A DNA stretch of 64,000 nt from an uncultured Tenacibaculum sp. (GCF_947495995.1 NZ_CANMAX010000007.1:126001-190000); one strand, 5' to 3'. Numbered from the stretch's first letter, positions 1-64,000 are shown. The notes: generated from the sequence alone by a model not told the origin. Translations and numbers: made by a program.

Positions 1-504
1 AATATTAATTACAGCATTTAAAATACTGTATTTATTGAATTTTATAAATCCTTGAAATAGAATATCTATAGAAAGTAACCAAGATATACAAAGTAAGGAG
101 TTTCTTAAGTATGAGTTATTATATTCATGAATAAAAAACTCGGTGTTTTTTAAAATTCCTATGCAAGTAAGTCCGATAATGATAGGAATAAAACTGTATG
201 CAAAAAGAGAAAATATTTCAATATAGGTAGCCTTTCCGTTTAAACGTTCTCCGATTTTAAAAAGTAAGTAAGAAAAAAATGTTCCTACAAGTATAGAAAA
301 CCCGATTGTTAAGATTAATTGAAGAATTAAAAAGATAAACTCAATTTTGGTTTCAGCAGTAAGATCAAATGAAAATAAAAAAGTAATTATTGCATAAACC
401 CCGAATATGATATTACTCTTTCTATTTAAATTATCTTCAAATTCATTATCGAGTAGTTCGAGTCCTTTTTTTGTGCTAAATAAAATAAGTATTATCGATT
501 TCAT
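1..504 (-). CDS. Yip1-like multi-pass membrane protein (3' end outside window)
   Basis: An open minus-strand frame starts with ATG at 502-504 and runs off the left edge with no stop, giving 168 residues. It opens with a soluble stretch (MKSIILILFSTKKGLELLDN), followed by at least four hydrophobic segments. The layout of a short cytosolic lead (STKKGLELLDNEFE) before closely spaced helices resembles Yip1-domain proteins of Flavobacteria, whose role in bacteria is unknown. The family name is an inference from overall pattern; the frame itself is clear. It is the last gene on the left of the minus-strand run. Confidence 0.7.
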   Translation of the reverse strand, partial: MKSIILILFSTKKGLELLDNEFEDNLNRKSNIIFGVYAIITFLFSFDLTAETKIEFIFLILQLILTIGFSILVGTFFSYLLFKIGERLNGKATYIEIFSLFAYSFIPIIIGLTCIGILKNTEFFIHEYNNSYLRNSLLCISWLLSIDILFQGFIKFNKYSILNAVINI

Positions 505-560
505 TTTTTCAGAAGTTTTCTTAGCTATTTTTCATATCAAAGTTAAAAAAGATTCATTTT

Positions 561-929
561 TTAATCCACTTCATTATAACGATCGTTACGAGTAGTTGGT
601 TGAGAGATTACGATGAATTCTAAATTTTCATTTTGTTGATTCAAAATTCTATGTTTTACGTTTGCAGGTACATGTATTCCTTCTCCACTTTCAACTGTAA
701 CAATGGAGTTTTCAATTTCAAAAGTTGCTATTCCTTTTAAAATTCTAAAGAACTGCTGTGCTTTTTTGTGATGATGTTTTTGTTCTTTAGTATTCGGAGG
801 CATGAGTTCTTCAATAATACTTAAATCATTAGATTTTACTAAATGCCATCCGCTGCATTGATCACCCCAATAATAATGTTCACTGTTTTCTTTTGTTGAT
901 TTTTTTAAAGTGTGTTTTTCGTAATCCAT
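561..929 (-). CDS. Small cupin-domain protein
   Basis: This is a 122-residue single-domain cupin. The first cupin motif is visible around residues 50-70 (HHHKKAQQFFRILKG, three consecutive His for metal binding) and the second around residues 85-95 (VPANVKHRILN). Such small cupins bind a metal and either sense or modify small ligands; the substrate cannot be read from the sequence. Its start lies inside the 3' end of the upstream LOG gene (25 bp overlap), so the two are probably translated together from one transcript. Confidence 0.8.
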   Translation of the reverse strand: MDYEKHTLKKSTKENSEHYYWGDQCSGWHLVKSNDLSIIEELMPPNTKEQKHHHKKAQQFFRILKGIATFEIENSIVTVESGEGIHVPANVKHRILNQQNENLEFIVISQPTTRNDRYNEVD

Positions 930-1486
930 TTTTCTACTGTTGGAGCTTTATAAGTTTTCATTTTGCTAAGTAGATCATCAACATTATTACTAACTAAAAC
1001 CATATTTCTATTTACTTCTTTTAAAAGACCTTTTGTAACCATAGTATCTAAAAAAGAGATAAGTTCATTGTAATATCCATTGCTGTTAAGTATTCCGATC
1101 GGTTTTTTATGAAGACCTAATTGTCCCCAAGTTAACATTTCAAAAAGTTCTTCGAGAGTTCCAAAACCACCAGGCAAAGCAATTACTCCGTCGCAAAGAT
1201 CATTCATCTTTGTTTTTCTTTCATGCATAGATTCTACCAAAATAAGCTCAGTTAATTCGGTATGCGCAATTTCTTTTGCTGCTAAAAACTTAGGTAAAAC
1301 ACCAATTACTTTTCCATTTTTTTCTAGAGCTCCGTTGGCTACTTCCCCCATTAATCCAACATTTGCTCCGCCGTAAACAAGTTCAATGTTTTCAAGAGCT
1401 AATTGATTACCAAGCTTTCTTGCTTGAGTTTTAAATTCAGTATCGGTTCCAAAACTTGAACCGCAAAAAACTGTAATTCTATTCAT
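905..1486 (-). CDS. LOG-family nucleotide 5'-monophosphate phosphoribohydrolase
   Basis: This 193-residue protein has the full signature of the LOG/TIGR00730 Rossmann family: VFCGSSFGTD near the N-terminus, a GGANVGLMGEVA nucleotide loop around residue 40, ESMHERK around residue 85 and the catalytic PGGFGTLEE around residue 105. Family members cleave nucleoside monophosphates to base plus ribose 5-phosphate (cytokinin-activating enzymes in plants, nucleotide recycling in bacteria). Length is normal for the family. It overlaps the downstream cupin gene and lies 6 bp from the upstream phosphoesterase, so it sits in a three-gene operon. Confidence 0.93.
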   Translation of the reverse strand: MNRITVFCGSSFGTDTEFKTQARKLGNQLALENIELVYGGANVGLMGEVANGALEKNGKVIGVLPKFLAAKEIAHTELTELILVESMHERKTKMNDLCDGVIALPGGFGTLEELFEMLTWGQLGLHKKPIGILNSNGYYNELISFLDTMVTKGLLKEVNRNMVLVSNNVDDLLSKMKTYKAPTVEKWITKNTL

Positions 1487-1492
1487 AATAAT

Positions 1493-2119
1493 TTAATAAG
1501 CTATTGTTATTGGCGCATTTTTGACTTCATATCTAATGTTTAGCACACTAGCATTAATAAAATCTACACCAAATTTTTTAGTAGTTCCGTAAGCCTCATG
1601 TATATGTCCAGCTAAATGAACTTTAGGTTTAATTTTTTTAATCGTATTCAGTAAGTTTTCGCAACCAACAGCTTCATTTTTATTGGTTAAGTCAAGAACT
1701 TCATAAGCAGGACCATGAGTTATTAAAATATCTGTTTCTTCTGGAATTTTATCCCAATGTTTTTGAATTTCTTCACCTCTTTGGCGGTTAAAAGCCCAAT
1801 CGTAAAACCAAGGTTGTACAGGCGAACCCCAAATATTGATTCCTTCGATAGTTATACCAGAATCATTAAGATAAATAATACTGGAAGGTATAAGTTCTTC
1901 AATTTCTTCAGGACTTGCTTTTTCAAAGAAAAAATCATGATTACCGGCGATAAATATTTTGTGTTTGAAATCAAGCGCTTTAAACCAATTCAGAAAATCT
2001 ACAACTTCATGCTTTTCTCCTCGGTTGGTTACATCACCAGCATGAATAATCATATCCCCTTTTGGTAATGAGAGAGATTTATGAAGTCCGTGGGTATCTG
2101 AAATACAAACTATTTTCAT
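1493..2119 (-). CDS. Calcineurin-like metallophosphoesterase
   Basis: The 208-residue protein shows every metal-binding motif of the calcineurin-like superfamily in order: SDTHGLH (residues 7-13), GDVTNRG (about 28), GNHDFF (about 59), THGPAYE (about 134) and AGHIHEAYG (about 170). It is therefore predicted to be a soluble dinuclear-metal phosphoesterase. Substrate is unknown; small members of this group act on nucleotides or phosphodiesters. It is the first gene of a tight operon with the LOG and cupin genes, which hints at nucleotide metabolism. Confidence 0.93.
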   Translation of the reverse strand: MKIVCISDTHGLHKSLSLPKGDMIIHAGDVTNRGEKHEVVDFLNWFKALDFKHKIFIAGNHDFFFEKASPEEIEELIPSSIIYLNDSGITIEGINIWGSPVQPWFYDWAFNRQRGEEIQKHWDKIPEETDILITHGPAYEVLDLTNKNEAVGCENLLNTIKKIKPKVHLAGHIHEAYGTTKKFGVDFINASVLNIRYEVKNAPITIAY

Positions 2120-2183
2120 GAATTAAACTTTAATAAACCAACAAATTACAGTTTTAGTTTCAACTGAAAGATGATAAATCATT

Positions 2184-2402
2184 TTATTTTAAAGGCAGTT
2201 TTGCAATAACATTTCCTTTAGAATCGAAAAATGAACCATTTTTACAACTCATTTTTTCTTCCATCGGCATTTTAGATAATTTTTCGACGAAATCTCTAGT
2301 GAACTTTTTGAATTCTTCACTAGGGTTATTTATTCCCTCTTCATGCATCCTTTTCCTTATTTGATAAACTCCTAAAAAATGAGCAACATTTAGTTCTGTC
2401 AT
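2184..2402 (-). CDS. Small hypothetical protein, 72 aa
   Basis: A 72-residue acidic/basic soluble protein without signal peptide or membrane segment. It has a helical N-terminal half (QIRKRMHEEGINNPSEEFKKF) and a short C-terminal stretch typical of a beta hairpin (FFDSKGNVIAKLPL). I do not recognise a family. It lies 15 bp downstream of the TPR gene 2418..3275 and is probably co-transcribed with it. Confidence 0.65.
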   Translation of the reverse strand: MTELNVAHFLGVYQIRKRMHEEGINNPSEEFKKFTRDFVEKLSKMPMEEKMSCKNGSFFDSKGNVIAKLPLK

Positions 2403-2417
2403 TTGAAAAAAGTAATT

Positions 2418-3275
2418 TTAATTCTTATTCCAATTCTTTTCAAAATACTCGATGTATTGTATATAATTCGAGTCTTTTTTAGCATACTTTTTTGTCAGTT
2501 TAGCCCATTCGTCAAACTTCGTTCTATTTTTTAATTTAAAAAAAGCTTGTGCCATATTTATAGCCATTTCACTTTTTTCAAAATCGTTATCTGATGCTGA
2601 AATTCCTTTTAAATATATTTCTTCAGCCTTTTTAACTTGATCAAGATTTACATAAGAAAAACCTAATTCTCTATAGAAATAGAAGTTTTTAGGATTGTTT
2701 TTAATCGCTTTATCTAAAATAGGAATTGCTTTTTTGTACTGTTTCAAATGATTGTAAGCGTAAGATAATTCAAACTCAAGACCTTTGAAATGAGGTTTTA
2801 TTTTATAGGCTTTTAATAAAGGAACTAAAGCACGTTCACAAGCTCCAGCATGATTATAATGGTAACCTTCGTTTTTTAAATAGCCTACGTTTTCAGATCC
2901 TTGTTTATAAACCGATAACCATTCTGGTGTATCAGGTAAATTCAGATCCTTAATTTGTTCTTTTGTTAAAATTGAAACCGGATTAGCATTTGTATCGATT
3001 CGATATTTTGCAGCACCAGTTTGTAAGTTCTTTCCTACTTTTTTAAAAGTTCCGTTTTCAATTTTAAATCGATCTTCATAATTGAAAGTGAAACCAGCTT
3101 GGTTGTCCAAATAAATAAATCCATAAGCAAAAGAAGAGTCTATATCTTTATTAGGAAATGCCACCCATTTATCAACAGCATCAAAATATTTAGTATTAAA
3201 GTTTAAGTCAGTGCGTTTATTTTGTGAAAATCCAAGATTGGATATTAAGACTAAAGCTAAAATTATTTTTCTCAT
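2418..3275 (-). CDS. Secreted TPR-repeat protein
   Basis: A 285-residue protein with an N-terminal signal peptide (MRKIILALVLISNLGFSQ). Residues 150-285 form several TPR-like helical pairs, e.g. KQYKKAIPILDKAIKNNPKN and DQVKKAEEIYLKGI. TPR proteins of this sort are periplasmic or surface scaffolds; no enzymatic motif is seen. It is divergently oriented to 3520..4476 across a 244 bp spacer that must carry both promoters. Confidence 0.8.
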   Translation of the reverse strand: MRKIILALVLISNLGFSQNKRTDLNFNTKYFDAVDKWVAFPNKDIDSSFAYGFIYLDNQAGFTFNYEDRFKIENGTFKKVGKNLQTGAAKYRIDTNANPVSILTKEQIKDLNLPDTPEWLSVYKQGSENVGYLKNEGYHYNHAGACERALVPLLKAYKIKPHFKGLEFELSYAYNHLKQYKKAIPILDKAIKNNPKNFYFYRELGFSYVNLDQVKKAEEIYLKGISASDNDFEKSEMAINMAQAFFKLKNRTKFDEWAKLTKKYAKKDSNYIQYIEYFEKNWNKN

Positions 3276-3519
3276 AGTTCGGTTTTTTAGTTTTTATCTG
3301 TCGAAAGATAGTGCTTTATGAAAGAAGCTGTTGTTGTATAATTATGAAGTGAATATACTTAAATAAATAAAAATATAATCTGATTTTTCTGCTTAAATAA
3401 GGTGAGGTTTTTATCAAAAATTTTAAATAACTCTTTGGAAAGGAGTATTTACTCATTATAGATTTATTAATAATTAATCTCAAAGTATATTCGAAAATGA
3501 AAATGCTAATTATAATAAA

Positions 3520-4476
3520 ATGAAAAAGTATTATTTAAATCTATTTGTTGTTGTTATTCTAATTTCATGTTCTTCTTTAAAAAGTCAGCAGATAAACGAA
3601 GATGAAAAATTATTTACTAAAGGAATAGCAGTTTTTGATATCGTTGAAGAAGGAAGTTTTGATTATGAACTAGCTAGACTAGATACAACTTCTCTGGAAG
3701 GAAAAATCAAATTTAAAGTTTTATATAATACAAGGGAAGATATACTTGATACAGCCTTAGAATATTTCGAAGAGATTATAAAAAAACATCCTAAATCCAA
3801 CTTGTACCATAAATCTCTATATAACTCCGCAAAAATAAGTTCATTGTTAGACTATGAAAATGATGAAATTAAATATTTAGAAATGATTTTAAAAAGTAAT
3901 GCTAATGATAGAGAGAATAGTGGAAGAAATGGAATAATGTCGAATCCGTATGCAAATTTTAAAAACGAAGCTAGCAATCGATTAACAGGAATTTATATTC
4001 AAAAGAAAGATTTTAAAACTGCTTTGAAATACAAAAAAATAAATGAAAATTATCCTTTACAACATTTTTGCGGAAGTGCATTTGCAGAAGATGAAATACA
4101 CAACGCGCAATTGTACGGAGAAATTTATAAAGGACTAGGAGATACTAAAAAAGCATTAAGTTATTTATTACCTCATATGTTTAATAATGGTTTAGCTAGT
4201 AATTCAAATATTATTGATTTTACTGTTAAGTTATTGAAAACTGAATATACAAAGGAACGATTAGTAGATGAACTGAATAATTCTATTAAACATTATTACT
4301 CTCGAATAGAGAAAAGAAATGATGAAGAATGGACGAATTACTATATAAGGTTTTTCAATTTTGAAATTGAAGTTCCAAGTTGGGAAATCAGTTATGAAAC
4401 AGATAAAAAGAAAATACAATCATTGTTTAAAAAAGTAATTCTCAACTCGGAATTTTATAAAAAGTTAAATGAATAA
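3520..4476 (+). CDS. Lipoprotein with tetratricopeptide-like helices
   Basis: This is the only convincing plus-strand gene in the window. It starts with a lipoprotein signal (MKKYYLNLFVVVILISCSS, Cys as lipidation site) and continues as a helical, TPR-like protein of 318 residues (e.g. DTALEYFEEIIKKHPKSN and GLGDTKKALSYLL). A peptidoglycan- or outer-membrane-facing scaffold is plausible. It ends 14 bp before the convergent gene 4491..5564 terminates. Confidence 0.8.
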   Translation: MKKYYLNLFVVVILISCSSLKSQQINEDEKLFTKGIAVFDIVEEGSFDYELARLDTTSLEGKIKFKVLYNTREDILDTALEYFEEIIKKHPKSNLYHKSLYNSAKISSLLDYENDEIKYLEMILKSNANDRENSGRNGIMSNPYANFKNEASNRLTGIYIQKKDFKTALKYKKINENYPLQHFCGSAFAEDEIHNAQLYGEIYKGLGDTKKALSYLLPHMFNNGLASNSNIIDFTVKLLKTEYTKERLVDELNNSIKHYYSRIEKRNDEEWTNYYIRFFNFEIEVPSWEISYETDKKKIQSLFKKVILNSEFYKKLNE

Positions 4477-4490
4477 AGAGATAGTGTTTA

Positions 4491-5564
4491 CTACTCTAAT
4501 TTACCCATCAATCCCCAACCATTAGCTTTGTCTATAACGACACAGTGAATTGTGTTTTTTCCCTTTTTTAGAGGTAAATAGAGTTGATTAGCAAAAGTTC
4601 CAGTATGTCCCATATATTGAACGCCTTTTGTTCGAAAAGCATTATTTCCTTTAAAGAGTTTTTGACCGTTTAAATAGACTATAATCTTATCACTGTAATC
4701 AAATGAAAAGAGTTTTGTTTCCTCTTTTTTACTGTGTATAGTTTTAGAGGCCACTATGTAATCTTCTTTGTTTTGCTCGAAATTACCAGAAGTAGATTTT
4801 TTAACGTATTTAGAAATAGGTAATAAACCTGAGGATTCCGTTTTTACTGTACTATAATTGTAATTCACAAAACTTTTAAAAGATAAGTCTTCAGATGTAT
4901 ATGGTTTTGCCTGTGTAATATTCCATTGGCTAATAATAGTAGGATCGATAATATTTTCTTTCGTTGTGATTTCTTTTGATATAGGTTTTTTATGAGTAAC
5001 TCTAAAATTCGAAAATCGATTCGTAAATAAAGCAAAAAGTCCGATTCCTCCATTTGTTTGTTCAGTTCTTAAATTATCGATAGTCAATACTTTATTTCCG
5101 TTTACATAAACATCTGCAATTTGATTGTTTACATCAATTTTTAAAGTATTCCAACCAATATTTTTAAAAGAAACATTAGCTTGATATTCTCGATACAATT
5201 GCCAGTTAGATTCATTATTAAAAATAGGAGTGTACTGAATTGCATCAGCCTGATTAGCTTTATGCATTCTCATATACACTTCTTCCATAGTATTGTTTTG
5301 TTTTCTGAAAGTAATTCCAGCAAAACTTCTTTTGCTATTTGCATAAATGTCAACTTCAATAGTCCCGTTTTTAAATTGTAAGTTTTTTACAGTAGCTCTA
5401 CTTCGAGGTAAGATTAAGGTTTTTCTATTGTCGAATTTTTCAAATTTTGCTCCTTTAGGTAAATCCCAATTAGCGGATGACATTTCAATGGTAGTAGTTT
5501 GATTTTGTGCTGAAAGGAATTGAATACTACATATTGTTATAATGAAATAGAAAATTTTTGTCAT
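4491..5564 (-). CDS. Secreted LamG/DUF1080-like carbohydrate-associated protein
   Basis: A 357-residue exported protein (signal MTKIFYFIITICSIQFLSAQ). Residues 25-195 resemble a concanavalin-like jelly-roll of the LamG/3-keto-glycoside hydrolase (DUF1080) type: FKNGTIEVDIYANSKRSFAG, GWNTLKIDVNNQIADVYVNG and NGGIGLFALFTNRFSNFRV are typical strands. The C-terminal part (DKIIVYLNGQKLFKG, KKGKNTIHCVV) looks like a second beta-sandwich. It likely binds glycan or polymer in the periplasm or on the surface. No catalytic residues can be assigned. An AraC regulator lies 57 bp upstream. Confidence 0.7.
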   Translation of the reverse strand: MTKIFYFIITICSIQFLSAQNQTTTIEMSSANWDLPKGAKFEKFDNRKTLILPRSRATVKNLQFKNGTIEVDIYANSKRSFAGITFRKQNNTMEEVYMRMHKANQADAIQYTPIFNNESNWQLYREYQANVSFKNIGWNTLKIDVNNQIADVYVNGNKVLTIDNLRTEQTNGGIGLFALFTNRFSNFRVTHKKPISKEITTKENIIDPTIISQWNITQAKPYTSEDLSFKSFVNYNYSTVKTESSGLLPISKYVKKSTSGNFEQNKEDYIVASKTIHSKKEETKLFSFDYSDKIIVYLNGQKLFKGNNAFRTKGVQYMGHTGTFANQLYLPLKKGKNTIHCVVIDKANGWGLMGKLE

Positions 5565-5621
5565 GGTTTTTTATTTGCAAATTTCTATGATGATTAGTTT
5601 TATCGTCCTATCATTTTGTTG

Positions 5622-6491
5622 CTAAGTTCTATCATTTTGGTAGTTTTCTCTGAATTTAGTCGGACTAATACCTTCTAGTTTATTGAAAAATCGTGTTAGA
5701 TTATTCGGTTCTCCAAAGTTTAAGATGTAAGCAATTTCCGCTATTGTTTTTGTTGAATAACGAAGCTCTGTTTTTATTTCTTGTAAAAGTCGATTATTGA
5801 TAATTTGTTTTGAAGTAAAACCAGTGTGCGCTTTTACCATTGTGTTTAGTTGATGTCTGTCTGTTTTTAATAATTCACAATATGTACTTACTTTGTGGAT
5901 TTTACGAATATTTGATTCTAACAATTCTTTGAATTTATGCACCTTAGAATTCGATTGTGTTTCTGGAGAAATAGTATAGAATTTAGAATACAGTCGATTT
6001 AATTTCGATAGCGAAAAATACAATAGAGAACGAATGATATGCGTGCTATCATTTTGGTAATTGTTAATTTCTGTAATTATCTCATTTAATACAAACTGAA
6101 TTCCTTTATACTCTTCATTATTTATATGAAAATATTGAGAGTTTTGATAATTGTAGAAATATTGTAAACGGTAAGCAAATAACTTATCATCAAAAAAATC
6201 AGATAAAAAATTATCCTTAAAAACTAAATGAAATCCTTTAATATTGTTGAGGTCAATATTGCAAGATTTCTTCTGTGACGGACAAATAAAGAAGAAACTA
6301 TTATCTACAATATCAATTACTTTTCCGTTGAGTTCAATTGTACCTGAAGCTTGTTCAAAAATCATGATTTCAAAAAAATCACAAGTATGTGGAGTTGGTT
6401 CAAAGAATACATTTGAATTGTTTTCAAAAGTATGTAAGTCCATCAACAACTCAAATCCGTATTTTCTATTTTCAAAAACGAACTTTCTCAA
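5622..6491 (-). CDS. AraC-family transcriptional regulator
   Basis: A 289-residue regulator. The C-terminal 100 residues carry the double helix-turn-helix of AraC/XylS proteins, with the second-helix signature IAEIAYILNFGEPNNLTRFF followed by GISPTKFRE. The N-terminal 180 residues look like a cupin-type sensory domain. It is placed between a carbohydrate-associated secreted protein and an acyltransferase, which may be its targets. Confidence 0.92.
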   Translation of the reverse strand: MRKFVFENRKYGFELLMDLHTFENNSNVFFEPTPHTCDFFEIMIFEQASGTIELNGKVIDIVDNSFFFICPSQKKSCNIDLNNIKGFHLVFKDNFLSDFFDDKLFAYRLQYFYNYQNSQYFHINNEEYKGIQFVLNEIITEINNYQNDSTHIIRSLLYFSLSKLNRLYSKFYTISPETQSNSKVHKFKELLESNIRKIHKVSTYCELLKTDRHQLNTMVKAHTGFTSKQIINNRLLQEIKTELRYSTKTIAEIAYILNFGEPNNLTRFFNKLEGISPTKFRENYQNDRT

Positions 6492-6512
6492 AGCATTTGT
6501 TTTTAAAGTTAA

Positions 6513-7670
6513 TTATTTCCTTGGATATTTTCTTCCATTTAAGAATTTACCAATAACAGTATTTCTAACAAAATAATGATATGTAATAAAACAAATTACG
6601 CTAGTTATTATAACTACAATTAGAAATTTAGCAAACGCTGGCAAAGGTAAATTCCAAATAAAAGCTGGAATTATAGCAGTTAAAGGTAAATGAATTAAAT
6701 ATACCCAATATGAAGAATCTGAAATATAGCGCATTCTAGTAGAATGGTTACTGGCATATCGAACAAAAAGTCCGATAATTCCAGACGTAAATAAACAAAC
6801 AATTAAAGCACTTAATCCAATTAATAATACAGAATTACTACTAGGATCAAGTTCATAAATTTGGATTATTAATCCTTGAACGATAGATAAAACAATAGCT
6901 GTAATTGTAAAACTCCAATCGTATCGCATAAAACTTTCTAAATGATGTTTCGCGGAATATAAAAACCATCCAATTACATAAAAAACTAAAAAGTACACAT
7001 AAGTATTTCTATCTGGAATAAATGAAGCTGAAGTCTGCACCATAGCTGTTCCTAGAAAATTTAGTGTGATAAAAATTAAAGTTGAAAATGATAAAATTCT
7101 AAGAAACGGTCTTTGAATAATAAACTCAAAACCATTGTTGATACCTGAAATGATTTGTTTGTTTTTAAATACTTGTTTGAAGATTACGACCGTTGCAGTA
7201 ATCCATGACAGATAATACAAAAACCATAAATGTGATGTACTTTTTGGTAGTACACTTGAGAAACTTGTATACATTCCTAAAGAAATATCTAAAGCATTTT
7301 CTTGATGAGAAAAAACTGTATTGGTATAATTAAAAGCGAATACAATGAATGGCCACAATAAAAATAAAAAGACAATAAGAGGTAAAACGATTCTAGAGAA
7401 TCTATTTTTAATCATTCGTATTGGTTGTCTTTCATAATACAACATGGCGCCAAAAAAACCAGCAACAACAAAGAAGATTTGCATTCTGAAAGAATGAATT
7501 AAAAGCACCAAAAAATCACTGAAGAGATTTGTTGTATTCGGATCTTTTATAGACCAAGCATTTCCATGATCTGTTATATTATATGTTAATGCAGCATGTA
7601 ATACGATTCCTAAAAGCATCATAATTGCTCGTAAAGCATCTAGAGAGTGAATTCGTTCTGTCTTTTGCAT
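6513..7670 (-). CDS. Acyltransferase 3 family membrane protein
   Basis: A 385-residue polytopic protein with about ten hydrophobic segments. It has the acyltransferase-3 hallmarks: RIHSLDALRAIMMLLGIVLH near the N-terminus with the conserved His (VLHAALTY), FFVVAGFFGAML in the second helix, then RIVLPLIVF. The family moves acyl groups to membrane or surface glycans (OafA, MdoC/OpgC). The acceptor here is unknown. Its start codon directly abuts the end of the HAD gene 7671..8135, so the two form an operon. Confidence 0.9.
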   Translation of the reverse strand: MQKTERIHSLDALRAIMMLLGIVLHAALTYNITDHGNAWSIKDPNTTNLFSDFLVLLIHSFRMQIFFVVAGFFGAMLYYERQPIRMIKNRFSRIVLPLIVFLFLLWPFIVFAFNYTNTVFSHQENALDISLGMYTSFSSVLPKSTSHLWFLYYLSWITATVVIFKQVFKNKQIISGINNGFEFIIQRPFLRILSFSTLIFITLNFLGTAMVQTSASFIPDRNTYVYFLVFYVIGWFLYSAKHHLESFMRYDWSFTITAIVLSIVQGLIIQIYELDPSSNSVLLIGLSALIVCLFTSGIIGLFVRYASNHSTRMRYISDSSYWVYLIHLPLTAIIPAFIWNLPLPAFAKFLIVVIITSVICFITYHYFVRNTVIGKFLNGRKYPRK

Positions 7671-8135
7671 TTAATCCTTGAATGAGTTTATTCTATTTTT
7701 TATAGTTTGAATCCAATTTTTATCAGACGGTTGCACCACAATTACATTAAAATTAAACTTATTCCCTTCAATATTTACACCTTCTAAATCATCAATATGA
7801 ACATCAAAACCAAAAGCTGGAGGATATTTTGAAGCATTTATCCTTAATGAATTAAATACTTTTCTATTTTCTTTTTCATTTATGATTCGATCAACCTTAA
7901 TTCCGTAGTATTTTAACGCTCGTCTTATTTTTCTTTTACTTCGAAAAGAAGTTGTATAAATATGAATTTTATGTCCTTGTTGTTGTAAATCTGAAATCAA
8001 AGTTTTGCTACCTTTTCGAATTGTTTCAATCTTTAAGATTTTAGCAAGACTATGATGTTTTTCGGTTTCAAATTCTTTTCCATTTGGAATTAACGTGCTA
8101 TCAAGATCAAAACTAATATTCAATTTTTTATGCAA
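7671..8135 (-). CDS. Small HAD-like phosphatase
   Basis: A 154-residue protein with the HAD motif I (FDLDSTL, residues 9-15), a motif II candidate (IHIYTTSFRSKRKIRRAL) and a late Asp pair (GFDVHIDDLEGV) for motif IV. It has no cap domain, so it should act on small or exposed phosphate groups. It is immediately upstream of the acyltransferase gene. Confidence 0.82.
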   Translation of the reverse strand: MHKKLNISFDLDSTLIPNGKEFETEKHHSLAKILKIETIRKGSKTLISDLQQQGHKIHIYTTSFRSKRKIRRALKYYGIKVDRIINEKENRKVFNSLRINASKYPPAFGFDVHIDDLEGVNIEGNKFNFNVIVVQPSDKNWIQTIKNRINSFKD

Positions 8136-8224
8136 AAATAATGGTGTGAAATAAAACTGATTTTCCCTAATGACAATATAGTTTATTTAAATTAAAGGCA
8201 ATCTGAAAAACAAGTTACATTCTA

Positions 8225-8524
8225 TTATACTTTTATACTAACATCGATTTTAAGATCTAATGTTAATTGCGCTTTTTTTCTAATATCTGCTTTTAAAGGA
8301 AGAAGATAAGTTTCGTTTTTTTTATCGAACCAAATTGAGGTATTCCATTCTACTTCGTTAATTTTTGCAATTGCCTTCATTCGTCCCCAACCTTCTTCTT
8401 GCCATTGTAAAGAATTTCGAATTTCTTTGGACATCATTTTAGGTAATGAAACAAAATACCATCCACCATTAGGACTGTCTCTCCATACTTTTCCTGAAAA
8501 TTGATATTCGATTTTAGCTTGCAA
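8225..8524 (-). CDS. DUF1905 domain protein
   Basis: A 99-residue soluble protein matching the small beta-barrel DUF1905 family in pattern: FSGKVWRDSPNGGWYFVSLP at the N-terminus, GWGRMKAIAKINEVEWNTSIW in the middle and YLLPLKADIRKKAQL at the end. Length is normal. The function of the family is unknown. It stands alone, about 90 bp from the HAD gene. Confidence 0.85.
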   Translation of the reverse strand: MQAKIEYQFSGKVWRDSPNGGWYFVSLPKMMSKEIRNSLQWQEEGWGRMKAIAKINEVEWNTSIWFDKKNETYLLPLKADIRKKAQLTLDLKIDVSIKV

Positions 8525-8607
8525 ACTGTTTGTTTTAAAATTATAAAGACAAATTAAAAATAGAAATGTGACAGCGGTGTGTCAGGAGTAATTGTAAAAA
8601 TTAATAT

Positions 8608-9150
8608 TTATTCAATTAAAAACTTTGAAATAGCATTACTTTTATAATTACCTATTGTATAGTATTTATTGTTAATTTCATTCAATAATGATAAATAAAT
8701 ATCACTTCTTGTTTTAATAATTTCAAAATCAATTTTAGAACGATCTTTTAATATAATCGATAATCCGTATGAACGATCAATATAATCGATACTTTCTGAG
8801 TAAGTTTTACTTTGTTGTAAAATAGCTATTATAGAGGCGATTTCTTCTTTTTTTCTAAGTGTATATAGAGTATTAGGAATTGGTTTGTATTTTTTTCTAA
8901 GATCAATATTGAAAATTTCTATCTCTTTAACATCATTTACAGTTATACTTTGAAGTTTCTTATACAGTTTTACATTATTGAAAATACTAGGACCTGAGAA
9001 TGTGAAATAACCAACAAATAAAAAAAATGGAATAGCAACAACTAATATCCATTTCGGAATACTTTTGTTATATATGGCAAAACCAATAATTGATATCAAT
9101 ATTAATAGAATAATTTTACCTGTAAAGTAAACGGAGTAAATGCTATTCAT
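8608..9150 (-). CDS. Hypothetical protein with two N-terminal membrane helices
   Basis: A 180-residue protein. Residues 10-50 form two hydrophobic helices (KIILLILISIIGFAIYN and WILVVAIPFFLFVGYF); the rest is a soluble alpha/beta domain (SITVNDVKEIEIFNID, SYGLSIILKDRSKIDFEI). I do not recognise the family; the arrangement is that of a small membrane-anchored domain. Confidence 0.7.
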   Translation of the reverse strand: MNSIYSVYFTGKIILLILISIIGFAIYNKSIPKWILVVAIPFFLFVGYFTFSGPSIFNNVKLYKKLQSITVNDVKEIEIFNIDLRKKYKPIPNTLYTLRKKEEIASIIAILQQSKTYSESIDYIDRSYGLSIILKDRSKIDFEIIKTRSDIYLSLLNEINNKYYTIGNYKSNAISKFLIE

Positions 9151-9278
9151 TTAAATTATCTTTTTTATTAAAAACAATCCTATTTGGATAATGATCAATT
9201 ATTATTAATTATTTCGTCTAGAGCTCTTTTTACCTCAGGATGAAAACTCTTTAATTTGATAACAGTTTTTGTTTTTAG

Positions 9279-10574
9279 TTATTTACTTTCAATTTTTATA
9301 TCTAACCATCTTTCCAAAGTAGCGCAAAGTCTTTTATAATTTGCTTCAGTCATATTTTTAATACGAGCACTTCCATGATGTTTTCCTTTCATCATAAACC
9401 ATTCAGAATCTAATTTATCGTTTTCTGGAACAGCACAAGCAGTCCAAGTATCCATTTCACCATAGATATAAATAAATTTATTTCCATCAGTTTGAGTCCA
9501 ACGATGTAACTTATCTAAAAGACGACCATCAAAATCAGCTTTCATTTTATTTGGAAGAAAAGTTGCATGCGGATTTTTGTCTTTTGGTAAACTAACTAAT
9601 AGATCTTTAAAATCTTTTATTTGATATCCGTAGTAACCCATTTCGGTTGCTGCTTGATAGTAATGTGAACCATATTTTTTTATGGATTTATCATTAAATA
9701 AAGAAATAGGATCAACTGTGAAAAAATGAATGACAATTTCTTCTAAAGTACTGTTTTCATCCGGAATTTCGTCACAATTATTTCCCCATTGCCAAAATCC
9801 AAACGGATATTCTAAAACAGCATATTCAAAAACTTCTTCTAACGAAAGATACGTATGTTTCCAGCCAGCTTTCTCACTGTATAATTTAATAATATTTAAT
9901 ATTTCTTCTCTCCTTTGAAGCAATTGAATTTGATATTTTTTAATTTTTTCACGACACTCTTTTGTACCTACAGTATTTAAAAAATCGTAAATTCTGGTGT
10001 CTTCAAATGCATTGGTTAACGGAGCTACATAAGAGATGCTTGCATCAACATCATTTGGATAAAAATATTTATAAAATATAGTTGTAGATCCACCTTTACT
10101 AATTCCGGTACTAATCCATTTTTTAGTATAAATCTTATCAAATAAAGTTCTGATATGATGTAAATCTGCCGTTGCTTGTTTTAAATTAAGGTGCGTATAG
10201 TTTAAAGTTTCAGGTTGACTTTCACCAAAATAACGATGCTCAACATTAATTTGATTCGCATTTAAAATCTTTGTTACTTCGTTTTTACGATTCTTTTTCA
10301 TTTGATATCCTTGTGTTACAATAACTGTTGGATTATCAAAACCTTGATGTGTAAGATAAACTTTTTGAAAGAAGAAACCTTTTTCTGGATTTGAATGATC
10401 TATAGGTTGTTTTATTTTTAGTTTATAAGTAATGTCTGAATTTTTTGAAGACTTAATTTTTTCAAAAGTAACATCAGGTAACTGAGTTAATCGATCTTCA
10501 ATATTTAAAGATTGAGCAGTTAAGCATAATGATGTCCATAGTAGTAAGACTAAGGTCAAAAATTTAGTATTCAT
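9279..10574 (-). CDS. Secreted serine peptidase, S37 (PS-10) family
   Basis: A 431-residue exported enzyme (signal MNTKFLTLVLLLWTSLCLTA). The alpha/beta-hydrolase nucleophile lies in WISTGISKGGST (about residue 157), the acid in YIYGEMDTW (about 370) and the His in MKGKHHGSARI (about 397). The N-terminal stretch HSNPEKGFFFQKVYLTHQG and the HRYFGESQP segment are typical of Flavobacterial S37 tripeptidyl aminopeptidases, which trim peptides outside the cell. Full length; monocistronic. Confidence 0.88.
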   Translation of the reverse strand: MNTKFLTLVLLLWTSLCLTAQSLNIEDRLTQLPDVTFEKIKSSKNSDITYKLKIKQPIDHSNPEKGFFFQKVYLTHQGFDNPTVIVTQGYQMKKNRKNEVTKILNANQINVEHRYFGESQPETLNYTHLNLKQATADLHHIRTLFDKIYTKKWISTGISKGGSTTIFYKYFYPNDVDASISYVAPLTNAFEDTRIYDFLNTVGTKECREKIKKYQIQLLQRREEILNIIKLYSEKAGWKHTYLSLEEVFEYAVLEYPFGFWQWGNNCDEIPDENSTLEEIVIHFFTVDPISLFNDKSIKKYGSHYYQAATEMGYYGYQIKDFKDLLVSLPKDKNPHATFLPNKMKADFDGRLLDKLHRWTQTDGNKFIYIYGEMDTWTACAVPENDKLDSEWFMMKGKHHGSARIKNMTEANYKRLCATLERWLDIKIESK

Positions 10575-10623
10575 GATTGATTGCTATTTAATATTGCGTA
10601 AAGTATATTATTTATTTGATGTA

Positions 10624-11109
10624 TTACTTTTTCTGTGACATTTGTTTTCTTAAAAACTTCACCCAAAAGTTCCATTTGGTTGATTTTTGTTTTTCAATAA
10701 AGTTATTTTCTAACTTATCAAAAGCGTCTTCAATTAAAGCGTTGTGCAACGAACGAATTACGAAAAGCCAAAGAAAAGTAGTTTTTCCCACGGTGCGCAT
10801 TTCTATTGTATGTTTAATTTCTGTTTCTTCTTCGGATAATGCAGAAATTTCAAATTTATGAATTCCGTTAAATCCGTATGGTTTAGAAAATCTAAATTGA
10901 ATTAAATCAGTATTATATTTTTCTATTGAATATCGAATAGGACCATGACCGCCTTTTGAGCCAATTTTCACACCTTCTTTAAATTTCATAGCGGGCCACT
11001 TTTCTTTGGGCCATATTTTATCGTTTTCTGTAGCCAAGGTTTCAAGAAGCTTGGTGATATTAGTTTTAGGCTGATTTATTATTCGTTTGTGAATGTTTAA
11101 AACTTTCAT
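10624..11109 (-). CDS. SRPBCC-fold (polyketide cyclase/START-like) protein
   Basis: A 161-residue single-domain protein beginning KVLNIHKRIINQPKTNITKL. The middle holds paired strands (GPIRYSIEKYNTDLIQFRF, HKFEISALSEEETEIKHTIE) and the end is a long helix (ALIEDAFDKLENNFIE), the usual SRPBCC lipid-pocket layout. Ligand is unknown. No signal peptide. Confidence 0.7.
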   Translation of the reverse strand: MKVLNIHKRIINQPKTNITKLLETLATENDKIWPKEKWPAMKFKEGVKIGSKGGHGPIRYSIEKYNTDLIQFRFSKPYGFNGIHKFEISALSEEETEIKHTIEMRTVGKTTFLWLFVIRSLHNALIEDAFDKLENNFIEKQKSTKWNFWVKFLRKQMSQKK

Positions 11110-11298
11110 ATGTAGCTTCTTTTAGATAATAGCATCATTTTAAAACCATTTTCCTGTATTCATAGGTTTTTTCAACATGTTTTTCATGTTTGAATAACTT
11201 TCACCTTTTGAAAACTTTCGTTTATTATTAATCTTGTGTTTAGTGATCTTTTTGCTTTCGTCTTGCTCATGTTTCAACAACCAATATTCTTTTTTTTC

Positions 11299-11580
11299 TT
11301 AAATGATACGTTTTTCATCTTCAGATAATTCAAATAAGGTTAATGCATTAATAGCTCCTTCAGAAAGCTTTTTAATAGAATCGTTTATTAATATTTTCAA
11401 TAATCCTTTTCTATTGTCGAACTCTATGTTTTCTAAGTTTTCATAAATGAAAATTCTATTCTTATAATGCCCAGATTCAAGAATAGTTTCTAATGAAGAA
11501 ATAGTTTTTTTCTCAATGATTTTTTTAAGAATTCTATCAGGTATTTTAATATAAAATATTTTGAGTAGTAACTTTAACAT
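11299..11580 (-). CDS. Small helical repeat-like protein, possibly truncated by an in-frame stop
   Basis: A 93-residue basic, helical protein (e.g. RILKKIIEKKTISSLETILE) with a HEAT-like spacing of helices. It ends with SEDEKRII and TAA (11299-11301). The same frame stays open for a further 52 codons to a second stop at 11140-11142 and encodes a plausible charged tail (EYWLLKHEQDESKK, then KKPMNTGKWF). The gene may therefore be broken by a nonsense codon, or the tail may be a separate short gene. Family not recognised. Confidence 0.55.
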   Translation of the reverse strand: MLKLLLKIFYIKIPDRILKKIIEKKTISSLETILESGHYKNRIFIYENLENIEFDNRKGLLKILINDSIKKLSEGAINALTLFELSEDEKRII

Positions 11581-11654
11581 AATTGCAATTCTTTACTTAT
11601 AAATTTAATTAAAAATCTTGAGATTTTATTTTAAAAGCCGAGAATAGTTACAAG

Positions 11655-12212
11655 CTAGTGTATCTCAATAATATCAGGAAGTGTGATGTCTAAATGTTCA
11701 ATAATACTTGTTTTTAGAAACTCAAGATCATTTTTTAGATAATTATATTCTTTTTCAATTAGCGTAATAATTTTCTCTCTTTTCTTTATGGTAGTAATAT
11801 ACAGTTGACCAATACTATTTCCGTCTTCTACAAATTCAATTTCATAATTGATATCCAATATTTCGTCACAAGGGTAAAATTGATTTTCAATAGTTATACC
11901 GTTGGTGTGAATAGTTTTTTCTTCACTGGTTTCTTTTACATTAAGATACTCATAAAGTTTCTTTATTCCATAAAATCCTATTCCCCCAGATACTACATAA
12001 TTCACAATTCTTCCGTAAGGAATATTCAGAAAAACAATAGTCAGCAATGATATAACAGCTAATGATAAACCTAAAATTCCAAGAATCAGCTTTTGATTCA
12101 TGTTTTGAGCTTTTCCTAAGGTGATGTTACCAGAATCAATGTTGTAATCAAAAGTGATTTTGTATCGGTTAAGTTTTAGTTTCAGTATTTTAAAGTTACT
12201 TTCTGTTAGCAT
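11655..12212 (-). CDS. Hypothetical membrane protein with two helices
   Basis: A 185-residue protein. A basic N-terminal domain (SNFKILKLKLNRYKITFD) is followed by two membrane helices around residues 42-90 (GILGLSLAVISLLTIVFL, IVNYVVSGGIGFYGI) and a C-terminal soluble half rich in acidic strands. This is a PH-like/YcxB-type layout seen in several other small proteins of the window, but I cannot name a family with certainty. Confidence 0.65.
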   Translation of the reverse strand: MLTESNFKILKLKLNRYKITFDYNIDSGNITLGKAQNMNQKLILGILGLSLAVISLLTIVFLNIPYGRIVNYVVSGGIGFYGIKKLYEYLNVKETSEEKTIHTNGITIENQFYPCDEILDINYEIEFVEDGNSIGQLYITTIKKREKIITLIEKEYNYLKNDLEFLKTSIIEHLDITLPDIIEIH

Positions 12213-12338
12213 TTTAAAAATGAATAATATTTTTAAGTTATCTTGAAATGAAAATAATACTCTTTGTCAAAATTGATTAGAAACTATAGTAAGATCATTC
12301 TATAATTTCAGCTTTCATTTTAATAACTGATTTGAAAT

Positions 12339-13076
12339 CTAGTTATCATAAGAACCTAATAAAATAGGTGGTTTATTCCATTGTTCTTCTTTATAATCAT
12401 AAACAGTAAATACTTTATTAATAATGTATGTATGAAGTTTCGATTTAATAGAGTCAATTTTATGATCAGTTATATTTTTATCTATGAACAAGACATAGCT
12501 TGCGAGTTTTTCCTCCTTTTCATTAAGATTGGATAAAAAAAGAAGAGTTTCTCCTCCTAATCCATTTAAGTTTTCTGAAGAATCAGTCTTAGCAATAATT
12601 TTGTTGTTTTTGATTCCTATATAAATATTTAATCCATAATTATTTTCTTCAAAAAGAGTTAGTTTTTTCTGTGAGCTTTTTAAGTTGATTTTCATATCTA
12701 TTTTATGTTCTAGGTATTCATAGGCATTAGCTACTCGAACTAATTTTAATGATAGATTATTTAATTCACTTATAATTGATAAAGTATCTTTAGTAGAATT
12801 GAATTTATATGGATTTGAGTGTTTGGGTTTTAATATAGTTCTATCTCCTCGAATTAAAGTTTGTTCAATTTTGGAGTTATTTATATTCCATTTACAAGCG
12901 TACGAGAAATCACGGTATGGTATAAAGATCATCGAATCTTTAAAAAACATAATGTCCATATCAATATCCATTTCTGAAGTTGAAGTCCAGTTTCCAATAA
13001 AGTCTGATTTTTCTTTAGATTTTTTACAAGACTGTGAAGTGATAAGTACTATTATCAGTAAAACTAATTTTTTCAT
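12339..13076 (-). CDS. Hypothetical lipoprotein
   Basis: A 245-residue lipoprotein with signal MKKLVLLIIVLITSQSCKKS (Cys after the hydrophobic run). I chose the ATG at 13076; another ATG two codons upstream (13082) is possible. Residues 25-110 (DFIGNWTSTSEMDIDMDIMF) look like a lipocalin-like beta barrel, as in Flavobacterial lipocalin-like lipoproteins; the C-terminal half (DKNITDHKIDSIKSKLHTY) is separate. Specific role unknown. Confidence 0.7.
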   Translation of the reverse strand: MKKLVLLIIVLITSQSCKKSKEKSDFIGNWTSTSEMDIDMDIMFFKDSMIFIPYRDFSYACKWNINNSKIEQTLIRGDRTILKPKHSNPYKFNSTKDTLSIISELNNLSLKLVRVANAYEYLEHKIDMKINLKSSQKKLTLFEENNYGLNIYIGIKNNKIIAKTDSSENLNGLGGETLLFLSNLNEKEEKLASYVLFIDKNITDHKIDSIKSKLHTYIINKVFTVYDYKEEQWNKPPILLGSYDN

Positions 13077-13124
13077 AAGCATTTTAGAGAGATTTTAAAC
13101 TCTGAATTATAAGAATAAGTTGTC

Positions 13125-13547
13125 TTAAACAACCTTAGCTCTTAAGAAATTAACTAACTTGTTTAGAGAAGTATTCATTTCCTCGTCAATATTCCAATTT
13201 AATTTTCTGTCGTTGAATTCAAGTTGACAATATAAACCGTCTAGAACAATTGCGCCAGTTTTAATAGTTGCTACTTCAGTATTTAACAACTCGTTAATTA
13301 ATTGTGTTTCAGTTGTGTCTAAAGCTATTTTCTTTTCTGTTATTACTGGTGGATGTAGAACGTAATTTCTTTTATTGTCGTATGCTTCATCTAATGTTTT
13401 TAAAATCAAAGAATTTTGATCCTGATTCCTCTGTGTTACTGAAAAGCCATGAGTTAGTAATTGTCCTACTTCTAAATATTGAAATTTAGTATCTGAAGAA
13501 TTATATTCACTAGATAACTCTTTTATGATCTTATTGAAGTATTCCAT
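13125..13547 (-). CDS. Hypothetical protein, 140 aa
   Basis: A soluble 140-residue protein with no signal or membrane segment. It shows an alternating helix/strand pattern (KIIKELSSEYNSSDTKF, GAIVLDGLYCQLEFNDRKL) and a helical tail. I do not recognise a family. It starts 4 bp from the end of the upstream DUF6090 gene, so the two are co-transcribed. Confidence 0.6.
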   Translation of the reverse strand: MEYFNKIIKELSSEYNSSDTKFQYLEVGQLLTHGFSVTQRNQDQNSLILKTLDEAYDNKRNYVLHPPVITEKKIALDTTETQLINELLNTEVATIKTGAIVLDGLYCQLEFNDRKLNWNIDEEMNTSLNKLVNFLRAKVV

Positions 13548-13551
13548 TCTG

Positions 13552-14112
13552 TTATTTAATTAATTTTTCAATTTCTAACTGTAGTCTTTTCTCAGCTCCA
13601 ACAATATCTAGAATCATCATTTTTAAGATTTCTTTTTTCACCTTATCGGTTTCTTCAAAATTTTCAAACGTGAAATCTACTTGCTTTTCAACTCTACTTT
13701 TTAAGTTCTTTTTTCTTTCTTCAATATCAGCTAATGCCGATAATTTTTCATATTCGATTAATTCAATTTTAGAACTAGCAATTGCATTCCAAGAATTTGT
13801 TTTTATAGAAGGAGCATACACTCCGTTAGATTTTATCATAATATCATACAATGAAGTTTTATCATTGTTTAAATGAGTCATTATTGTATCTACTGCTGCA
13901 AGTTGTTTAGGAATTACTCGTTTTATGTCTAAAAGACTTTCCTCCAGTTCTTTTTCGATAGATGAAAATATTTGATCAAGATATTTTCTTTCCTTTCGTT
14001 CGTCGTTCCAATTGTTTATAAACAATGCAATTAGAATTCCGATAATTACAGGGATAATTTCTCTGATTATTTGCTTTATTTGAAGTGATATTTTTTTCTT
14101 GTTTTCTGCCAA
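13552..14112 (-). CDS. DUF6090 family membrane protein
   Basis: A 186-residue protein with the characteristic opening of this Bacteroidota family: a basic lead, then IIREIIPVIIGILIALFIN as a single helix, then NNWNDERKERKYLDQIF. The rest is a long cytosolic or periplasmic helical domain. The function of the family is unknown. It is the first gene of a pair with 13125..13547. Confidence 0.85.
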   Translation of the reverse strand: MAENKKKISLQIKQIIREIIPVIIGILIALFINNWNDERKERKYLDQIFSSIEKELEESLLDIKRVIPKQLAAVDTIMTHLNNDKTSLYDIMIKSNGVYAPSIKTNSWNAIASSKIELIEYEKLSALADIEERKKNLKSRVEKQVDFTFENFEETDKVKKEILKMMILDIVGAEKRLQLEIEKLIK

Positions 14113-14152
14113 CCGTATATGAATTGTAGTTCGTAAACTTTTACTGATAAAT

Positions 14153-14761
14153 TTAATGGTTAATTATTTTATCGCGTAACAAAATATTTTTTTTCTGTGA
14201 GATTATCGTTTTTATCTGTTCTCCTAGTTTATCAGCTTTGTCTGAGCCTTTCTCATTCATTTGAAAATTAAGTATACACTTTTTGTTGTTATTTTCAACA
14301 ATGTATAACTCAATTACTCTAAATGAACTTCCGAATCCTCTTGTATTACTAACATTACTGATAAACGATCTTTTTGTAATTCTAAAGTTTAGATTCAACT
14401 TAATTCTGGTTGTTTTAAAATTGGAGTTTTTGAATTCTATGTGAGAAGAAGTTACTTTAATATAATCTGTGGAAGTTGAGTAAATTCCAATAATGCCAAC
14501 TACTAATAACACTAATGAAAGTAATCCAAAAATGACTAATGAAATGGTATCAGATAGTTCGTTAGATTTTTGATTTTCTAAAAAACTAGTGATTGATATA
14601 TACGACATGAAAAGTCCGCCACAAAAAATTAAAACTAACCCAAAAGTCGATTTGTTTAAAAGGTTGAATTTTGACTTTATCACTAACTCTTCATCAGTAT
14701 TTATGACCTTGAAAGATATAGACGCAATAGTTTTGTTAACTTCTTCTATAAGTTGTTGCAT
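14153..14761 (-). CDS. Hypothetical membrane protein with two helices
   Basis: A 202-residue protein with two membrane helices (FGLVLIFCGGLFMSYISI and SLVIFGLLSLVLLVVGIIGI, residues 33-88) and a C-terminal soluble PH-like beta domain (SSHIEFKNSNFKTTRIKLNL). Unknown family. The gap upstream (14762-14866) carries a worn copy of the repeat described elsewhere. Confidence 0.65.
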   Translation of the reverse strand: MQQLIEEVNKTIASISFKVINTDEELVIKSKFNLLNKSTFGLVLIFCGGLFMSYISITSFLENQKSNELSDTISLVIFGLLSLVLLVVGIIGIYSTSTDYIKVTSSHIEFKNSNFKTTRIKLNLNFRITKRSFISNVSNTRGFGSSFRVIELYIVENNNKKCILNFQMNEKGSDKADKLGEQIKTIISQKKNILLRDKIINH

Positions 14762-14763
14762 AA

Positions 14764-14866
14764 TTTTTACAACATATTTTATATTATAATTCGCAATTTG
14801 ATCGTAAAGTTAGTCAAAAAAATAAGTAAACGTCTTTATTCAATATTTACGATGTTTGATAACTTT
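14764..14866 (-). repeat. Decayed attC-like remnant
   Basis: The spacer keeps recognisable pieces of the family A repeat: TACAAC at 14768-14773, TTCGCAATTT around 14791 and GTAAAGTTAG at 14804-14813. The inner hairpins and the right-hand GTT arm cannot be recognised. It lies between 14153..14761 and 14867..16069 and is the second trace met from the left. Confidence 0.45.
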
Positions 14867-16069
14867 TTAGTTCATTAATTTTTCAATAGCTTCTTTGTAC
14901 ATCTTTGCATTCTTCTTCTTCTCTGATGTTGCAATTTTATATGCTTTTTCTAAATAAGTTTTTGCTTTATCATTTTCTTTATTCTCTCTGTATGATATAC
15001 CTAAGTAGTAATTTCCTAAATGAGAAGTAGGGTAGAGTTCAACCCAATATTTACATATTTCTATAGCTTCTGATGTTTTTTTTCTTTGAAGCAATCTTCT
15101 TCCTATGTTTTTAAGACAACTCATACTATAAAGTCGATCTACGTTCGGATAAATTTCAAATCCGTATTCATTGGATAAATCTTGATAAAAAGCTAAAATA
15201 TTGTCTTTAGCCGATCCTTCTTTTTCAATTAATTTGGTGTAATCTACTAACCACTTTTCTTTGGGGAAAATGAAATCAAAAGCAGAGATTAATCCTGGTA
15301 AAATTACATCTGTATGACCTTCGCCTTCAATTGTTTCTGCTTTTGTATGAATTTTACGATTGTTGAATTTAGAAAGTTTTTCGTTGAAATCTTTGATGTT
15401 TGTGTGTATAAAAGGTTGTGATATTGCATCTTTACTTCCTGATACGACATACAAATAACTTTGATTAACTTGGTTTTTAGCATAAAGAGTTTCCAGTTTT
15501 TCTATAAGCCTTTCATTTTTTTCATAACCATCACCGATAATATTTCCTGCAGCAAAACAAATGTAAGCTTGAAATAAATTAGGTTTCTGTAAGAGTGTGT
15601 GTAAGCCAATTATTGATGATGGAGAAAAACCAATAAGCGTTTTAAAATTCGTAGTTCGATACTTTTCGCTGATTAAAGGCAGCACTTCTAACTCTAAGAA
15701 TTGTACAAATTTATCTTGATGATCTCCATAATTATATCTTCTATCTCGATTATTACTATATAGATTTGGTGCGAAATAACTTCTATGTTTTTCTCCCGGG
15801 CTTATCGAAATTACAATAGATTCTGGCATGCGAGAAGTATTGCTTAATTGATTCACAATTGCACTTGTTGTATTGAATAGTAAACCATCATCTAAAATTA
15901 AAATAATTGGATATTTCTTAGTTGATTTTTGATATTCATTTGGTAAAGCAATAGTAAGCTTTCTAGATTCATCAATATGTTTAGAGTCTATAGTTAAATG
16001 TTCAAGTGTAGTTTGTGCTAAAAAACAAGTTGTAAATAATAGAAAGAATAGTAATATTTTAAATTTCAT
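14867..16069 (-). CDS. Secreted esterase-like alpha/beta hydrolase with C-terminal TPR
   Basis: A 400-residue exported protein (signal MKFKILLFFLLFTTCFLAQ). Residues 25-265 are an esterase-D/IroE-like hydrolase: KKYPIILILDDG near residue 55, a nucleophile elbow TLIGFSPSSIIG (about 142) and His in EGEGHTDVI (about 255). The elbow reads G-F-S-P-S rather than the usual G-x-S-x-G, a known variant in this group. Residues 330-400 are TPR helices (YLGISYRENKENDKAKTYLE). Substrate unknown; periplasmic. Confidence 0.85.
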   Translation of the reverse strand: MKFKILLFFLLFTTCFLAQTTLEHLTIDSKHIDESRKLTIALPNEYQKSTKKYPIILILDDGLLFNTTSAIVNQLSNTSRMPESIVISISPGEKHRSYFAPNLYSNNRDRRYNYGDHQDKFVQFLELEVLPLISEKYRTTNFKTLIGFSPSSIIGLHTLLQKPNLFQAYICFAAGNIIGDGYEKNERLIEKLETLYAKNQVNQSYLYVVSGSKDAISQPFIHTNIKDFNEKLSKFNNRKIHTKAETIEGEGHTDVILPGLISAFDFIFPKEKWLVDYTKLIEKEGSAKDNILAFYQDLSNEYGFEIYPNVDRLYSMSCLKNIGRRLLQRKKTSEAIEICKYWVELYPTSHLGNYYLGISYRENKENDKAKTYLEKAYKIATSEKKKNAKMYKEAIEKLMN

Positions 16070-16120
16070 TGTTTTTAGATTTTGTTAACCCTTCATAACA
16101 AGTTGTATTCATTTAATCCT

Positions 16121-16561
16121 TTAATCTTTACTCAAAACAAAGGTTTTAAAAACATATTTCCAAGGCATAACAGTAATTGGAACTATAATTAAGATAAAGA
16201 TTTGTGTCCAATCTTGTGCTTCACTATTTACCAGTGTTCCGTTTTTCCATAGTGGATAGGCTACAAAAAATAACCATAAACCTTTATAGAAAATCATAAA
16301 AAGCATTATCGGTAACATTTTAAGTGTATTAAAAATACCTAATCCAGAAAGTGTTGTATATGCTGCAATTGAACACCAAGCTACAGCAATTTCAGGATTC
16401 CAATCGCCTTTGTGTGTAATTAATTCTGTCCAAGCATCTTTTGCAGCAAAGACAAACATGAGTAAAAAGAATAACTTGAGAATATAAATTTGTATTGGCC
16501 AAATGCGTTTGTATTTTTTAGATGGCTGAAATAAGTATTTGATGAAATGAAGTATTTGCAT
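16121..16561 (-). CDS. Small membrane protein next to a Crp-type regulator
   Basis: A 146-residue protein with four hydrophobic segments (e.g. LKLFFLLMFVFAAKDAW, MLPIMLFMIFYKGLWLFFVA). No recognised family. It lies 75 bp downstream of a Crp/Fnr-type regulator gene, with a 16 bp palindrome in between, and is the likely target of that regulator. Confidence 0.7.
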   Translation of the reverse strand: MQILHFIKYLFQPSKKYKRIWPIQIYILKLFFLLMFVFAAKDAWTELITHKGDWNPEIAVAWCSIAAYTTLSGLGIFNTLKMLPIMLFMIFYKGLWLFFVAYPLWKNGTLVNSEAQDWTQIFILIIVPITVMPWKYVFKTFVLSKD

Positions 16562-16610
16562 ATGAGTTCAATAAAACTAGACAAATATCTTTTTTTGTAG
16601 AAATAAAACA

Positions 16611-16626
16611 CTTCACATTTGTGAAG
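16611..16626. promoter_or_regulatory. 16 bp palindrome, candidate operator
   Basis: CTTCACATTTGTGAAG is a perfect 7+7 inverted repeat around two bases. It lies 50 bp upstream of 16121..16561 and just after the stop of the Crp-type gene 16636..17253. Its centre is about 33 bp upstream of a TATTTG box at 16584-16588, which suits a Crp-type site. It could instead be part of a weak terminator for the regulator gene, since a broken T-run follows on the minus strand. Confidence 0.45.
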
Positions 16627-16635
16627 AAATTTATG

Positions 16636-17253
16636 TTAAGATAATTCTTGTCTAATTCTACTTAAGCTTCCTGGATTTAATCCTAAATAAGAGGCTATAT
16701 AAATCAAAGGAACATTTTTTACAATCTCAGGATTCGTTTTCATCAACTTTACATATCGTTCTTTTCCTGATAAAGTTGTTAAGTCAATAATTCTTTGTTT
16801 GCTCGATTCTAAATGAAAATGAAGTACTCTCTCTGTATATTCTTGTGAAGTTAAACCTATGTGAGATGCTTTTTCAACATTTAGTTTGCTAATACGAAGT
16901 AGTTCACAGTCCGTAATGCAATGTAAATTTTCGTTAGATACAGTTTGATTTATAAAATGGTAATAAGAAGTAAAAAATCTCGGACCATTATTTATATCAG
17001 TGGTAACTTCATTACCATTTTCGTCGTGATGAAAATTTCGCATATGACCAGAAACAATAAAGTTATGGTATTTATGAATCGTACCTTCACTTTCTATAAT
17101 CGTACCTTTTTTTACAAAAATAGGTTCAAAGATTTCTTTACAATGCTCTTGATCACTTTCTGGAATCTCAACCAGATGTCTTACATAATCGAAGAAAACT
17201 TGAAAAAGATTAGCAACCTGATTTTCTGTTTTAATGATTTGATAATTTTTCAT
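16636..17253 (-). CDS. Crp/Fnr-family transcriptional regulator
   Basis: A 205-residue protein with an N-terminal cyclic-nucleotide-binding-like beta roll (IFVKKGTIIESEGTIHKYHN, VSGHMRNFHHDENG) and a C-terminal winged helix with recognition helix in ASYLGLNPGSLSRIRQ. No Fe-S cysteine cluster of Fnr is visible. In Bacteroidota such genes usually control the neighbouring operon; here that is the membrane protein gene 16121..16561. Confidence 0.9.
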   Translation of the reverse strand: MKNYQIIKTENQVANLFQVFFDYVRHLVEIPESDQEHCKEIFEPIFVKKGTIIESEGTIHKYHNFIVSGHMRNFHHDENGNEVTTDINNGPRFFTSYYHFINQTVSNENLHCITDCELLRISKLNVEKASHIGLTSQEYTERVLHFHLESSKQRIIDLTTLSGKERYVKLMKTNPEIVKNVPLIYIASYLGLNPGSLSRIRQELS

Positions 17254-17306
17254 GAAAGACTATACTGTGAGTTAATTACTTGTTTAAATATTATGAATTA
17301 CAATTT

Positions 17307-17753
17307 TTACTCGTCGAGTAATCTTCTATGATAATTAATTTGTCCAAGATGATATGTTAAGTGTTTGATTAAATGAACCAGCATATATTCATTTGAAGTT
17401 TTTTCAGCAAACTTTAAAATTGGATAGTCGTTTTTTAAACCGTCATCAGTAAGAAAAAGAAGTGATGTTTTTATCATTTCTTTTGTTTCGTTTATACTAT
17501 TGATCAATGTGTTTCTAGAAACATTTTTCTGAGAAAATTCTAGTTCTCGATTTCTAACATAATTGGTATAACCAAGTTCTTTACCAATAAAAGTATGTAA
17601 GTTTCCTATTAAATGTAAACTTAGATTTCCTGCAGAATTAGTAATAGTCTTATCTAGTTTCCAAATATTTCCTTCATCCTTGTAGCTTTCTAATTCTGTG
17701 ATTACATTATTTAATTCATTCTCAAAAAATGTAATTAATTCTTTTGCAGTCAT
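17307..17753 (-). CDS. DinB-like (DUF1572) protein
   Basis: A 148-residue four-helix-bundle protein of the DinB/YfiT superfamily. The metal-ligand histidines are visible as NLSLHLIGNLHTFIG (about residue 45) and HLIKHLTYHLGQINYHR (near the C-terminus). Related proteins are thiol-dependent transferases; this one's substrate is unknown. Confidence 0.85.
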   Translation of the reverse strand: MTAKELITFFENELNNVITELESYKDEGNIWKLDKTITNSAGNLSLHLIGNLHTFIGKELGYTNYVRNRELEFSQKNVSRNTLINSINETKEMIKTSLLFLTDDGLKNDYPILKFAEKTSNEYMLVHLIKHLTYHLGQINYHRRLLDE

Positions 17754-17783
17754 ATGGTAAGATCAATTGATTTATATTGGCTA

Positions 17784-17830
17784 TTTGATTATAAATTTAA
17801 TTAAAATACTTGAAAAGTCGATGTTCTAAG
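17784..17830 (-). repeat. Possible trace of family A repeat
   Basis: The spacer contains GATTATAAATTTAATTAAAA, which differs in a few positions from the GATTGTAAAGTTAATTAAAA core of the intact repeats. It is followed by ATACTTGAAAAG, close to the next part. The rest of the repeat is not recognisable. A similar fragment is present at 11599-11625. Confidence 0.3.
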
Positions 17831-17871
17831 TATAAAGTAAAGAGGAAGAAACTTACTCAGATTTTATGTAG

Positions 17872-18345
17872 TTATAGATTACTTAATTCAGTGTGAATTT
17901 TCTTTAGGTTAATTTCTTTATTTCCGTGTCCAGCAGTAGAAATTTTGACTATAGATTGTTTATCCGATATTAGAAAATAATTAAAGAAAGACAAAGAAGA
18001 AAAAGGCATATGTTTTATTTCAGAAATCTTTACATCCTTTAGGTTTATAATTGTTTCAGATGACTTTTTTGCTGGTTTAATATGTTTTGCGATCAGTTGT
18101 TTTTTATCCTGATCTAAACTTAAAGCTGTTAAATGAGTTCTATAATTATAGATAAAAAAACTAACTATAATAAGGGTACAATATACTATTAAAAATATTA
18201 TTACAGAATCAGGTTTAGGAAGTGACCAAGTTAATAGACTATTAAGTAAAATAGCGAAAAGAATTATTGGTGCTTTCAAAATCATATTCAACAGAAGTGA
18301 TTTGTAACTAATTCTCTCTTTTGCATTTTCAAATAATATTTTCAT
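17872..18345 (-). CDS. Hypothetical membrane protein, PH-like
   Basis: A 157-residue protein with two helices in the first half (LILKAPIILFAILLNSLLTW-like segment and FLIVYCTLIIVSFFIYNYR) and a C-terminal beta domain (KDVKISEIKHMPFSSLSFF). Family not recognised. It starts 5 bp from the end of the sterol desaturase gene, so it shares an operon with it. Confidence 0.65.
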   Translation of the reverse strand: MKILFENAKERISYKSLLLNMILKAPIILFAILLNSLLTWSLPKPDSVIIFLIVYCTLIIVSFFIYNYRTHLTALSLDQDKKQLIAKHIKPAKKSSETIINLKDVKISEIKHMPFSSLSFFNYFLISDKQSIVKISTAGHGNKEINLKKIHTELSNL

Positions 18346-18350
18346 AAGAG

Positions 18351-19157
18351 TTATAAATAGCGTTTCATTTTATTCCAAACACGTTTCGGTAACAAAGGTT
18401 CCAATAATTGTCCAATATATGAATTTGGAGTTTCTTCTTTAATACCAAATTTTTCGGGTTCCTTATCTGGGCATTTATAAGTGCCAAATATAACATCCAT
18501 AATGGGAGAAATATTAGCATAATTTCCGGCTCTTCTGTCTAAATCATGATGCCAGTGATGAAGTTCAGGAGCTCCTATCAATATTCTTAATGGTCCAATA
18601 GGTAATCTGACATTTGAGTGAATATAAATTGCCCAAATTCCTCTAAAAGCAATAACTCCAGCGATTGATTCTAAAGGAAATCCCATAATAAATGCGGGTA
18701 AATTTATTAATCCTATAGTATAAATTGAGTCTATTGGATGTTCACGATGAGAAGCTAACCAATCTAAATCTTCTGAACTATGATGAACTTTGTGAAATCT
18801 CCAGAGAAAGTCAACTTTATGTTGTAGTCGATGTCCCCAATAAATAAGAAAATCACTAAAAAAAAGAACTTCTAATACTTGAATAATAAAAGGTTGACTA
18901 CTTACTTTAGTTTGAAATGAATTAGGAATGATTAACGTTAAATACTCTCTAAAATAATTAAGAGTCCATAAAACTAAACCACTCCAAATTATATATTGTC
19001 CTAAAAAGAAACAGAAATCTAATAGCCATTTCGATCTAAAAAATTTTTGTTTTCTTTTCGCAGGAAATACTTTTTCCATAGGTACGAATACCATAATTAA
19101 AAATAAAAAGCTAATTCCTGTGGCTTCAATAATTTCATATATATTTTTTAGTGTCAT
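18351..19157 (-). CDS. Sterol desaturase/fatty acid hydroxylase family membrane enzyme
   Basis: A 268-residue membrane enzyme with all the histidine boxes of the superfamily: HRLQH (about residue 108), HKVHHS (about 120), HREHP and, near the end, LHHWHHDLDRRAGNY. These bind a di-iron centre that hydroxylates or desaturates lipids in the membrane. Substrate unknown. Its ATG shares one base with the stop of the upstream gene 19157..19525, so translation is coupled. Confidence 0.92.
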   Translation of the reverse strand: MTLKNIYEIIEATGISFLFLIMVFVPMEKVFPAKRKQKFFRSKWLLDFCFFLGQYIIWSGLVLWTLNYFREYLTLIIPNSFQTKVSSQPFIIQVLEVLFFSDFLIYWGHRLQHKVDFLWRFHKVHHSSEDLDWLASHREHPIDSIYTIGLINLPAFIMGFPLESIAGVIAFRGIWAIYIHSNVRLPIGPLRILIGAPELHHWHHDLDRRAGNYANISPIMDVIFGTYKCPDKEPEKFGIKEETPNSYIGQLLEPLLPKRVWNKMKRYL

Positions 19158-19525
19158 TATTTTTTTAGAGAGTCAGTTACTATTGCATCTGGTGTTGTTT
19201 TTTTTAAATCTTTCGGTTTTAAAATCAAACCAGATTTAGAGCTAGATATAAAACTTTGCATAACTATTGAATCCATTTTCATTTTGGTTGAATCTTTACT
19301 TAAAATAGGATGATCTTGCATTATTATTGTTTTTGATGAAGACATGAATTCTATTTTTTTAGCAGAATCATTCTGGGTGCTATTTTCCGAAGATTCTTCT
19401 TCTGGTAGATTAGTTGAAGAATTAAAGATGATATCATTTAAATAACCAGCTCTATAAGCTATAAAAGAAATTATTAAGGTAGAAAAGACGATTAACGTAA
19501 TACTTTTTATGATCTTGTTTTTCAT
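19157..19525 (-). CDS. Small membrane-anchored protein upstream of the desaturase-like gene
   Basis: A 122-residue protein with one N-terminal helix (KSITLIVFSTLIISFIAYRAG) followed by a low-complexity, Ser/Asp/Lys-rich tail (EESSENSTQNDSAKK). No domain is recognised. Coupling by a one-base overlap to 18351..19157 suggests a partner role for that enzyme. Confidence 0.65.
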   Translation of the reverse strand: MKNKIIKSITLIVFSTLIISFIAYRAGYLNDIIFNSSTNLPEEESSENSTQNDSAKKIEFMSSSKTIIMQDHPILSKDSTKMKMDSIVMQSFISSSKSGLILKPKDLKKTTPDAIVTDSLKK

Positions 19526-19555
19526 TTATTTTTTATTTTAAATATATGATTTTTA

Positions 19556-20023
19556 CTAATGATAATAATCCCAAGATTTCATAGTAATAAACTTGTCTTT
19601 TAGCATTACGATACAAAATCCATGTTCTTCGTCCCAATTACATTCACCTTTAAACATTACAAAAGAAGCGTCATCTTCGTGGTTATCAGAAATTATTATG
19701 TTTTCTATAGTTACAGCTTTTTTAAAATCATCTTCGTTTTCTATTCTCGGAAGAAATTCTATAAGATCTTTAAATCTTTCCAAATAAACTGAATTATATG
19801 ATGCTAACGCTCCTTTTATTAAAGAAGAGAATACTTTTTCTTCGTTGTTTAAAAGAAACTGAAAAGCTGTCATTTGTTCTTCATTAGGCTGCTCTCCGAT
19901 ATCATAAAAATCAATACTGATAAAGTCTTTAGGATCGTCAATTTTTTCAAACTGATTAAGAGATTTTAAAGTAACAAGCGAATAATATTGATCTTCTTCT
20001 TCTTCTAGATATTCTATTTCCAT
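19556..20023 (-). CDS. DUF6985-like protein
   Basis: A 155-residue acidic soluble protein. The C-terminal half (MFKGECNWDEEHGFCIVML, then KDKFITMKSWDYY) has the W-D-E-E-H-G pattern I associate with DUF6985, a family found among immunity-like and integron-borne genes. The N-terminus (EYLEEEEDQYYSLVTLKSL) fits too. Function unknown. Confidence 0.6.
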   Translation of the reverse strand: MEIEYLEEEEDQYYSLVTLKSLNQFEKIDDPKDFISIDFYDIGEQPNEEQMTAFQFLLNNEEKVFSSLIKGALASYNSVYLERFKDLIEFLPRIENEDDFKKAVTIENIIISDNHEDDASFVMFKGECNWDEEHGFCIVMLKDKFITMKSWDYYH

Positions 20024-20042
20024 AGTTTTTATTAAGTAGTTT

Positions 20043-20654
20043 CTAATTTGCGATTAACTTCTGAATTAATGAGATTACAATAAATATCAATGTTATAATT
20101 TGAATAGCTTTCCACCACTTTTTATTTCTTATGTGTTCGTACTTATTAGCTAGCAATAACATTAAAATTAGAAACGGAATTGTTAATCCAAGGGAATAAC
20201 CAAATGAAGCCAAATAAATTCGATGATCGTCAATTAGCATCATTCCCATAACAGGTACAATTCCAGAAAGTGAACCTATAAAAAGTCTAAAGCTGAAATA
20301 AGTTAATCCTAAAAATCTAAATCCATTTAAATATTTTCCTTCTGTTAAAAATTTAAGTTTTTCTACAAAAGAAAAAGAAATCCATATTGTTAATATAAAC
20401 AGAGGAAATATTAATAAATAGTCGATAATATTAGTATTCACTAGTTTTTCCATCAATTCTTTATCGGTGAAAATCTTAGGAAATAAAAACGTAATTGATA
20501 GTATGGAAAGAATAACAAAGATTAAGGTATTTGCTTTGTATTCTTTTTTAGTTGTCCCGAGTTTTTCGAATAAAATAAAGTTTTGCAAAATTATAGTAAA
20601 TACAACAGGAGTTAGTAATGCGGTTAATCCTGAAATAATTGTTAGAATAATCAT
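20043..20654 (-). CDS. Hypothetical polytopic membrane protein
   Basis: A 203-residue protein with six hydrophobic segments (e.g. GLTALLTPVVFTIILQNFIL, YLLIFPLFILTIWISFSF, LGLTIPFLILMLLLA). No recognised family or catalytic motif. It is flanked by soluble unknown genes and has no clear operon partner. Confidence 0.65.
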   Translation of the reverse strand: MIILTIISGLTALLTPVVFTIILQNFILFEKLGTTKKEYKANTLIFVILSILSITFLFPKIFTDKELMEKLVNTNIIDYLLIFPLFILTIWISFSFVEKLKFLTEGKYLNGFRFLGLTYFSFRLFIGSLSGIVPVMGMMLIDDHRIYLASFGYSLGLTIPFLILMLLLANKYEHIRNKKWWKAIQIITLIFIVISLIQKLIAN

Positions 20655-20712
20655 GTTTTTTGTGGGTTACTTTAACTTTATAAAGGGTTTATAGTTTCTA
20701 AGTTTTATACTA

Positions 20713-21255
20713 TTAATCATATTCAGGGAAATATCGAATCCCGTTTAAAACGAAGTTTTCCTTGTTGTTAATAATCAGACTTTCATCTTTTTTAGTTGTT
20801 CCGTCTTCATAAATTTCCCAAATGTCATCACGGTCGTCAAAGTCTAGAAAAACACCACTTTCAAATTTTATAATATCGTTGTCCCAATATTTTTCTTCCG
20901 AAAACGAAATGTTTTCTCGTTTTAAAATTTCTTTTACCTCTTTATAAGTAATGTCGTGGTTAATTTTTAAGAACCAAGTGTCGATTTCAAATTTATCATT
21001 CTTAAAAAGAATCATTTCATCATGCTCTGAGCAATTTGCTTGTAAATGATCATTTTGAATAGACTTTAAAGCTTGAGTTTTTTTATCGAAAAAGAATTCA
21101 TACCAGCTATATAAAAGACCAAAAGTACCTGATCCAAAATCATTATCTGAATCTGGTTCTCCTAAAAGGTTTATAACGTGTTGTTTTTTCATTCCGATTT
21201 TAACTGGTCCAAAATCACCAGTTTTAATAAAATCTTTAAGATATATCTTCTTCAT
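20713..21255 (-). CDS. Hypothetical soluble protein with SmpA-like motif
   Basis: A 180-residue soluble protein. The first 60 residues (GPVKIGMKKQHVINLLGEPD, then GLLYSWYEFFFDKK) follow the pattern of SmpA/OmlA-like domains, in which a helix is followed by L-G-x-P. The rest is acidic alpha/beta. This type is common among single-gene immunity or orphan modules in Bacteroidota; assignment is tentative. Confidence 0.55.
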   Translation of the reverse strand: MKKIYLKDFIKTGDFGPVKIGMKKQHVINLLGEPDSDNDFGSGTFGLLYSWYEFFFDKKTQALKSIQNDHLQANCSEHDEMILFKNDKFEIDTWFLKINHDITYKEVKEILKRENISFSEEKYWDNDIIKFESGVFLDFDDRDDIWEIYEDGTTKKDESLIINNKENFVLNGIRYFPEYD

Positions 21256-21268
21256 TTTTAAAAAGATT

Positions 21269-22003
21269 TTACTCCTTTTTTGAAAACATAATGTTTAATT
21301 GTTGAAGAGAGCAAGGTACATTTCCAACATTCTTACCAACAGCAAAATTTTCAAATTTTAGATCTTTACTATCAATAAGTTTATTTAGATAGTCAGTCTC
21401 AAATCCTAATTGTCGTAATTTGTCTTTACCAACTTTAACTTTTTCTATATTTCCTAAAAAATAATTTGCATAAATCTGGACTCTAGTCAATCTCTCTATT
21501 TCATAAATATTTTCTGTTTCTGGTAAAATTGATTTAGCAAACTCTATAGCTTTTTTAAAATCTCCATTAAATAATAAAGTAGAGGCTTTGTCAGCTTTTA
21601 AAATAAAGTTATCAGGGAATCTTTCTAAAAGTTTGTTTTCAATTTCCAAAGCATCTTTAAATTTACCCATAAACATAAGTCCTTGAGATTTCAAGTACAA
21701 TGCTTTTGAATGCATAGGATTTATCTTTAAACATTGATCAAGAAGCTTTATGATTTCAAAAAGTTCTGGATTAGATATAGTTTTTGAATGTGCTAATCGA
21801 AAGTACAACTCTGCATTATCCGGTTTTTTTCTTACAAGAGATTCAAGTAGTTTATTAGCACTTAAAAAGTTATTTTTATCTTGAAGACTAGTTACCTCTC
21901 TTAATTGAGAATTAATATCAATACTTTGATATTCATTTTCTGTTTTTGCTTTACAAGAAAACAATAGAAAAGTTATAATTAAAATTGTATAAATTTTTGC
22001 CAT
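21269..22003 (-). CDS. TPR lipoprotein
   Basis: A 244-residue lipoprotein (signal MAKIYTILIITFLLFSCKAK) with four to five TPR units (e.g. KPDNAELYFRLAHSKTISN, NPMHSKALYLKSQGLMFMG, GKFKDALEIENKLLERFPDN). It is probably an outer- or inner-membrane-tethered scaffold. It ends 13 bp before the start of 20713..21255 and may share its transcript. Confidence 0.75.
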   Translation of the reverse strand: MAKIYTILIITFLLFSCKAKTENEYQSIDINSQLREVTSLQDKNNFLSANKLLESLVRKKPDNAELYFRLAHSKTISNPELFEIIKLLDQCLKINPMHSKALYLKSQGLMFMGKFKDALEIENKLLERFPDNFILKADKASTLLFNGDFKKAIEFAKSILPETENIYEIERLTRVQIYANYFLGNIEKVKVGKDKLRQLGFETDYLNKLIDSKDLKFENFAVGKNVGNVPCSLQQLNIMFSKKE

Positions 22004-22045
22004 TTAAATTTTACACTTTATTGTAATACATTACTTATTCGTGTT

Positions 22046-22519
22046 TTATTGAACCCTAACAAACTCAAAAAATGGCTGATTATTAAAATCTCCACCAACG
22101 AAAAGTTTATCCTCGCTTTTCTTTTCTCCTCTAGCAATAAATAAATTAAATGATTCTGCATCGCAATAAGGTTCATTATTTCTTTTCCTGAAAAATACTA
22201 AATGAGGATTTCCATTAAGTTCGATTAAAAGAAAAGGATATTGCTGCTTTTCATCTTTGTTTCCTAATGTAATATACCCTGCATGATATATCGCTTTTTT
22301 GTACAGAAACTTGTAATATTTTTTTGGTATTAAGTTTAGAATTGATGTGTCCTTATATACGGTAATTTCTTGGCTTCTTTTCTTAGATTTCCAAGTCCCA
22401 TCAATAGCACTAGCGACAATATTTTCTTTATTGAGTGTGTATTTTAAAATAGAATCATTTTGGCTGTATATATTCATACTGACAACCGAAATAATAAGAG
22501 TTATGATTAGTTTTTTCAT
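22046..22519 (-). CDS. Secreted hypothetical protein, 157 aa
   Basis: An exported 157-residue protein (signal MKKLIITLIISVVSMNIYSQ). It is followed by a beta-rich domain beginning AIDGTWKSKKRSQEITVYKD, which is reminiscent of lipocalin-like or DUF6705-type domains. Its start codon overlaps the stop of 22516..22920 by 4 bp (coupled genes). Confidence 0.65.
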   Translation of the reverse strand: MKKLIITLIISVVSMNIYSQNDSILKYTLNKENIVASAIDGTWKSKKRSQEITVYKDTSILNLIPKKYYKFLYKKAIYHAGYITLGNKDEKQQYPFLLIELNGNPHLVFFRKRNNEPYCDAESFNLFIARGEKKSEDKLFVGGDFNNQPFFEFVRVQ

Positions 22520-22920
22520 TTTTTAATTTGATCTATCTTTTTATTCAACTTGTTATTCTTTATTAGAATTCTTTTTTGCTGTTCGCCTCTGATATAAAAA
22601 GAAATACCACCAAATACAATTATGGCACCGAATAAGGCTGAAATGAATAAGAATATTAACAAACCAGAAATAACAAGAAACATTCCGTAGTTTATGTTTT
22701 TATCTGGATTTAACGAGCCGTTTTGAGACCTAGAATTTCCAGCAGAATCAAGTCTCATTTTTAATATTCTATCCGCTTCAGCAGCATCTTTTATAAATTC
22801 TGAACAAGAATCAATAAAGGTTGGCTTTTCATTGGTTAGAGAGCATGTGAGTCCGATTTTAAAATCAATTTTTCTGTTTTTGCATATTTTGCAAAACTCT
22901 AATCTTTCATCTAAATCCAT
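22516..22920 (-). CDS. Small Cys-rich protein with membrane hairpin
   Basis: I start it at the ATG at 22920 (MDLDERLEFCKICKNRKIDF) rather than at 22944, because the latter would overlap the GNAT gene. Residues 9-40 contain four cysteines in C-x2-C and separate C pairs, a possible zinc ribbon; residues 80-115 form two membrane helices (MFLVISGLLIFLFISALFG). Function unknown; such proteins often sit in small orphan operons. Confidence 0.65.
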   Translation of the reverse strand: MDLDERLEFCKICKNRKIDFKIGLTCSLTNEKPTFIDSCSEFIKDAAEADRILKMRLDSAGNSRSQNGSLNPDKNINYGMFLVISGLLIFLFISALFGAIIVFGGISFYIRGEQQKRILIKNNKLNKKIDQIKK

Positions 22921-22928
22921 TTTTTTTG

Positions 22929-23426
22929 TTAGTTGTTTTTCCAATTTTCACTAGCTAAAACTATAGAAGTTTCAACCTGTCTTTGAGGAATATTCCAATA
23001 CGTTTTCAGAAGTTTATTCTTTTCTTCACCAAGCAATAATTTGAATCCGTGTTTTTGGTAAAACCTAATTGCCCAAGAAGCATCTTTCCAGGTTCCAATT
23101 AACACTGGAGTTTTAGCCATATCGATTAAATGATTTAACAATTTGCCACCAATACCTTTTTGACGAGCTTTTGTTCTAACATAAGCATGTCTTATTAAGG
23201 TTACGTCGTTTTTAAATTGAATTCCCATTACACCAAGAATTTCGTTATTTTCCTCATAATTCCAAAATTCTACACCTTCATTAATTTGAGTTTCTAATTC
23301 ATTTTTCGACATGTATGGTTCTTTCCATCGATCTTCTGGGATAATTCCTTTATAGGCTATTGAAGCATCATTTATTATTTCATAAATAGTATCGAAGTCC
23401 TTTTTTTCATCGCTTTTTAGTATCAT
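22929..23426 (-). CDS. GNAT-family N-acetyltransferase
   Basis: A 165-residue GNAT enzyme. Motif A for acetyl-CoA binding reads RTKARQKGIGGKLLNHLID, preceded by strand 4 (VTLIRHAYV) and followed by the Y-x-K-x-G-F stretch (FYQKHGFKLL). Substrate unknown. It is the first gene of a tight three-gene operon with 22516..22920 and 22046..22519. Confidence 0.88.
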   Translation of the reverse strand: MILKSDEKKDFDTIYEIINDASIAYKGIIPEDRWKEPYMSKNELETQINEGVEFWNYEENNEILGVMGIQFKNDVTLIRHAYVRTKARQKGIGGKLLNHLIDMAKTPVLIGTWKDASWAIRFYQKHGFKLLLGEEKNKLLKTYWNIPQRQVETSIVLASENWKNN

Positions 23427-23452
23427 TATTTTATGTAATTAAGAAATTGTAA

Positions 23453-24325
23453 CTAATGAATTGTAATGTTGTTTTCTTTTGCCTTTCTTTCAAGCATTTC
23501 TGATTTTCCTATTTTGTCTAACTCAGCTGCGATATAATCAAATAATTTTTGACTATCTTTTTGATATTCAGAATCAGCTTCAATATACATTCGATGGGCT
23601 ATAAATAGATTGTCAAGTGCGTTTTCGTAATCTTTTTTGATAAATAATAGTTTAGCTAAACCAAAATATCCTTCTGGATCGTTAGGATAATAGAATTTTA
23701 ATTTTTGATAATTATCAATTGCATTTTCATCGTCTTTAAGACTGGCATAACAAACTGCAATATTTAACAATGCTAAATTCCCTTCAGGAAATATTTCAAG
23801 CGATTTCTTATAATATTTAATTGCTTTTTTAAAGTTTTTTTGTCTCCTATAAGCTATTGCGAGATGATCTATAGCATAAACAAAATTAGGATCTATTTTT
23901 ATCGAAGATTTGAAATTTTTAATTGCTTTTTTAAAATTTCTCGATTCAAGATATTTGTTTCCTTTATCAAAGTATTTATTAGCTTTTACATTAGTAGATA
24001 AACCATAAAACATACTTCTTTTGTTATCAATAACTAGTTTTCTCACATTATAGCAGTAACTAGGAAGTATATCAAAAACTTGTTTCATCGTTCCTCTAAT
24101 ACCTTCCACGGTTGTCATTTGCTTTTGTTCTTCTAAAGAGCTTTGCTCTCTAGTTTCAAGCATAGATTTTATAATGCTTCCTTTGATGCTATCTTGCAAA
24201 ACATTTATATCAGTTATTTTATCTAGAAATTTACAAGCGTTTTTAGCAATCTTTTCAGATAATGTTTGACTTTGAAGTTGGGAAAAGACAAACAAGCTTA
24301 ATGTTAAAGCTAAAGTTTTTTTCAT
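23453..24325 (-). CDS. Secreted TPR-repeat protein
   Basis: A 290-residue exported protein (signal MKKTLALTLSLFVFSQLQSQ). Residues 130-280 carry four canonical TPR units (YFDKGNKYLESRNFKKAIKN, FVYAIDHLAIAYRRQKNFKK, ALLNIAVCYASLKDDENAI and others). The N-terminal 100 residues are helical and have no known domain. Likely a periplasmic scaffold. Confidence 0.78.
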   Translation of the reverse strand: MKKTLALTLSLFVFSQLQSQTLSEKIAKNACKFLDKITDINVLQDSIKGSIIKSMLETREQSSLEEQKQMTTVEGIRGTMKQVFDILPSYCYNVRKLVIDNKRSMFYGLSTNVKANKYFDKGNKYLESRNFKKAIKNFKSSIKIDPNFVYAIDHLAIAYRRQKNFKKAIKYYKKSLEIFPEGNLALLNIAVCYASLKDDENAIDNYQKLKFYYPNDPEGYFGLAKLLFIKKDYENALDNLFIAHRMYIEADSEYQKDSQKLFDYIAAELDKIGKSEMLERKAKENNITIH

Positions 24326-24424
24326 TTAGTATGTTTAATAATTATTCGAACTGAACTTTTCTCTAATATGTTAATTTTAAATTCGATAATGAATTGAGTA
24401 ATCTTCTTTTACAATTATAATGAC

Positions 24425-25240
24425 CTATTTTTCTATTTTAAAAAAATAGATTTCATCTATTTCTTCTTCTTTAATTCTCTTGCTTTCTTTAGAAGTAAAA
24501 AAGCCTGAATTTTCATTGATTAAGATATAGTTAATCTTTTCTCTTGAATCAATAATTCCTTTTATTTTTTTAGGTTTATCCCAGTGTTTTAAATTATGTC
24601 TGTATGCTGAATAATAAAGATCTATTTTATTCTTGTTTTTCTGTGAGTAAAAAATTGTCAAGTCTTTTGTTAATACAGGATGAAAGTTTGTCTTGCTGTT
24701 GTTTAATTCATCTAAGTTTCTATGAAACTTCCATTCAGCAGTAAGATTATCTCTAGTGTAAAGCTTTAATAATATTTTGCTATTTTCCATTGAAGCTAAT
24801 ACCATCATTAAACCATTTTCTGAAAATGTAGAATGCCCATAAGAAAGTTTTTCAAGTTCTAATTTTACCAGTTTAATATTAGTTAGTTCTAAATTATTTA
24901 AATCAGATTTATACAACTGAAGGTTTCCAGTTTTAGAGTTGTTGGATGTAAAGTAAAATTCGTTGGAAATAGGCAAAAAAACTCCATTTGAAATATTCAG
25001 AAACTGTTCTCTATTTTCAACCTTAAATTTTTGCAGCTTACTTAATTTATTATTGTCTACTATTTCTGTATAGAATAAAGAATAAAAATTATTTTCAGAA
25101 TTAACTCCTGAAACGATTAACCCATTTCTAAATTTAGAATTAGTGTAGGCGTCAATATTAATATTAGTTTTTCTTACAGAATAATTGCTTTTACATGCTA
25201 TAGTTGTTGCTAGTACTATTACGCAGAATATTTTTTTCAT
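24425..25240 (-). CDS. Lipoprotein with beta-propeller-like repeats
   Basis: A 271-residue lipoprotein (signal MKKIFCVIVLATTIACKSN). The body has repeated strands of the WD40/TolB-like PD40 type: FYFTSNNSKTGNLQLYKSD, GLMMVLASMENSKILLKLY, TIFYSQKNKNKIDLYYSAY. It probably forms a partial propeller used for surface binding. No enzymatic motif. Confidence 0.65.
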   Translation of the reverse strand: MKKIFCVIVLATTIACKSNYSVRKTNINIDAYTNSKFRNGLIVSGVNSENNFYSLFYTEIVDNNKLSKLQKFKVENREQFLNISNGVFLPISNEFYFTSNNSKTGNLQLYKSDLNNLELTNIKLVKLELEKLSYGHSTFSENGLMMVLASMENSKILLKLYTRDNLTAEWKFHRNLDELNNSKTNFHPVLTKDLTIFYSQKNKNKIDLYYSAYRHNLKHWDKPKKIKGIIDSREKINYILINENSGFFTSKESKRIKEEEIDEIYFFKIEK

Positions 25241-25255
25241 TTCAATTTTTAATGC

Positions 25256-25352
25256 AACTAACGTTACGTATTTTATTGTTTGCGATTTTTGGTGTAAAGT
25301 TAGTTAAAAGTTAGAAACTATTGTGGTAAGAAATGTTGCAGATAATTAGGTG
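25256..25352 (-). repeat. Decayed attC-like remnant
   Basis: CAACTAACGTTACGTATTTT (25256-25275) matches the left arm of the repeat, TTTGCGATTTTTGGTGTAAA and GTTAGTTAAAAG (to 25309) match its core, and GGTTAGGTG near 25350 may be the worn right arm. Inner hairpins are lost. It lies directly upstream of the lipoprotein gene 24425..25240. Confidence 0.5.
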
Positions 25353-25353
25353 G

Positions 25354-25632
25354 TTAGGTGTTTTTGAATTTCATAACCCAAATTACGTGTGTAGCTATTC
25401 CAGCTATTGTTCCAAAAAACCAAAAGGCAAGGACTATTCCTAGAGTTGGCATTCCACAATCAATTTTGTTTACTTCTGGTTTTGGATAAAAGATTTCAGG
25501 GAAAACAAAAAAATAACAGAGTAATAAAGTCAGTAAAATTATTAATTTAGGGAACCTGATTCTATACTTTTTAATGAAATAATACAATCCAAATTGTACT
25601 AAAGAGATTCCAATAATAATAAGTAATACCAT
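25354..25632 (-). CDS. Small membrane protein, 92 aa
   Basis: A 92-residue protein with three hydrophobic segments (VLLIIIGISLVQFGLYYFI, KLIILLTLLLCYFFVFP, LGIVLAFWFFGTIAGIATHV). No recognised family. It follows the beta-lactamase-fold gene by 24 bp and may be its operon partner. Confidence 0.6.
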   Translation of the reverse strand: MVLLIIIGISLVQFGLYYFIKKYRIRFPKLIILLTLLLCYFFVFPEIFYPKPEVNKIDCGMPTLGIVLAFWFFGTIAGIATHVIWVMKFKNT

Positions 25633-25656
25633 AACTTTTTTTCTTTTTCACAACTT

Positions 25657-26766
25657 TTACTCCACTAATGTAAGAGTTTTATTTATGAATTCATTTTTAT
25701 TGAAAGTTAAATTGGTTTGACTTATACAATATGAAATTACAGTTTTTGTTTTCGGACAATACCCAACATAGGTTCCGTAAAAACCATAATGACCGTAGTA
25801 AATATTTCCATTGTATTCTGATTCGTAAATTCCTAATCCATATCTTTTTTCGTGATCTTTTGTAAACTGAACGTCAATCATTTTTTGTAATGATTTTCCA
25901 TTAATCAGTTTTAAATTGAATAACGCCGTAATGAATGTTGCTAAGTCTTTATTAGTTGAAACTAGACCACCACCAGACCAATCAAATGAGGTGTTGATTT
26001 TTGTGAAATTCACATTGCCAACATATTGATTAATTAAGTTGTTTTTTTGTCGACGTGGTTCATAAAATTCAAAATACGTATCCGACATTTTTAATGGTTC
26101 CAAGATTCTTTTTCTTATAGATTCAGATAAAGTGGTTTGGTCTATTTGTTCAATGATTAATCCAATAAGTAGATAATTCATATCAGAATAAATCCAACCT
26201 GTACTCGGATCAAAATGTGATGCTTTATTTAAATTAAACTTATAGTACAATTCAACTATCGATTTTGGCGAAAATTGCCTTGAAGGATCTTCTAATAGAT
26301 AGTTAAAAAACTCTTGTTGTTTATCAGAAAATATATCTGCTAATCCAGAACGATGCGACAAAAGCTGTTTGATTGTAATCTCTTTTGAATAGTTTTTCTC
26401 TTTGTAAATATGAAAATTATCAAAGTCTAGATAATCTAAATCTTTAAGATAACGGTAAGCTTTATCATCTAAATTAAGTTTTCCTTCTTCTGCCAATTGA
26501 AGTATTATTGTTGAAACAAAAAGCTTTGTGCTGCTAGCTATTTTAAACTGATCATTCTTCGAAACTTTTTCTGAGTCTTTGTCTAGTTTTCCAAAGCCTT
26601 CGTGATAAATAACATTTTTCTCTAAATTTTCTATATATAATAAAATGCTATGAATAGGATTTTCAGATTCGTGATTAATATTTGCTTTCACAAGTGAATC
26701 TATCAAATCAGTTTGCCCAAAAGAAAGGAGAGGAGCAAGCAAAACAAAGAATACTAAAAATCTCAT
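25657..26766 (-). CDS. Secreted serine beta-lactamase-fold hydrolase (class C/AmpH-like)
   Basis: A 369-residue exported protein (signal MRFLVFFVLLAPLLSFGQ). The S-x-x-K motif lies in FKIASSTKLFVS (about residue 77), the Y-S-D/N equivalent in GWIYSDMNYLLIGL (about 193) and the third box in IYYGHYGFYGTYVG (about 325, HYG in place of KTG). This is the general serine beta-lactamase/penicillin-binding fold. Most such Flavobacterial proteins are esterases or peptidases rather than resistance enzymes. Confidence 0.88.
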   Translation of the reverse strand: MRFLVFFVLLAPLLSFGQTDLIDSLVKANINHESENPIHSILLYIENLEKNVIYHEGFGKLDKDSEKVSKNDQFKIASSTKLFVSTIILQLAEEGKLNLDDKAYRYLKDLDYLDFDNFHIYKEKNYSKEITIKQLLSHRSGLADIFSDKQQEFFNYLLEDPSRQFSPKSIVELYYKFNLNKASHFDPSTGWIYSDMNYLLIGLIIEQIDQTTLSESIRKRILEPLKMSDTYFEFYEPRRQKNNLINQYVGNVNFTKINTSFDWSGGGLVSTNKDLATFITALFNLKLINGKSLQKMIDVQFTKDHEKRYGLGIYESEYNGNIYYGHYGFYGTYVGYCPKTKTVISYCISQTNLTFNKNEFINKTLTLVE

Positions 26767-26794
26767 AAGTTCTTGAATTATAAATGTTTTCTAG

Positions 26795-26874
26795 TTGAAC
26801 TGTAAATTTAAATAAAAAGCTTTAAGTTTTGGATTTTAGATGTTTAGTGTTACTGGAAAAACTTATATAGTTTT
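26795..26874 (-). repeat. Possible trace of family A repeat
   Basis: The spacer holds GTAAATTTAAATAAAAAGCT, TTAAGTTTTGGATTTTAGAT and a following TTTAG, in the same order as the GTAAAGTTAATTAAAAG, ACTTTTGGTTTTGCGAGATT and TTAG blocks of intact repeats. Both arms are gone. Confidence 0.3.
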
Positions 26875-27279
26875 TCAACTCCAACTCATATCGATTTTAA
26901 CTTTTTTACCTTGAATCTCAACTTTTCCTCCGTTGGAACCATTTTCTCCAGGGTAAATTTTAAAGATTTTTCTGTTGTTTTCTATAGTAGGAGTATTGTT
27001 TTTTAGTCTTTTACTTTTTCGCATCCAGTTTTCTATTTGTTTTAAATTTTCACATTCAAATTCAAGTATAAATTGTCTAGTAAACATACTTCCTTTTTTA
27101 TCAATTTTTAAATCATGAATTTCTTTAGGTAATTCATTTAATCCTCCCATTTCAAGAGTAAACTTAATTGCTTCTTTTTTCTCCCAAGGAAGCACGTAAG
27201 TATTTGAAATATAAATGTACATTACTAAAAGAGAACATATTCCTACGAATAATCCGATTGTAATTTTAACTGCTTTCAT
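26875..27279 (-). CDS. Membrane-anchored hypothetical protein
   Basis: I choose the ATG at 27279 (MKAVKITIGLFVGICSLLVM) because it directly follows the TAA of the upstream gene (TAATATG), which fits coupled translation; an ATG five codons upstream would overlap that gene. One N-terminal helix is followed by a soluble alpha/beta domain (TLEMGGLNELPKEIHDLKID). Family not recognised. Confidence 0.62.
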   Translation of the reverse strand: MKAVKITIGLFVGICSLLVMYIYISNTYVLPWEKKEAIKFTLEMGGLNELPKEIHDLKIDKKGSMFTRQFILEFECENLKQIENWMRKSKRLKNNTPTIENNRKIFKIYPGENGSNGGKVEIQGKKVKIDMSWS

Positions 27280-27280
27280 A

Positions 27281-27958
27281 TTATTTTTTTTCATTCCAAA
27301 ATGGAACTCCTTTTTTAAATGTACCGTCTGGTTGAAACTCTAATAAAATTCGATCACCTTTTTGATGTGGTTTTAAAATTTTATCAAAGTCAGAACCTTC
27401 ACCATCAAGTTCGCAATAAATACGAGCAATAATATTTTTACCTTTTTGAGGAAGTGAAAATAGAAGTGACATTGGTGTATCGTATTTGTTATATATAGAT
27501 TCTAATTCTTTTGAATTTAAGTCAAAAAAATCTGAATCTGTGACACTTTCAATTAGTGGTTGTTTTATTGGGGTTAAACTCGAACCATTATATTTATAAA
27601 AATCTAATTGCTCAACATTACATAATGGACCACACCCAACTATTAAAACAGCAACAAGTTTTTCTTTATTTTTTAAATTCCAATAACACATAGACCAGTA
27701 ACCTTCCATTGCACCATTAATTGTCATATAACCGTTTTTATGATCAACTTTATTGAGATGAAAATAGATTTCTTTATTAGAATTTTTATTACCTGTTTTG
27801 TATATGGAAATCATTTGTTTTCTAACAGATAAATTTGTCATAGCACTACTTTCTGGTAATTTCAAATAAATATCGAATAGCGTTTGTCCGAATGTAGTAA
27901 AAGAGTATAAATAGAATAGGATTCCTAGAATTAATTTTGTTGTATTTGGGGTATACAT
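27281..27958 (-). CDS. Secreted hypothetical protein, 225 aa
   Basis: A 225-residue exported protein (signal around LILGILFYLYSFTTFGQ). A beta-rich body shows GYMTINGAMEGYWSMCYWN and LVAVLIVGCGPLCNVEQLD, with three cysteines that could form disulfides. I do not recognise a family. It is translationally coupled to 26875..27279. Confidence 0.6.
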   Translation of the reverse strand: MYTPNTTKLILGILFYLYSFTTFGQTLFDIYLKLPESSAMTNLSVRKQMISIYKTGNKNSNKEIYFHLNKVDHKNGYMTINGAMEGYWSMCYWNLKNKEKLVAVLIVGCGPLCNVEQLDFYKYNGSSLTPIKQPLIESVTDSDFFDLNSKELESIYNKYDTPMSLLFSLPQKGKNIIARIYCELDGEGSDFDKILKPHQKGDRILLEFQPDGTFKKGVPFWNEKK

Positions 27959-28018
27959 TGGTTTTAATTTGATGCGTTTATTTGTATTCTTTAGCTTTAC
28001 AGTAATGAGTTAGTTTTT

Positions 28019-28486
28019 CTATTCGCCAGTCCAAAAGTGATACAAATAGTAATTTATTTCGTCCATAAACAGAACTTTTAATTCATCCCATCTTGGGACC
28101 ATAATTAAAAAATCATATTCTTTATTGATTTTCAAAATATTCGAAACTTTACTATTTAGGTTGTCTTTTTCTGTTTTACTTGCTAGTCGACAAACTCCAA
28201 CTCTATTCGGATCATTTTGCCAGGAAGCATAAATTTTAAGATTGTCAAATATCAATTTTTCAAAAAAAGAATCAGCTGAATCACTTCCATACCAAATTTG
28301 AGTAGATAACCAAAACCTAATTAAGTTATCAAATTTTTGTTTTTCTCCTTTAAGTATAATTGTTTGACCTGATATATAATTAGATTTATAAAGTTCTGAA
28401 GGTTTTAATTCAAGGGGTTTTGATTTTAAGTTGTTGTTTGAGTAATCTATTATTTTAGAAGGTGATATTTTCTCAAAATTATTCAT
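28019..28486 (-). CDS. Hypothetical soluble protein, 155 aa
   Basis: A 155-residue soluble protein with aromatic-rich ends (WLSTQIWYGSDSADSFFEKL, DEINYYLYHFWTGE). No signal or membrane segment and no recognised family. Its size and single-gene setting between repeat traces match an old integron-type cassette. It ends at 28019 and starts 45 bp from the conserved GTAAAGTTAATTAAAAGG block. Confidence 0.6.
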   Translation of the reverse strand: MNNFEKISPSKIIDYSNNNLKSKPLELKPSELYKSNYISGQTIILKGEKQKFDNLIRFWLSTQIWYGSDSADSFFEKLIFDNLKIYASWQNDPNRVGVCRLASKTEKDNLNSKVSNILKINKEYDFLIMVPRWDELKVLFMDEINYYLYHFWTGE

Positions 28487-28523
28487 AGGTTTTATAATAA
28501 TCCAATTGGTCTTATTATTTTCA

Positions 28524-28622
28524 ATTTACCGTAAAGTTAATTAAAAGGATAAAACTTATGCTATTTATGTTTTAAGCTTTAAGTATTAAATCCAAAATCA
28601 ATTAACATTATATTTTGTTGTG
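28524..28622 (-). repeat. Decayed attC-like remnant
   Basis: GTAAAGTTAATTAAAAGGAT (28531-28550) is intact. TTAAATCCAAAATCAATTAA and CATTATATTTTGTTGTGA (ending near 28622) match the right half of the family A repeat including the GTTGTG arm. The left AAC arm and the inner hairpins are gone. Confidence 0.55.
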
Positions 28623-29255
28623 ATTTTGTTTTAAGTTTTCAAGATCATCTTTAAAAATCACTTCAAACTTTTCTCTGATGTCTTTTTTGTTTTTCCCAAT
28701 AGTGTTGGTAATAAACGCTCTAATTGTTAAAACATTTGTGTTAATTGATGGTTTTTCTTTTTTGAAAAAATGACCAAAGAAGTAATCAAAACTTGCTAGA
28801 ATTGAAGCACCAATCAAAAAAAGAAGCATAAAGAGTTTAGAGTTTGCTAAAGAGAAGAGCATAAAAAAATCTTCTTTAGAATATATGATAAAGTAAACAA
28901 TCCAAGGAAGAAGAAAACCAGCTAGAAGTATTGAAAAGTATAGGAATATGTTTTTGTCTTCCTTAACAGGTAATGGCATTTTACCTTTTATTGAATTGTA
29001 AATTTTAAGTCGGTCGCTGCTATTAAATTTTTTATCTAAAAAGGAATCTAAAAATACTTCATCCTTAAAACTGCTTTGTTCCTTTAAGGCATTTAATATT
29101 CTTGATTTTAAAAGTAAAAATGCAATATCATGACGCAGAATTATATCACTATAAATACGATCTAATTTTTGTTTATTAATAGGAAAACTAAGATCATGTT
29201 TCTTTTCTAGTTCTGTAATGTTTTTAGGATAAGTTCTCATTAAGTTTGAGTACAT
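28608..29255 (-). CDS. Hypothetical membrane protein, 215 aa
   Basis: A 215-residue protein: a helical N-terminal half (KKHDLSFPINKQKLDRIYSD), two membrane helices (FLYFSILLAGFLLPWIVYFI, LFMLLFLIGASILASFDYF) and a basic C-terminal tail. No recognised family. An internal ATG at 29240 (MRTYPKN) is an alternative start. Its 3' end overlaps the right arm of a decayed repeat, a habit seen again in intact cassettes to the right. Confidence 0.6.
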   Translation of the reverse strand: MYSNLMRTYPKNITELEKKHDLSFPINKQKLDRIYSDIILRHDIAFLLLKSRILNALKEQSSFKDEVFLDSFLDKKFNSSDRLKIYNSIKGKMPLPVKEDKNIFLYFSILLAGFLLPWIVYFIIYSKEDFFMLFSLANSKLFMLLFLIGASILASFDYFFGHFFKKEKPSINTNVLTIRAFITNTIGKNKKDIREKFEVIFKDDLENLKQNHNKI

Positions 29256-29259
29256 CTTA

Positions 29260-29587
29260 TTATTTCAAGGCATAAATATAAGCCTCAACTTCCTCTTTGT
29301 TGTCTTCTAAAGTTATTGTTGCTTTTACTCTTTGATATGCTTTTCCTTCAAATTCATCTAATTCTGTCCAATTTTGCGCTAACTTATTAGAGTAGAATAC
29401 AAACCCGTTAATCATTTCAGCAGTATCGTCAAGTGGTATACCAGGAAATCCCATTTCCGATCCCCAACCTTCTTTATATAATTTTCCCCAAAATAAATCC
29501 TTTTTTCCAATCTCCTCCAATTTTTTTCAAAATGTGTTCATTGGATCTACCAGGTCCTAATGTTCCATAAACAAATAATTTTTCCAT
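29260..29587 (-). pseudogene. Frameshifted gamma-glutamylcyclotransferase-like gene
   Basis: The N-terminal part starts with ATG at 29585-29587 and reads MEKLFVYGTLGPGRSNEHIL, the substrate-binding loop of the GGCT/AIG2-like family. After about 34 codons the frame breaks at a GGGG run (CCCC on plus, 29486-29489). The rest (KLYKEGWGSEMGFPG, then LDEFEGKAYQRV) continues in another frame to the stop at 29260. One G fewer restores a normal protein of about 119 residues. The enzyme would cleave gamma-glutamyl peptides. Confidence 0.8.
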
Positions 29588-29798
29588 TTCTATTTTTAGT
29601 TCTTCATTTTTAGCTAGTGGATTGACTTTTATGAAGTAAATTGAATTTGTTTTTAATCTAATAATTAGATTGTTACTGTTTTTTTGTTATTCAATAGTGA
29701 GTTTTCCAAAAACTTATCAAAGAATCATTATCAAAGAGCTGAAATTGATTCTTTCAACCTTTTTATTCAAAATGGAACTTCTAAAATAGTTACTATTC

Positions 29799-30191
29799 TT
29801 ACTTAGAAAAGTACAATTGTTCAGTTGTTTTGTTAGAGAAATTATCTTTTGTTTTTATAGAAACTGAAGATTTAGAATTTTCTTTTAATGTAATCATTAT
29901 TTGAATTTTCTCATCTTCATATTTATATGATTCAGATCCTTCACTTGACTCCTTAGAAAATACATAAGGCATTGTTAACACAGGTTCCATACCACTTTTT
30001 TCTGTTGTTGTACCTGTGTTTTTATCAAGATAGTTTAAAACTAATTTGTTATTGTAAAGTTTAAACATAACGTCCATCTTAACAACTCCCATACTCGTAT
30101 TTGCATGTGTTGTAGTGAATTCAGAAATTTTCTCTTGTGAAAATCCGATTAAAGGAAGAGAAACAAACAATAAAATAATTAATTTTTTCAT
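29799..30191 (-). CDS. Secreted hypothetical protein, 130 aa
   Basis: I start it at the ATG at 30191, giving the signal peptide MKKLIILLFVSLPLIGFSQ; a longer frame upstream only translates repeat sequence. The mature part is a compact beta-rich domain (ANTSMGVVKMDVMFKLYNNK, IMITLKENSKSSVSI). No recognised family. The 207 bp spacer to its left (29588-29798) holds no gene I can support. Confidence 0.65.
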   Translation of the reverse strand: MKKLIILLFVSLPLIGFSQEKISEFTTTHANTSMGVVKMDVMFKLYNNKLVLNYLDKNTGTTTEKSGMEPVLTMPYVFSKESSEGSESYKYEDEKIQIMITLKENSKSSVSIKTKDNFSNKTTEQLYFSK

Positions 30192-30201
30192 GAGTATTGA
30201 T

Positions 30202-30318
30202 TTTTGCAAGCTGTTAAAATTGCGAATATTATTATTTGTAAAGTTAATTAAAAGGAATGAACTTTTGGTTTTAAGATATTTATCAAGTAAAAAACAAACC
30301 GAAAGCAATTAATGATAT
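30202..30318 (-). repeat. Decayed attC-like remnant
   Basis: Pieces of the family A repeat in order: TTGCGAATATTATTATTTGT (near 30216), GTAAAGTTAATTAAAAGGAA (30238-30257), TGAACTTTTGGTTTT, and AAAGCAATTAATGATATATG (about 30301) before a lost right arm. The inner GATTTAGTCC hairpin is not recognisable. Confidence 0.55.
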
Positions 30319-30788
30319 ATGTTATCAGTATTACTTTTTTGGGTTCCTTTATATACATTCGGATCATGTTTTTCCATATAATATTCAGGATTAGGAACTT
30401 CAGTAAATCCAAACTTTTTATAAAGCCATTCTGCTGTATTCGTTAATAAAATCCAGCGTCTTAACCCTTGAAGATTTGGGTGTTCCATGATTTCATTGAT
30501 CAACCATTTACTTAGTCCTTTTCCTCTATATTCATCTAAAATATAAACATCTCCTAAATATGCGATAGTTGAAAAATCTGAAATTATTCTTGCAAAACCA
30601 ATTTGCTTCTCTTTATGATAAAGCCCAAAATTTAAAGAGTTTTCAATTGATGTTTTTAAAGTATCGATTGGAATTCCGTTAGCCCAATCAGTTTCGTTTG
30701 CAAGGAAATTATGAATGCTTAAAATATCTAGCTTATCCTTGTCTGTTGAAATAACATAGTCATTTCTGTGCGATTCTCTAATTTTCAT
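30309..30788 (-). CDS. GNAT-family N-acetyltransferase
   Basis: A 159-residue GNAT enzyme with motif A LGDVYILDEYRGKGLSKWLI and the tail WLYKKFGFTEVPNPEYYMEK. The N-terminal part (AIDTLKTSIENSLNFGLY-type helix, then EKQIGFARIISD) is typical of the group of small Flavobacterial GNATs annotated for unknown small-molecule acetylation. Its last codons lie in a worn repeat. Confidence 0.88.
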   Translation of the reverse strand: MKIRESHRNDYVISTDKDKLDILSIHNFLANETDWANGIPIDTLKTSIENSLNFGLYHKEKQIGFARIISDFSTIAYLGDVYILDEYRGKGLSKWLINEIMEHPNLQGLRRWILLTNTAEWLYKKFGFTEVPNPEYYMEKHDPNVYKGTQKSNTDNIYH

Positions 30789-30937
30789 TTCAATTTTTTT
30801 ACTAATACCTACTTTTTATCACTATAAATTTGATATTTTTTTCAGGTAGAGTAAATATAGTTTATTGTTTTTATCGGGTTGATTTTATTTTCAAATAAAT
30901 TAAAAAGGAAATTCAACAATTAAAAAAAAATATTTTT

Positions 30938-31333
30938 TCATTGCGATTTAACCGGCGTGCATATTTCAATTAAAAACCCATTATTGTCTCTTAAATAGCC
31001 AACTTTTTGTCCCCAAGGTTTTTCTGTTAAAGGTTCAAATTCAGTTGCTCCCATTTCGAGTGCTTTTTGAAAGTCAGATTCAATATTTTCTGTCACGAAT
31101 GCCATTTCTACGCCAAATGGTTTTTGATTATCATCAATTTTTCTAAATCCATTTTTAAAGTTAGAGTTTCCTAATTCGATTGAAGCGAAAGCAATTGTTG
31201 TTTCTCCAGAAATTAATTCTCCATAATCGTTTTCAGGTGTTACGAACTTTTTAATAAATCCGAATGCCTTTTCATAAAATTCAATGGTTTCTTTTACATT
31301 CTCTACGTAGATTATTGTATATCGGTATTTCAT
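30938..31333 (-). CDS. VOC-superfamily (glyoxalase/bleomycin-resistance-like) protein
   Basis: A 131-residue single-domain protein with the paired beta-alpha-beta-beta-beta modules of the VOC fold: YVENVKETIEFYEKAFGFI at the N-terminus and LRDNNGFLIEICTPV at the C-terminus (Glu as metal ligand), with MAFVTENIESDFQKALEMGA in between. It may bind or detoxify a small molecule. Typical single-gene cassette cargo. Confidence 0.9.
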   Translation of the reverse strand: MKYRYTIIYVENVKETIEFYEKAFGFIKKFVTPENDYGELISGETTIAFASIELGNSNFKNGFRKIDDNQKPFGVEMAFVTENIESDFQKALEMGATEFEPLTEKPWGQKVGYLRDNNGFLIEICTPVKSQ

Positions 31334-31400
31334 TTTTATGGATTTATATTTCGGGGTTCAATTTTAATAATATCTCAAAATTTCTATCAGGTTGAATGCG

Positions 31401-31796
31401 TTAAAAATCTTTCCAAATTTTAATTTTGTTGTTCTCATTTTTGATTAAAAAGTCAATGATTAACTTAGTGTCAGTATTAGTCAATTTAGTATGTTCTGGC
31501 TTATCTACACCTGTTATTAATTTGATAGCTTCTATTGTGTCTTTTATGTCTGAAAGTATCGATGGATTTTCGTCTACATCATTAAACCCAATACATTCGT
31601 TCCATTCTCTTAGAAGTTGAACATACTTTGATTTGCCTTTTTTCCAATTATTAAATAATTCTGAAGTTAAAAATTGAAATTCTTCTGGACGAATTAAAAC
31701 TCGGTCATTAGTTTCTATTGACTCTAAAATAACATAATCATCAAAAGCTCCCCATGGAGGAGTAACTTTTGATCCACTTGTTCTTATTTCTTTCAT
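31401..31796 (-). CDS. Hypothetical soluble protein, 131 aa
   Basis: A 131-residue soluble protein: N-terminal beta part (PPWGAFDDYVILESIETNDR) then helices (EFQFLTSELFNNWKKGKSKY, DIKDTIEAIKLITGV). No recognised family. Its ATG lies only about 13 bp from the GTAAAGTTAATTAAAAGG block of a decayed repeat, so its transcript would have a very short leader if that block is a promoter. Confidence 0.6.
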   Translation of the reverse strand: MKEIRTSGSKVTPPWGAFDDYVILESIETNDRVLIRPEEFQFLTSELFNNWKKGKSKYVQLLREWNECIGFNDVDENPSILSDIKDTIEAIKLITGVDKPEHTKLTNTDTKLIIDFLIKNENNKIKIWKDF

Positions 31797-31893
31797 TTGC
31801 TTTTACTCGTAAAGTTAATTAAAAGGATGGAACTTTTAGGGTAGAATTTTTCTTGAAAAGAATAACATTTGTAAGCAATTAATTATACATTTT
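31797..31893 (-). repeat. Decayed attC-like remnant
   Basis: GTAAAGTTAATTAAAAGGAT (31809-31828), TGGAACTTTTAGG and then TTTGTAAGCAATTAATTATA with CATTTTTGTTTTG (to about 31898) keep the core and right half of the family A repeat. The left arm with AACGTTTTGTGTATTG is missing. Confidence 0.55.
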
Positions 31894-32371
31894 TGTTTTG
31901 AGTAATATTTTTATTTATGGCTATAATTTTCCATAGAATAACAATTCCGATAAACAATATTATGATTCCACCAATTAGAAAAGCGAGTCCATGTTTTTTG
32001 GAGAACATTCCACAAAAGTAGTTCAAATAGCTGTTTATAATTCTAGATGAATAAACTCCTGTTAGACTCATTCCCAAAGTTATAATTGTAACTATTATTG
32101 AGTTTATTATTCCGAATTTATATTTCCAATTTAGTATTCCAGTAATTAATATTCCAATTCCTATACTAGAAAGATTCCAATAGAATTGCTCAATAATAAG
32201 CTGTTCTAATCCTACGTCGATTGAACTTTCAAGTTTTTTCCAACCTTCATTTGTTAAGGTGTCAAATAGTTTTCCATTAAATGCTACATAAAAACGATCA
32301 ATTCCACTTATGATGAAAAACAAAGCAAAACATTCTAATAAAATCAGTTTTAGATTTAATTTATTTGTCAT
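31883..32371 (-). CDS. Hypothetical membrane protein with four helices
   Basis: A 162-residue polytopic protein (KLILLECFALFFIISGIDRF, LSSIGIGILITGILNWKY, INSIIVTIITLGMSLTGVYS, FLIGGIIILFIGIVILWKII). No recognised family. It lies 44 bp downstream of the P1-peptidase gene and might be part of that operon. Confidence 0.62.
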   Translation of the reverse strand: MTNKLNLKLILLECFALFFIISGIDRFYVAFNGKLFDTLTNEGWKKLESSIDVGLEQLIIEQFYWNLSSIGIGILITGILNWKYKFGIINSIIVTIITLGMSLTGVYSSRIINSYLNYFCGMFSKKHGLAFLIGGIIILFIGIVILWKIIAINKNITQNKNV

Positions 32372-32414
32372 TATTGTTTATCAGTTTTATACTTTTTATT
32401 AATGATAAATGATA

Positions 32415-33551
32415 CTAATTAGTTGGGTTTATTCTATTATATTTTTTCATTATTTTTATTATATCATTAATTGGAATAGCTTTCCTTGTATTGTTGTTTC
32501 TACCAGTCATTGTTTTAGCAGCAAATAAAGAGTTTATAATAGCTTCTTCAGTTGCTTCTATCACAGCTAAGAATAGTGGAGTCATTGCTCCATTTTCTAA
32601 TTCTTTAGTCTCAATTAATGGAGAGTTTTTGTAATGTGGAATAAAATTATCTTTAGCTGTAGATACGGCTATGACATAATCTCCACTACTATTTGATGCT
32701 ATTCCGCCTGTTCTTGCTAATCCCATCATGGCTCTTTTAGCTAGTCTTTCTAAATTTCTATTACTAAGAGGAGCGTCTGTCATGACTACTATCATACAAG
32801 AACCATCAACATCATACTTGTAATTTCTAGGATAATTATCTAATTCTTTTGCTATTGGAACTCCATTGATTTGTAGAACTCCTCCATAATTAGTTTGTAC
32901 TAAAACACCAACCGTATATGATCCGAATTTTTCAGGAATAATTCTAGAAGATGTTCCTATTCCACCTTTATACTGAAAACAAACTGTTCCAGTTCCGGCA
33001 CCAACATTACCTTCTTTTATCACTCCACTTTTAGCATTATTAATTGCATCTAAAACGTGTTTTTCCTTAATGTGTCTTCCTCTTATATCGTTAAGCCAAC
33101 CATCATTAGTTTCTCCAACAATTGAATTTACAGAATGTATGTTTTCATTGCCTTTTTGTTGTAAGGTATAAGTTATTAAGGCATTTGAAGCTTCAGGTAC
33201 ACTTAGTGTATTCGTTAAAATTATAGGAGTTTCAATATTTCCTAATTCTTTTACTTGGCTATATCCAGCTAATTTCCCAAAACCATTACCTAAATAAATT
33301 GCAGCAGGGACTTTTAATTGAAATATATTTCCAGAATGTGGAAGTATAGCTGTAACCCCAGTTCTAACATTATCACCTTCTATCAGCGTTGTATGACCAA
33401 CTTTAACTCCTTCAACATCTGTAATAGAATTTAATTTCCCAGGTTTTAAAACACCAATTTCAATTCCGTAATCTCTGACTCTTTTATCTTGAGAAAGTAA
33501 ATTATTTGAAATTAGAATGTATATAAGAATTAATATTTTTCTGTTAATCAT
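32415..33551 (-). CDS. P1-family (DmpA/BapA-like) aminopeptidase, exported
   Basis: A 378-residue protein with a short signal (RKILILIYILISNNLLSQ). It follows the N-terminal-nucleophile DmpA/BapA family throughout: RVRDYGIEIGVLKPGKLNSI, GVKVGHTTLIEGDNVRTGVT, NVGAGTGTVCFQYKGGIGTS, and the autocleavage site with nucleophile Ser in VDGSCMIVVMTDAPLS (about residue 249). Members release N-terminal residues, including beta-amino and D-amino acids. Its start overlaps the ATP-grasp gene by 8 bp. Confidence 0.92.
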   Translation of the reverse strand: MINRKILILIYILISNNLLSQDKRVRDYGIEIGVLKPGKLNSITDVEGVKVGHTTLIEGDNVRTGVTAILPHSGNIFQLKVPAAIYLGNGFGKLAGYSQVKELGNIETPIILTNTLSVPEASNALITYTLQQKGNENIHSVNSIVGETNDGWLNDIRGRHIKEKHVLDAINNAKSGVIKEGNVGAGTGTVCFQYKGGIGTSSRIIPEKFGSYTVGVLVQTNYGGVLQINGVPIAKELDNYPRNYKYDVDGSCMIVVMTDAPLSNRNLERLAKRAMMGLARTGGIASNSSGDYVIAVSTAKDNFIPHYKNSPLIETKELENGAMTPLFLAVIEATEEAIINSLFAAKTMTGRNNNTRKAIPINDIIKIMKKYNRINPTN

Positions 33552-34389
33552 TATTGTTTTTATTCGTGGTTGTAACCAATTTTCTTTTTAATACTTCGGC
33601 TAATTCATATTTCAATTCATCAGTAAATCCTGATAATCCAGGGATATCATTGTACTCAACAATATGTAGTTTTCCATTTTCCTCTTCAAGAATATCGATT
33701 GCTAAAATGTCTGCTTTTATTTCTTTTTGTAAAGTTTTAAGTTTATCCGATAAATCTTTTAATGGTTCAATTTCAGTAAAATCGGTAGTCTCTATATTTG
33801 CTTTCCAATACTTGCCTTTTCTTGACATTGCCCAAACTTTATCATTGATAACTATATATCTAATATCTCTCTTATAATTAATGTATGGTTCAACAGTTAT
33901 GTAATGATCGGTAACAAAAAGTAAATCTTTAATATCTTGCCATTTCTTTTCATTTTCTATTAGAACTTTGCCATATCCTCCATGATAATTTCCAACTTTT
34001 ACAACAAAAGGGAAGTCAATTCTTATATTTTTTAAATGATTAGATTTTGTGACTACATTAAAGTTAATAATTGGCAAACCGTGTTTTTTAATGGTTGATA
34101 GCATTGATAACCGATCAAAACCTATTTTTAAAGTTTCAGCGGAATTCACACAAGGAATACCAGACAATTCAATTAAATTAAGAGCTGTAGTTTGAATTTC
34201 TGTAGGTTTAATTGCTCCAACTCTCCATAATATTCCATCAGGTTCAATAACTCCATTTTCATCAGCTACAAATAATTTACCATTCTTTAGTATCCAAGAT
34301 GTTTTTTGAATTGATTTTTGAGTTACTTGAAATTCAGGTAATATATCTTGCCAATATTTTTCTCCATTGACTACTAATATTTTTTTCAT
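33544..34389 (-). CDS. ATP-grasp ligase, RimK-like
   Basis: A 281-residue ATP-grasp enzyme. Recognisable parts are the lysine of the A-loop (FPFVVKVGNYHGGYGKVL, about residue 130), the adenine-contact strand (ITVEPYINYKRDIRYIVIN) and the metal-binding end (DILAIDILEEENGKLHIVEY then NDIPGL). It should activate a carboxylate and join it to an amine. It is coupled (8 bp overlap) to a peptidase that acts on unusual peptides and starts 1 bp after the HEAT-repeat gene. Confidence 0.88.
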   Translation of the reverse strand: MKKILVVNGEKYWQDILPEFQVTQKSIQKTSWILKNGKLFVADENGVIEPDGILWRVGAIKPTEIQTTALNLIELSGIPCVNSAETLKIGFDRLSMLSTIKKHGLPIINFNVVTKSNHLKNIRIDFPFVVKVGNYHGGYGKVLIENEKKWQDIKDLLFVTDHYITVEPYINYKRDIRYIVINDKVWAMSRKGKYWKANIETTDFTEIEPLKDLSDKLKTLQKEIKADILAIDILEEENGKLHIVEYNDIPGLSGFTDELKYELAEVLKRKLVTTTNKNNND

Positions 34390-34390
34390 A

Positions 34391-35206
34391 TTATATTTTT
34401 AATTCATTCATTGTTTCTTCTAAAGCCAAATCCCAACCGTTATTAATATCATCTTCGTTAGTTTTTGCAATTTTTAAGTTCTTATTTAGGAAAGGTAAAA
34501 AATCTTTGTCTTTAATGGTCAAAATAGCTTCAAACAACAAACTGCCGTAATTCCCAGCTTCTAATTCAGAAATAATTACATTTTTAATTCGTTTATCTTT
34601 TCTATTCGCTAGTCCAACTATAGCTTCAGATTTTGTTTCAAAATGATTATCGTTAACTCTATTCCACAATGCAGTTCTAATTTCTTGTGTATCATTTTCA
34701 ATTTGAGTTCCAAGTCCAAAAACAGCCCAGTTTCTTATATCAGAATGTTTATCATTAGATAACTCAATAAGTGTTTTTATTGCATCTTCATTTTTTAAGC
34801 AAGAAATAGCAAGAGTTAGATCAAATCTTACATTTGAATCATTATGATTTTTAAACTTTATCAATTTTGAAACCTGCTCTTGATTAAGATTTTCATTATT
34901 ATGACTTATCGATGATAAAATTGCTGAGATAACTTTTGGAGATTTTTCATTGTTTAATAATTCGAAATATAGGTCGACTGTTTTATCCTGTTGATACCTT
35001 GGATTAAAGCCTAATTGAGCCAATACATAAATTCCAATAATTTTTTCTTTTTCACTTTCAAATTTAGCAAGTTTGAATGCCTTATTATAAACTTCATTAC
35101 TCGGTCTCCTTCTTAATTCAGCTATATTCTCCCAAAAAGTTCGTTTAGTTTTATTATTCAGTAGTCGAGAGAATAATTTTTCAGATGTCCATTTTTTTCG
35201 ACTCAT
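34391..35206 (-). CDS. HEAT-repeat protein
   Basis: A 271-residue all-helical protein made of HEAT-like units (e.g. SNDKHSDIRNWAVFGLGTQI, NDNHFETKSEAIVGLANR), the PBS-lyase/HEAT type. It is the first gene of a tight operon with the ATP-grasp and P1-peptidase genes, and may serve as a docking scaffold for them. Confidence 0.85.
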   Translation of the reverse strand: MSRKKWTSEKLFSRLLNNKTKRTFWENIAELRRRPSNEVYNKAFKLAKFESEKEKIIGIYVLAQLGFNPRYQQDKTVDLYFELLNNEKSPKVISAILSSISHNNENLNQEQVSKLIKFKNHNDSNVRFDLTLAISCLKNEDAIKTLIELSNDKHSDIRNWAVFGLGTQIENDTQEIRTALWNRVNDNHFETKSEAIVGLANRKDKRIKNVIISELEAGNYGSLLFEAILTIKDKDFLPFLNKNLKIAKTNEDDINNGWDLALEETMNELKI

Positions 35207-35259
35207 TACTTTTTGAGTTTAAGAATGATGTAGAATTTTTGTTTTTTATTCAATTTCAA

Positions 35260-35901
35260 CTATTGTTTTATAGCTGGAATCTTAAAGAGTTCTCTATCAG
35301 TTAGCCAAATTTTAATATCTGTATTATTTGTTATTTCAAAGTATTGTTCGGTTAATTCTTCCAAATTTTCAAGCAGTTTATTAAAATCATTTTTCTTGTC
35401 ATAAGAAATAGAAATCACTAGTTTTTTTGAGTTTTCACTCAGTATAGGATTTACTCCATTATTGTTGATATCCATTTTTAAAACACTTTGTAAACTGTCT
35501 AAAGGAAAAGTTCCTAATTCATGTTTTAAAATTGTGTCATTATGAATATCAATAACATTTTTTGATTTGATTATTTTAAGAGAACCATCTTCCTGAAAAG
35601 GATTATGAAAGTAAATGATTCTAATCTCATTATTTGTCGTAAACGTTATTTTAGGAATACTATCATTATCAAGAATCTTTCTTACACGTTCAATTAAATC
35701 ATTCCAATTATTGAACTTTTTAGTATTTAGTTCAACGCTTAGATTATCATTTTTTGTTTTCCACTTTCCAAATTCTCTTTGAATTGTGGGTGTTTCTTTC
35801 ACAATTGATTTTTGTTCTTTTTTTTCAGTCTTCCCACATCCATTAATTAAAATCATTAGGATTATTGCGAAAGAAATTTTAAGTGTGCTTTTCATTTTCA
35901 T
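35260..35901 (-). CDS. Hypothetical lipoprotein
   Basis: A 213-residue lipoprotein (signal MKMKSTLKISFAIILMILIN, lipidation at GCGK). The rest is a soluble alpha/beta domain (FGKWKTKNDNLSVELNTKKF, KITFTTNNEIRIIYFHNPF). Family not recognised. Its start lies inside the small gene 35879..36043. Confidence 0.65.
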   Translation of the reverse strand: MKMKSTLKISFAIILMILINGCGKTEKKEQKSIVKETPTIQREFGKWKTKNDNLSVELNTKKFNNWNDLIERVRKILDNDSIPKITFTTNNEIRIIYFHNPFQEDGSLKIIKSKNVIDIHNDTILKHELGTFPLDSLQSVLKMDINNNGVNPILSENSKKLVISISYDKKNDFNKLLENLEELTEQYFEITNNTDIKIWLTDRELFKIPAIKQ

Positions 35902-36043
35902 TTATTGAATATTCGGTGTATTTATCATAAGCCATTACATCAAAAACTTTTGATTGCCCTGTTTTGAACCATCTTTTGTAGATCAGTTTTCCATTCATAT
36001 AGACATAAAGTTCGTTGTCTTTTGTTTCTTTGGTAAATATCAT
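35879..36043 (-). CDS. Small ORF, 54 aa
   Basis: A minus-strand frame from ATG at 36041-36043 to TAA at 35879-35881 encodes a basic/aromatic peptide (MIFTKETKDNELYVYMNGKL, then IYKRWFKTGQSKVFDVMAYD). It overlaps the downstream lipoprotein start by 23 bp and fills an otherwise gene-free gap of 151 bp. The composition looks protein-like and the antiparallel strand pattern is plausible, but there is no family to compare. Confidence 0.5.
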   Translation of the reverse strand: MIFTKETKDNELYVYMNGKLIYKRWFKTGQSKVFDVMAYDKYTEYSINENEKHT

Positions 36044-36052
36044 AATTCTAAT

Positions 36053-36550
36053 TTAACAACCACAATACATATCAATTTTTGTATTGTTCTTTGTTTCTGA
36101 AATTTTAAAATAGCATCCAACACCATTGTCAGTCGGTCCAAATTTAGTTTTATCCGAATTCCAACCGTGCTCCATTTCCATAGGAGAACTTTCAAAAATT
36201 AATTCTATCCACTGAATTAGATTTTGTTTTTCGGTTTTTGGTAAAGTTAGTTTTGATGATATTCCGCCAGCTTCTTTACATTGCTCTTCAGAATATACAA
36301 TTCCGTTTTCAAACCTTTGTTTAATGGCACAAATGCTATAATCGGGATATTTATACTTTTTAACTTCTAATTTTTCAGATTCTGCTTTGTAATTCTGATT
36401 TAGATATAGGTATGTGGCTTCTTGTGTGTAGTTTATCTTTTTCAGTTCCGACTTCAGTTTTGTTACATTTGGTTTTTTCAGTTTAAAACTCTGTGCGTTA
36501 CCGAAAATTGATAAAGTCAGAAATAATATAATTGCTAATCTCTTTTTCAT
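36053..36550 (-). CDS. Secreted Cys-containing hypothetical protein
   Basis: A 165-residue exported protein (signal MKKRLAIILFLTLSIFGNAQ). Four cysteines (YPDYSICAIKQ, EEQCKEAG, and NGVGCYFKIS plus MYCGC at the end) suggest disulfide bonding. No recognised family. It is followed on the right by the first reasonably complete repeat of the array. Confidence 0.65.
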   Translation of the reverse strand: MKKRLAIILFLTLSIFGNAQSFKLKKPNVTKLKSELKKINYTQEATYLYLNQNYKAESEKLEVKKYKYPDYSICAIKQRFENGIVYSEEQCKEAGGISSKLTLPKTEKQNLIQWIELIFESSPMEMEHGWNSDKTKFGPTDNGVGCYFKISETKNNTKIDMYCGC

Positions 36551-36556
36551 AATTGT

Positions 36557-36675
36557 TTACAACGTTGTCGCGCTTTTAGTTGTAAAGTTAATTAAAAGTG
36601 ATGAGCTTTTAATGTTTTGAAGTTTAGTTCTTAAGAGTAAATCCTTAAGGAGTTAATAATACATTTAATTGTATC
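36557..36675 (-). repeat. attC-like site, family A, partly worn
   Basis: Left arm TTTACAACGTTGTCGCGC (36556-36573), intact core GTAAAGTTAATTAAAAGTGA and a right half GTTAATAATACATTTAATTG in which the last arm has lost its GTT. The central GCGAGATTTAGTCC hairpin is degraded to GAAGTTTAGTTCTTAAG. First long copy from the left. Confidence 0.6.
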
Positions 36676-36679
36676 TGTT

Positions 36680-37123
36680 TTATTTTTTTAGTTCCATGTG
36701 TAAAGTTGGATAAGGTTTCCCAGAAGAATCTAATTCAGAGCGATCTATTACTTCAAATCCACAATGTTTGTAAAATCCTACAGCTTGCTCATTCTGTTCA
36801 TTCACGTCAACTTTAGTAACATTTAAATTGTCAATAGAATAGTTCAATAATTTTTTTCCAATTTTCTTTCCTCGATATTCTGGGTCAATAAATAACATTT
36901 CTAAATTCTGTTCAGCTACACCAAGAAAGCCAACTATTTTCTTCTCATTATTTCTGATGCATCTTAGTTCAACAGCATCTAAATATGTGTTTAAAATTAG
37001 TGGTTTAAAATATTCGATGTCCTCTTCTTTTAAAAAGTGGTGAGTTGCTCTTACTGAAGCTTCCCAAAGATCTACTACTTCTTGATATTCAGTTTTATCT
37101 ATTGTATCTATTTTTCGCTCCAT
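36680..37123 (-). CDS. GNAT-family N-acetyltransferase
   Basis: A 147-residue GNAT enzyme: EMLFIDPEYRGKKIGKKLL is motif A, followed by KVDVNEQNEQAVGFYKHCGF and the terminal LHMELKK. The opening (EYQEVVDLWEASVRATHHFL) is that of the YjaB/YjdJ-like subgroup. Arms of the unit still show a relic pair (GTATC near 36671, GATAC near 37136). Confidence 0.88.
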   Translation of the reverse strand: MERKIDTIDKTEYQEVVDLWEASVRATHHFLKEEDIEYFKPLILNTYLDAVELRCIRNNEKKIVGFLGVAEQNLEMLFIDPEYRGKKIGKKLLNYSIDNLNVTKVDVNEQNEQAVGFYKHCGFEVIDRSELDSSGKPYPTLHMELKK

Positions 37124-37236
37124 TTTCTTATTTTTTGATACCGTTATTATTATGAGTTAGTGTGATGAAGTAACTATGATTTATACGTTTGTTTAATTTT
37201 AGTCAGAATAATTAAATTAAAGAGAGTCAGTTCTTT

Positions 37237-37425
37237 TTAATTATGCACAGTTTTAAAATTTCCAAAAAATAAAGACGTAAGTAATAGTCCTATACCAACT
37301 CCTGTAAAAGAACCTTTCGTAAAATCAGTTAATTCAAAATATTGAGATAAAACTTGTTGACATGCAATAACAAATATTCCGATTGATAATAAAATTAATG
37401 TTTTTCTTTTCGTTATTTTTTTCAT
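37237..37425 (-). CDS. Small membrane protein, 62 aa
   Basis: A 62-residue protein with two helices (RKTLILLSIGIFVIACQQVL and GSFTGVGIGLLLTSLFFGN). It is short but has a basic start, clear hydrophobic segments and a good ATG. Family not recognised; such small two-helix proteins are frequent in Flavobacteria. Confidence 0.6.
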   Translation of the reverse strand: MKKITKRKTLILLSIGIFVIACQQVLSQYFELTDFTKGSFTGVGIGLLLTSLFFGNFKTVHN

Positions 37426-37465
37426 TCTATTATAATTTTAAAATATTAGTGTTTTAATTCAAGTA

Positions 37466-37573
37466 TTTGTTACGTTTTTTCTCAAATTCTTATTTACATT
37501 TTTTAGTTTTTTGAGATTTAGTCCGAAGAAATGAATTGCGTTAGCAATTAACTATAACCATTATTGTAGTGTC
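37466..37573 (-). repeat. attC-like site, family A, worn
   Basis: TTGTTACGTTTTTTCTC (37468-37484) stands for the left arm. GAGATTTAGTCCGAAGAAAT (37513-37532) and GTTAGCAATTAACTATAACC (37540-37559) are the hairpin and right half, ending ATTGTAGTGTC in place of the GTT arm. The A/T core with GTAAAGTTAATTAAAAG has been lost. Confidence 0.55.
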
Positions 37574-37578
37574 ATTTT

Positions 37579-38124
37579 TTATTTTTCAATTTTGTAAGTC
37601 CAAACACTGTCAATTCCTACTTTTAATTTTGTTAAGTTATTTTTCGCTTTTTCTTTTTCGATAAAGAAGAGTGAAGTTGAATCATATCAATAGAAATCTA
37701 TGCTTCTTTTTTTTAAACTATCCAATAGAGATATTCCTCTGTAAACTTTTTGATTACTCGTTCTAAGAAATCTCAAATCTATGTTATCGGAATATTCTGT
37801 ACTTATTCTGTTTTTAGTTTCTCGGTTAAAATTCGTAATTAGGTAAAATGAACTATCTTTAGAAGGATACCAATATAATGCTGAGTCGGATTCAATTAAC
37901 TTATCACTGTAAGCCCAAAGCTCAAATACTTTTCGTCTTGTGGTATCTACAATCATTTTTCTTTCTAAATCTTGATTAATTAACCATTTATTGAAATTAT
38001 TGTTATACTCAACCACTTCAACAATCGTTGAGTTTTCATCGTTTTCGTTTACTTTTTTTTGAAATTCATTCTTACAAGAAATCAGTAGAAACAAAATTGT
38101 CAATATGTAAAATGTCTGTCTCAT
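37579..38124 (-). pseudogene. Lipoprotein gene interrupted by an in-frame TGA
   Basis: The first part is a 145-residue lipoprotein (signal MRQTFYILTILFLLISCKNE). It ends KKRSIDFY with TGA at 37687-37689. The same frame continues for 35 more sense codons (YDSTSLFFIEKEKAKNNLTK, then LKVGIDSVWTYKIEK) to TAA at 37579-37581, and the extension has normal protein character. The gene therefore looks truncated by a nonsense mutation. Family not recognised. Confidence 0.65.
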
Positions 38125-38133
38125 TTTAATACG

Positions 38134-38243
38134 TCATAACGTTTTGTGTATTGTTATTTGCGCTTTTATTTGTAAAGTTAATTGAATGGATTTTACTTTT
38201 GTTTTTGATATGTTTTGTTCGAGGGAAGACACGTATGTTAACT
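38134..38243 (-). repeat. attC-like site, family A, left half intact
   Basis: Left arm CATAACGTTTTGTGTATTG and TTATTTGCGC are intact from 38134, as is GTAAAGTTAATTG. The right half (GTTTTTGATATGTTTTGTTC, then ATGTTAACTATTT near 38235) is badly changed. Its arms do not match those of the flanking units. Confidence 0.65.
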
Positions 38244-38254
38244 ATTTATTGATT

Positions 38255-38890
38255 TTATTCAGAAAAAGTAAAGCTATGATCAGTATCTGAATCATTATGA
38301 ATATTAAACCCTAATCTATGTAGTTCTCTTTTTTCTGATAAGTATTCTTTTGTTGTTAAATTGAGTTTAAAGAATTTAAATTCTTTTTTATTTAAACTAC
38401 TTAGACCAATAAAATTTATGTTTTCTTTACCTTTTCCATTAGAGATTGATTCTAACGTTAGATAATATTCATTTGAGTAACTGTATTCTTGATCTAAATT
38501 TTGATGTCCTTGATTTTTATACTTACCTACATCTTTATCAAGCTTATATATAAGTTTGTTTGTTATTCCTAATGATCTAATGTTTTGTTCAATTCTTTTC
38601 ACATCTGTGTGATTATTATAATTAGCTGTGAAAACACAGATAACACAATAGTCAGCATTAGAGGCATTTTTATTCGGTTTATTTGTAGATGTTTTAGAAC
38701 TATTTCCAAGTTTTCCGTCTGTTGTAGCTTTACGAATTAAGCTCCAAATTTCATCTATTTTACTTTTATGTTCGAATATCAACCATTTGCCGCTATTAGC
38801 TCTTTTTACAGTATAGTTGTTTTTCTCATTTTCAGCATAAATCCAATAAGAGTCGATAGTTTCACTAGGATTTCGTTGATCTTTTTCCAT
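38255..38890 (-). CDS. Bles03/DUF1917-like (putative phosphothreonine lyase domain) protein
   Basis: A 211-residue soluble protein. The pattern SYWIYAENEKNNYTV, SGKWLIFEHKSKIDEIWSLI, RKATTDGKLGNSSKTST and DYCVICVFTANYNNHTDVKR follows the Bles03/DUF1917 family, annotated in Bacteroidota as putative phosphothreonine lyase domain. The expected conserved blocks (GKWL, TxxGxLG, VxVxT) are all present. The biochemical role in bacteria is not established. It sits in a unit with damaged ends. Confidence 0.65.
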   Translation of the reverse strand: MEKDQRNPSETIDSYWIYAENEKNNYTVKRANSGKWLIFEHKSKIDEIWSLIRKATTDGKLGNSSKTSTNKPNKNASNADYCVICVFTANYNNHTDVKRIEQNIRSLGITNKLIYKLDKDVGKYKNQGHQNLDQEYSYSNEYYLTLESISNGKGKENINFIGLSSLNKKEFKFFKLNLTTKEYLSEKRELHRLGFNIHNDSDTDHSFTFSE

Positions 38891-38902
38891 TTTTAGTTTT
38901 TT

Positions 38903-39012
38903 GGATAACGTTATTTGCGCTTTTTGGTTGTAAAGTTAATGACTTTTGGTTTTGTGAGATTTAGTACTAATTTTCAGAATAATTTCTCATAAAATCTTTC
39001 AACACTGTATAA
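38903..39012 (-). repeat. attC-like site, family A, deleted left arm
   Basis: GGATAACGTTATTTGCGC (38903-38920) lacks the TTTGTGTATTG piece normally found between AACG and TTATTTGCG. TTGTAAAGTTAATGACTTTT and GTTTTGTGAGATTTAGT follow, then the right arm is unrecognisable. A clear deletion derivative. Confidence 0.6.
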
Positions 39013-39026
39013 TTTCATCTCAATTT

Positions 39027-39314
39027 TTATCGTTGTCCAAATATTGCTCCAAGAATAAAGAAAATAGGAGTAATTATTAAAAATGAAAAACCTATTTTTC
39101 TCATCAGTATTTTTCTATTTAATTTTTTAATGATTTTTTTATCTGAGGTTAAAGAGATAGCTTTTCTAATATGTTTAAAAGCATATGTAGGTTTGTCTGT
39201 TATTATTTCAGAGGTTTCAATCTTAGATATAATAATGCTAGGATTTGAAAGAAATGTTAATACAATTCCCAAAATCCAAGAAAAGCTCATTAGTATAGAG
39301 AATGTTTGATTCAT
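39027..39314 (-). CDS. Small membrane protein, 95 aa
   Basis: A 95-residue protein with an N-terminal helix (ILMSFSWILGIVLTFLS), a basic middle (KHIRKAISLTSDKKIIKKLN) and a C-terminal helix (GFSFLIITPIFFILGAIFG). No recognised family. Single-gene unit between two damaged repeats. Confidence 0.6.
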   Translation of the reverse strand: MNQTFSILMSFSWILGIVLTFLSNPSIIISKIETSEIITDKPTYAFKHIRKAISLTSDKKIIKKLNRKILMRKIGFSFLIITPIFFILGAIFGQR

Positions 39315-39323
39315 TTTTTTGAC

Positions 39324-39433
39324 TTATAGCTAACGGTTTTGGCTATGATTCCGTTAAGAAATTCCCCATTGATTTATAATTTATTTTAGTGTGGGACAAA
39401 ACTACAATGAATTATAGACACTGTTGTGAACAG
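39324..39433 (-). repeat. attC-like site, divergent family
   Basis: Left arm TATAGCTAACGGTTTTGGCT (39325-39344), right arm TATAGACACTGTTGTGAACA (39413-39432). Between them are ATTCCGTTAAGAAATTCC and ATTTATAATTTATTTTAG, not the family A core. It keeps the AAC...GTT ends and the total length of about 110 bp, but its inner sequence is its own. Confidence 0.6.
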
Positions 39434-39435
39434 TT

Positions 39436-39993
39436 TTAATAATTTCGCAACTTATGTTTTTTATTAACACGTCTGTCTGCCATAAATAGGATTCTGTCTG
39501 CTTTAGTGAAATCAATTTTTAAATCTGAACAAACTTTTTTTAAATCCACTAAATATTTTACATACAACTCTATTTGATTATCGATATTTTTATCGCTCAA
39601 ATAACTACTCAAATTCAATTCTTGTCCAACATAAATTATTCTATACACTCTTTGGTCAATTATCTGATAGATTTTTGGATTTCTAAACCTCAAAATTGTC
39701 GAAGCCATTGCCAATTGAACACCTTTTGTCTTTAATAACATTTTTAAAATTCGCTTGGTTTTTTCCAAGTTAATTTGTTCATCGATGGGATTCAAAGAGT
39801 TTAATTCTGAAATCAATTCTCTGTTAAAATCAGCATAGCGATTAACTTTCCATAAAACAATTTCATTCAGTTTGTTTTGGTCAAAATCAGAGTTGTCAGA
39901 ATCAAGTTTTTTAGTTAGTTCCGCTTGATATTTGAATTCACTATCGCTATCTAAAATTTCAAAATCCTTATCAAAAATTGTCTTATGATTCAT
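39436..39993 (-). CDS. HhH-GPD DNA-glycosylase-like protein
   Basis: A 185-residue soluble helical protein. The segment KGVQLAMASTILRFRNPKIY followed by QIIDQRVYRIIYVGQEL is typical of a small group related to HhH-GPD glycosylases in which S-T-I-L-R-F packs beside the hairpin. The catalytic Asp may be in QIIDQRV. It could act on DNA, but substrate and activity are inference. Common as a stand-alone gene in Flavobacteria. Confidence 0.5.
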   Translation of the reverse strand: MNHKTIFDKDFEILDSDSEFKYQAELTKKLDSDNSDFDQNKLNEIVLWKVNRYADFNRELISELNSLNPIDEQINLEKTKRILKMLLKTKGVQLAMASTILRFRNPKIYQIIDQRVYRIIYVGQELNLSSYLSDKNIDNQIELYVKYLVDLKKVCSDLKIDFTKADRILFMADRRVNKKHKLRNY

Positions 39994-40003
39994 TTTTTAA
40001 ATT

Positions 40004-40138
40004 TGCTACAACGTTCTGCGTATTATTATTTGCGATTCTGTTTGTAAAGTTAATTAAAAGTGATGAGCTTTTAGCTTTGCGAGATTTAGCCCGAAGGATT
40101 AAATTCGAAAGTAATTAACTATATGTTTTGTGTGGTGT
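40004..40138 (-). repeat. attC-like site, family A
   Basis: Left arm TGCTACAACGTTCTGCGTAT (40004-40023), core GTAAAGTTAATTAAAAGTGA, hairpin GCGAGATTTAGCCCGAAGGA, right half GTAATTAACTATATGTTTTG with the arm worn to GTGTGGTG (40130-40137). Left arm complement GTTGTAGC is close to the GTTGTGAAC end at 39423. Confidence 0.75.
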
Positions 40139-40144
40139 CGTTTT

Positions 40145-40720
40145 TCATTTTTTATTCCAATAATCACCATTTTTAATCTTTTCAGATACTGTCTTGATGA
40201 ATTGATTATATTTTCCAATTGGTTCAAATTTCAATAATTCGGGATTTTCAGTCAACCATTTTTCTATAATTCCTGAAGTCCAAATTTCAGGTAACTTTTC
40301 ATCGTCGAGATAATTTGACATAAAAGCAAATTCATTAACCATAGTAAGTTTGTCAAAATCATAATCGGATTTGTCCGCAGGGAAATGTTCAATAATATAT
40401 GATTGATGACAACATTGTAAGTGTTCTGCATAAAGTTTGGTGAATACTAAACTAACATATTTTTTGTGAGCAATTTTGTCTGTAGTTCTTAACTCTTTAA
40501 ATGCATTAATTATATTTTCGGAAATTGAGTCCAAAGCAGATGGTCCTTTAGGTGAAAAATTCATAGCGAATTCAGAAACTTCGTTTTTATAATTCCGAAA
40601 TTCTGATTGAGTTTTTGATTCAAATTTGGAGTTGATTTCGTTTTCAGTTTTTCTCTGTTTCTGATTACAACTAAGAAGCAAAAATAAAGTTGATGAAAAA
40701 AGGAATTTCTTCAAATTCAT
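40145..40720 (-). CDS. Hypothetical lipoprotein
   Basis: I start it at the ATG at 40720 (MNLKKFLFSSTLFLLLSCNQ, lipidation Cys); a longer open frame upstream is only translated repeat. 191 residues, helical (KAFKEL-type segments, TDKIAHKKYVSLVFTKLYAE) with a His/Cys cluster (EHLQCCHQSYIIEHF) that could bind metal. Family not recognised. Confidence 0.68.
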   Translation of the reverse strand: MNLKKFLFSSTLFLLLSCNQKQRKTENEINSKFESKTQSEFRNYKNEVSEFAMNFSPKGPSALDSISENIINAFKELRTTDKIAHKKYVSLVFTKLYAEHLQCCHQSYIIEHFPADKSDYDFDKLTMVNEFAFMSNYLDDEKLPEIWTSGIIEKWLTENPELLKFEPIGKYNQFIKTVSEKIKNGDYWNKK

Positions 40721-40737
40721 AGTATTTCTGTTAAATG

Positions 40738-40864
40738 AACCGCAACGTTCAGTGTGTTTTTTATTTGTAAAATTAATTAAAAGTGATGAACTTTTGGTTT
40801 TGCGAGATTTAGTCCGAAGGAACAAATCCGCAAGCAATTAAGAATATATTTTGTTGTACCGAGT
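40738..40864 (-). repeat. attC-like site, family A
   Basis: Left arm ACCGCAACGTTCAGTGTG (40739-40756), then TTTTTTATTTGTAAAATTAA, AGTGATGAACTTTTGGTTTT, hairpin GATTTAGTCCGAAGGAACAA, right arm ATTTTGTTGTACCGAG (40849-40864). ACCGCAAC pairs imperfectly with GTGTGGTG at 40130, so the lipoprotein unit still shows its ends. The right arm GTTGTACCG finds no partner further right. Confidence 0.78.
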
Positions 40865-41263
40865 TTAGTTTATTTTTTCGTTTTCTAATTCAGAGAACCT
40901 CTGTTTGTCAGTTGGCACGATGTCAATTAATTCAAAATTATTTTTATCCAGAATATCAAAGTCGACCAATTCAAGGTATTTATCAACTATTTGCCTGTCA
41001 ATCATTATTTTTCCACCGCCAGTATAATGTCTATCTTGTCCATTCTTTTTTACCCCAGAAATCCAATATCCATCTTTAGTTTCTAAATCGTAGTAATTGG
41101 AAGAGTCTGAATAAGCGTATGCATATCCACTTGTATTTTTGAATGCTTTCCCGTTGAAATAGACTGTCTTTCCTGATTTTGAAAATTCTACTTTACCGAT
41201 CCAAGCACCTCCTCGGTTACTTTGATCAGTCTTGTGTTCTATATACATTATTCGATTTTTCAT
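40865..41263 (-). CDS. Small conserved protein of unknown function (mis-named DXS-like in databases)
   Basis: A 132-residue soluble protein with the pattern MYIEHKTDQSNRGGAWIGKV, EFSKSGKTVYFNGKAFKN, YYDLETKDGYWISGVKKNGQ and DRHYTGGGKIMIDRQI. I recognise this as a widespread small family that some databases label, wrongly in my view, as 1-deoxy-D-xylulose-5-phosphate synthase; it is far too short and lacks the thiamine site. True role unknown. Confidence 0.7.
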   Translation of the reverse strand: MKNRIMYIEHKTDQSNRGGAWIGKVEFSKSGKTVYFNGKAFKNTSGYAYAYSDSSNYYDLETKDGYWISGVKKNGQDRHYTGGGKIMIDRQIVDKYLELVDFDILDKNNFELIDIVPTDKQRFSELENEKIN

Positions 41264-41291
41264 TTTCTAATTTCAAAGATTTATTTTTTTA

Positions 41292-41411
41292 TTATAAATT
41301 TTCAATTCCCAATTTTAAAACTAGTGAATCTTTTTTCAAATTGATATTTCCTGCAATTTCGGTGGATGCACCTTCAAAAATTTCGAAACTTATTTTCAAA
41401 GTATCATCTAT
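41292..41411 (-). pseudogene. Fragment of a coding sequence
   Basis: In the 190 bp gap between two genes, a minus-strand frame open from just after a TAG (41412-41414) to TAA (41292-41294) encodes 39 codons of protein-like sequence (DDTLKISFEIFEGASTEIAG, then NINLKKDSLVLKLGI) with no start codon. It looks like the 3' remnant of a lost gene, left beside a unit whose right arm is missing. Confidence 0.4.
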
Positions 41412-41453
41412 CTATTTGGCTATGAGGAGTAATGTCCCGAAGGTCATTATTTA

Positions 41454-41918
41454 TTATAGTTCTTTTAGCGGATCATTTTTTTCAATTTTTATTTTTAAGT
41501 CACGTAGTCTTTTCTTTACGTTTGATTCTAAATTTCTTTTTACCATTTGATTAAAAAAACTGAAAGGGAAACGTAATTGGAATGAATACAAGAAAGTTAC
41601 TTCTGTCATACCTTTTTTTATTTCCTTGAATGTCCAAGAACCTAAAAAAGATTTGAAGATAAGAGGACCTTGAGTCATTTTAATTGCTGTCGCTTTTGGC
41701 CTATTGTAAGTTATATATTCTGTAACCATTCCGAGTCCATTTTTTGCAACACAATATGCCTTTACTCCTTTATCAGCTTTGACTGCGCCTTCGATTAAGT
41801 GAGCTTTTTTAAGAAAGGTGTCCCAACTTAATCTTTGATTATAATCTTGCGTTAAATCAAAAACGACTTCTGGAGTACAATTAATTTCAATAATTTCTGT
41901 AAACTTTATATTTTTCAT
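41454..41918 (-). CDS. SRPBCC-fold protein
   Basis: A 154-residue protein with the polyketide-cyclase/START pattern: FTEIIEINCTPEVVFDLTQD, RLSWDTFLKKAHLIEGA, VTEYITYNRPKATAIKMTQG and a C-terminal helix. It is directly adjacent to 41919..42428, which has the same fold, so the pair arose by duplication or works as a heterodimer. Ligand unknown. Confidence 0.82.
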   Translation of the reverse strand: MKNIKFTEIIEINCTPEVVFDLTQDYNQRLSWDTFLKKAHLIEGAVKADKGVKAYCVAKNGLGMVTEYITYNRPKATAIKMTQGPLIFKSFLGSWTFKEIKKGMTEVTFLYSFQLRFPFSFFNQMVKRNLESNVKKRLRDLKIKIEKNDPLKEL

Positions 41919-42428
41919 TTATTCACTATTCTTTTTTATTGAAGTTAATAGGTATTTCTGAAAAGCCGTCAAAATGAGCTTTACTGGAATACTGAACAAT
42001 AAATAAACTCTTCTATCGAGGCTATAAGTTGTAGAAAGTTTAAGTTGGATTTTCTCACCTTTTTTGCTCAAATAGTAAGATCCGTTTAGGATTCTGAAAA
42101 CACCATCTGAGATATCAAAAAAGTGACCTACTACAAAACCCTTTTCTGGATTAAAGTTGAATGAGTATTCTTTTAATGGTTCCCAGGTAGTTATCTTTTG
42201 TATGAATTTTTTACCTGTATCAAAATAAGCAATTCTTTGACCTCCTTTACCCTCTTTTAAAAGGTCTGCTTTCAATGGTCTCGGAATTCCAATAAGTTTA
42301 AAAGCAGTTGGTTCTGAAAATTGTTCAATTTGAACATTGGTAATATTTCTCCAAGTTTTTTCTGGTCTTCCGTTAATGTCAATGGAAGATGAAATTGTTT
42401 TTATAATATGTCGATTTGAAGTTGTCAA
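41919..42428 (-). CDS. SRPBCC-fold protein
   Basis: A 169-residue protein with a similar layout to its downstream neighbour: IIKTISSSIDINGRPEKTWR, WEPLKEYSFNFNPEKGF, then SYYLSKKGEKIQLKLSTTY and a helical end. The stop is directly followed by the ATG of 41454..41918 (no gap), so the two are translated in tandem. Probably a lipid- or small-molecule-binding pair. Confidence 0.78.
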   Translation of the reverse strand: MTTSNRHIIKTISSSIDINGRPEKTWRNITNVQIEQFSEPTAFKLIGIPRPLKADLLKEGKGGQRIAYFDTGKKFIQKITTWEPLKEYSFNFNPEKGFVVGHFFDISDGVFRILNGSYYLSKKGEKIQLKLSTTYSLDRRVYLLFSIPVKLILTAFQKYLLTSIKKNSE

Positions 42429-42442
42429 TTCGTTTTTATAAA

Positions 42443-42587
42443 TGCCCGCTAACGTATTTGTGTATGATTTTTTTTTGCGGGAAAAGGACGCGAGTTCTTT
42501 TCCGTTGATGCGGAAAGATAATTAATAAGATTGAATTTCCGCTGAGGAAATTCAGCCGCAATTAATTATACACCTTGTTGTAACCAG
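42443..42587 (-). repeat. attC-like site, family B
   Basis: Left arm TGCCCGCTAACGTATTTGTG (42443-42462), right arm CACCTTGTTGTAACCAG (42571-42587). Inside lie two hairpins: GGAAAAGGACGCGAGTTCTT and TGAATTTCCGCTGAGGAAAT. The right arm pairs with TGGTTACAAC at 43959-43968 (10 bases), closing the two-gene unit 42588..43953. Confidence 0.82.
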
Positions 42588-43313
42588 TTATTTATTCCAT
42601 TCTTTTAGTTTTCTAAAGACTAATAAATGTAAGAAAATTATTGTAGCTGGTGCAAAAGCAGGAATCCAACTAAAAGGAAATGTTCCAAATTGTTGTACAC
42701 CTGATTCATTATTTTCTATTGCAAATCTGGTTAAAATTGTTGCTGTTGTTAATACAGATAGAATATCTAGGAGACCAATTATATTCCAAACCCAAACCAA
42801 TTGTCTTGCAAATGAAAGTCTTTTTCTTAAAGCTATCATAACAGGAATGGCTAAAATAGCGGTCAAAATATCACCAGTACCTCCAATATATGCAAACTCT
42901 TTAGGTATAGAGTTATAAAAATAAGCCAAAAAGAAAAATAGACCAACAAACCGAAAAAGGTGTATTAAAATTAATTGTTCAAGTTTAATATGCTTAAATA
43001 CAAACTTAAACCATTTAGTTTTTTGAATATAAAAAAGATAAAATAGAAAAAGAGGTATTGCTGAAAAAGCTATTATTCTAGGAGGAAGCACATTTTTTTC
43101 AAAAAAACCAGTTAATGACACTAAAGCTATAATTGTAAAATAGGACCAATAAAAAATAAATATTTTTTTATTTATAGATGAGTTGACTTTATCGCCATCA
43201 TTTTTATAAGCTAATTTTACTGCGTTTGCAATTAGATAAAGAGGTATTGTACTAAAGCTGATAATGAATAGAGAAGATACCCAAATAGGCACTTGTGTAA
43301 TTGATAATTCCAT
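42588..43313 (-). CDS. Polytopic membrane protein under Crp-type control
   Basis: A 241-residue protein with seven hydrophobic segments (e.g. IWVSSLFIISFSTIPLYLIA, LILIHLFRFVGLFFFLAYFY, GTGDILTAILAIPVMIALRK, WIPAFAPATIIFLHLLVF). No recognised family. It follows the Crp-type gene 43381..43953 inside the same cassette, with a palindrome between them. Confidence 0.72.
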   Translation of the reverse strand: MELSITQVPIWVSSLFIISFSTIPLYLIANAVKLAYKNDGDKVNSSINKKIFIFYWSYFTIIALVSLTGFFEKNVLPPRIIAFSAIPLFLFYLFYIQKTKWFKFVFKHIKLEQLILIHLFRFVGLFFFLAYFYNSIPKEFAYIGGTGDILTAILAIPVMIALRKRLSFARQLVWVWNIIGLLDILSVLTTATILTRFAIENNESGVQQFGTFPFSWIPAFAPATIIFLHLLVFRKLKEWNK

Positions 43314-43361
43314 AATTGTTATTGTTTTTCACAAAGATGGATTATTGTATTAGATATTAAA

Positions 43362-43375
43362 TTGCCATAAGGCAA
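43362..43375. promoter_or_regulatory. 14 bp palindrome, candidate operator
   Basis: TTGCCATAAGGCAA is a 5+5 inverted repeat with four bases between. It lies 49 bp upstream of 42588..43313, after the stop of the Crp-type gene, and its centre is about 33 bp upstream of a CATCTTTG box (43332-43339), close to the Bacteroidota minus-7 element. A terminator for the regulator gene is an alternative. Confidence 0.42.
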
Positions 43376-43380
43376 CTTGC

Positions 43381-43953
43381 TTAAAGTATTTCAATTTCTT
43401 TTCTAATTCTGCTCAAAGAATATTTGGTTATACCTAAATAAGAAGCAATGATATGAAGTGGAACTTTTTCAATAATTTCTGGACAATTATTTTTCAAATA
43501 TAAATATCGATCTTGAGCTGTTTCTTTATGGAAAGAAATCATTCTTTTATTAATATGGGCATAATTTAATGTCAAAAGCATTCTTCCCCATTCTCTAAAT
43601 TCAGGGATGCTATGGAAGCAATGTTGCACATTATCATAGTTAATACTATACACTTCACAATCAGTAATTAGTTCATAATTTTCGTCACTGGGTTTTTGCT
43701 CAAAAAAAGATAAATAATCATTTAAAAAGTCTGGTGCTGAAAAAAACCTTGTAGTTACTTCATCACCATTCAAGTCAATAATGTAACATCTAATAATTCC
43801 AGATTCTAAAAAATAAGATTTTCTACTTGTTTTACCTTCTTGAATTATTAAAGTTCCTTTATGCAAAGTTTCGTTTTTAAAATATGTAGCAATTAAGTCA
43901 GCTTTTTCATCTGACATTGACTTAATATTTTTAAGATATTCTCGAAGTTTCAT
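43381..43953 (-). CDS. Crp/Fnr-family transcriptional regulator
   Basis: A 190-residue regulator: beta-roll domain (LIQEGKTSRKSYFLESGIIR) and winged helix with ASYLGITKYSLSRIRKE. No Fe-S cysteines. It forms a two-gene integron-type cassette with the membrane protein 42588..43313. Confidence 0.9.
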   Translation of the reverse strand: MKLREYLKNIKSMSDEKADLIATYFKNETLHKGTLIIQEGKTSRKSYFLESGIIRCYIIDLNGDEVTTRFFSAPDFLNDYLSFFEQKPSDENYELITDCEVYSINYDNVQHCFHSIPEFREWGRMLLTLNYAHINKRMISFHKETAQDRYLYLKNNCPEIIEKVPLHIIASYLGITKYSLSRIRKEIEIL

Positions 43954-43957
43954 TTAA

Positions 43958-44069
43958 TTGGTTACAACGTTTTGTGTATTATTATTTACGATTTTTTGAT
44001 TGTAAAGTTAATTGGATTCTGACGTAGTCGAATCCGCCGTAATTGCGGTTATACATTGTTACCAACTGG
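43958..44069 (-). repeat. attC-like site, family A, short core
   Basis: Left arm TTGGTTACAACGTTTTGTGT (43958-43977), then TTATTTACGATTTTTTGATT and GTAAAGTTAATTGGATTCTG. The usual hairpin block is replaced by TGACGTAGTCGAATCCGC. Right arm CATTGTTACCAACTGG (44054-44069) pairs with GTTGGTAAC at 44692-44700. Confidence 0.8.
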
Positions 44070-44684
44070 CTTTATTTCGGTTATTGGAATCGGTTCATAT
44101 TTTTCTTTTTTCACAATATGAGTCAATTCCGTTAATATTTTTTCTAGTTCTTGTATTGAGTTCAGCTTTTCTTTTCTTGTATCAATTCGTTTTGTGAATG
44201 AGTAACCTGAGAAGTCAATATTCGAATAATCATATTCTTTCGCTTTTTGTATATATTCTTTAGAATTCAGATGTTCAGTCAGTCCATAGATCCTAAATTC
44301 AACTATTTTAGGTGTTCTAACATAAATGTCAAAAGTAATTTGACATCCATTTATTTCTCCAAATAGAACATAATCTTTAAGACTGTTGTGATTAGTTTTA
44401 ATCGCTCTTTTTGTAAATCCTATCTTATCTAATTCCGAGTAAGGTCTTTTAGAAAGAATCCGTTTTTTATGTTTTCTTTTGAGAAACCAATCAGAAATCC
44501 AAGCGAATAGTACGAATAAAGGCGCGAAAATTAAAGTTATGGAATAAATTATCAAAATCCATTTTATTGAAACCTCCGAAAAAAAGAAAAACAGATAGAT
44601 TGAAAATCCGCTAGTCAGAATTCCACTAATCCATAAGTAGTTTTTAATCAAAAATCTTTTATTTAATTCTAGCAGTTCGTTCAT
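44049..44684 (-). CDS. Hypothetical membrane protein with two helices
   Basis: A 211-residue protein with an N-terminal helical hairpin (KNYLWISGILTSGFSIYLFF, WILIIYSITLIFAPLFVLFA), then a soluble domain (GEINGCQITFDIYVRTPKIV). Its last codons (VGNNV and the stop) are read from the recombination arm itself, so the arm supplies the terminator codon. Family not recognised. Confidence 0.65.
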   Translation of the reverse strand: MNELLELNKRFLIKNYLWISGILTSGFSIYLFFFFSEVSIKWILIIYSITLIFAPLFVLFAWISDWFLKRKHKKRILSKRPYSELDKIGFTKRAIKTNHNSLKDYVLFGEINGCQITFDIYVRTPKIVEFRIYGLTEHLNSKEYIQKAKEYDYSNIDFSGYSFTKRIDTRKEKLNSIQELEKILTELTHIVKKEKYEPIPITEIKPVGNNV

Positions 44685-44689
44685 TCAGC

Positions 44690-44828
44690 TTGTTGGTAAC
44701 GTTTTGTGTATTGTTATTTGCGATTTTTGATTGTAAAGTTAATTAAAAGTGATGAACTTTAGGTTTTGCGAGATTTAGTCCGAAGGATAAATCCGTAAGC
44801 AATTAATAATACATTTTGTTAGGCATTG
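44690..44828 (-). repeat. attC-like site, family A, intact
   Basis: Left arm CTTGTTGGTAACGTTTTGTG (44690-44709), core TTATTTGCGATTTTTGATTG, GTAAAGTTAATTAAAAGTGA, hairpin GCGAGATTTAGTCCGAAGGA, AAGCAATTAATAATACATTT, right arm GTTAGGCATTG (44818-44828). The right arm pairs with TTATGCCTAAC at 45563. Confidence 0.85.
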
Positions 44829-44870
44829 TTTTTTAATTCCTAGAGTATAAGAGGAAACTCAAAATCATTC

Positions 44871-45557
44871 TCATGCACTAATCGTATTTCTATTTTTTAG
44901 ACTTATTACTATTTGGTTGATCTCATTATAAATCATATCAAAAATAGTTTTGGTTTTGGAATTGTAAAGATATGTTTCGTATTCATAAGTGTCATTCTCG
45001 TAAACAAATTCTTTATAAGACCCGTGATTATCATATGTTATCATATTTTCATCTGGTCCGTTTAAAATTAAAAGAGACCTTCCTCCACAACATTCATCGA
45101 ATGATATATAATCAATTAGTAGATTTTCTTTTTCATTAGAACTAGTGTAAATTTCTTCAATTCTCTTTGAATTAAATGTCTTACTTTCCTTATCGTAATA
45201 ACCTTCTTCTATTTCAGATTTACTAATTCCATTTTGAATTAGTTTTATTAGAAAGTCCTCTGAAAAAAAAGATTCAACAGGATAATATGAAGATATATTG
45301 TGGTTAAATAAATCGAGGAATGAATATCCTTTTGAGCCAACAATTTCTAATCCTTTCTTTAGCTCTTCAGAAAGTTTAGTGTCAAATTTTTTTTCAAATA
45401 AATTAATCTCATATGAAATGGGATGGAAATAATTAGGCAAGCCATAAAGAATGTGTTTCAAACCTTTATTTTCCGTTAATATTCTTTTCTTAGCTTCATT
45501 GCTTAATTGTGAAACTATATTTTCAAGTTCAGATACTATTGAGGCTATTTGTTCCAT
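44871..45557 (-). CDS. Hypothetical soluble protein, possible SMI1/KNR4-type immunity fold
   Basis: A 228-residue soluble protein. The stretch SFDECCGGRSLLILNGPDEN followed by MITYDNHGSYKEFVY resembles the G-x-x-L-x-L-N-G strand pair of SMI1/KNR4 (SUKH) proteins, which are often immunity proteins for toxins. The match is weak. Single-gene cassette with exact ends. Confidence 0.5.
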   Translation of the reverse strand: MEQIASIVSELENIVSQLSNEAKKRILTENKGLKHILYGLPNYFHPISYEINLFEKKFDTKLSEELKKGLEIVGSKGYSFLDLFNHNISSYYPVESFFSEDFLIKLIQNGISKSEIEEGYYDKESKTFNSKRIEEIYTSSNEKENLLIDYISFDECCGGRSLLILNGPDENMITYDNHGSYKEFVYENDTYEYETYLYNSKTKTIFDMIYNEINQIVISLKNRNTISA

Positions 45558-45562
45558 TTAAA

Positions 45563-45697
45563 TTATGCCTAACGTTTTATGTATGTTTTTTTGCGATTTT
45601 CTGTAAAGTTAATAAAAAGCTACAAGTAAAAAATAAGATACTTTTGTTTAAATTATTGAGTATTCCGCTACTTAAATATACACACCGTTATTTGCTG
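45563..45697 (-). repeat. attC-like site, divergent family A
   Basis: Left arm TTATGCCTAACGTTTTATGT (45563-45582), TTTTTTTGCGATTTTCTGTA and GTTAATAAAAAGC. The inside then diverges (TACAAGTAAAAAATAAGATA) and the right arm is ACACACCGTTATTTGCTG (45680-45697). The right arm pairs with GCACATAAC at 45850-45858 with one mismatch. Confidence 0.75.
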
Positions 45698-45847
45698 GAC
45701 CAAAATCGAAAGTTTCTAAATTAATAGTAGTTATTATTTCAGCTTTAACTTAAAAAAGATTCCTCATTATCAATTTAGGTAAATGATGAAATTTTATAAT
45801 TAAAGAAGAGGTTTTAATGAAAGCTTTATTATGATAAATAAAAGGGC
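45698..45847. other. ORF-less cassette interior
   Basis: About 150 bp between two attC-like sites whose arms match each other. Neither strand has an open frame longer than about 30 codons with a start. A/T-rich, no clear hairpin or promoter. It may hold a small RNA, a promoter, or the rubble of a lost gene. Confidence 0.5.
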
Positions 45848-45988
45848 TTGCACATAACGGCTCTGTATAAGCCTTGTTGCGTTTGGTTTAGCGTAAAATT
45901 AGCAAATTATTACTGAATAGAAAGTCCGCGAGGACTTTCGAAAGTAAGCTAAATGCTAGCAATAAGGTTTATACTTTGTTAGCCACAG
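45848..45988 (-). repeat. attC-like site, family C, intact
   Basis: Left arm TTGCACATAACGGCTCTGTA (45848-45867); inside, AAATTAGCAAATTATTACTG and the perfect hairpin GAAAGTCCGCGAGGACTTTC; right arm CTTTGTTAGCCACAG (45974-45988). The right arm pairs with TTGTGGCTAAC at 46587-46597. Confidence 0.85.
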
Positions 45989-45989
45989 T

Positions 45990-46580
45990 TTATTTCTTTT
46001 TACATTCAAACCATTCAGTTTCAAATAGCCAAGATTTTTCAAACTCTGGAATGGTGTCTTTTGGTTCAAACTTCGCTATAGAATAGTTTTTTAAATTGTT
46101 TCTCCTTTCAGTTTCGTAATGTTTTTTCAAGTTAATATTTTTCTCCTTTTTCAATGAAGAATAATAAATATATGTAAGTGAAGAATCTTGATTAATCAAA
46201 AACCAATGTTCACTTCCACCCCAAGTTTGACCACAAGGTGGTTCAAATTTATATGCTTTTATAGTGTCTCCTTTAACGAAATAATTTCCATCTCTAAAAT
46301 TTCTCCAAGAAAAAAAGCCATTAGGAAAAAATCTAAATTCAATATTCATTGAATCTTTTACATTCATTTTAAGTTTTTCATTCCATTTTTCATAGTTATA
46401 TTTCATTAAATAATTACCATTTATAGGAATAATTGAATCCAAACCAGTAGATAATGAATCAAAACATTTTTCTATATTTATGCTCACATCTTTGGGAATA
46501 GATTTTTTTACCCAACAAGTGTAGCAAGATTTTAAAGTTAAAATCAGCAATAATAGTGAAGTTAGTTTTACGATTTTCAT
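45990..46580 (-). CDS. Hypothetical lipoprotein with Cys-rich segments
   Basis: A 196-residue lipoprotein (signal MKIVKLTSLLLLILTLKSCY, lipidation Cys). Body with SMNIEFRFFPNGFFSWRNF, FEPPCGQTWGGSEHWF and KSWLFETEWFECKKK, beta-rich and aromatic. No recognised family. It fills a single-gene cassette with exact 10-base ends. Confidence 0.7.
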   Translation of the reverse strand: MKIVKLTSLLLLILTLKSCYTCWVKKSIPKDVSINIEKCFDSLSTGLDSIIPINGNYLMKYNYEKWNEKLKMNVKDSMNIEFRFFPNGFFSWRNFRDGNYFVKGDTIKAYKFEPPCGQTWGGSEHWFLINQDSSLTYIYYSSLKKEKNINLKKHYETERRNNLKNYSIAKFEPKDTIPEFEKSWLFETEWFECKKK

Positions 46581-46586
46581 TCTTAA

Positions 46587-46727
46587 TTGTGGCTAACGTT
46601 TTGTGTATTGTTATTTGCGATTTTTTGTTTGTAAAGTTAATTAAAAGAGATGCGCTTTTGGTTTTACGAGATTTAGTCCGAAGGAATAAATCCGCAAGCA
46701 ATTGATAATACATTTTGTTGTGCATAG
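46587..46727 (-). repeat. attC-like site, family A, intact
   Basis: Left arm TTGTGGCTAACGTTTTGTGT (46587-46606), core GCGATTTTTTGTTTGTAAAG, hairpin ACGAGATTTAGTCCGAAGGA, AAGCAATTGATAATACATTT, right arm GTTGTGCATAG (46717-46727), which pairs with TTATGCACAAC at 47232. Confidence 0.87.
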
Positions 46728-46731
46728 TACT

Positions 46732-47226
46732 TTATTCATTTTCTATTCCGCTAATTCTTGATACGATATGTTGTGTTTTTAGTTTTCTGTTGTCAATCAA
46801 TCGCCAAAATTCATTGTATTCTGATTCACTTGAATTGGTCGGTATTATCTGTAATTCCATTAGATTTTTAAATTTGATATTCAGCCCACCAATTTTATCT
46901 ATTCGTACTTTTGAAACGACTAGATTGTCAGAATTTATGATATGATGTAATTTCTGATCTCTTAAGTTTCCAGTTTCATAATCAAAGTCCGATATAGATT
47001 TGTTTTCAGAGTTTGGTTCAAACAAATCATTGCTACCAACTAAAATATTCTCTTCATTTATTATTCTCCAGTCCGTTTGGATATGAAGCCCAAATTCTCC
47101 AATATTTTGATTTATATGATTAGTCTTAAACCCAAACTTTAGACATTCCATATTTGAACTTCTACTCGTTTGAGTGAGTTTCATTCCGATTAATTCTCGA
47201 ATTTTATTTTTGGTTTGGTCAGCCAT
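46732..47226 (-). CDS. Hypothetical soluble protein
   Basis: I start it at the ATG at 47226 (MADQTKNKIRELIGMKLTQT); the 40 residues upstream of it are a translation of the repeat. 164 residues, beta-rich (FGFKTNHINQNIGEFGLHIQ, SKVRIDKIGGLNIKFKNL), ends RISGIENE. Size and pattern suggest an immunity-like or orphan module, but no family is recognised. Confidence 0.62.
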   Translation of the reverse strand: MADQTKNKIRELIGMKLTQTSRSSNMECLKFGFKTNHINQNIGEFGLHIQTDWRIINEENILVGSNDLFEPNSENKSISDFDYETGNLRDQKLHHIINSDNLVVSKVRIDKIGGLNIKFKNLMELQIIPTNSSESEYNEFWRLIDNRKLKTQHIVSRISGIENE

Positions 47227-47231
47227 ACGTA

Positions 47232-47372
47232 TTATGCACAACGTTTTGTGTATTGTTATTTGCGATTTTTTAGATGTAAATTTAATTAAAAGTGATGGAC
47301 TTTTGGTTTTGCGAGATTTAGTCCGAAGGAATAAATCCGTAAGCAATTAACTATACATTTTGTTGTAAGCAG
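47232..47372 (-). repeat. attC-like site, family A, intact
   Basis: Left arm TTATGCACAACGTTTTGTGT (47232-47251), core GTAAATTTAATTAAAAGTGA, hairpin GCGAGATTTAGTCCGAAGGA, right arm TTTTGTTGTAAGCAG (47358-47372), which pairs with TTGCTTACAAC at 47915-47925 (10 bases). Confidence 0.87.
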
Positions 47373-47375
47373 TTT

Positions 47376-47898
47376 TTATTTCAGTTTAGTTTTTACAAAT
47401 TCGACAATCTTTTGAAAATTTTCATTTCCAACTTCACTTTTTCCAATTATAATTATATCTCCCTTTTCTGGTTCTAATGGCATTATTAAATTCGATTCTA
47501 TTACTTTTATATTCTTTGAATTCAGTCCATTTTATATCACGTGTTATATTTTTGTCAGCGTATCCAATAGAGTCATCTTTAAATTCAAAAATTCCGATAC
47601 CAAAGTCAGATTCCACTTCCGCAACTTTTTCTTTTATTTTTTCAAAATAAGTGCTTTTGAGTTTTTTGTACAATTCAAATTTCGGGTAGGCTTTGACTAA
47701 GTAGAAAACTCCCATAACTATGAACACAATTCCGAGATATGATTTTCCAATAATGATTGAAATTCCGATTAATGTTGATATTATTCCAACAATTAGAGAT
47801 TCCCTTACGTCTTTTAGATAAGGTTTATAAATCAGTGGTATTATCAATTTGGTTTGATTTAAATAAATATCAGAATTAAAAGGTATTTCGAATTTCAA
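47376..47898 (-). pseudogene. Frameshifted YcxB-like/PH-domain membrane gene
   Basis: The frame from TTG at 47896-47898 encodes a soluble lead (LKFEIPFNSDIYLNQTKLI), a helix pair (ESLIVGIISTLIGISIIIGK, YLGIVFIVMGVFYLVKAY) and then ESDFGIGIFEFKDDSIGYA up to DIKWTEFK. About 47,520 it must shift by one base to give the natural end (NIKVIESNLIMPLEPEKGDI, then IIIGKSEVGNENFQKIVEF) with TAA at 47376-47378. Without the shift the frame ends early in an unrelated tail. No plausible ATG is left at the 5' end. Such genes are YcxB-like. Confidence 0.75.
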
Positions 47899-47914
47899 GT
47901 TAGGTTGGGTTAAA

Positions 47915-48052
47915 TTGCTTACAACGGTTTGTATATGGAAAGTTGCGTGCAAATAAACACAAGTTTATCAGACTAAAATACAGAAAATTAATAAACCAAA
48001 ACTTTGAATAAACATGGAACAAGCAGTTTTTTATATACGTTGTTGTAAGGCG
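47915..48052 (-). repeat. attC-like site, divergent family
   Basis: Left arm TTGCTTACAACGGTTTGTAT (47915-47934), inside GTGCAAATAAACACAAGTTT and AAAATACAGAAAATTAATAA, right arm ATACGTTGTTGTAAGGCG (48035-48052). The right arm pairs with ATGCCTTACAAC at 51002, three kilobases away, closing a five-gene unit. Inner sequence is unlike family A. Confidence 0.78.
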
Positions 48053-48765
48053 TAATTTTTTATAGTGAATTGTTCTTTAAAACCTAATTTTAGGTATAAT
48101 CCTTTTCCCATATTAGAAGATTGTAAAGTAATATAGTCACTATTAATTTCGATAGATTGATTTATTAAAAGTTTTATTATTTGTTCAGCATAACCTTTTC
48201 TTCTTTGTTCTGGGATTATTCCGACAGAGTGAATACCGGTAACTTTATTTGTTATATGCAAAATAGCTGTTCCAACAGGTTCATTATTATAATAAGCAAT
48301 AAAATAGTTTGTATCCTCTTGGGCTGTATTTAATAATATAGGATTTGTAAAATACCCGAAAGATTTAGAGAATAATATAGACCATAATTCAGCCTCTTTT
48401 TTAGTAGTAATTTTTTTTAATTTTATACTACTTGATTTAGTGAATGTCCCTTTGGGTTTTAAATACATTCCTATTTGTTCAAATTTAAGAGTGAATCCGT
48501 TTTCTTCTAATAATTGAAAAGAATTACTATTGTAGATATTCCAATAAGGAATCGTTAGGTTTGTTGAAGTTGAAGATAATTTATCTTTCGCAAGAACTAT
48601 TTTAGCTTCATTAATATCGTTATGAAACCATAATCTATTTGGCCATTCAGAGTTTTCAATCAAACAATAAGCAAATTCTTTTTCAATGAAACTTGAGTTA
48701 AATGGTTCACTTACTGTTTGCCAAAGAGAAGTCAGGTTTTTTATATTTAATTTTACACTACTCAT
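48031..48765 (-). CDS. GNAT-family N-acetyltransferase
   Basis: A 244-residue GNAT. The catalytic domain is C-terminal, with motif A GIHSVGIIPEQRRKGYAEQI and the end SSNMGKGLYLKLGFKEQF; the N-terminal half looks like a second, degenerate GNAT domain. The last codons (LQQRI, stop) are read from the recombination arm. It is the last gene of the five-gene unit. Confidence 0.85.
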   Translation of the reverse strand: MSSVKLNIKNLTSLWQTVSEPFNSSFIEKEFAYCLIENSEWPNRLWFHNDINEAKIVLAKDKLSSTSTNLTIPYWNIYNSNSFQLLEENGFTLKFEQIGMYLKPKGTFTKSSSIKLKKITTKKEAELWSILFSKSFGYFTNPILLNTAQEDTNYFIAYYNNEPVGTAILHITNKVTGIHSVGIIPEQRRKGYAEQIIKLLINQSIEINSDYITLQSSNMGKGLYLKLGFKEQFTIKNYALQQRI

Positions 48766-48766
48766 T

Positions 48767-49216
48767 TCATTTTATATTGATTAATGCGATTCCAAGAATC
48801 ATTGATAATATTCCGATAGTCTTTTTTAATGTTATTGGTTCTAAAGGTAAACTTAACCAACCATAATTTCCTGCAATTACAGCAAAGATTAATTGACCAC
48901 AAAGCCCCATTGAAATCATTGTAGCAATTCCAAGTTTAGGGATAGTATAATAATATAAACTTATTCCTAAAACACTAAATAAGCCACCAGTAAACCATAA
49001 ATAAATAGGAACGTCTTTTGCTTGTACTATTGTCGGTAAAGATTTGGAATTGAAGAGTACAAATACAAAAGAAAATAAAGTACTGCTGAAAAAAGCAATC
49101 AAACTTGCTAATAAAGGGTGTCTTAATAAAACACCTAATTGAGCATTTAATCCACCTTGAATAGCTAAAAATACACCACCAATAAAAGCCAAAATTAATA
49201 GACCATAATTATTCAT
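48767..49216 (-). CDS. DUF606/YdcZ-type small DMT-superfamily membrane protein
   Basis: I start it at the ATG at 49216 (MNNYGLLILAFIGGVFLAIQ); an earlier ATG would overlap the gene upstream. 149 residues with five helices, including GGLNAQLGVLLRHPLLASLI and SMGLCGQLIFAVIAGNYGW, as in the DUF606/YdcZ transporters, which are half the size of the usual EamA proteins and act as dimers. Substrate unknown. Confidence 0.85.
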   Translation of the reverse strand: MNNYGLLILAFIGGVFLAIQGGLNAQLGVLLRHPLLASLIAFFSSTLFSFVFVLFNSKSLPTIVQAKDVPIYLWFTGGLFSVLGISLYYYTIPKLGIATMISMGLCGQLIFAVIAGNYGWLSLPLEPITLKKTIGILSMILGIALINIK

Positions 49217-49229
49217 ATGTCTACAATTA

Positions 49230-49694
49230 TTAATTTTTTGATTCAATTCGGTTACTGATACTTACATTTACCCAAGCAAAGATATAACCAGAGAATAAAG
49301 TGATGATTAATAAAAAAAAGAGGTTTATATCTATTTGTGCTTTTGACCCAAACCAAACAATCATTCCTAGAAAGTAGGCAGGAATAGTGTTTAAATATTT
49401 TAATTTTGAGATATAAAATACTCCAATCATAACTGTAAATACTATAATAGGAAACCCTAATAAATGCAGTATTTCTGAAAAGTAAGTGCCAAAATATTGA
49501 ATGATTATCGCAATTAAAATTCCCAAAGTTTGCTGTACAAAAATGGAAGTCGCAGTTTTAATTTTTGTGCCAAATAGATAATAGCTTACCCACGCTATAA
49601 ATAAAACCCATACTGGTAAACCTAAATAAGATGCTGTAAAAACGGCTATTGAAGAAATAAGCCCTAACAGTAATGCTTGTTTTAACGATTTCAT
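49230..49694 (-). CDS. DUF1097 family membrane protein
   Basis: A 154-residue polytopic protein with the DUF1097 pattern: SYLGLPVWVLFIAWVSYYLF near residue 25 and YFLGMIVWFGSKAQID in the second half. It is five-helix and function-unknown. It overlaps the nitroreductase gene by 4 bp (coupled) and is followed closely by the DUF606 gene. Confidence 0.78.
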   Translation of the reverse strand: MKSLKQALLLGLISSIAVFTASYLGLPVWVLFIAWVSYYLFGTKIKTATSIFVQQTLGILIAIIIQYFGTYFSEILHLLGFPIIVFTVMIGVFYISKLKYLNTIPAYFLGMIVWFGSKAQIDINLFFLLIITLFSGYIFAWVNVSISNRIESKN

Positions 49695-50317
49695 TGTACA
49701 AATAAGTCTTTGATCGGTTTTCTAACTTTCTTTACATGTTGTGCTGCATCTTCACTTGACCGATAGCCAATTGCTGCGATAACTGAAGTGTTTAGTCCTT
49801 GTTCTTCCAGGTTTAATATTTCGTTGTATTTTTCTGCCTCAAAACCTTCCATAGGACAGGAGTCTATTTTGAGTTCGGCACAGGCATTCAACAAATTCCC
49901 TAAAGCGATATAGGTTTGATTAGAAGTCCATCTATCCTTTTCAATATTAGACTTACGATGAACGTCTGCTTTGATAAAGTCAGAATAAGCTTTTAAATCA
50001 GGAATATCCACCTCTTCTATTTTAGATTTTAAGATGAAATATTCCTCTATGTGCTTTTCTGTTACAGCAGAATAATTACAAAAAACAATCAAATGAGATG
50101 CCTCTGTTATTTGGTTTTGTCCATAAGAAGCCGACTTTAGTTTTTCTCTCAGTTCAGGATCTTCAATAATCAAAACTTTATACAATTGAAGTCCATAAGA
50201 AGATGCCGATAACTGAATAGCTTTCTTTATCTGCTCTAAATTTTCTAAAGAGACTTTTTTTGAAGAGTCAAATTGCTTTGTAGCGTATCGCCACTCTAGG
50301 TTGCTTATTAAATTCAT
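49691..50317 (-). CDS. Nitroreductase-family FMN oxidoreductase
   Basis: A 208-residue NAD(P)H:FMN oxidoreductase: LEWRYATKQFDSSKKV at the N-terminus, SSYGLQLYKVLIIEDPELRE, SQ/QNQITEASHLIVFCNYS, DSCPMEGFEAEKYNEIL and the tail AAIGYRSSEDAAQHVKKV. The family reduces nitro compounds, quinones or enals. In this cassette it lies directly downstream of a Crp-type regulator, a usual setting for redox-responsive control. Confidence 0.92.
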   Translation of the reverse strand: MNLISNLEWRYATKQFDSSKKVSLENLEQIKKAIQLSASSYGLQLYKVLIIEDPELREKLKSASYGQNQITEASHLIVFCNYSAVTEKHIEEYFILKSKIEEVDIPDLKAYSDFIKADVHRKSNIEKDRWTSNQTYIALGNLLNACAELKIDSCPMEGFEAEKYNEILNLEEQGLNTSVIAAIGYRSSEDAAQHVKKVRKPIKDLFVQ

Positions 50318-50344
50318 AATATCTTTTTATAATGATTTACATTA

Positions 50345-50352
50345 CAAAATTA
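50345..50352 (-). promoter_or_regulatory. Candidate minus-7 box of the nitroreductase operon
   Basis: TAATTTTG on the minus strand equals the Bacteroidota sigma-ABfr consensus TAnnTTTG. It lies 28 bp upstream of the ATG at 50317 and is adjacent to the palindrome at 50361-50376, where a regulator could act. Confidence 0.5.
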
Positions 50353-50360
50353 TTATGAGG

Positions 50361-50376
50361 AATGCAGATGTGCATT
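50361..50376. promoter_or_regulatory. 16 bp palindrome, candidate operator
   Basis: AATGCAGATGTGCATT is a 6+6 inverted repeat with four bases between, 44 bp upstream of the nitroreductase gene and after the stop of the Crp-type gene. A box reading TAATTTTG on the minus strand (50345-50352) matches the Bacteroidota TAnnTTTG minus-7 element exactly. No T-run follows, so a terminator is unlikely. Confidence 0.5.
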
Positions 50377-50389
50377 TACATATGTTGAT

Positions 50390-50989
50390 TCAGGGATTTT
50401 TCTTTAGGTCTTTCTTTATTCTGCTTAATTGGGTGGGGGTAATTCCTAAGTGTGAGGCTATATGTCGCTGTTGCACTATTCGGTCAATATTGGGATGTTT
50501 TTGGAGTAGCCTTAAGTACCTTTCAGTTGCATTTTGCATTACTAAAGATACTTCTCGTTCTTCCTTTTCAATAACCCAATTTTTTTCTAAATAGGCAATG
50601 TAGAAGTTTTTTAAATCGATATTATCTTCAATAAACTGCCTGTATAATTTGTAATTAAGACTAATAAGAATAGTGTCTTCCAGTGCTTCAAGTGTGAAAT
50701 TTGAAGGTGTTGTTTGGAGGTATGAAACAGTTGATCCTGCAAAATCAGTTTCAAGAAATAGATTCTTGTTATAAATGTTTCCATCATAATCCGTTACATA
50801 AGCTCTCAAGGCTCCTTTACAAACAAAATGGATGTTTTTCGCAACCTGTCCACTTCTTAGTAATATTTCATCTTTTTCTAATTTTTGAAATGTAATTATG
50901 GATTCAATTAGTGACCAAGATTTGTCCGAAATTTCAGCATAACTTTCAAACTTTAATTTTAATTCCGAAATGTATTTTTCTTTTGTCAA
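50390..50989 (-). CDS. Crp/Fnr-family transcriptional regulator
   Basis: A 199-residue regulator with beta roll (ILLRSGQVAKNIHFVCKGAL) and winged helix (ASHLGITPTQLSRIKKD). No Fe-S cysteine pattern. It is the first gene (5' end) of the five-gene cassette and is probably its regulator. Confidence 0.92.
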   Translation of the reverse strand: MTKEKYISELKLKFESYAEISDKSWSLIESIITFQKLEKDEILLRSGQVAKNIHFVCKGALRAYVTDYDGNIYNKNLFLETDFAGSTVSYLQTTPSNFTLEALEDTILISLNYKLYRQFIEDNIDLKNFYIAYLEKNWVIEKEEREVSLVMQNATERYLRLLQKHPNIDRIVQQRHIASHLGITPTQLSRIKKDLKKNP

Positions 50990-51000
50990 ATCTTGGTTTT

Positions 51001-51142
51001 TATGCCTTACAACGTTTTGTGTATTGTTATTTGCGATTTTTAAATGTAAAGTTAATTAAAAGCGGTGAACTTTTGGTTTTGCGAGATTTAGTCCGAAGGA
51101 TTAAATCCGCAAGCAATTAATAATACATTTTGTTGTGCGTAG
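51001..51142 (-). repeat. attC-like site, family A, intact
   Basis: Left arm TATGCCTTACAACGTTTTGT (51001-51020), core GTAAAGTTAATTAAAAGCGG, hairpin GCGAGATTTAGTCCGAAGGA, right half GCAATTAATAATACATTTTG and arm GTTGTGCGTAG (51132-51142). The right arm pairs with TTACGCACAAC at 51833. Confidence 0.87.
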
Positions 51143-51147
51143 TTTTT

Positions 51148-51825
51148 TTAATACATTTCCTGTTTATTGTCTACTTTAAACAACTCTAATTCCATTCTCT
51201 TTTTTATTTCTGATTCCATTTCTTTTTTGCAACCTAACAACATTGGTGCGTCTTCTGCTGTTGTTAGACACCATTCCAAATTCTCTGAAAAAAGACACGT
51301 CTCTAATTGAAACCCAAACATTTCTTGAAGTTCAAAATACTTTCCTAAATCAATATCGATATATTCTTTTTCTAAATCAGTATGGTAATTATATTCTTCA
51401 GAATCATAGATTAATAGATTTAGTTTTGTGTTTTCCGAAAGCCTTTTTAAAGAATCCTTTAGTTTGGATAAACTTAAATTATCCAAAAAAGAAGTTCCAG
51501 GTGTTTCGGGAATCAGATTTGTTGTTTTATGCGAATAAGGAACATTAAATCGGTCTGCCAATTTTTTTATTGATATTGGCTTATATAGTTTTTCATCTTT
51601 TAGTAAAACATTAAATTCTTGTTCAATTTTTACTCGTTTATTTATTTCCTCCAGAGTTTCGTTTTTCAAAGGATATTTGTCGAACGGAAAATTCTCGATT
51701 ATTCCATAATCCCAATGCACTATAAATTTCGATTCAAAAAATTCAGGCACATAGTGTTTTGCAAAATTCCAATTTTCAGAATTTCGGTCATTATAAAACT
51801 GTATTAAGTCGTTAAAAATGTTCAT
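51148..51825 (-). CDS. Hypothetical soluble protein, 225 aa
   Basis: Started at the ATG at 51825 (MNIFNDLIQFYNDRNSENWN); sequence upstream is translated repeat. No signal or membrane segment. Ends with an acidic segment (MFGFQLETCLFSENLEWCLT, then TAEDAPMLLGCKKEM). No recognised family; it might be an immunity or substrate-binding protein. Single-gene cassette with exact ends. Confidence 0.62.
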   Translation of the reverse strand: MNIFNDLIQFYNDRNSENWNFAKHYVPEFFESKFIVHWDYGIIENFPFDKYPLKNETLEEINKRVKIEQEFNVLLKDEKLYKPISIKKLADRFNVPYSHKTTNLIPETPGTSFLDNLSLSKLKDSLKRLSENTKLNLLIYDSEEYNYHTDLEKEYIDIDLGKYFELQEMFGFQLETCLFSENLEWCLTTAEDAPMLLGCKKEMESEIKKRMELELFKVDNKQEMY

Positions 51826-51832
51826 TTTCAAA

Positions 51833-51971
51833 TTACGCACAACGTTTTGTGTATTGTTATTTGCGATTTTTGATTGTAAAGTTAATTGAAAGGTAATGAA
51901 CTTTTGGTTTTGCGAGATTTGTCCGAAGGATAAATCCGTGAGCAATTAATTATACATTTTGTTGTATGCTG
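51833..51971 (-). repeat. attC-like site, family A, intact
   Basis: Left arm TTACGCACAACGTTTTGTGT (51833-51852), core GTAAAGTTAATTGAAAGGTA, hairpin GCGAGATTTGTCCGAAGGAT, right half AGCAATTAATTATACATTTT and arm GTTGTATGCTG (51961-51971). The right arm pairs with TTGCATACAAC at 52443. Confidence 0.87.
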
Positions 51972-51973
51972 TT

Positions 51974-52429
51974 TTACTTTTTCAAAAACATGTTTATTTT
52001 TCCTGGAATTTCAATTGCTATAGTGTCAAATACAAAAAGAGCTTCAATTTTAAATGAATTATCCTTGTCGTTTTCAGGTATGAAATTATATTCAAACTCA
52101 GCGTCTGTATAATTTTCATAAATCAAAGTACGTGTTTTTTTACCTTTTCTATTTGTTACAGCATAAATGTTGTATTCCGGTAATTTTTGAATTGATGAAA
52201 ACACAAATTTGAACTTATTAGGTTTATTTATAGCTAAATTATTATTTTCAGGTATTCCCCATAAATTTGAGTTGATTAGTTTTTTATAAGTTCTTTTTTT
52301 TAAAGAATCAGATAGTTTTTTGTTTAGTTTTTTTAACTCAAAGATTTTGTTATTTAATCTTTCAATTTCTTTGTTTTGACAAGAGTTAAATAAAATAAAA
52401 GTGAATAATATTATTATTGATCTTTTCAT
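51974..52429 (-). CDS. Hypothetical lipoprotein
   Basis: A 151-residue lipoprotein (signal MKRSIIILFTFILFNSCQNK). The next 30 residues form a coiled coil (IERLNNKIFELKKLNKKLSD), then a beta domain ending EIPGKINMFLKK. A surface-anchored coiled coil is plausible; no recognised family. Confidence 0.68.
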   Translation of the reverse strand: MKRSIIILFTFILFNSCQNKEIERLNNKIFELKKLNKKLSDSLKKRTYKKLINSNLWGIPENNNLAINKPNKFKFVFSSIQKLPEYNIYAVTNRKGKKTRTLIYENYTDAEFEYNFIPENDKDNSFKIEALFVFDTIAIEIPGKINMFLKK

Positions 52430-52442
52430 AGTTTATAGAAAA

Positions 52443-52586
52443 TTGCATACAACGTATTTGTGTATGATTTTTTTTGCGGGAAAAGGACGCGAGTCATTTT
52501 CCGATGTTTCCTAAAGATAATTAATAAGATTGAATTTCCGGCGAGGAAATTCAGCCGCAATTAATTATACACCTTGTTATAGCCAG
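52443..52586 (-). repeat. attC-like site, family B, intact
   Basis: Left arm TTGCATACAACGTATTTGTG (52443-52462), inside GGGAAAAGGACGCGAGTCAT and TGAATTTCCGGCGAGGAAAT, right arm CACCTTGTTATAGCCAG (52570-52586). The right arm pairs with TTGGCTATAAC at 53414. Same family as 42443..42587. Confidence 0.85.
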
Positions 52587-53405
52587 TTATTTATTTTTCA
52601 TCAATTTTGAGATCGCTCTCATAAGCCTACAAGATTTATCTTTCAGACAGTAAATTGTATTACTTCTTTTTATTCTAAAAACATAATCATTTTCTGAAGA
52701 GCATAAGTTTTCATCGTTTTCATCTAGTTCTTTAAGGCTATTGATAAAATTAGTAAGATTTTCTTTATAGTCTGAGTTTTCAGAATATAACCAAGTTTGA
52801 AATCCAGATTCATTAGTAATTCTTTCCTTGTAAACTATTTCATTTTTTGGGTTGAAAAAAAACTCTAACAAAGTAGGGGGAGATCCACCAAAACAACCTT
52901 TGTTTAAAAAAAGAAATTGTAATGTGTCATTTTTTGAGAACATATCCATTTCAAAATCTTTGATTTTCTTTTTTTTATAATATTTTTCTAGTTTAGAGGG
53001 GAATTCTAATCTTATACTTTGATTAAAATTTATTGTTTGTTCAATGGTATCATTTAATTCAGACAGATATTTAACATTATATAATCCAACAGTTAATGAA
53101 TCGTATATATAACTATGACTTATTTTATCATTATGAAAGAATATGTCAGGTTGAATTTGTTTTTCGTTATTGTTGATTTGTAGTCTTTGCCAAATTCCAT
53201 ATTCTAGCTTTATGGCTTGTATATAATATCCACTTGGAGAATATTTTGTGGGAGAAGAGTTTTCTCCGATATAAAGATCTCCATATAATGTTTCACTTGG
53301 TGATATGACTTTGATGTTTTGGTTCGAATAATTATTACATGAAATCAATAAGGTCAAAATAGAAAGCAGAAATATTGAATTCAATAAGTTTTTTTCTTTT
53401 TTCAT
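52587..53405 (-). CDS. Hypothetical lipoprotein
   Basis: A 272-residue lipoprotein with signal KEKNLLNSIFLLSILTLLIS (lipidation at SCNN). Beta-rich body (GYYIQAIKLEYGIWQRLQIN, NYSNQNIKVISPSETLYG) with acidic tail (DENDENLCSSENDYVFRI). Family not recognised. Single-gene cassette with exact ends. Confidence 0.68.
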   Translation of the reverse strand: MKKEKNLLNSIFLLSILTLLISCNNYSNQNIKVISPSETLYGDLYIGENSSPTKYSPSGYYIQAIKLEYGIWQRLQINNNEKQIQPDIFFHNDKISHSYIYDSLTVGLYNVKYLSELNDTIEQTINFNQSIRLEFPSKLEKYYKKKKIKDFEMDMFSKNDTLQFLFLNKGCFGGSPPTLLEFFFNPKNEIVYKERITNESGFQTWLYSENSDYKENLTNFINSLKELDENDENLCSSENDYVFRIKRSNTIYCLKDKSCRLMRAISKLMKNK

Positions 53406-53413
53406 ATTTATGA

Positions 53414-53488
53414 TTGGCTATAACGGTTAATGTATGGTGCGTTGCATCCCGAAGGGTGCATATGCAATATACATGGTGTTAGCATTTC
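53414..53488 (-). repeat. attC-like site, short family
   Basis: Only 75 bp: left arm TTGGCTATAACGGTTAATGT (53414-53433), hairpin TGCATCCCGAAGGGTGCA (53444-53461) and right arm ACATGGTGTTAGCATTTC (53471-53488). It keeps the two outer arms and one inner stem and nothing else. Right arm pairs with GAATGCTAAC at 54190. Confidence 0.8.
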
Positions 53489-53492
53489 GTTT

Positions 53493-54176
53493 TTATTCTT
53501 TTAAGTTCAATTTTTCTATTAAAGTCCATTTAGGATAATCAACGGCAAAATTTGTTGAAATATCATATTCGTCAGGATAATCAATACTTTTTTTCAACTC
53601 ATTAGTAGCAACTAAATAATGGAAATATAATTTTTCTCCTTTTTTCAGTTTGGGAATTTTAGTTTCAAATCCAAAAGGTAATTGTTTCGTAAAAGATTTC
53701 TCTTGGTTTTTTTGATTTAAAAACGAACCTGTTTTAATAATTCCAAGCTCGGATTTAAGTCGATTAGGCATCCAGTCATTTTTTTCGGCTCGATATCTCA
53801 TCATTTCTCCATCTTCAGTTCCGATACTGACGACATTCTTTTTATCCTCTATCCAAATTGCTTGAAGATTTTCTCCTGTATCTGGTTCAGAAGTTATTTC
53901 TGTACTAGTTCTTTCAAGTGAACAATCAAAGTTCAAGGTTTCGTTATTATCATTTAACTTAGTTATTCTAAAAATCCAACCTATTGAACTTTGTATTTCA
54001 ATTTCGCTAACTTCTTTTAGCCAATTTTTAATTTCTGTAAATTCAATAATTTCTACTCTAAAAGAATCAGATTGAAAAATGTATCCAGACTCAGAATTAG
54101 TAATTTCTCCATCCTTATTAGAATGTAAATTCAAAGAAATATCTCCAAGTTGAGTTTTAAAATTACTTATTTTCAT
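53493..54176 (-). CDS. Hypothetical soluble protein, 227 aa
   Basis: A soluble beta-rich protein (VEIIEFTEIKNWLKEVSEIE, GWIFRITKLNDNNETLNFD, AIWIEDKKNVVSIGTEDGEM) with a Trp-containing end (DYPKWTLIEKLNLKE). No signal or membrane segment; no recognised family. Fits an immunity-like module. Single-gene cassette. Confidence 0.65.
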   Translation of the reverse strand: MKISNFKTQLGDISLNLHSNKDGEITNSESGYIFQSDSFRVEIIEFTEIKNWLKEVSEIEIQSSIGWIFRITKLNDNNETLNFDCSLERTSTEITSEPDTGENLQAIWIEDKKNVVSIGTEDGEMMRYRAEKNDWMPNRLKSELGIIKTGSFLNQKNQEKSFTKQLPFGFETKIPKLKKGEKLYFHYLVATNELKKSIDYPDEYDISTNFAVDYPKWTLIEKLNLKE

Positions 54177-54188
54177 CGTTCTCTTGAA

Positions 54189-54329
54189 TGAATGCTAACG
54201 TTTTGTGTATTGTTATTTGCGCTTTTTTGTTTGTAAAGTTAATTAAAAGAGATGAACTTTTGATTTTGCGAGATTTAGTCCGAAGGAATAAATCCGTAAG
54301 CAATTAACTATACATTTTGTTGGCATTAG
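54189..54329 (-). repeat. attC-like site, family A, intact
   Basis: Left arm TGAATGCTAACGTTTTGTGT (54189-54208), core GTAAAGTTAATTAAAAGAGA, hairpin GCGAGATTTAGTCCGAAGGA, right half GCAATTAACTATACATTTTG and arm GTTGGCATTAG (54319-54329). The right arm pairs with TTAATGCGAAC at 55041 (one mismatch). Confidence 0.87.
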
Positions 54330-54414
54330 TTTTTATTTTTTTCATCAGGAGTTCAGTTTCTAATTCAGAATTAATATCTTTTTTAAAGTGCTCGTTTATC
54401 CAAAATTCAGATTT

Positions 54415-55032
54415 TTATTTATCTAAAAAAGCTAAAAGATATTCAAATGATATTATTCTTGTTCCAATTTCAAAAGGTGGGTTTTCCACATCTTTTTTCA
54501 AGGAATTAATGTTCTTTTCATTTGTATTATTTTCCTTGAACCAAGTACTGATTTTTAGTAAGTTTTTATTCAATACTTTTTCTAAAGTTTGTCTGAATTT
54601 TTTTTCATTCATTGTATTAATCTTGTCAGGGTTCAAGTGTCTTTGAGTTTCAATACTTTTTTGCCAACCTTCAGTTTTCTTTAAGTAGAGAATTTTAGTT
54701 GATTTTTCCGTTCTGTGATTAATTAATCTTTTTCCTGAAATTGTTGGAATAAAATTGAAGCAGTTCCCAAAAGTAAAAGCACCTGCAAACCCTTTTAAAA
54801 CATTATATTCTACTACGTGCTTAATTCCTTCGTCGTTAAAATCACTAAACCATAAGTATTTTCCGTTCCAATTATTCAAACCAATTTCAGTAAATTTTGG
54901 TGTAGTTATTTCTTTTAAAATTTCAATCCGCTTTTCAAGTAAAACTTCATCTAAGTTTTGAACATCATTATAAAATTCTTGAAGAAAAATTCTTCTTTCA
55001 ATTTCGTTCCTAATTTTTCTTAGAATATTCAT
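54415..55032 (-). CDS. Hypothetical protein, possibly truncated by an in-frame stop
   Basis: A 205-residue soluble protein (MNILRKIRNEIERRIFLQEF, EYNVLKGFAGAFTFGNCFNF, FEYLLAFLDK). The frame continues past TAA for 36 codons (KSEFWINEHFKKDINSELET, then ELLMKKIK) before a second stop in the attC at 54304. The extension has normal composition, so the original gene was probably longer and has been cut by a nonsense change. No recognised family. Confidence 0.6.
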   Translation of the reverse strand: MNILRKIRNEIERRIFLQEFYNDVQNLDEVLLEKRIEILKEITTPKFTEIGLNNWNGKYLWFSDFNDEGIKHVVEYNVLKGFAGAFTFGNCFNFIPTISGKRLINHRTEKSTKILYLKKTEGWQKSIETQRHLNPDKINTMNEKKFRQTLEKVLNKNLLKISTWFKENNTNEKNINSLKKDVENPPFEIGTRIISFEYLLAFLDK

Positions 55033-55040
55033 CTTTCAAA

Positions 55041-55181
55041 TTAATGCGAACGTTTTGTGTATTGTTATTTGCGATTTTTTAATTGTAAAGTTAATTAAAA
55101 GTAGTGGACTTTTGGTTTTGTGAGATTTAGTCCGAAGGAATAAATCTGTAAGCAATTAATTATACACGGTGTTGGGCATAG
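55041..55181 (-). repeat. attC-like site, family A, intact
   Basis: Left arm TTAATGCGAACGTTTTGTGT (55041-55060), core GTAAAGTTAATTAAAAGTAG, hairpin GTGAGATTTAGTCCGAAGGA, right half CAATTAATTATACACGGTGT and arm GTTGGGCATAG (55171-55181), pairing with TTATGCCCAAC at 55904. Confidence 0.85.
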
Positions 55182-55888
55182 TTAATTTTCATAATAGTAA
55201 TTCCTTGAGTCACAATCTGTATTCAAAAATTCTCTTTTCTCAAAAACTTTATAACCTTTCATAAACTCGTTTTCATAATCTTTCCAATTCATTTTTTCTT
55301 TTGTTAGTGGTTCTCTACAGGTTTCTACTAAACTTATTAAAAAATTATCTTTTCTAAAGATGAAACCTCCTGATTTACAATGAACCGAAAATACCATAAC
55401 TCTATCTTTTTCAGGGTTGTTTTTATTGTCATTAGGATTAAACCATTCATCGTTTTCAATGAGGTTAATTATACTTTCATTGTCTTCTTTAAGTTTTCTA
55501 AATGAGTTTTTAGCTAAAGAATCATTTTTGTATTCTATTAGAAATAAAGTGTAATTTTCAAATGCAGAAGTTTCGTAGTTTACAGAGAAGTCATAAGATA
55601 AAATTCCTTTTACTTTTGAAATTCCTTCTTTTTTAAAGAAGGTAATATGTTTAGGTTTCTTTTTAGCTTTTTCATCAAATTCAACATGTTTTAATTTCTT
55701 TCCGTAAAATTTATAGATTAAACTATCTGTGATTTGATAAATGTTTCCCTTTTTTATTTTAGCTTTTTTATCTGATATTTCAGTTTTCAAAACTTTAATT
55801 TCTTCTTTTTTTTCTCTATTTCTTTTTTACACGAAAGCAAAGTTGAAATAATTAAATAGATGAAAATATATTTTAAAATTGACTTCAT
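55182..55888 (-). pseudogene. Lipoprotein gene with frameshift in an A(8) run
   Basis: From ATG at 55886-55888 the frame gives a lipoprotein signal (MKSILKYIFIYLIISTLLSC, lipidation Cys at 20) and then reaches a run of eight A (eight T on plus, 55806-55813) where the frame is off by one. One more A joins it to KTEISDKKAKIKKGNIYQIT and the rest of a 200-residue protein ending FEKREFLNTDCDS then RNYYYEN. So the mature part alone starts at 55790 without a signal. Could be a pseudogene, phase variation, or sequencing error. Confidence 0.7.
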
Positions 55889-55903
55889 TTTTTCGTTCAC
55901 TAA

Positions 55904-56044
55904 TTATGCCCAACGGTCTTGTATATGATTTCGTTGCGTGGTTTAAGCACTAAAGTTAGCAAATAAATCACAGATAGAAAGTCCGCGAGGACTTTCGTAA
56001 GTAAGCTATAACTAGCAATGAATTATACACATTGTTGGCAATAG
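55904..56044 (-). repeat. attC-like site, family C, intact
   Basis: Left arm TTATGCCCAACGGTCTTGTA (55904-55923), inside AAAGTTAGCAAATAAATCAC and the perfect hairpin GAAAGTCCGCGAGGACTTTC, right arm CACATTGTTGGCAATAG (56028-56044). Right arm pairs with TTATTGCCAAC at 60740, 4.7 kb away. Confidence 0.85.
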
Positions 56045-56114
56045 TTATTATTTCATACCAATAATATGTCTACGTTATTAAAACTTTTGTTTTACCATTG
56101 GTTTTACACTGAAA

Positions 56115-56867
56115 TTATTTGAGAGGTAAGAAAGTTAAGGATAGGAATAGTGTATTAGTTGTCATATGGATTAGCAAAGGATATTTAAATCCAAAAGCGA
56201 CTCTTGTGTATCCTGCAATGGTGGCGCTGAATAATTGTGGAAGTGTTAATATAGGTAGCAATAAAAGATTGGTGAGATTTAATTCAAAATTAAAAATGTG
56301 TAACCATGCAAAGCTGATGCACGATATATAGTAAATCCACTTAAACTGTTTTTTCCAAAACTGTTGTAAAACCTGTCTTACGGGCCTTCTACTAGATATC
56401 ACATACACTATTAACAAAATTATAACCCCTGTTATGATTCTATACCAAAAGGTATCATCCACCATAGACAATCGGCTTTTAAAAACAGCTTTAGTCATGA
56501 TATAATAGGTGAATGTTCCAGACGTTAAGGCCAAATAAATTGGTTGAAATTTTAGTGATAATCTAAAGGTAATCTCTTCAAATATGGGTAGAATAAGTCC
56601 ACCGACTAAAAGCAATACTAATGGGCTAAATCTTTCGGACATACTTACTGATGTTTGGTTTTCAGGCTCATATGCCAGCTGTAATAATGAGGCAGCTGTA
56701 ATACTAAAAACAAGCTTTATAAAAAAGAGACCTATGGTATCGTAAATTTTATGTTTGGTACTTTTCTCTATGGATTGTTTATTTATGGGATGCCTTATAA
56801 AGTTCGCTAAGTCTATTATTAGTGACTTGTAGTATTTTGGTTTTATCAACGGATAGGAAACGGTCAT
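56115..56867 (-). CDS. CPBP-family intramembrane protease homologue
   Basis: A 250-residue polytopic protein with the CPBP (Abi) pattern: LPIFEEITFRLSLKF gives the E-E-x-x-x-R motif, CISFAWLHIFNFEL the conserved His, and GFKYPLLIHMTTNTLF the C-terminal His/Asn motif. The family includes Rce1-like proteases and bacteriocin-immunity proteins. A strong hairpin separates it from the higher-G+C operon on its right. Confidence 0.85.
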   Translation of the reverse strand: MTVSYPLIKPKYYKSLIIDLANFIRHPINKQSIEKSTKHKIYDTIGLFFIKLVFSITAASLLQLAYEPENQTSVSMSERFSPLVLLLVGGLILPIFEEITFRLSLKFQPIYLALTSGTFTYYIMTKAVFKSRLSMVDDTFWYRIITGVIILLIVYVISSRRPVRQVLQQFWKKQFKWIYYISCISFAWLHIFNFELNLTNLLLLPILTLPQLFSATIAGYTRVAFGFKYPLLIHMTTNTLFLSLTFLPLK

Positions 56868-56887
56868 CGAGTTTTTATTTAAATGAT

Positions 56888-56926
56888 TGAGGCTCTAACT
56901 TACGTGAAGTGATGTTTAGAGCCTCA
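56888..56926 (-). terminator. Strong hairpin, likely terminator of the NmrA-like operon
   Basis: TGAGGCTCTAA (56888-56898) and TTAGAGCCTCA (56916-56926) are perfectly complementary over 11 bp around a 17-base loop. It lies 10 bp after the stop of the NmrA-like gene, in the right place to end its transcript. The T-run behind it is weak (ATCATTTAAAT), so it may act as a transcript-end stabiliser. Confidence 0.65.
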
Positions 56927-56935
56927 GTTAAAGAT

Positions 56936-57778
56936 TTAGTAAGCTTCCACTATTTCTGAATTCCAAATTCCAGTTTTTGCGGTTTCTTCGGCATAAGCTG
57001 AAAAGGGCTTTGCTTTTCTGCCCAAAACTCGTTCCACATCATTAACCACCAACTGATTATTAGGGTTGGTTAACACATGGCTAAACAAATACTCTATTAA
57101 CCACACCACATCACCAGGTATTTGTTGCTGTTTCATGCCTTTAACATACTGCTGCAGTGTGATATCATGAAAGTTTAAACTTCTGTTACTGGCTTTCGAA
57201 ATCATAGTAACAACATCTTTAAAGTTGATTAATTCTGGACCTGTCACTTCAACGGTATCTCCGTTATAAGTGTCATCAAGCAAGACTGTTGCAGCGACTT
57301 CTGCAATGTCATTAGCATCAACAAATGGAATTAAAACGTCTGATAATGGTAATGCTACTTCTCCGGACAATATTGGGTCTAAAAAGAAGCTTTCACTCCA
57401 GTTTTGGTTAAACCAAGAGGCTCTTACGATGGTATAGTCTATACCAGAATCCATGACGATTTGTTCACAGGCCTCAGCTTCGGTTTCTCCTTTTCCAGAA
57501 AGCAAAACCATTTTTTTGACTCCTGAAACTTTAGCCAATTGGGTTAATTCTTGTATCGCTTCTTTGGCTCCTGGAACGGCCAAATCTGGATAATAAGTTA
57601 CATACATACGTTCTACGCCATTTAAGGCATTTACCCAAGTACTTTTGTCATCCCAATCAAAGCTAGGCGATGCACTTCTTGAACCAATTCGAGGTTCTAT
57701 ACCTTTGTTTTTTAATTGTTCTACGACTCGGCGGCCTGTTTTTCCTGTTCCACCGATAACTAAAATGTTACTGTTCAT
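56936..57778 (-). CDS. NmrA-like NAD(P)-binding protein
   Basis: A 280-residue Rossmann-fold protein: VIGGTGKTGRRVVEQL (G-x-x-G-x-x-G) at the N-terminus, MVLLSGKGETEAEACEQIV, YTIVRASWFNQNWSESFF and the end VVNDVERVLGRKAKPF. It belongs to the NmrA/SDR-atypical group, usually redox sensors or isomer reductases acting on NAD(P) and quinones (YtfG/QorB-like). Last gene of the redox operon. Confidence 0.9.
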   Translation of the reverse strand: MNSNILVIGGTGKTGRRVVEQLKNKGIEPRIGSRSASPSFDWDDKSTWVNALNGVERMYVTYYPDLAVPGAKEAIQELTQLAKVSGVKKMVLLSGKGETEAEACEQIVMDSGIDYTIVRASWFNQNWSESFFLDPILSGEVALPLSDVLIPFVDANDIAEVAATVLLDDTYNGDTVEVTGPELINFKDVVTMISKASNRSLNFHDITLQQYVKGMKQQQIPGDVVWLIEYLFSHVLTNPNNQLVVNDVERVLGRKAKPFSAYAEETAKTGIWNSEIVEAY

Positions 57779-57810
57779 AATTTTATTTTTTTTATTTGAT
57801 TTATACTTCG

Positions 57811-57826
57811 CTTCAGAAATCTGAAG
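57811..57826. promoter_or_regulatory. 16 bp palindrome, candidate operator
   Basis: CTTCAGAAATCTGAAG is a perfect 7+7 inverted repeat around two bases, 33 bp upstream of the NmrA-like gene. It shares the outer CTTCA...TGAAG with the palindrome at 16611, beside another Crp-type gene. Its place in the operon of Crp-type gene 60130..60723 suggests it is an operator of an internal promoter. A terminator after DUF1772 is an alternative, but no T-run follows on the minus strand. Confidence 0.45.
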
Positions 57827-57863
57827 CCTTTTTATTCGTTTTTTGGTTGATGATTAAGATTTT

Positions 57864-58358
57864 CTATTTGGAATATATGAGTCCAACTAGCAAGAGAGCA
57901 AAAGATGTAAACGATGCTATTGTGCGTTGAACATGCCAACGGTTCCAAGGTTGTTCAAATTTTGCACGCAACTCTTTAAGCTTTATGGCTGAGAGGTTTT
58001 CTAATACCGTCTTATCTAACACTTCATTGAGTGGCACGTTTTTAAAAACCGTAATAATGCCTATACCAACGAAATATAAAATGGCTGCTATTAAAAAAGA
58101 CTTAAACGTGACTGGATTTGCATTACGATGTAAAATGGCATTTGCAAAAAGCAGCGGCACAGGCCCTAAAAAGACAATGAGAAAACTAGCATTAAGAATC
58201 GAACGATTCATGGCTTGAAAAGCTTGTAAAAAACCTAAATCGTCTAATCTCCCTATACCAGGCGTAATGGCATTGGACCAAGTAAAACATAAACCTGCTG
58301 AAAGTCCTATAAATAGTATACTTAGCATTAATACGATGAGTCTAATTTTAATTTCCAT
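57864..58358 (-). CDS. DUF1772/anthrone oxygenase-like membrane protein
   Basis: A 164-residue protein with four helices (IRLIVLMLSILFIGLSAGLC, ILNASFLIVFLGPVPLLFAN, ILYFVGIGIITVFKNVPL, IASFTSFALLLVGLIYS) and the pattern NVPLNEVL then WNRWHVQRT typical of DUF1772. Some relatives are anthrone oxygenases; the role here is unknown. Second last gene of a redox operon. Confidence 0.86.
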   Translation of the reverse strand: MEIKIRLIVLMLSILFIGLSAGLCFTWSNAITPGIGRLDDLGFLQAFQAMNRSILNASFLIVFLGPVPLLFANAILHRNANPVTFKSFLIAAILYFVGIGIITVFKNVPLNEVLDKTVLENLSAIKLKELRAKFEQPWNRWHVQRTIASFTSFALLLVGLIYSK

Positions 58359-58412
58359 TTTTAATTGTTTTTAAATGTTGGTACAAATCTATAGTGGTTA
58401 TCAACCAATCAT

Positions 58413-58955
58413 TTATTCCAAAGGGCTTATGATTTGTTCGAAAAGTTGAACCCTTTGAATCAGTTCTTCTTTTAACTCCCCATTTGAAATACCATCTTCA
58501 GAGAAATTGTCAAAGAAACTAGGCAAGGAAAAATTCCCAACGACATTAGCACCTAAGAAAGGAAAGTAGTTAACAGCACCCTGTAATACAGTGGCACCAC
58601 CACGACCACCAGGTGAGGTTGCCATTAAGAGTACGGGTTTCTCTCGCCATACTTTCATATTTGCGCGAGACAACCAGTCTAATATGTTTTTAAATACCGC
58701 TGTATAGGTTCCATTGTGTTCTGCTAATGCAATTATAAATCCATCGGCTTTATCAAATAATTCATTGAGTCTTTTAACAGCTGTTGGAATGCCATTTTCT
58801 TCTTCAAAATCAACTCCGTAAATAGGCAGCACATAATCGTTTAAGTCGATATAAATTAGTTCTACATTTTCCAACAAACCAGAAGTGTAGGATAGCAACC
58901 TTTTGTTAATAGATTTCTGACTATTAGTTCCTGCTATTGTGATGATTTTTTTCAT
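58413..58955 (-). CDS. NADPH-dependent FMN reductase
   Basis: A 180-residue flavodoxin-like reductase: IITIAGTNSQKSINKRLLSY at the N-terminus (phosphate loop), GFIIALAEHNGTYTAVFKNI, DWLSRANMKVWREKPVLLMA then SPGGRGG. Family members reduce quinones, chromate or azo dyes using NAD(P)H. Its stop precedes the neighbouring genes closely in a compact operon. Confidence 0.93.
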   Translation of the reverse strand: MKKIITIAGTNSQKSINKRLLSYTSGLLENVELIYIDLNDYVLPIYGVDFEEENGIPTAVKRLNELFDKADGFIIALAEHNGTYTAVFKNILDWLSRANMKVWREKPVLLMATSPGGRGGATVLQGAVNYFPFLGANVVGNFSLPSFFDNFSEDGISNGELKEELIQRVQLFEQIISPLE

Positions 58956-58956
58956 G

Positions 58957-59412
58957 TTATTTGTTTTTTGAGATTAAACCGTCTATCGACCATTTGCCAC
59001 TTCCATTAACTACAATACTTAATGCAAGACCAATAACTAGAAGCGAGAATTCGTAACCTTCGCCTGCTTGATTTCCATACCAATTCATAAAAAAACCGTG
59101 TTCAAGTTGTGTAGTGATAATGATCCCTGTAAACATGCCCGCAAGTGATAAGGCCCAAAATCTGGAGAAGAATCCAAGAACTAATGAAATAGAGCCAAAA
59201 AACTCAATCATAATTACTGAGAAGGCAACAATAGCGGGTAAGCCCATTTGTGTAGTCAATGCGTCCATTGTTGAGGAATAGCCATAACCACCAAATAGAC
59301 CTAATAATTTTTGAGCACCATGCGGAAACATGACTAAGCCAAGCGTCCATCTTGCAATACTAAACCCAATAATTGGGTTGGTTTTTAAAAGTTGTTTTAC
59401 TGAATTTTTCAT
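58957..59412 (-). CDS. DoxX-family membrane protein
   Basis: A 151-residue four-helix DoxX protein: LGLVMFPHGAQKLLGLFGGY near residue 30, FFGSISLVLGFFSRFWALSL, GFFMNWYGNQAGEGYEFSLL at the end. Usually paired with quinone oxidoreductases or thiosulfate:quinone systems. Its ATG is 22 bp from the neighbour and it abuts the FMN reductase gene by 1 bp. Confidence 0.92.
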   Translation of the reverse strand: MKNSVKQLLKTNPIIGFSIARWTLGLVMFPHGAQKLLGLFGGYGYSSTMDALTTQMGLPAIVAFSVIMIEFFGSISLVLGFFSRFWALSLAGMFTGIIITTQLEHGFFMNWYGNQAGEGYEFSLLVIGLALSIVVNGSGKWSIDGLISKNK

Positions 59413-59434
59413 AATGTTTAAGATTTATAGTTGT

Positions 59435-60076
59435 TTATAGAGTTTTACGATAATAGATTCCGAAAGCTGTTTTCTCGATAGGTTGAGGTCCAAACTGGTC
59501 AAGATCTATACCCATACCAACCTGATGTTGATAAATAGAAACGCCAACTCTCAATTGTTGAAAGCTTCTTGAATGCCGATTAAACTCATCCCAAATGGTT
59601 AAGAACTGGCCGTTTAACCAGATTGACAGATGGTCATTTATAGGTTGGTTGTATTGGAATTGTGCTAATACCTCAAAGTAGCTGGCATTTTTCTGTTCTG
59701 AGTATGCCACGGTAGGCATCAGTACCAATAACAGTCGTGAATTTTTAAAGGTATACTTGGCAGATATTCTTTCAGAAAAGCCGGCAAAACTGTTATAGTA
59801 CATGGACGGCCCAAGAGCAATGTTTTTGGTAATATTCCAAAATAAGGTGGGTTGTAAACCAATCTCATCAAATTGCTGGTTTTCTTGCTTAAACTTTTGG
59901 AAGAAAGCCAGGGTATTCAGACTCAGAGTCTGACTTTTAGTAATAGAGTAACTTGAGAATACTGTGAAGTCTGTTTTATCTAATCCAGCGAACAATTCTA
60001 CCTGAGTAAATTGCGACAGCAAAGGATTTATAAACCCAATGATTAAAAGAGAAGTGATGATGATAACTTTTTTCAT
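59435..60076 (-). CDS. Secreted beta-barrel-like protein
   Basis: A 213-residue exported protein (signal MKKVIIITSLLIIGFINPLL, then SQ). Repeated amphipathic strands such as QTLSLNTLAFFQKFKQE, FSERISAKYTFKNSRLLLV and FEVLAQFQYNQPINDHLSI indicate an outer-membrane beta barrel. No recognised family. It is the gene directly downstream of the Crp-type regulator in this unit. Confidence 0.7.
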   Translation of the reverse strand: MKKVIIITSLLIIGFINPLLSQFTQVELFAGLDKTDFTVFSSYSITKSQTLSLNTLAFFQKFKQENQQFDEIGLQPTLFWNITKNIALGPSMYYNSFAGFSERISAKYTFKNSRLLLVLMPTVAYSEQKNASYFEVLAQFQYNQPINDHLSIWLNGQFLTIWDEFNRHSRSFQQLRVGVSIYQHQVGMGIDLDQFGPQPIEKTAFGIYYRKTL

Positions 60077-60129
60077 GCTTCAAAATTCCGAAAGGGACAC
60101 ATGAAAAAAAATGAACTAGTTTAAGACTT

Positions 60130-60723
60130 TTACCTTCTGTTGACTTTTGTGATAATCTTGCTCATAAATTCGGGAGTGATGCCAATATAACCCGCCAAAT
60201 CTTTCTGAGTAATTCTGTTAACAATATTCGGATATTTCGTTTTGAACTCAATATATCGTTCCTCTGCAGTTAATGAAATGCCGTGATTTGAGCGTCTTAT
60301 ATAACTTATCAAGGACTTTTGGTATAGCATGCGATAGAATCTTTCAAACTTGGGTATTTCTTGAAATAACAATTCGTAATTAGCTCTAGAAATTCCTAAT
60401 AGTTCAGTGTCTTCGGTAGCTTTAATAAAATAGCGTGTTGGCTCCTTAGTCATAAAACTCGCCATATCGCCTGTCCAATAATCTTCTACAGCAAACATAG
60501 AAATGTGTGGTGCGCCGTCATCATCAAGCGTGTAGACCTTTAAGCAGCCTTTAGTGATAAAATATTCGTAAGATGTTATATCACCAGCTTGCATTAAAAA
60601 TGCCTTCCGCTTTATGTTAATCTCCGTTAGTAATGAAATGTATTTCTGCTTTTCTAATTCGGTTAGATTAATGAATCTAGATACATTATTTAGGATTAAG
60701 ATATGTGATTCTTTATATAGCAA
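60130..60723 (-). CDS. Crp/Fnr-family transcriptional regulator
   Basis: A 197-residue regulator with beta roll (AFLMQAGDITSYEYFITKGC) and winged helix (AGYIGITPEFMSKI). It lies at the 5' end of the seven-gene cassette with redox enzymes downstream. In Bacteroidota similar regulators respond to oxidative or electrophilic stress; that is inference here. Confidence 0.92.
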   Translation of the reverse strand: MLYKESHILILNNVSRFINLTELEKQKYISLLTEINIKRKAFLMQAGDITSYEYFITKGCLKVYTLDDDGAPHISMFAVEDYWTGDMASFMTKEPTRYFIKATEDTELLGISRANYELLFQEIPKFERFYRMLYQKSLISYIRRSNHGISLTAEERYIEFKTKYPNIVNRITQKDLAGYIGITPEFMSKIITKVNRR

Positions 60724-60739
60724 ATTAGATTTTCATTAA

Positions 60740-60878
60740 TTATTGCCAACGGTCTAGTGTATGATTTCGTTGCGTGTTTAAGCCTTTAATTTAGCAAATA
60801 AACACAGATAGAAAGTCCGCGAGTACTTTCGTAAGTAGGCTATAACTAGCAATGAATTATACACATTGTTGCCATTAG
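60740..60878 (-). repeat. attC-like site, family C, intact
   Basis: Left arm TTATTGCCAACGGTCTAGTG (60740-60759), inside TTAGCAAATAAACACAGATA and a near-perfect hairpin GAAAGTCCGCGAGTACTTTC, right arm CACATTGTTGCCATTAG (60862-60878). The right arm pairs with TTAATGGCAAC at 61591 (10 bases). Confidence 0.86.
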
Positions 60879-61480
60879 TATTTTTCTGTTAATTTTTCAA
60901 ATCCATTCATTAAGTCAACTAGTTTTTGTCTTTCTTTCCAACCAGAAAATTTGCCATCGATAAATGATTCTGGCGAATAGCTCCCATAAGCTAAGTAGTT
61001 ATTTCCTTGACATATCCAAAAGCTGTAATTTGTTCCATCAGAAATACTCATAGTTATCATTGTTCCCTCTTCTTCTCCTTTTTTTTTAGTGATATTCAAT
61101 TTAGATTTATCAATTACATACTTATTTCCTTCGATGATATTATTTAGATGGTTCCAATAATATTTATACTCTTTTTTCTTAATTTTTTTCCGCTTGATTT
61201 TTGTTTTCAGTTCAGTCGAATTCGGTTGGTAAACAACATAGCGTTTCACTTTTCCATTATTTAGGTAAACGATAAATTCCGAATTCTGTCCTTTTGACCA
61301 ATAAGATGAATAACCAATCTTAATTATTAAAGAACTCTTATCCTTTAATTTCAATAATTCCACAAAATTATTTTCCGTTTCTGTTTTTCCTTCCCATTCA
61401 ATTTTTGGGATTTTGAACTCTTGAGAAAACGATTTTCCAACAAGTGTTAGAAACAATATTATTAAAAGATTTTTTTTCAT
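60875..61480 (-). CDS. Secreted hypothetical protein, 201 aa
   Basis: A 201-residue exported protein (signal MKKNLLIILFLTLVGKSFSQ). Lys-rich beta domain (WEGKTETENNFVELLKLKDK, YKYYWNHLNNIIEGNKYVID, GKFSGWKERQKLVDLMNGFE). No recognised family. Its stop lies in the recombination arm. Single-gene cassette. Confidence 0.66.
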   Translation of the reverse strand: MKKNLLIILFLTLVGKSFSQEFKIPKIEWEGKTETENNFVELLKLKDKSSLIIKIGYSSYWSKGQNSEFIVYLNNGKVKRYVVYQPNSTELKTKIKRKKIKKKEYKYYWNHLNNIIEGNKYVIDKSKLNITKKKGEEEGTMITMSISDGTNYSFWICQGNNYLAYGSYSPESFIDGKFSGWKERQKLVDLMNGFEKLTEKY

Positions 61481-61590
61481 TTCTATAGTTTGAATTCAAA
61501 CATAATTTAAGATTTAATTCCAGCAAACTTAAATTGAGTGAAATTGTCTTTCGATTTAGTGAAATGTTAGATTTTAGCAGTTATTTTATA

Positions 61591-61730
61591 TTAATGGCAA
61601 CGTTTTGTGTATTGTTATTTGCGATTTTTGATTGTAAAGTTAATTAAAAGTGATGGACTTTTGGTTTTGCGAGATTTAGTCCGAAGGAATAAATCTGCAA
61701 GCAATTAACTATACATTTTGTTACCTGTAG
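61591..61730 (-). repeat. attC-like site, family A, intact
   Basis: Left arm TTAATGGCAACGTTTTGTGT (61591-61610), core GTAAAGTTAATTAAAAGTGA, hairpin GCGAGATTTAGTCCGAAGGA, right half GCAATTAACTATACATTTTG and arm GTTACCTGTAG (61720-61730). Pairs with TTACAGGTAAC at 62451. Confidence 0.87.
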
Positions 61731-61732
61731 TT

Positions 61733-62434
61733 TTATTTTTTAATCCCCATTACTTTTGTCCATTCCTTTACTTCGAGAGGTTTCCATTCAGGGTTTGTAA
61801 AAGTTTTGTAGAAATATTTATACAATTCGTTATCTAAAAATATTAATGAACCATCATTACCACCACTAATTAGGTAAATTCTTTCTTGTATATTTTGTTT
61901 TTCTAATTCCTCATTCAATATTTGAGCAAGTCTTTGTACTGCTTCACCCCAACCATAACCTTTGAAGTTTTTGAAAATAATATACTCATTCCCATTTAGG
62001 GTTATTCTATGATTCAACCATTCATTTTTGCTGTCCCATTCCTCAAAGTGATTTCCAATTTTTAATTTAAAGCCAATTTTTTCAAAAGTTCCACTAAATT
62101 CATTTAGGATTTCTTTAAAGCCACCTTGTTCAAAAACGGTTTCTCCATCACAAAAATAGTATCTGTAATCAAGAGGTAGATTTGTTTTTTCATCCCAGAT
62201 TCCTCCCCAAGCACCTTCTGAATCAAAACTTTCCAAATGATTTTCTTTTAGTTTTTTAATGTTTTTTTCATCTGAATATTTGAAATAGCCTAATGAATCT
62301 ATGGTTTTAAGGAATTCTTTTGGAGAAGTTTTCTCCTTTTTTAAAGTCCTTGTTTTTTTTAATGGATTTCCATTCTCTTTAGTTGCAATATAAATTGCTA
62401 TTCCAATTACTAAAATGCTTATTAAGATTTTCAT
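61733..62434 (-). CDS. Membrane-anchored hypothetical protein, 233 aa
   Basis: An N-terminal helix (MKILISILVIGIAIYIATKE) tethers a 200-residue soluble domain. It has FDSEGAWGGIWDEKTNLPLD, YYFCDGETVFEQGGFKEIL and ISGGNDGSLIFLDNELYKYF. No recognised family. Alpha/beta; could be a surface enzyme or immunity protein. Single-gene cassette with exact ends. Confidence 0.65.
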   Translation of the reverse strand: MKILISILVIGIAIYIATKENGNPLKKTRTLKKEKTSPKEFLKTIDSLGYFKYSDEKNIKKLKENHLESFDSEGAWGGIWDEKTNLPLDYRYYFCDGETVFEQGGFKEILNEFSGTFEKIGFKLKIGNHFEEWDSKNEWLNHRITLNGNEYIIFKNFKGYGWGEAVQRLAQILNEELEKQNIQERIYLISGGNDGSLIFLDNELYKYFYKTFTNPEWKPLEVKEWTKVMGIKK

Positions 62435-62450
62435 TTTGTCTTTTAGAGGA

Positions 62451-62592
62451 TTACAGGTAACTTATTTGTATAAGCGTCAGTAATGGGAAAGTGAGCGAGT
62501 ACTTTCCGCTGACGCTACTAATTTATTAAAAAGGTTAGAATTTCCGATTAGAAAATTCAGCCATTATTGCGTTTACACGGTGTTAGCCACCG
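62451..62592 (-). repeat. attC-like site, family D, intact
   Basis: Left arm TTACAGGTAACTTATTTGTA (62451-62470). Inside are AAGCGTCAG paired with CTGACGCT and the hairpin GGAAAGTGAGCGAGTACTTT, then GAATTTCCGATTAGAAAATT. Right arm CACGGTGTTAGCCACCG (62576-62592) pairs with GGTGGCTAAC at 63605. Confidence 0.85.
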
Positions 62593-63602
62593 TATTTTTT
62601 CAGGACTTCAAATATTATTTTCACTTTATGCTTTAATGTATATTTAACTCCAGAAGGTTGGTCATCATCATTGATGATTTTTTTAGCGATTTCTTCTTTT
62701 ATAGGCATTGGTATTTGTCCTCTTCCTCCAAGTTTTCGATGGATAATGTCTATTTCTTTACTCAAATTTAGAAGATACCTTTTTGATAATTCAGAGTAAA
62801 AATATTCTTGAATTCCGTCAATGATTTTAGGTTCAACACTTCTAATCATTTCTCCATCAAAAGCAGTATTCATTTCTGCATTGTTTAGTTGTTCATCTAT
62901 AGATTCAAATCCCGTTTGGTTTTTAGTTTTCTCAATTGAGAAAACTAAAATAAATTCGTCAATAACAAAGAAATATGGGTTTTGAATATCTGGATGGCAA
63001 AATAAAACCGTTGATTTTTCATCGGAATAATTTATTGACCTTAAAATTTTATAAGAAATGTTCTCTAATATTCCTTCTTTCTTTAAGTTATCTAAATCAT
63101 AAATTTCGATTGAAAGAAATTGTGATAAAACTATTTGTAGTTTTTCTTCATCAGATGCATTAAGTTTAAATCCACTTTTTTGTGCAATCGAGAGTCTCCA
63201 AACAATAGATGTCCAAAAAATAAATGCTAAGAAAGAATCTTCTAAATTCTGATAGTTACTATTTGGTTCGCTACCATTTTTTAAAGTATTAGCATATGCA
63301 CTTTCAATTTCGCCAAGTCTTTTTTCACAAGCACTACAAAAAATATTATCCTCGACTAAAGGAATCTCATTTTGCTCAATTCTTTCTTCAGTAACTTCTC
63401 CATAAACTTTCTCAAGTGTTTCTGGTTTTGTTGCTCTTCCAAAATATGAAGATGGATGAAATTCAGATAATAAGAATCCCATTTCTTTGTCTCTTTTTTT
63501 TGAGCCTTCTTCATTATCAATTCGCTTTAATAAAAAATGTGGAATTATGTGAGAACCTGTTTTATCAGCAAGATTTATATTGCAAATGAGGCAGTTATTC
63601 AT
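62583..63602 (-). CDS. HNH-like zinc-finger protein, possible nuclease
   Basis: A 339-residue soluble protein with C-x2-C (NNCLICNINL) near the N-terminus, the S-H-I-I-P motif (GSHIIPHFLLKR, about residue 16) and a second C-x2-C (FCSACEKRLGEIE, about 90). This C...SHxxP...C layout is that of a variant HNH nuclease fold found in defence genes. The rest is helical. The stop is read from the arm itself. Function by inference only. Confidence 0.55.
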   Translation of the reverse strand: MNNCLICNINLADKTGSHIIPHFLLKRIDNEEGSKKRDKEMGFLLSEFHPSSYFGRATKPETLEKVYGEVTEERIEQNEIPLVEDNIFCSACEKRLGEIESAYANTLKNGSEPNSNYQNLEDSFLAFIFWTSIVWRLSIAQKSGFKLNASDEEKLQIVLSQFLSIEIYDLDNLKKEGILENISYKILRSINYSDEKSTVLFCHPDIQNPYFFVIDEFILVFSIEKTKNQTGFESIDEQLNNAEMNTAFDGEMIRSVEPKIIDGIQEYFYSELSKRYLLNLSKEIDIIHRKLGGRGQIPMPIKEEIAKKIINDDDQPSGVKYTLKHKVKIIFEVLKKYGG

Positions 63603-63742
63603 ATGGTGGCTAACGTTTTGTGTATTGTTATTTGCGCTTTTTGTTTGTAAAGTTAATTAAAAGTGATGAGCTTTTGGTTTTGCGAGATTTATCCGAAGGA
63701 TTAAATCAGTAAGCAATTAATAATACATTTTGTTGGCGTGTC
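63603..63742 (-). repeat. attC-like site, family A, intact
   Basis: Left arm ATGGTGGCTAACGTTTTGTG (63603-63622), core GTAAAGTTAATTAAAAGTGA, hairpin GCGAGATTTATCCGAAGGAT, right half GCAATTAATAATACATTTTG and arm GTTGGCGTGTC (63732-63742). Its partner must lie beyond the window. Confidence 0.85.
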
Positions 63743-63748
63743 GTTATT

Positions 63749-64000
63749 TCATATAATATAGCTTGTCAAATTCCAGAACGCATGAAATATTATAGAAGGT
63801 ATAATTGATTTCGATTTATAAAATAAGATTCCAGATACTAATCCTCCAAATACAGCAATATAAGCTTGATGAATGCTAAAGTCATAGAATTCATAAAACA
63901 GTGAAACAAAGGGAATATGAATAAAAGCAAACATTAAAGATGATAGAATTATTGCTGTTGTAGGTTTGTAATTCTCTAATAACTCACGAAGTATGTAATT
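63749..64000 (-). CDS. CPBP-family intramembrane protease homologue (5' end outside window)
   Basis: The frame is open from the right edge to a stop at 63749. It covers the C-terminal 83 residues: NYILRELLENYKPTTAI, SSLMFAFIHIPF with the conserved His, AYIAVFGGLVSGILFYKSKS, then IPSIIFHAFWNLTSY with the last H-A-F-W-N motif. The E-E-x-x-x-R motif lies off the edge. It differs from the CPBP gene 56115..56867. It belongs to the next cassette, whose left end is the arm at 63732. Confidence 0.8.
   Translation of the reverse strand, partial: NYILRELLENYKPTTAIILSSLMFAFIHIPFVSLFYEFYDFSIHQAYIAVFGGLVSGILFYKSKSIIPSIIFHAFWNLTSYII

Follow-up and report, generated by a model that had tools for sequence, protein, structure and literature searches.

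Vibrio superintegrons are long chromosomal arrays of mostly hypothetical genes, and integron cassettes are usually described as single genes, most of them promoterless. In a different functional context, the catDE, mhqNOP and azoR loci of Bacillus subtilis are quinone-response modules with the regulators CatR, YodB and MhqR. According to one account (PMC8618304, legend to Fig. 1), gene cassettes generally contain one open reading frame, and sometimes two or none. The 64,000-nucleotide stretch of DNA analysed here (the window), from an uncultured Tenacibaculum species, contains a unit of 4.7 kb (~55914–60750) that holds seven genes and is flanked by two sites of ~150 bp. All seven open reading frames are on the minus strand, in the order Crp, barrel, DoxX, FMN reductase, DUF1772, NmrA and CPBP, and form one operon with the Crp regulator leading. 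These are the genes that an initial annotation, made from the sequence alone, had named. In the direction of transcription, the features are as follows.

60741–60880, minus strand: upstream bounding site of type C, the end of the preceding cassette, with R'' TAATGGCAAC and R' GTTGGCAATA
60741–60750, minus strand: cassette 5' end GTTGGCAATA, the same in six cassette-form copies elsewhere, with one mismatch in a seventh
60130–60723, minus strand: Crp/Fnr-family regulator with a cNMP-binding domain, the operon's first gene; TTG start ~27 nt past the cassette end
59435–60076, minus strand: outer-membrane beta-barrel of 12 strands with a signal-like N-terminal helix (AlphaFold and Foldseek)
58957–59412, minus strand: DoxX-family membrane protein
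58413–58955, minus strand: NADPH-dependent FMN reductase, YieF/ChrR/azoreductase-like
57864–58358, minus strand: DUF1772/anthrone-oxygenase-like membrane protein
56936–57778, minus strand: NmrA-like NAD(P)-binding protein, related to QOR2/YtfG
56115–56867, minus strand: CPBP-type protease (glutamic intramembrane), from a weak, sub-cut-off NCBIfam match and EExxxR, FxxxH and HxxxN motifs in the translation
56034–56043, minus strand: TATTGCCAAC (R''), which closes the cassette body on its 3' side; it pairs with the 5' end at 10/10 and is also present in L068, L069, L070 and L072 (cassette copies listed below)
55905–56046, minus strand: trailing type C site of the seven-gene cassette; the next cassette begins at R' GTTGGGC

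The two bounding sites (55896–56047 and 60732–60879) are 90% identical and thus belong to one family, type C, as had been proposed; the proposed 10-base match of the arms, GTTGGCAATA (gene strand, 60750) with TATTGCCAAC (56036), is likewise exact at 10/10. A third type C copy, 78% identical, lies within the window at 45856–45990. Because an automatic site finder that demands strict arm pairing missed sites, we instead used a looser search and removed spurious matches by hand. The upstream bounding site has hairpin-fold z-scores of −2.6 on the minus strand and −2.1 on the plus strand, and the fold scores for an imperfect single-stranded hairpin are at z of about −2 to −3 on both strands; Rfam gave no match anywhere in 36–64 kb of the window. 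A TAnnTTTA motif occurs ~90 nt into many sites between 39 and 64 kb, chiefly on the gene strand, and might be a site-borne promoter element. The broader form TAnnTTTR stands at a constant position on the gene strand in 14 of 20 sites, compared with 4 ± 1.7 in shuffles, a recurrence that homology between the sites would by itself suffice to explain. Inside the sites, a search for a −33/−7 promoter gave no full match and no −33 box. At 45690–45858 (minus strand), ~170 bp without an open reading frame separate two sites; this may be a gene-less cassette, although its end is poorly matched.

Cassettes in this array follow a rule in which the initial ten bases (GTTNNNNNNN) are the reverse complement of the same cassette's end (NNNNNNNAAC). 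Such a match would be expected if a unit circularises at GTT and its circle must restore a paired site. Over 15 consecutive cassettes the own-end match averages 9.73/10, against 5.6/10 for pairs taken between cassettes, and its sum was reached in none of 100,000 permutations. The seven-gene unit scores 10/10 and, as each start pairs with its own end, we read its seven genes as one cassette. Could two or more cassettes instead have fused after loss of an inner site, leaving outer ends that come from different cassettes? Related cassettes hold four, five, six or seven genes, so the unit has grown or shrunk, and the histories of CPBP and NmrA are partly separate from that of the core. Fusion nevertheless seems improbable, as the outer ends match as well as those of single cassettes, the same gene order occurs outside arrays (L108, L109 and L113–L115) and GC3 is uniform across all seven genes.

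The array holds other cassettes with more than one gene. One at 48044–51013 (minus strand) encodes Crp, nitroreductase, DUF1097, YdcZ exporter and GNAT proteins, with G+C slightly raised in the Crp and nitroreductase genes only; its ends also match 10/10, so operon cassettes are not unique to the seven-gene unit. Another, at 42579–43950 (minus strand), has two genes, a Crp-family regulator and a membrane protein, and by eye its ends seem paired (GTTGTAACCA/TGGTTACAAC).

The composition of the operon is foreign to its host. G+C is 35.4% across the unit (33–38% in 1-kb intervals), compared with 27.9–28.8% in the rest of the window and 30–32% in the sampled host chromosome. The initial annotation had put the contrast at about 40% against 30%; the contrast holds, with the array at about 28%, and the figure of 40% does not. 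Codon use differs too, as had been suspected: GC3 averages 32.8% for the seven genes (29.3–38.5% per gene), compared with 18.6 ± 3.5% for 132 host open reading frames and 21.9% for other cassette genes, and codon likelihood is higher under the codon use of relatives with the chromosomal operon than under that of the host. One might argue that the operon belonged to the host lineage from the start, its composition merely reflecting conserved, membrane or highly expressed genes, since cassettes of hypothetical genes are AT-rich and any conserved gene would look GC-rich next to them. We consider this reading close to untenable, because each of the seven genes lies at or above the 99th percentile of GC3 among the 132 host open reading frames, the operon was not found in either of the two congeners in our search (G132 and G335) and a nearly identical copy exists in another genus.

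Outside cassette arrays, the operon is an ordinary chromosomal one. Across 301 family genomes, a DoxX relative is encoded in 17 apart from the host, and 13 of these preserve the order of the core genes Crp–barrel–DoxX–FMN reductase; in most of the 13, DUF1772 and NmrA follow downstream, and CPBP is present in two. Operon matches occur in 21 of 400 family genomes, host included. When the genomes of 84,980 species were scanned with the Crp protein, 74 loci emerged, and the order is kept in most of them. Where Crp and barrel occur together (69 loci), 57 have no site within reach and six have sites on both sides, while L070 has a site upstream and a contig end downstream; the gene order is thus found without nearby sites in more than 50 Flavobacteriaceae loci, which answers the earlier call to look for the operon outside integrons. 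Four further loci (L075, L079, L080 and L094) have a site on the 3' side only and are possibly stranded cassettes or steps in cassette birth. None of the plasmid records searched carries the operon, and phage matches were distant Crp relatives. Two Tenacibaculum finnmarkense plasmids, CP116296 and CP116298, carry type C-like sites (~80% identical), and plasmids could therefore be a vehicle for cassettes.

Seven other genomes from several genera contain the unit in cassette form, with four to seven genes and the same ends, as expected of a mobile unit found in other contexts (L068–L073 and L076).

L068, Winogradskyella sediminis: all seven genes
L072, Flavobacteriales ALC-1: all seven genes
L070: all seven genes
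L069: six genes, without DUF1772
L073, Maribacter 4-441: five genes
L076, Flagellimonas aquimarina: five genes
L071, Aquimarina AU474: four genes

Six of the seven have the identical 5' end GTTGGCAATAATTA, and L073 departs from it by one mismatch. The 3' end TATTGCCAAC follows CPBP in L068, L069, L070 and L072 and NmrA in L076; in L071 and L073 the match is shorter. Cassette neighbours differ between genomes where examined (L068 and L072). The W. sediminis copy, on an 8.1-kb contig, is 99–100% identical to the window at the DNA level over ~60785–59950 and ~58350–55940, and only 72–88% identical between these outer parts (59950–58350); the core protein SucA of the two hosts is only 62% identical.

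In a tree of four core proteins, cassette-form copies make up one clade (SH-aLRT 97) and do not group with their hosts. Mapping the cassette or chromosomal label onto this tree requires one change, and none of 500 shuffles is as low. Cassette CPBP proteins also form one clade (100), whereas the NmrA proteins of L069 and L076 are of the chromosomal kind, indicating that genes have been swapped inside the cassette. The operon was thus captured once or a few times, after which it passed from genus to genus and genes inside it were swapped. Foreign composition, occurrence outside arrays and absence from the two congeners all bear out the original suggestion of capture from another species; most likely, the host received a ready-made cassette already circulating among genera, the capture itself being older and having happened elsewhere.

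How does the cassette move? At either end, identity between the window and W. sediminis stops at GCTTAAA within a type C site, not at GTT; the upstream site's outer arm of 33 bp moved along with the cassette. For that exchange, homologous recombination between type C sites is the simplest account. One could extend it to all movement between genera, which would then depend only on long repeated sites, genes, and plasmids or imported DNA, with no site-specific recombinase acting now; the inner mosaic relative to W. sediminis and the type C sites on Tenacibaculum plasmids would fit. We regard so general a role as unlikely, though not negligible. In L069–L072, the constant part begins precisely at GTT, with GTTGGCAATAATTA, whichever family the upstream site belongs to; the ends of contigs C7, which carries the array, and C23 share one site and by eye diverge from GTT on; and an intact recombinase adjoins an array end. 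The family of the trailing site body varies between copies while its initial ten bases are retained, a pattern that no model fully accounts for.

A site-specific route, with homologous recombination superimposed, would run as follows. An ordinary flavobacterial operon would have been made into a cassette, spread between genera and recently arrived in this host. The cassette could excise as a circle in which GTTGGCAATA joins TATTGCCAAC and rebuilds a perfectly paired site, with an expected junction of ...GACCG joined to TTGGCAATA, although excision has not been observed. By inference, the circle would re-insert either at GTT in a different site or at an attI-like repeat. The tyrosine recombinase of the array (367 residues in the host, contig C3) is the likely enzyme, its catalysis being inferred as well. 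Inner genes would have been swapped later, as copies, and also type C sites, recombined homologously with one another. Expression is probably driven from outside the cassette, an inference from the mere ~27 nt between the cassette end and the first gene.

In the host, the nearest candidate recombinase occupies the left end of contig C3 (L052:1575–2678) and is co-directional with the cassettes. Directly after its stop come a short inverted repeat, which is attI-like, and a cassette with 10/10 ends. Two near-identical tRNA-like copies are present upstream (L052 ~2875–3170). At E ≤ 1e-60, 166 of 301 family genomes encode a relative of the recombinase, and five of the seven genomes bearing the cassette have a recombinase of that kind. 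Where its stop could be located, a similar repeat and a GTT start come next, and the ends of the first cassette match at 9–10/10 in 18 of 21 recombinase loci, compared with 10% in cross-locus controls. Array (C7) and recombinase (C3) are on separate contigs; we infer their join from site repeats at the contig ends, the left end of C3 entering the same type of array. C23 (L053) and the end of C7 (L055) have the same terminal site and then differ from GTT onwards, and the sharing of this site accounts for the assembly breaks there. C23 also has a second copy of the cassette start found ~45.5 kb into the window.

Is this platform an integron? None of the host's recombinases scores above the IntI cut-off. 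The TIGR02249 match to the array recombinase falls below the 265-bit cut-off and is split around the IntI-specific domain, and the distance from GKGxKDR to HxLRH is 65 residues in every ortholog in which the motif was found, compared with ~108 in IntI 2a3v; the insertion of roughly 43 residues is thus missing. This additional domain has been reported to be essential for integron integrases (PMC8138268, PMC9668308). We therefore call the platform integron-like rather than a proven integron, and the 'integron' label given earlier needs qualification. In the open literature, which leaves out most subscription journals and preprints, we found neither a description of integron arrays from these genera nor one of integrons that lack the IntI domain. 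By a narrow measure, we favor the broader idea that more than half of Flavobacteriaceae genomes have an integron-like platform with an Xer-like tyrosine recombinase lacking this domain, upstream of and in line with an array, and that this platform both captures whole operons of up to seven genes plus regulator and trades them across genera.

With respect to function, the FMN reductase is nearest to YieF, ChrR and azoreductases, and the NmrA protein to an NmrA regulator and the quinone reductase QOR2 (YtfG); enzymes of quinone-reductase families, as a quinone module would have, are thus present as judged by sequence only. None of the seven proteins matches a defense system in PADLOC. A plausible interpretation is that the unit forms a module at the membrane that, under control of its Crp-type regulator, detoxifies quinones or other electrophiles by reduction, a prediction from family membership with no direct evidence of what it acts on or how it is regulated. 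Metal stress competes seriously with this reading, and some other role, such as metal, gold/copper or envelope stress, remains a real possibility that we hold only tentatively. The barrel (AlphaFold pLDDT 88.4, 12 predicted strands) matches small porin-like barrels and the copper protein PcoB in Foldseek, PcoB having the top TM-score (0.65–0.69), and the DoxX and DUF1772 proteins resemble, below cut-off, helpers in the maturation of copper-binding peptides (HvfX and ChrI). By contrast, the FMN reductase and NmrA proteins are closest to quinone, azo and chromate reductases, and the seven genes include neither a copper chelator peptide nor a P-type ATPase.

The cassette boundaries, own-end pairing, foreign composition, occurrence of the operon outside arrays, presence of the cassette in other genera and internal mosaicism are established. 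Taken together, we think it highly probable that a cassette of an integron-like array carries a complete, regulated operon that was captured elsewhere, spread from genus to genus, arrived recently in this host and had inner genes swapped. Thus, a whole operon and not a single gene seems to be mobile through an integron-like system. As the chromosomal form, intermediates of four to six genes and swapped genes coexist, the birth and growth of a cassette can be tested directly. Should these cassettes be moved by the recombinase that lacks the IntI domain, integron function would be uncoupled from a supposedly essential domain in a large family of marine bacteria.

Comparison with described systems shows what is shared and what is new. 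As in attC/IntI integrons, cassettes point in the same direction, each has a recombination site at its 3' end with RYYYAAC/GTT-type ends (R' with GTT, R'' with AAC), the start of a cassette pairs with the R'' of that same cassette and an attI-like site adjoins a tyrosine recombinase, here 3' of the gene. Unlike an integron cassette, the unit has seven genes with their own regulator, and the recombinase, whose gene points the same way as the array, is without the IntI-specific domain. The array resembles the Vibrio superintegron in being long, chromosomal and rich in hypothetical genes, and differs in phylum, in recombinase and in mixing several site families. Genes and order are shared with the chromosomal Crp–barrel–DoxX–FMN reductase operon of Flavobacteriaceae, which lacks nearby sites in 57 of 69 loci. 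The B. subtilis modules likewise combine a DoxX-family membrane protein with flavin-dependent quinone/azo reductases, whereas they have no barrel, DUF1772 or CPBP and use other regulators. New relative to these systems is a cassette that is a travelling operon; its relatives contain four to seven genes, and the array in which it sits has a recombinase other than a standard IntI.
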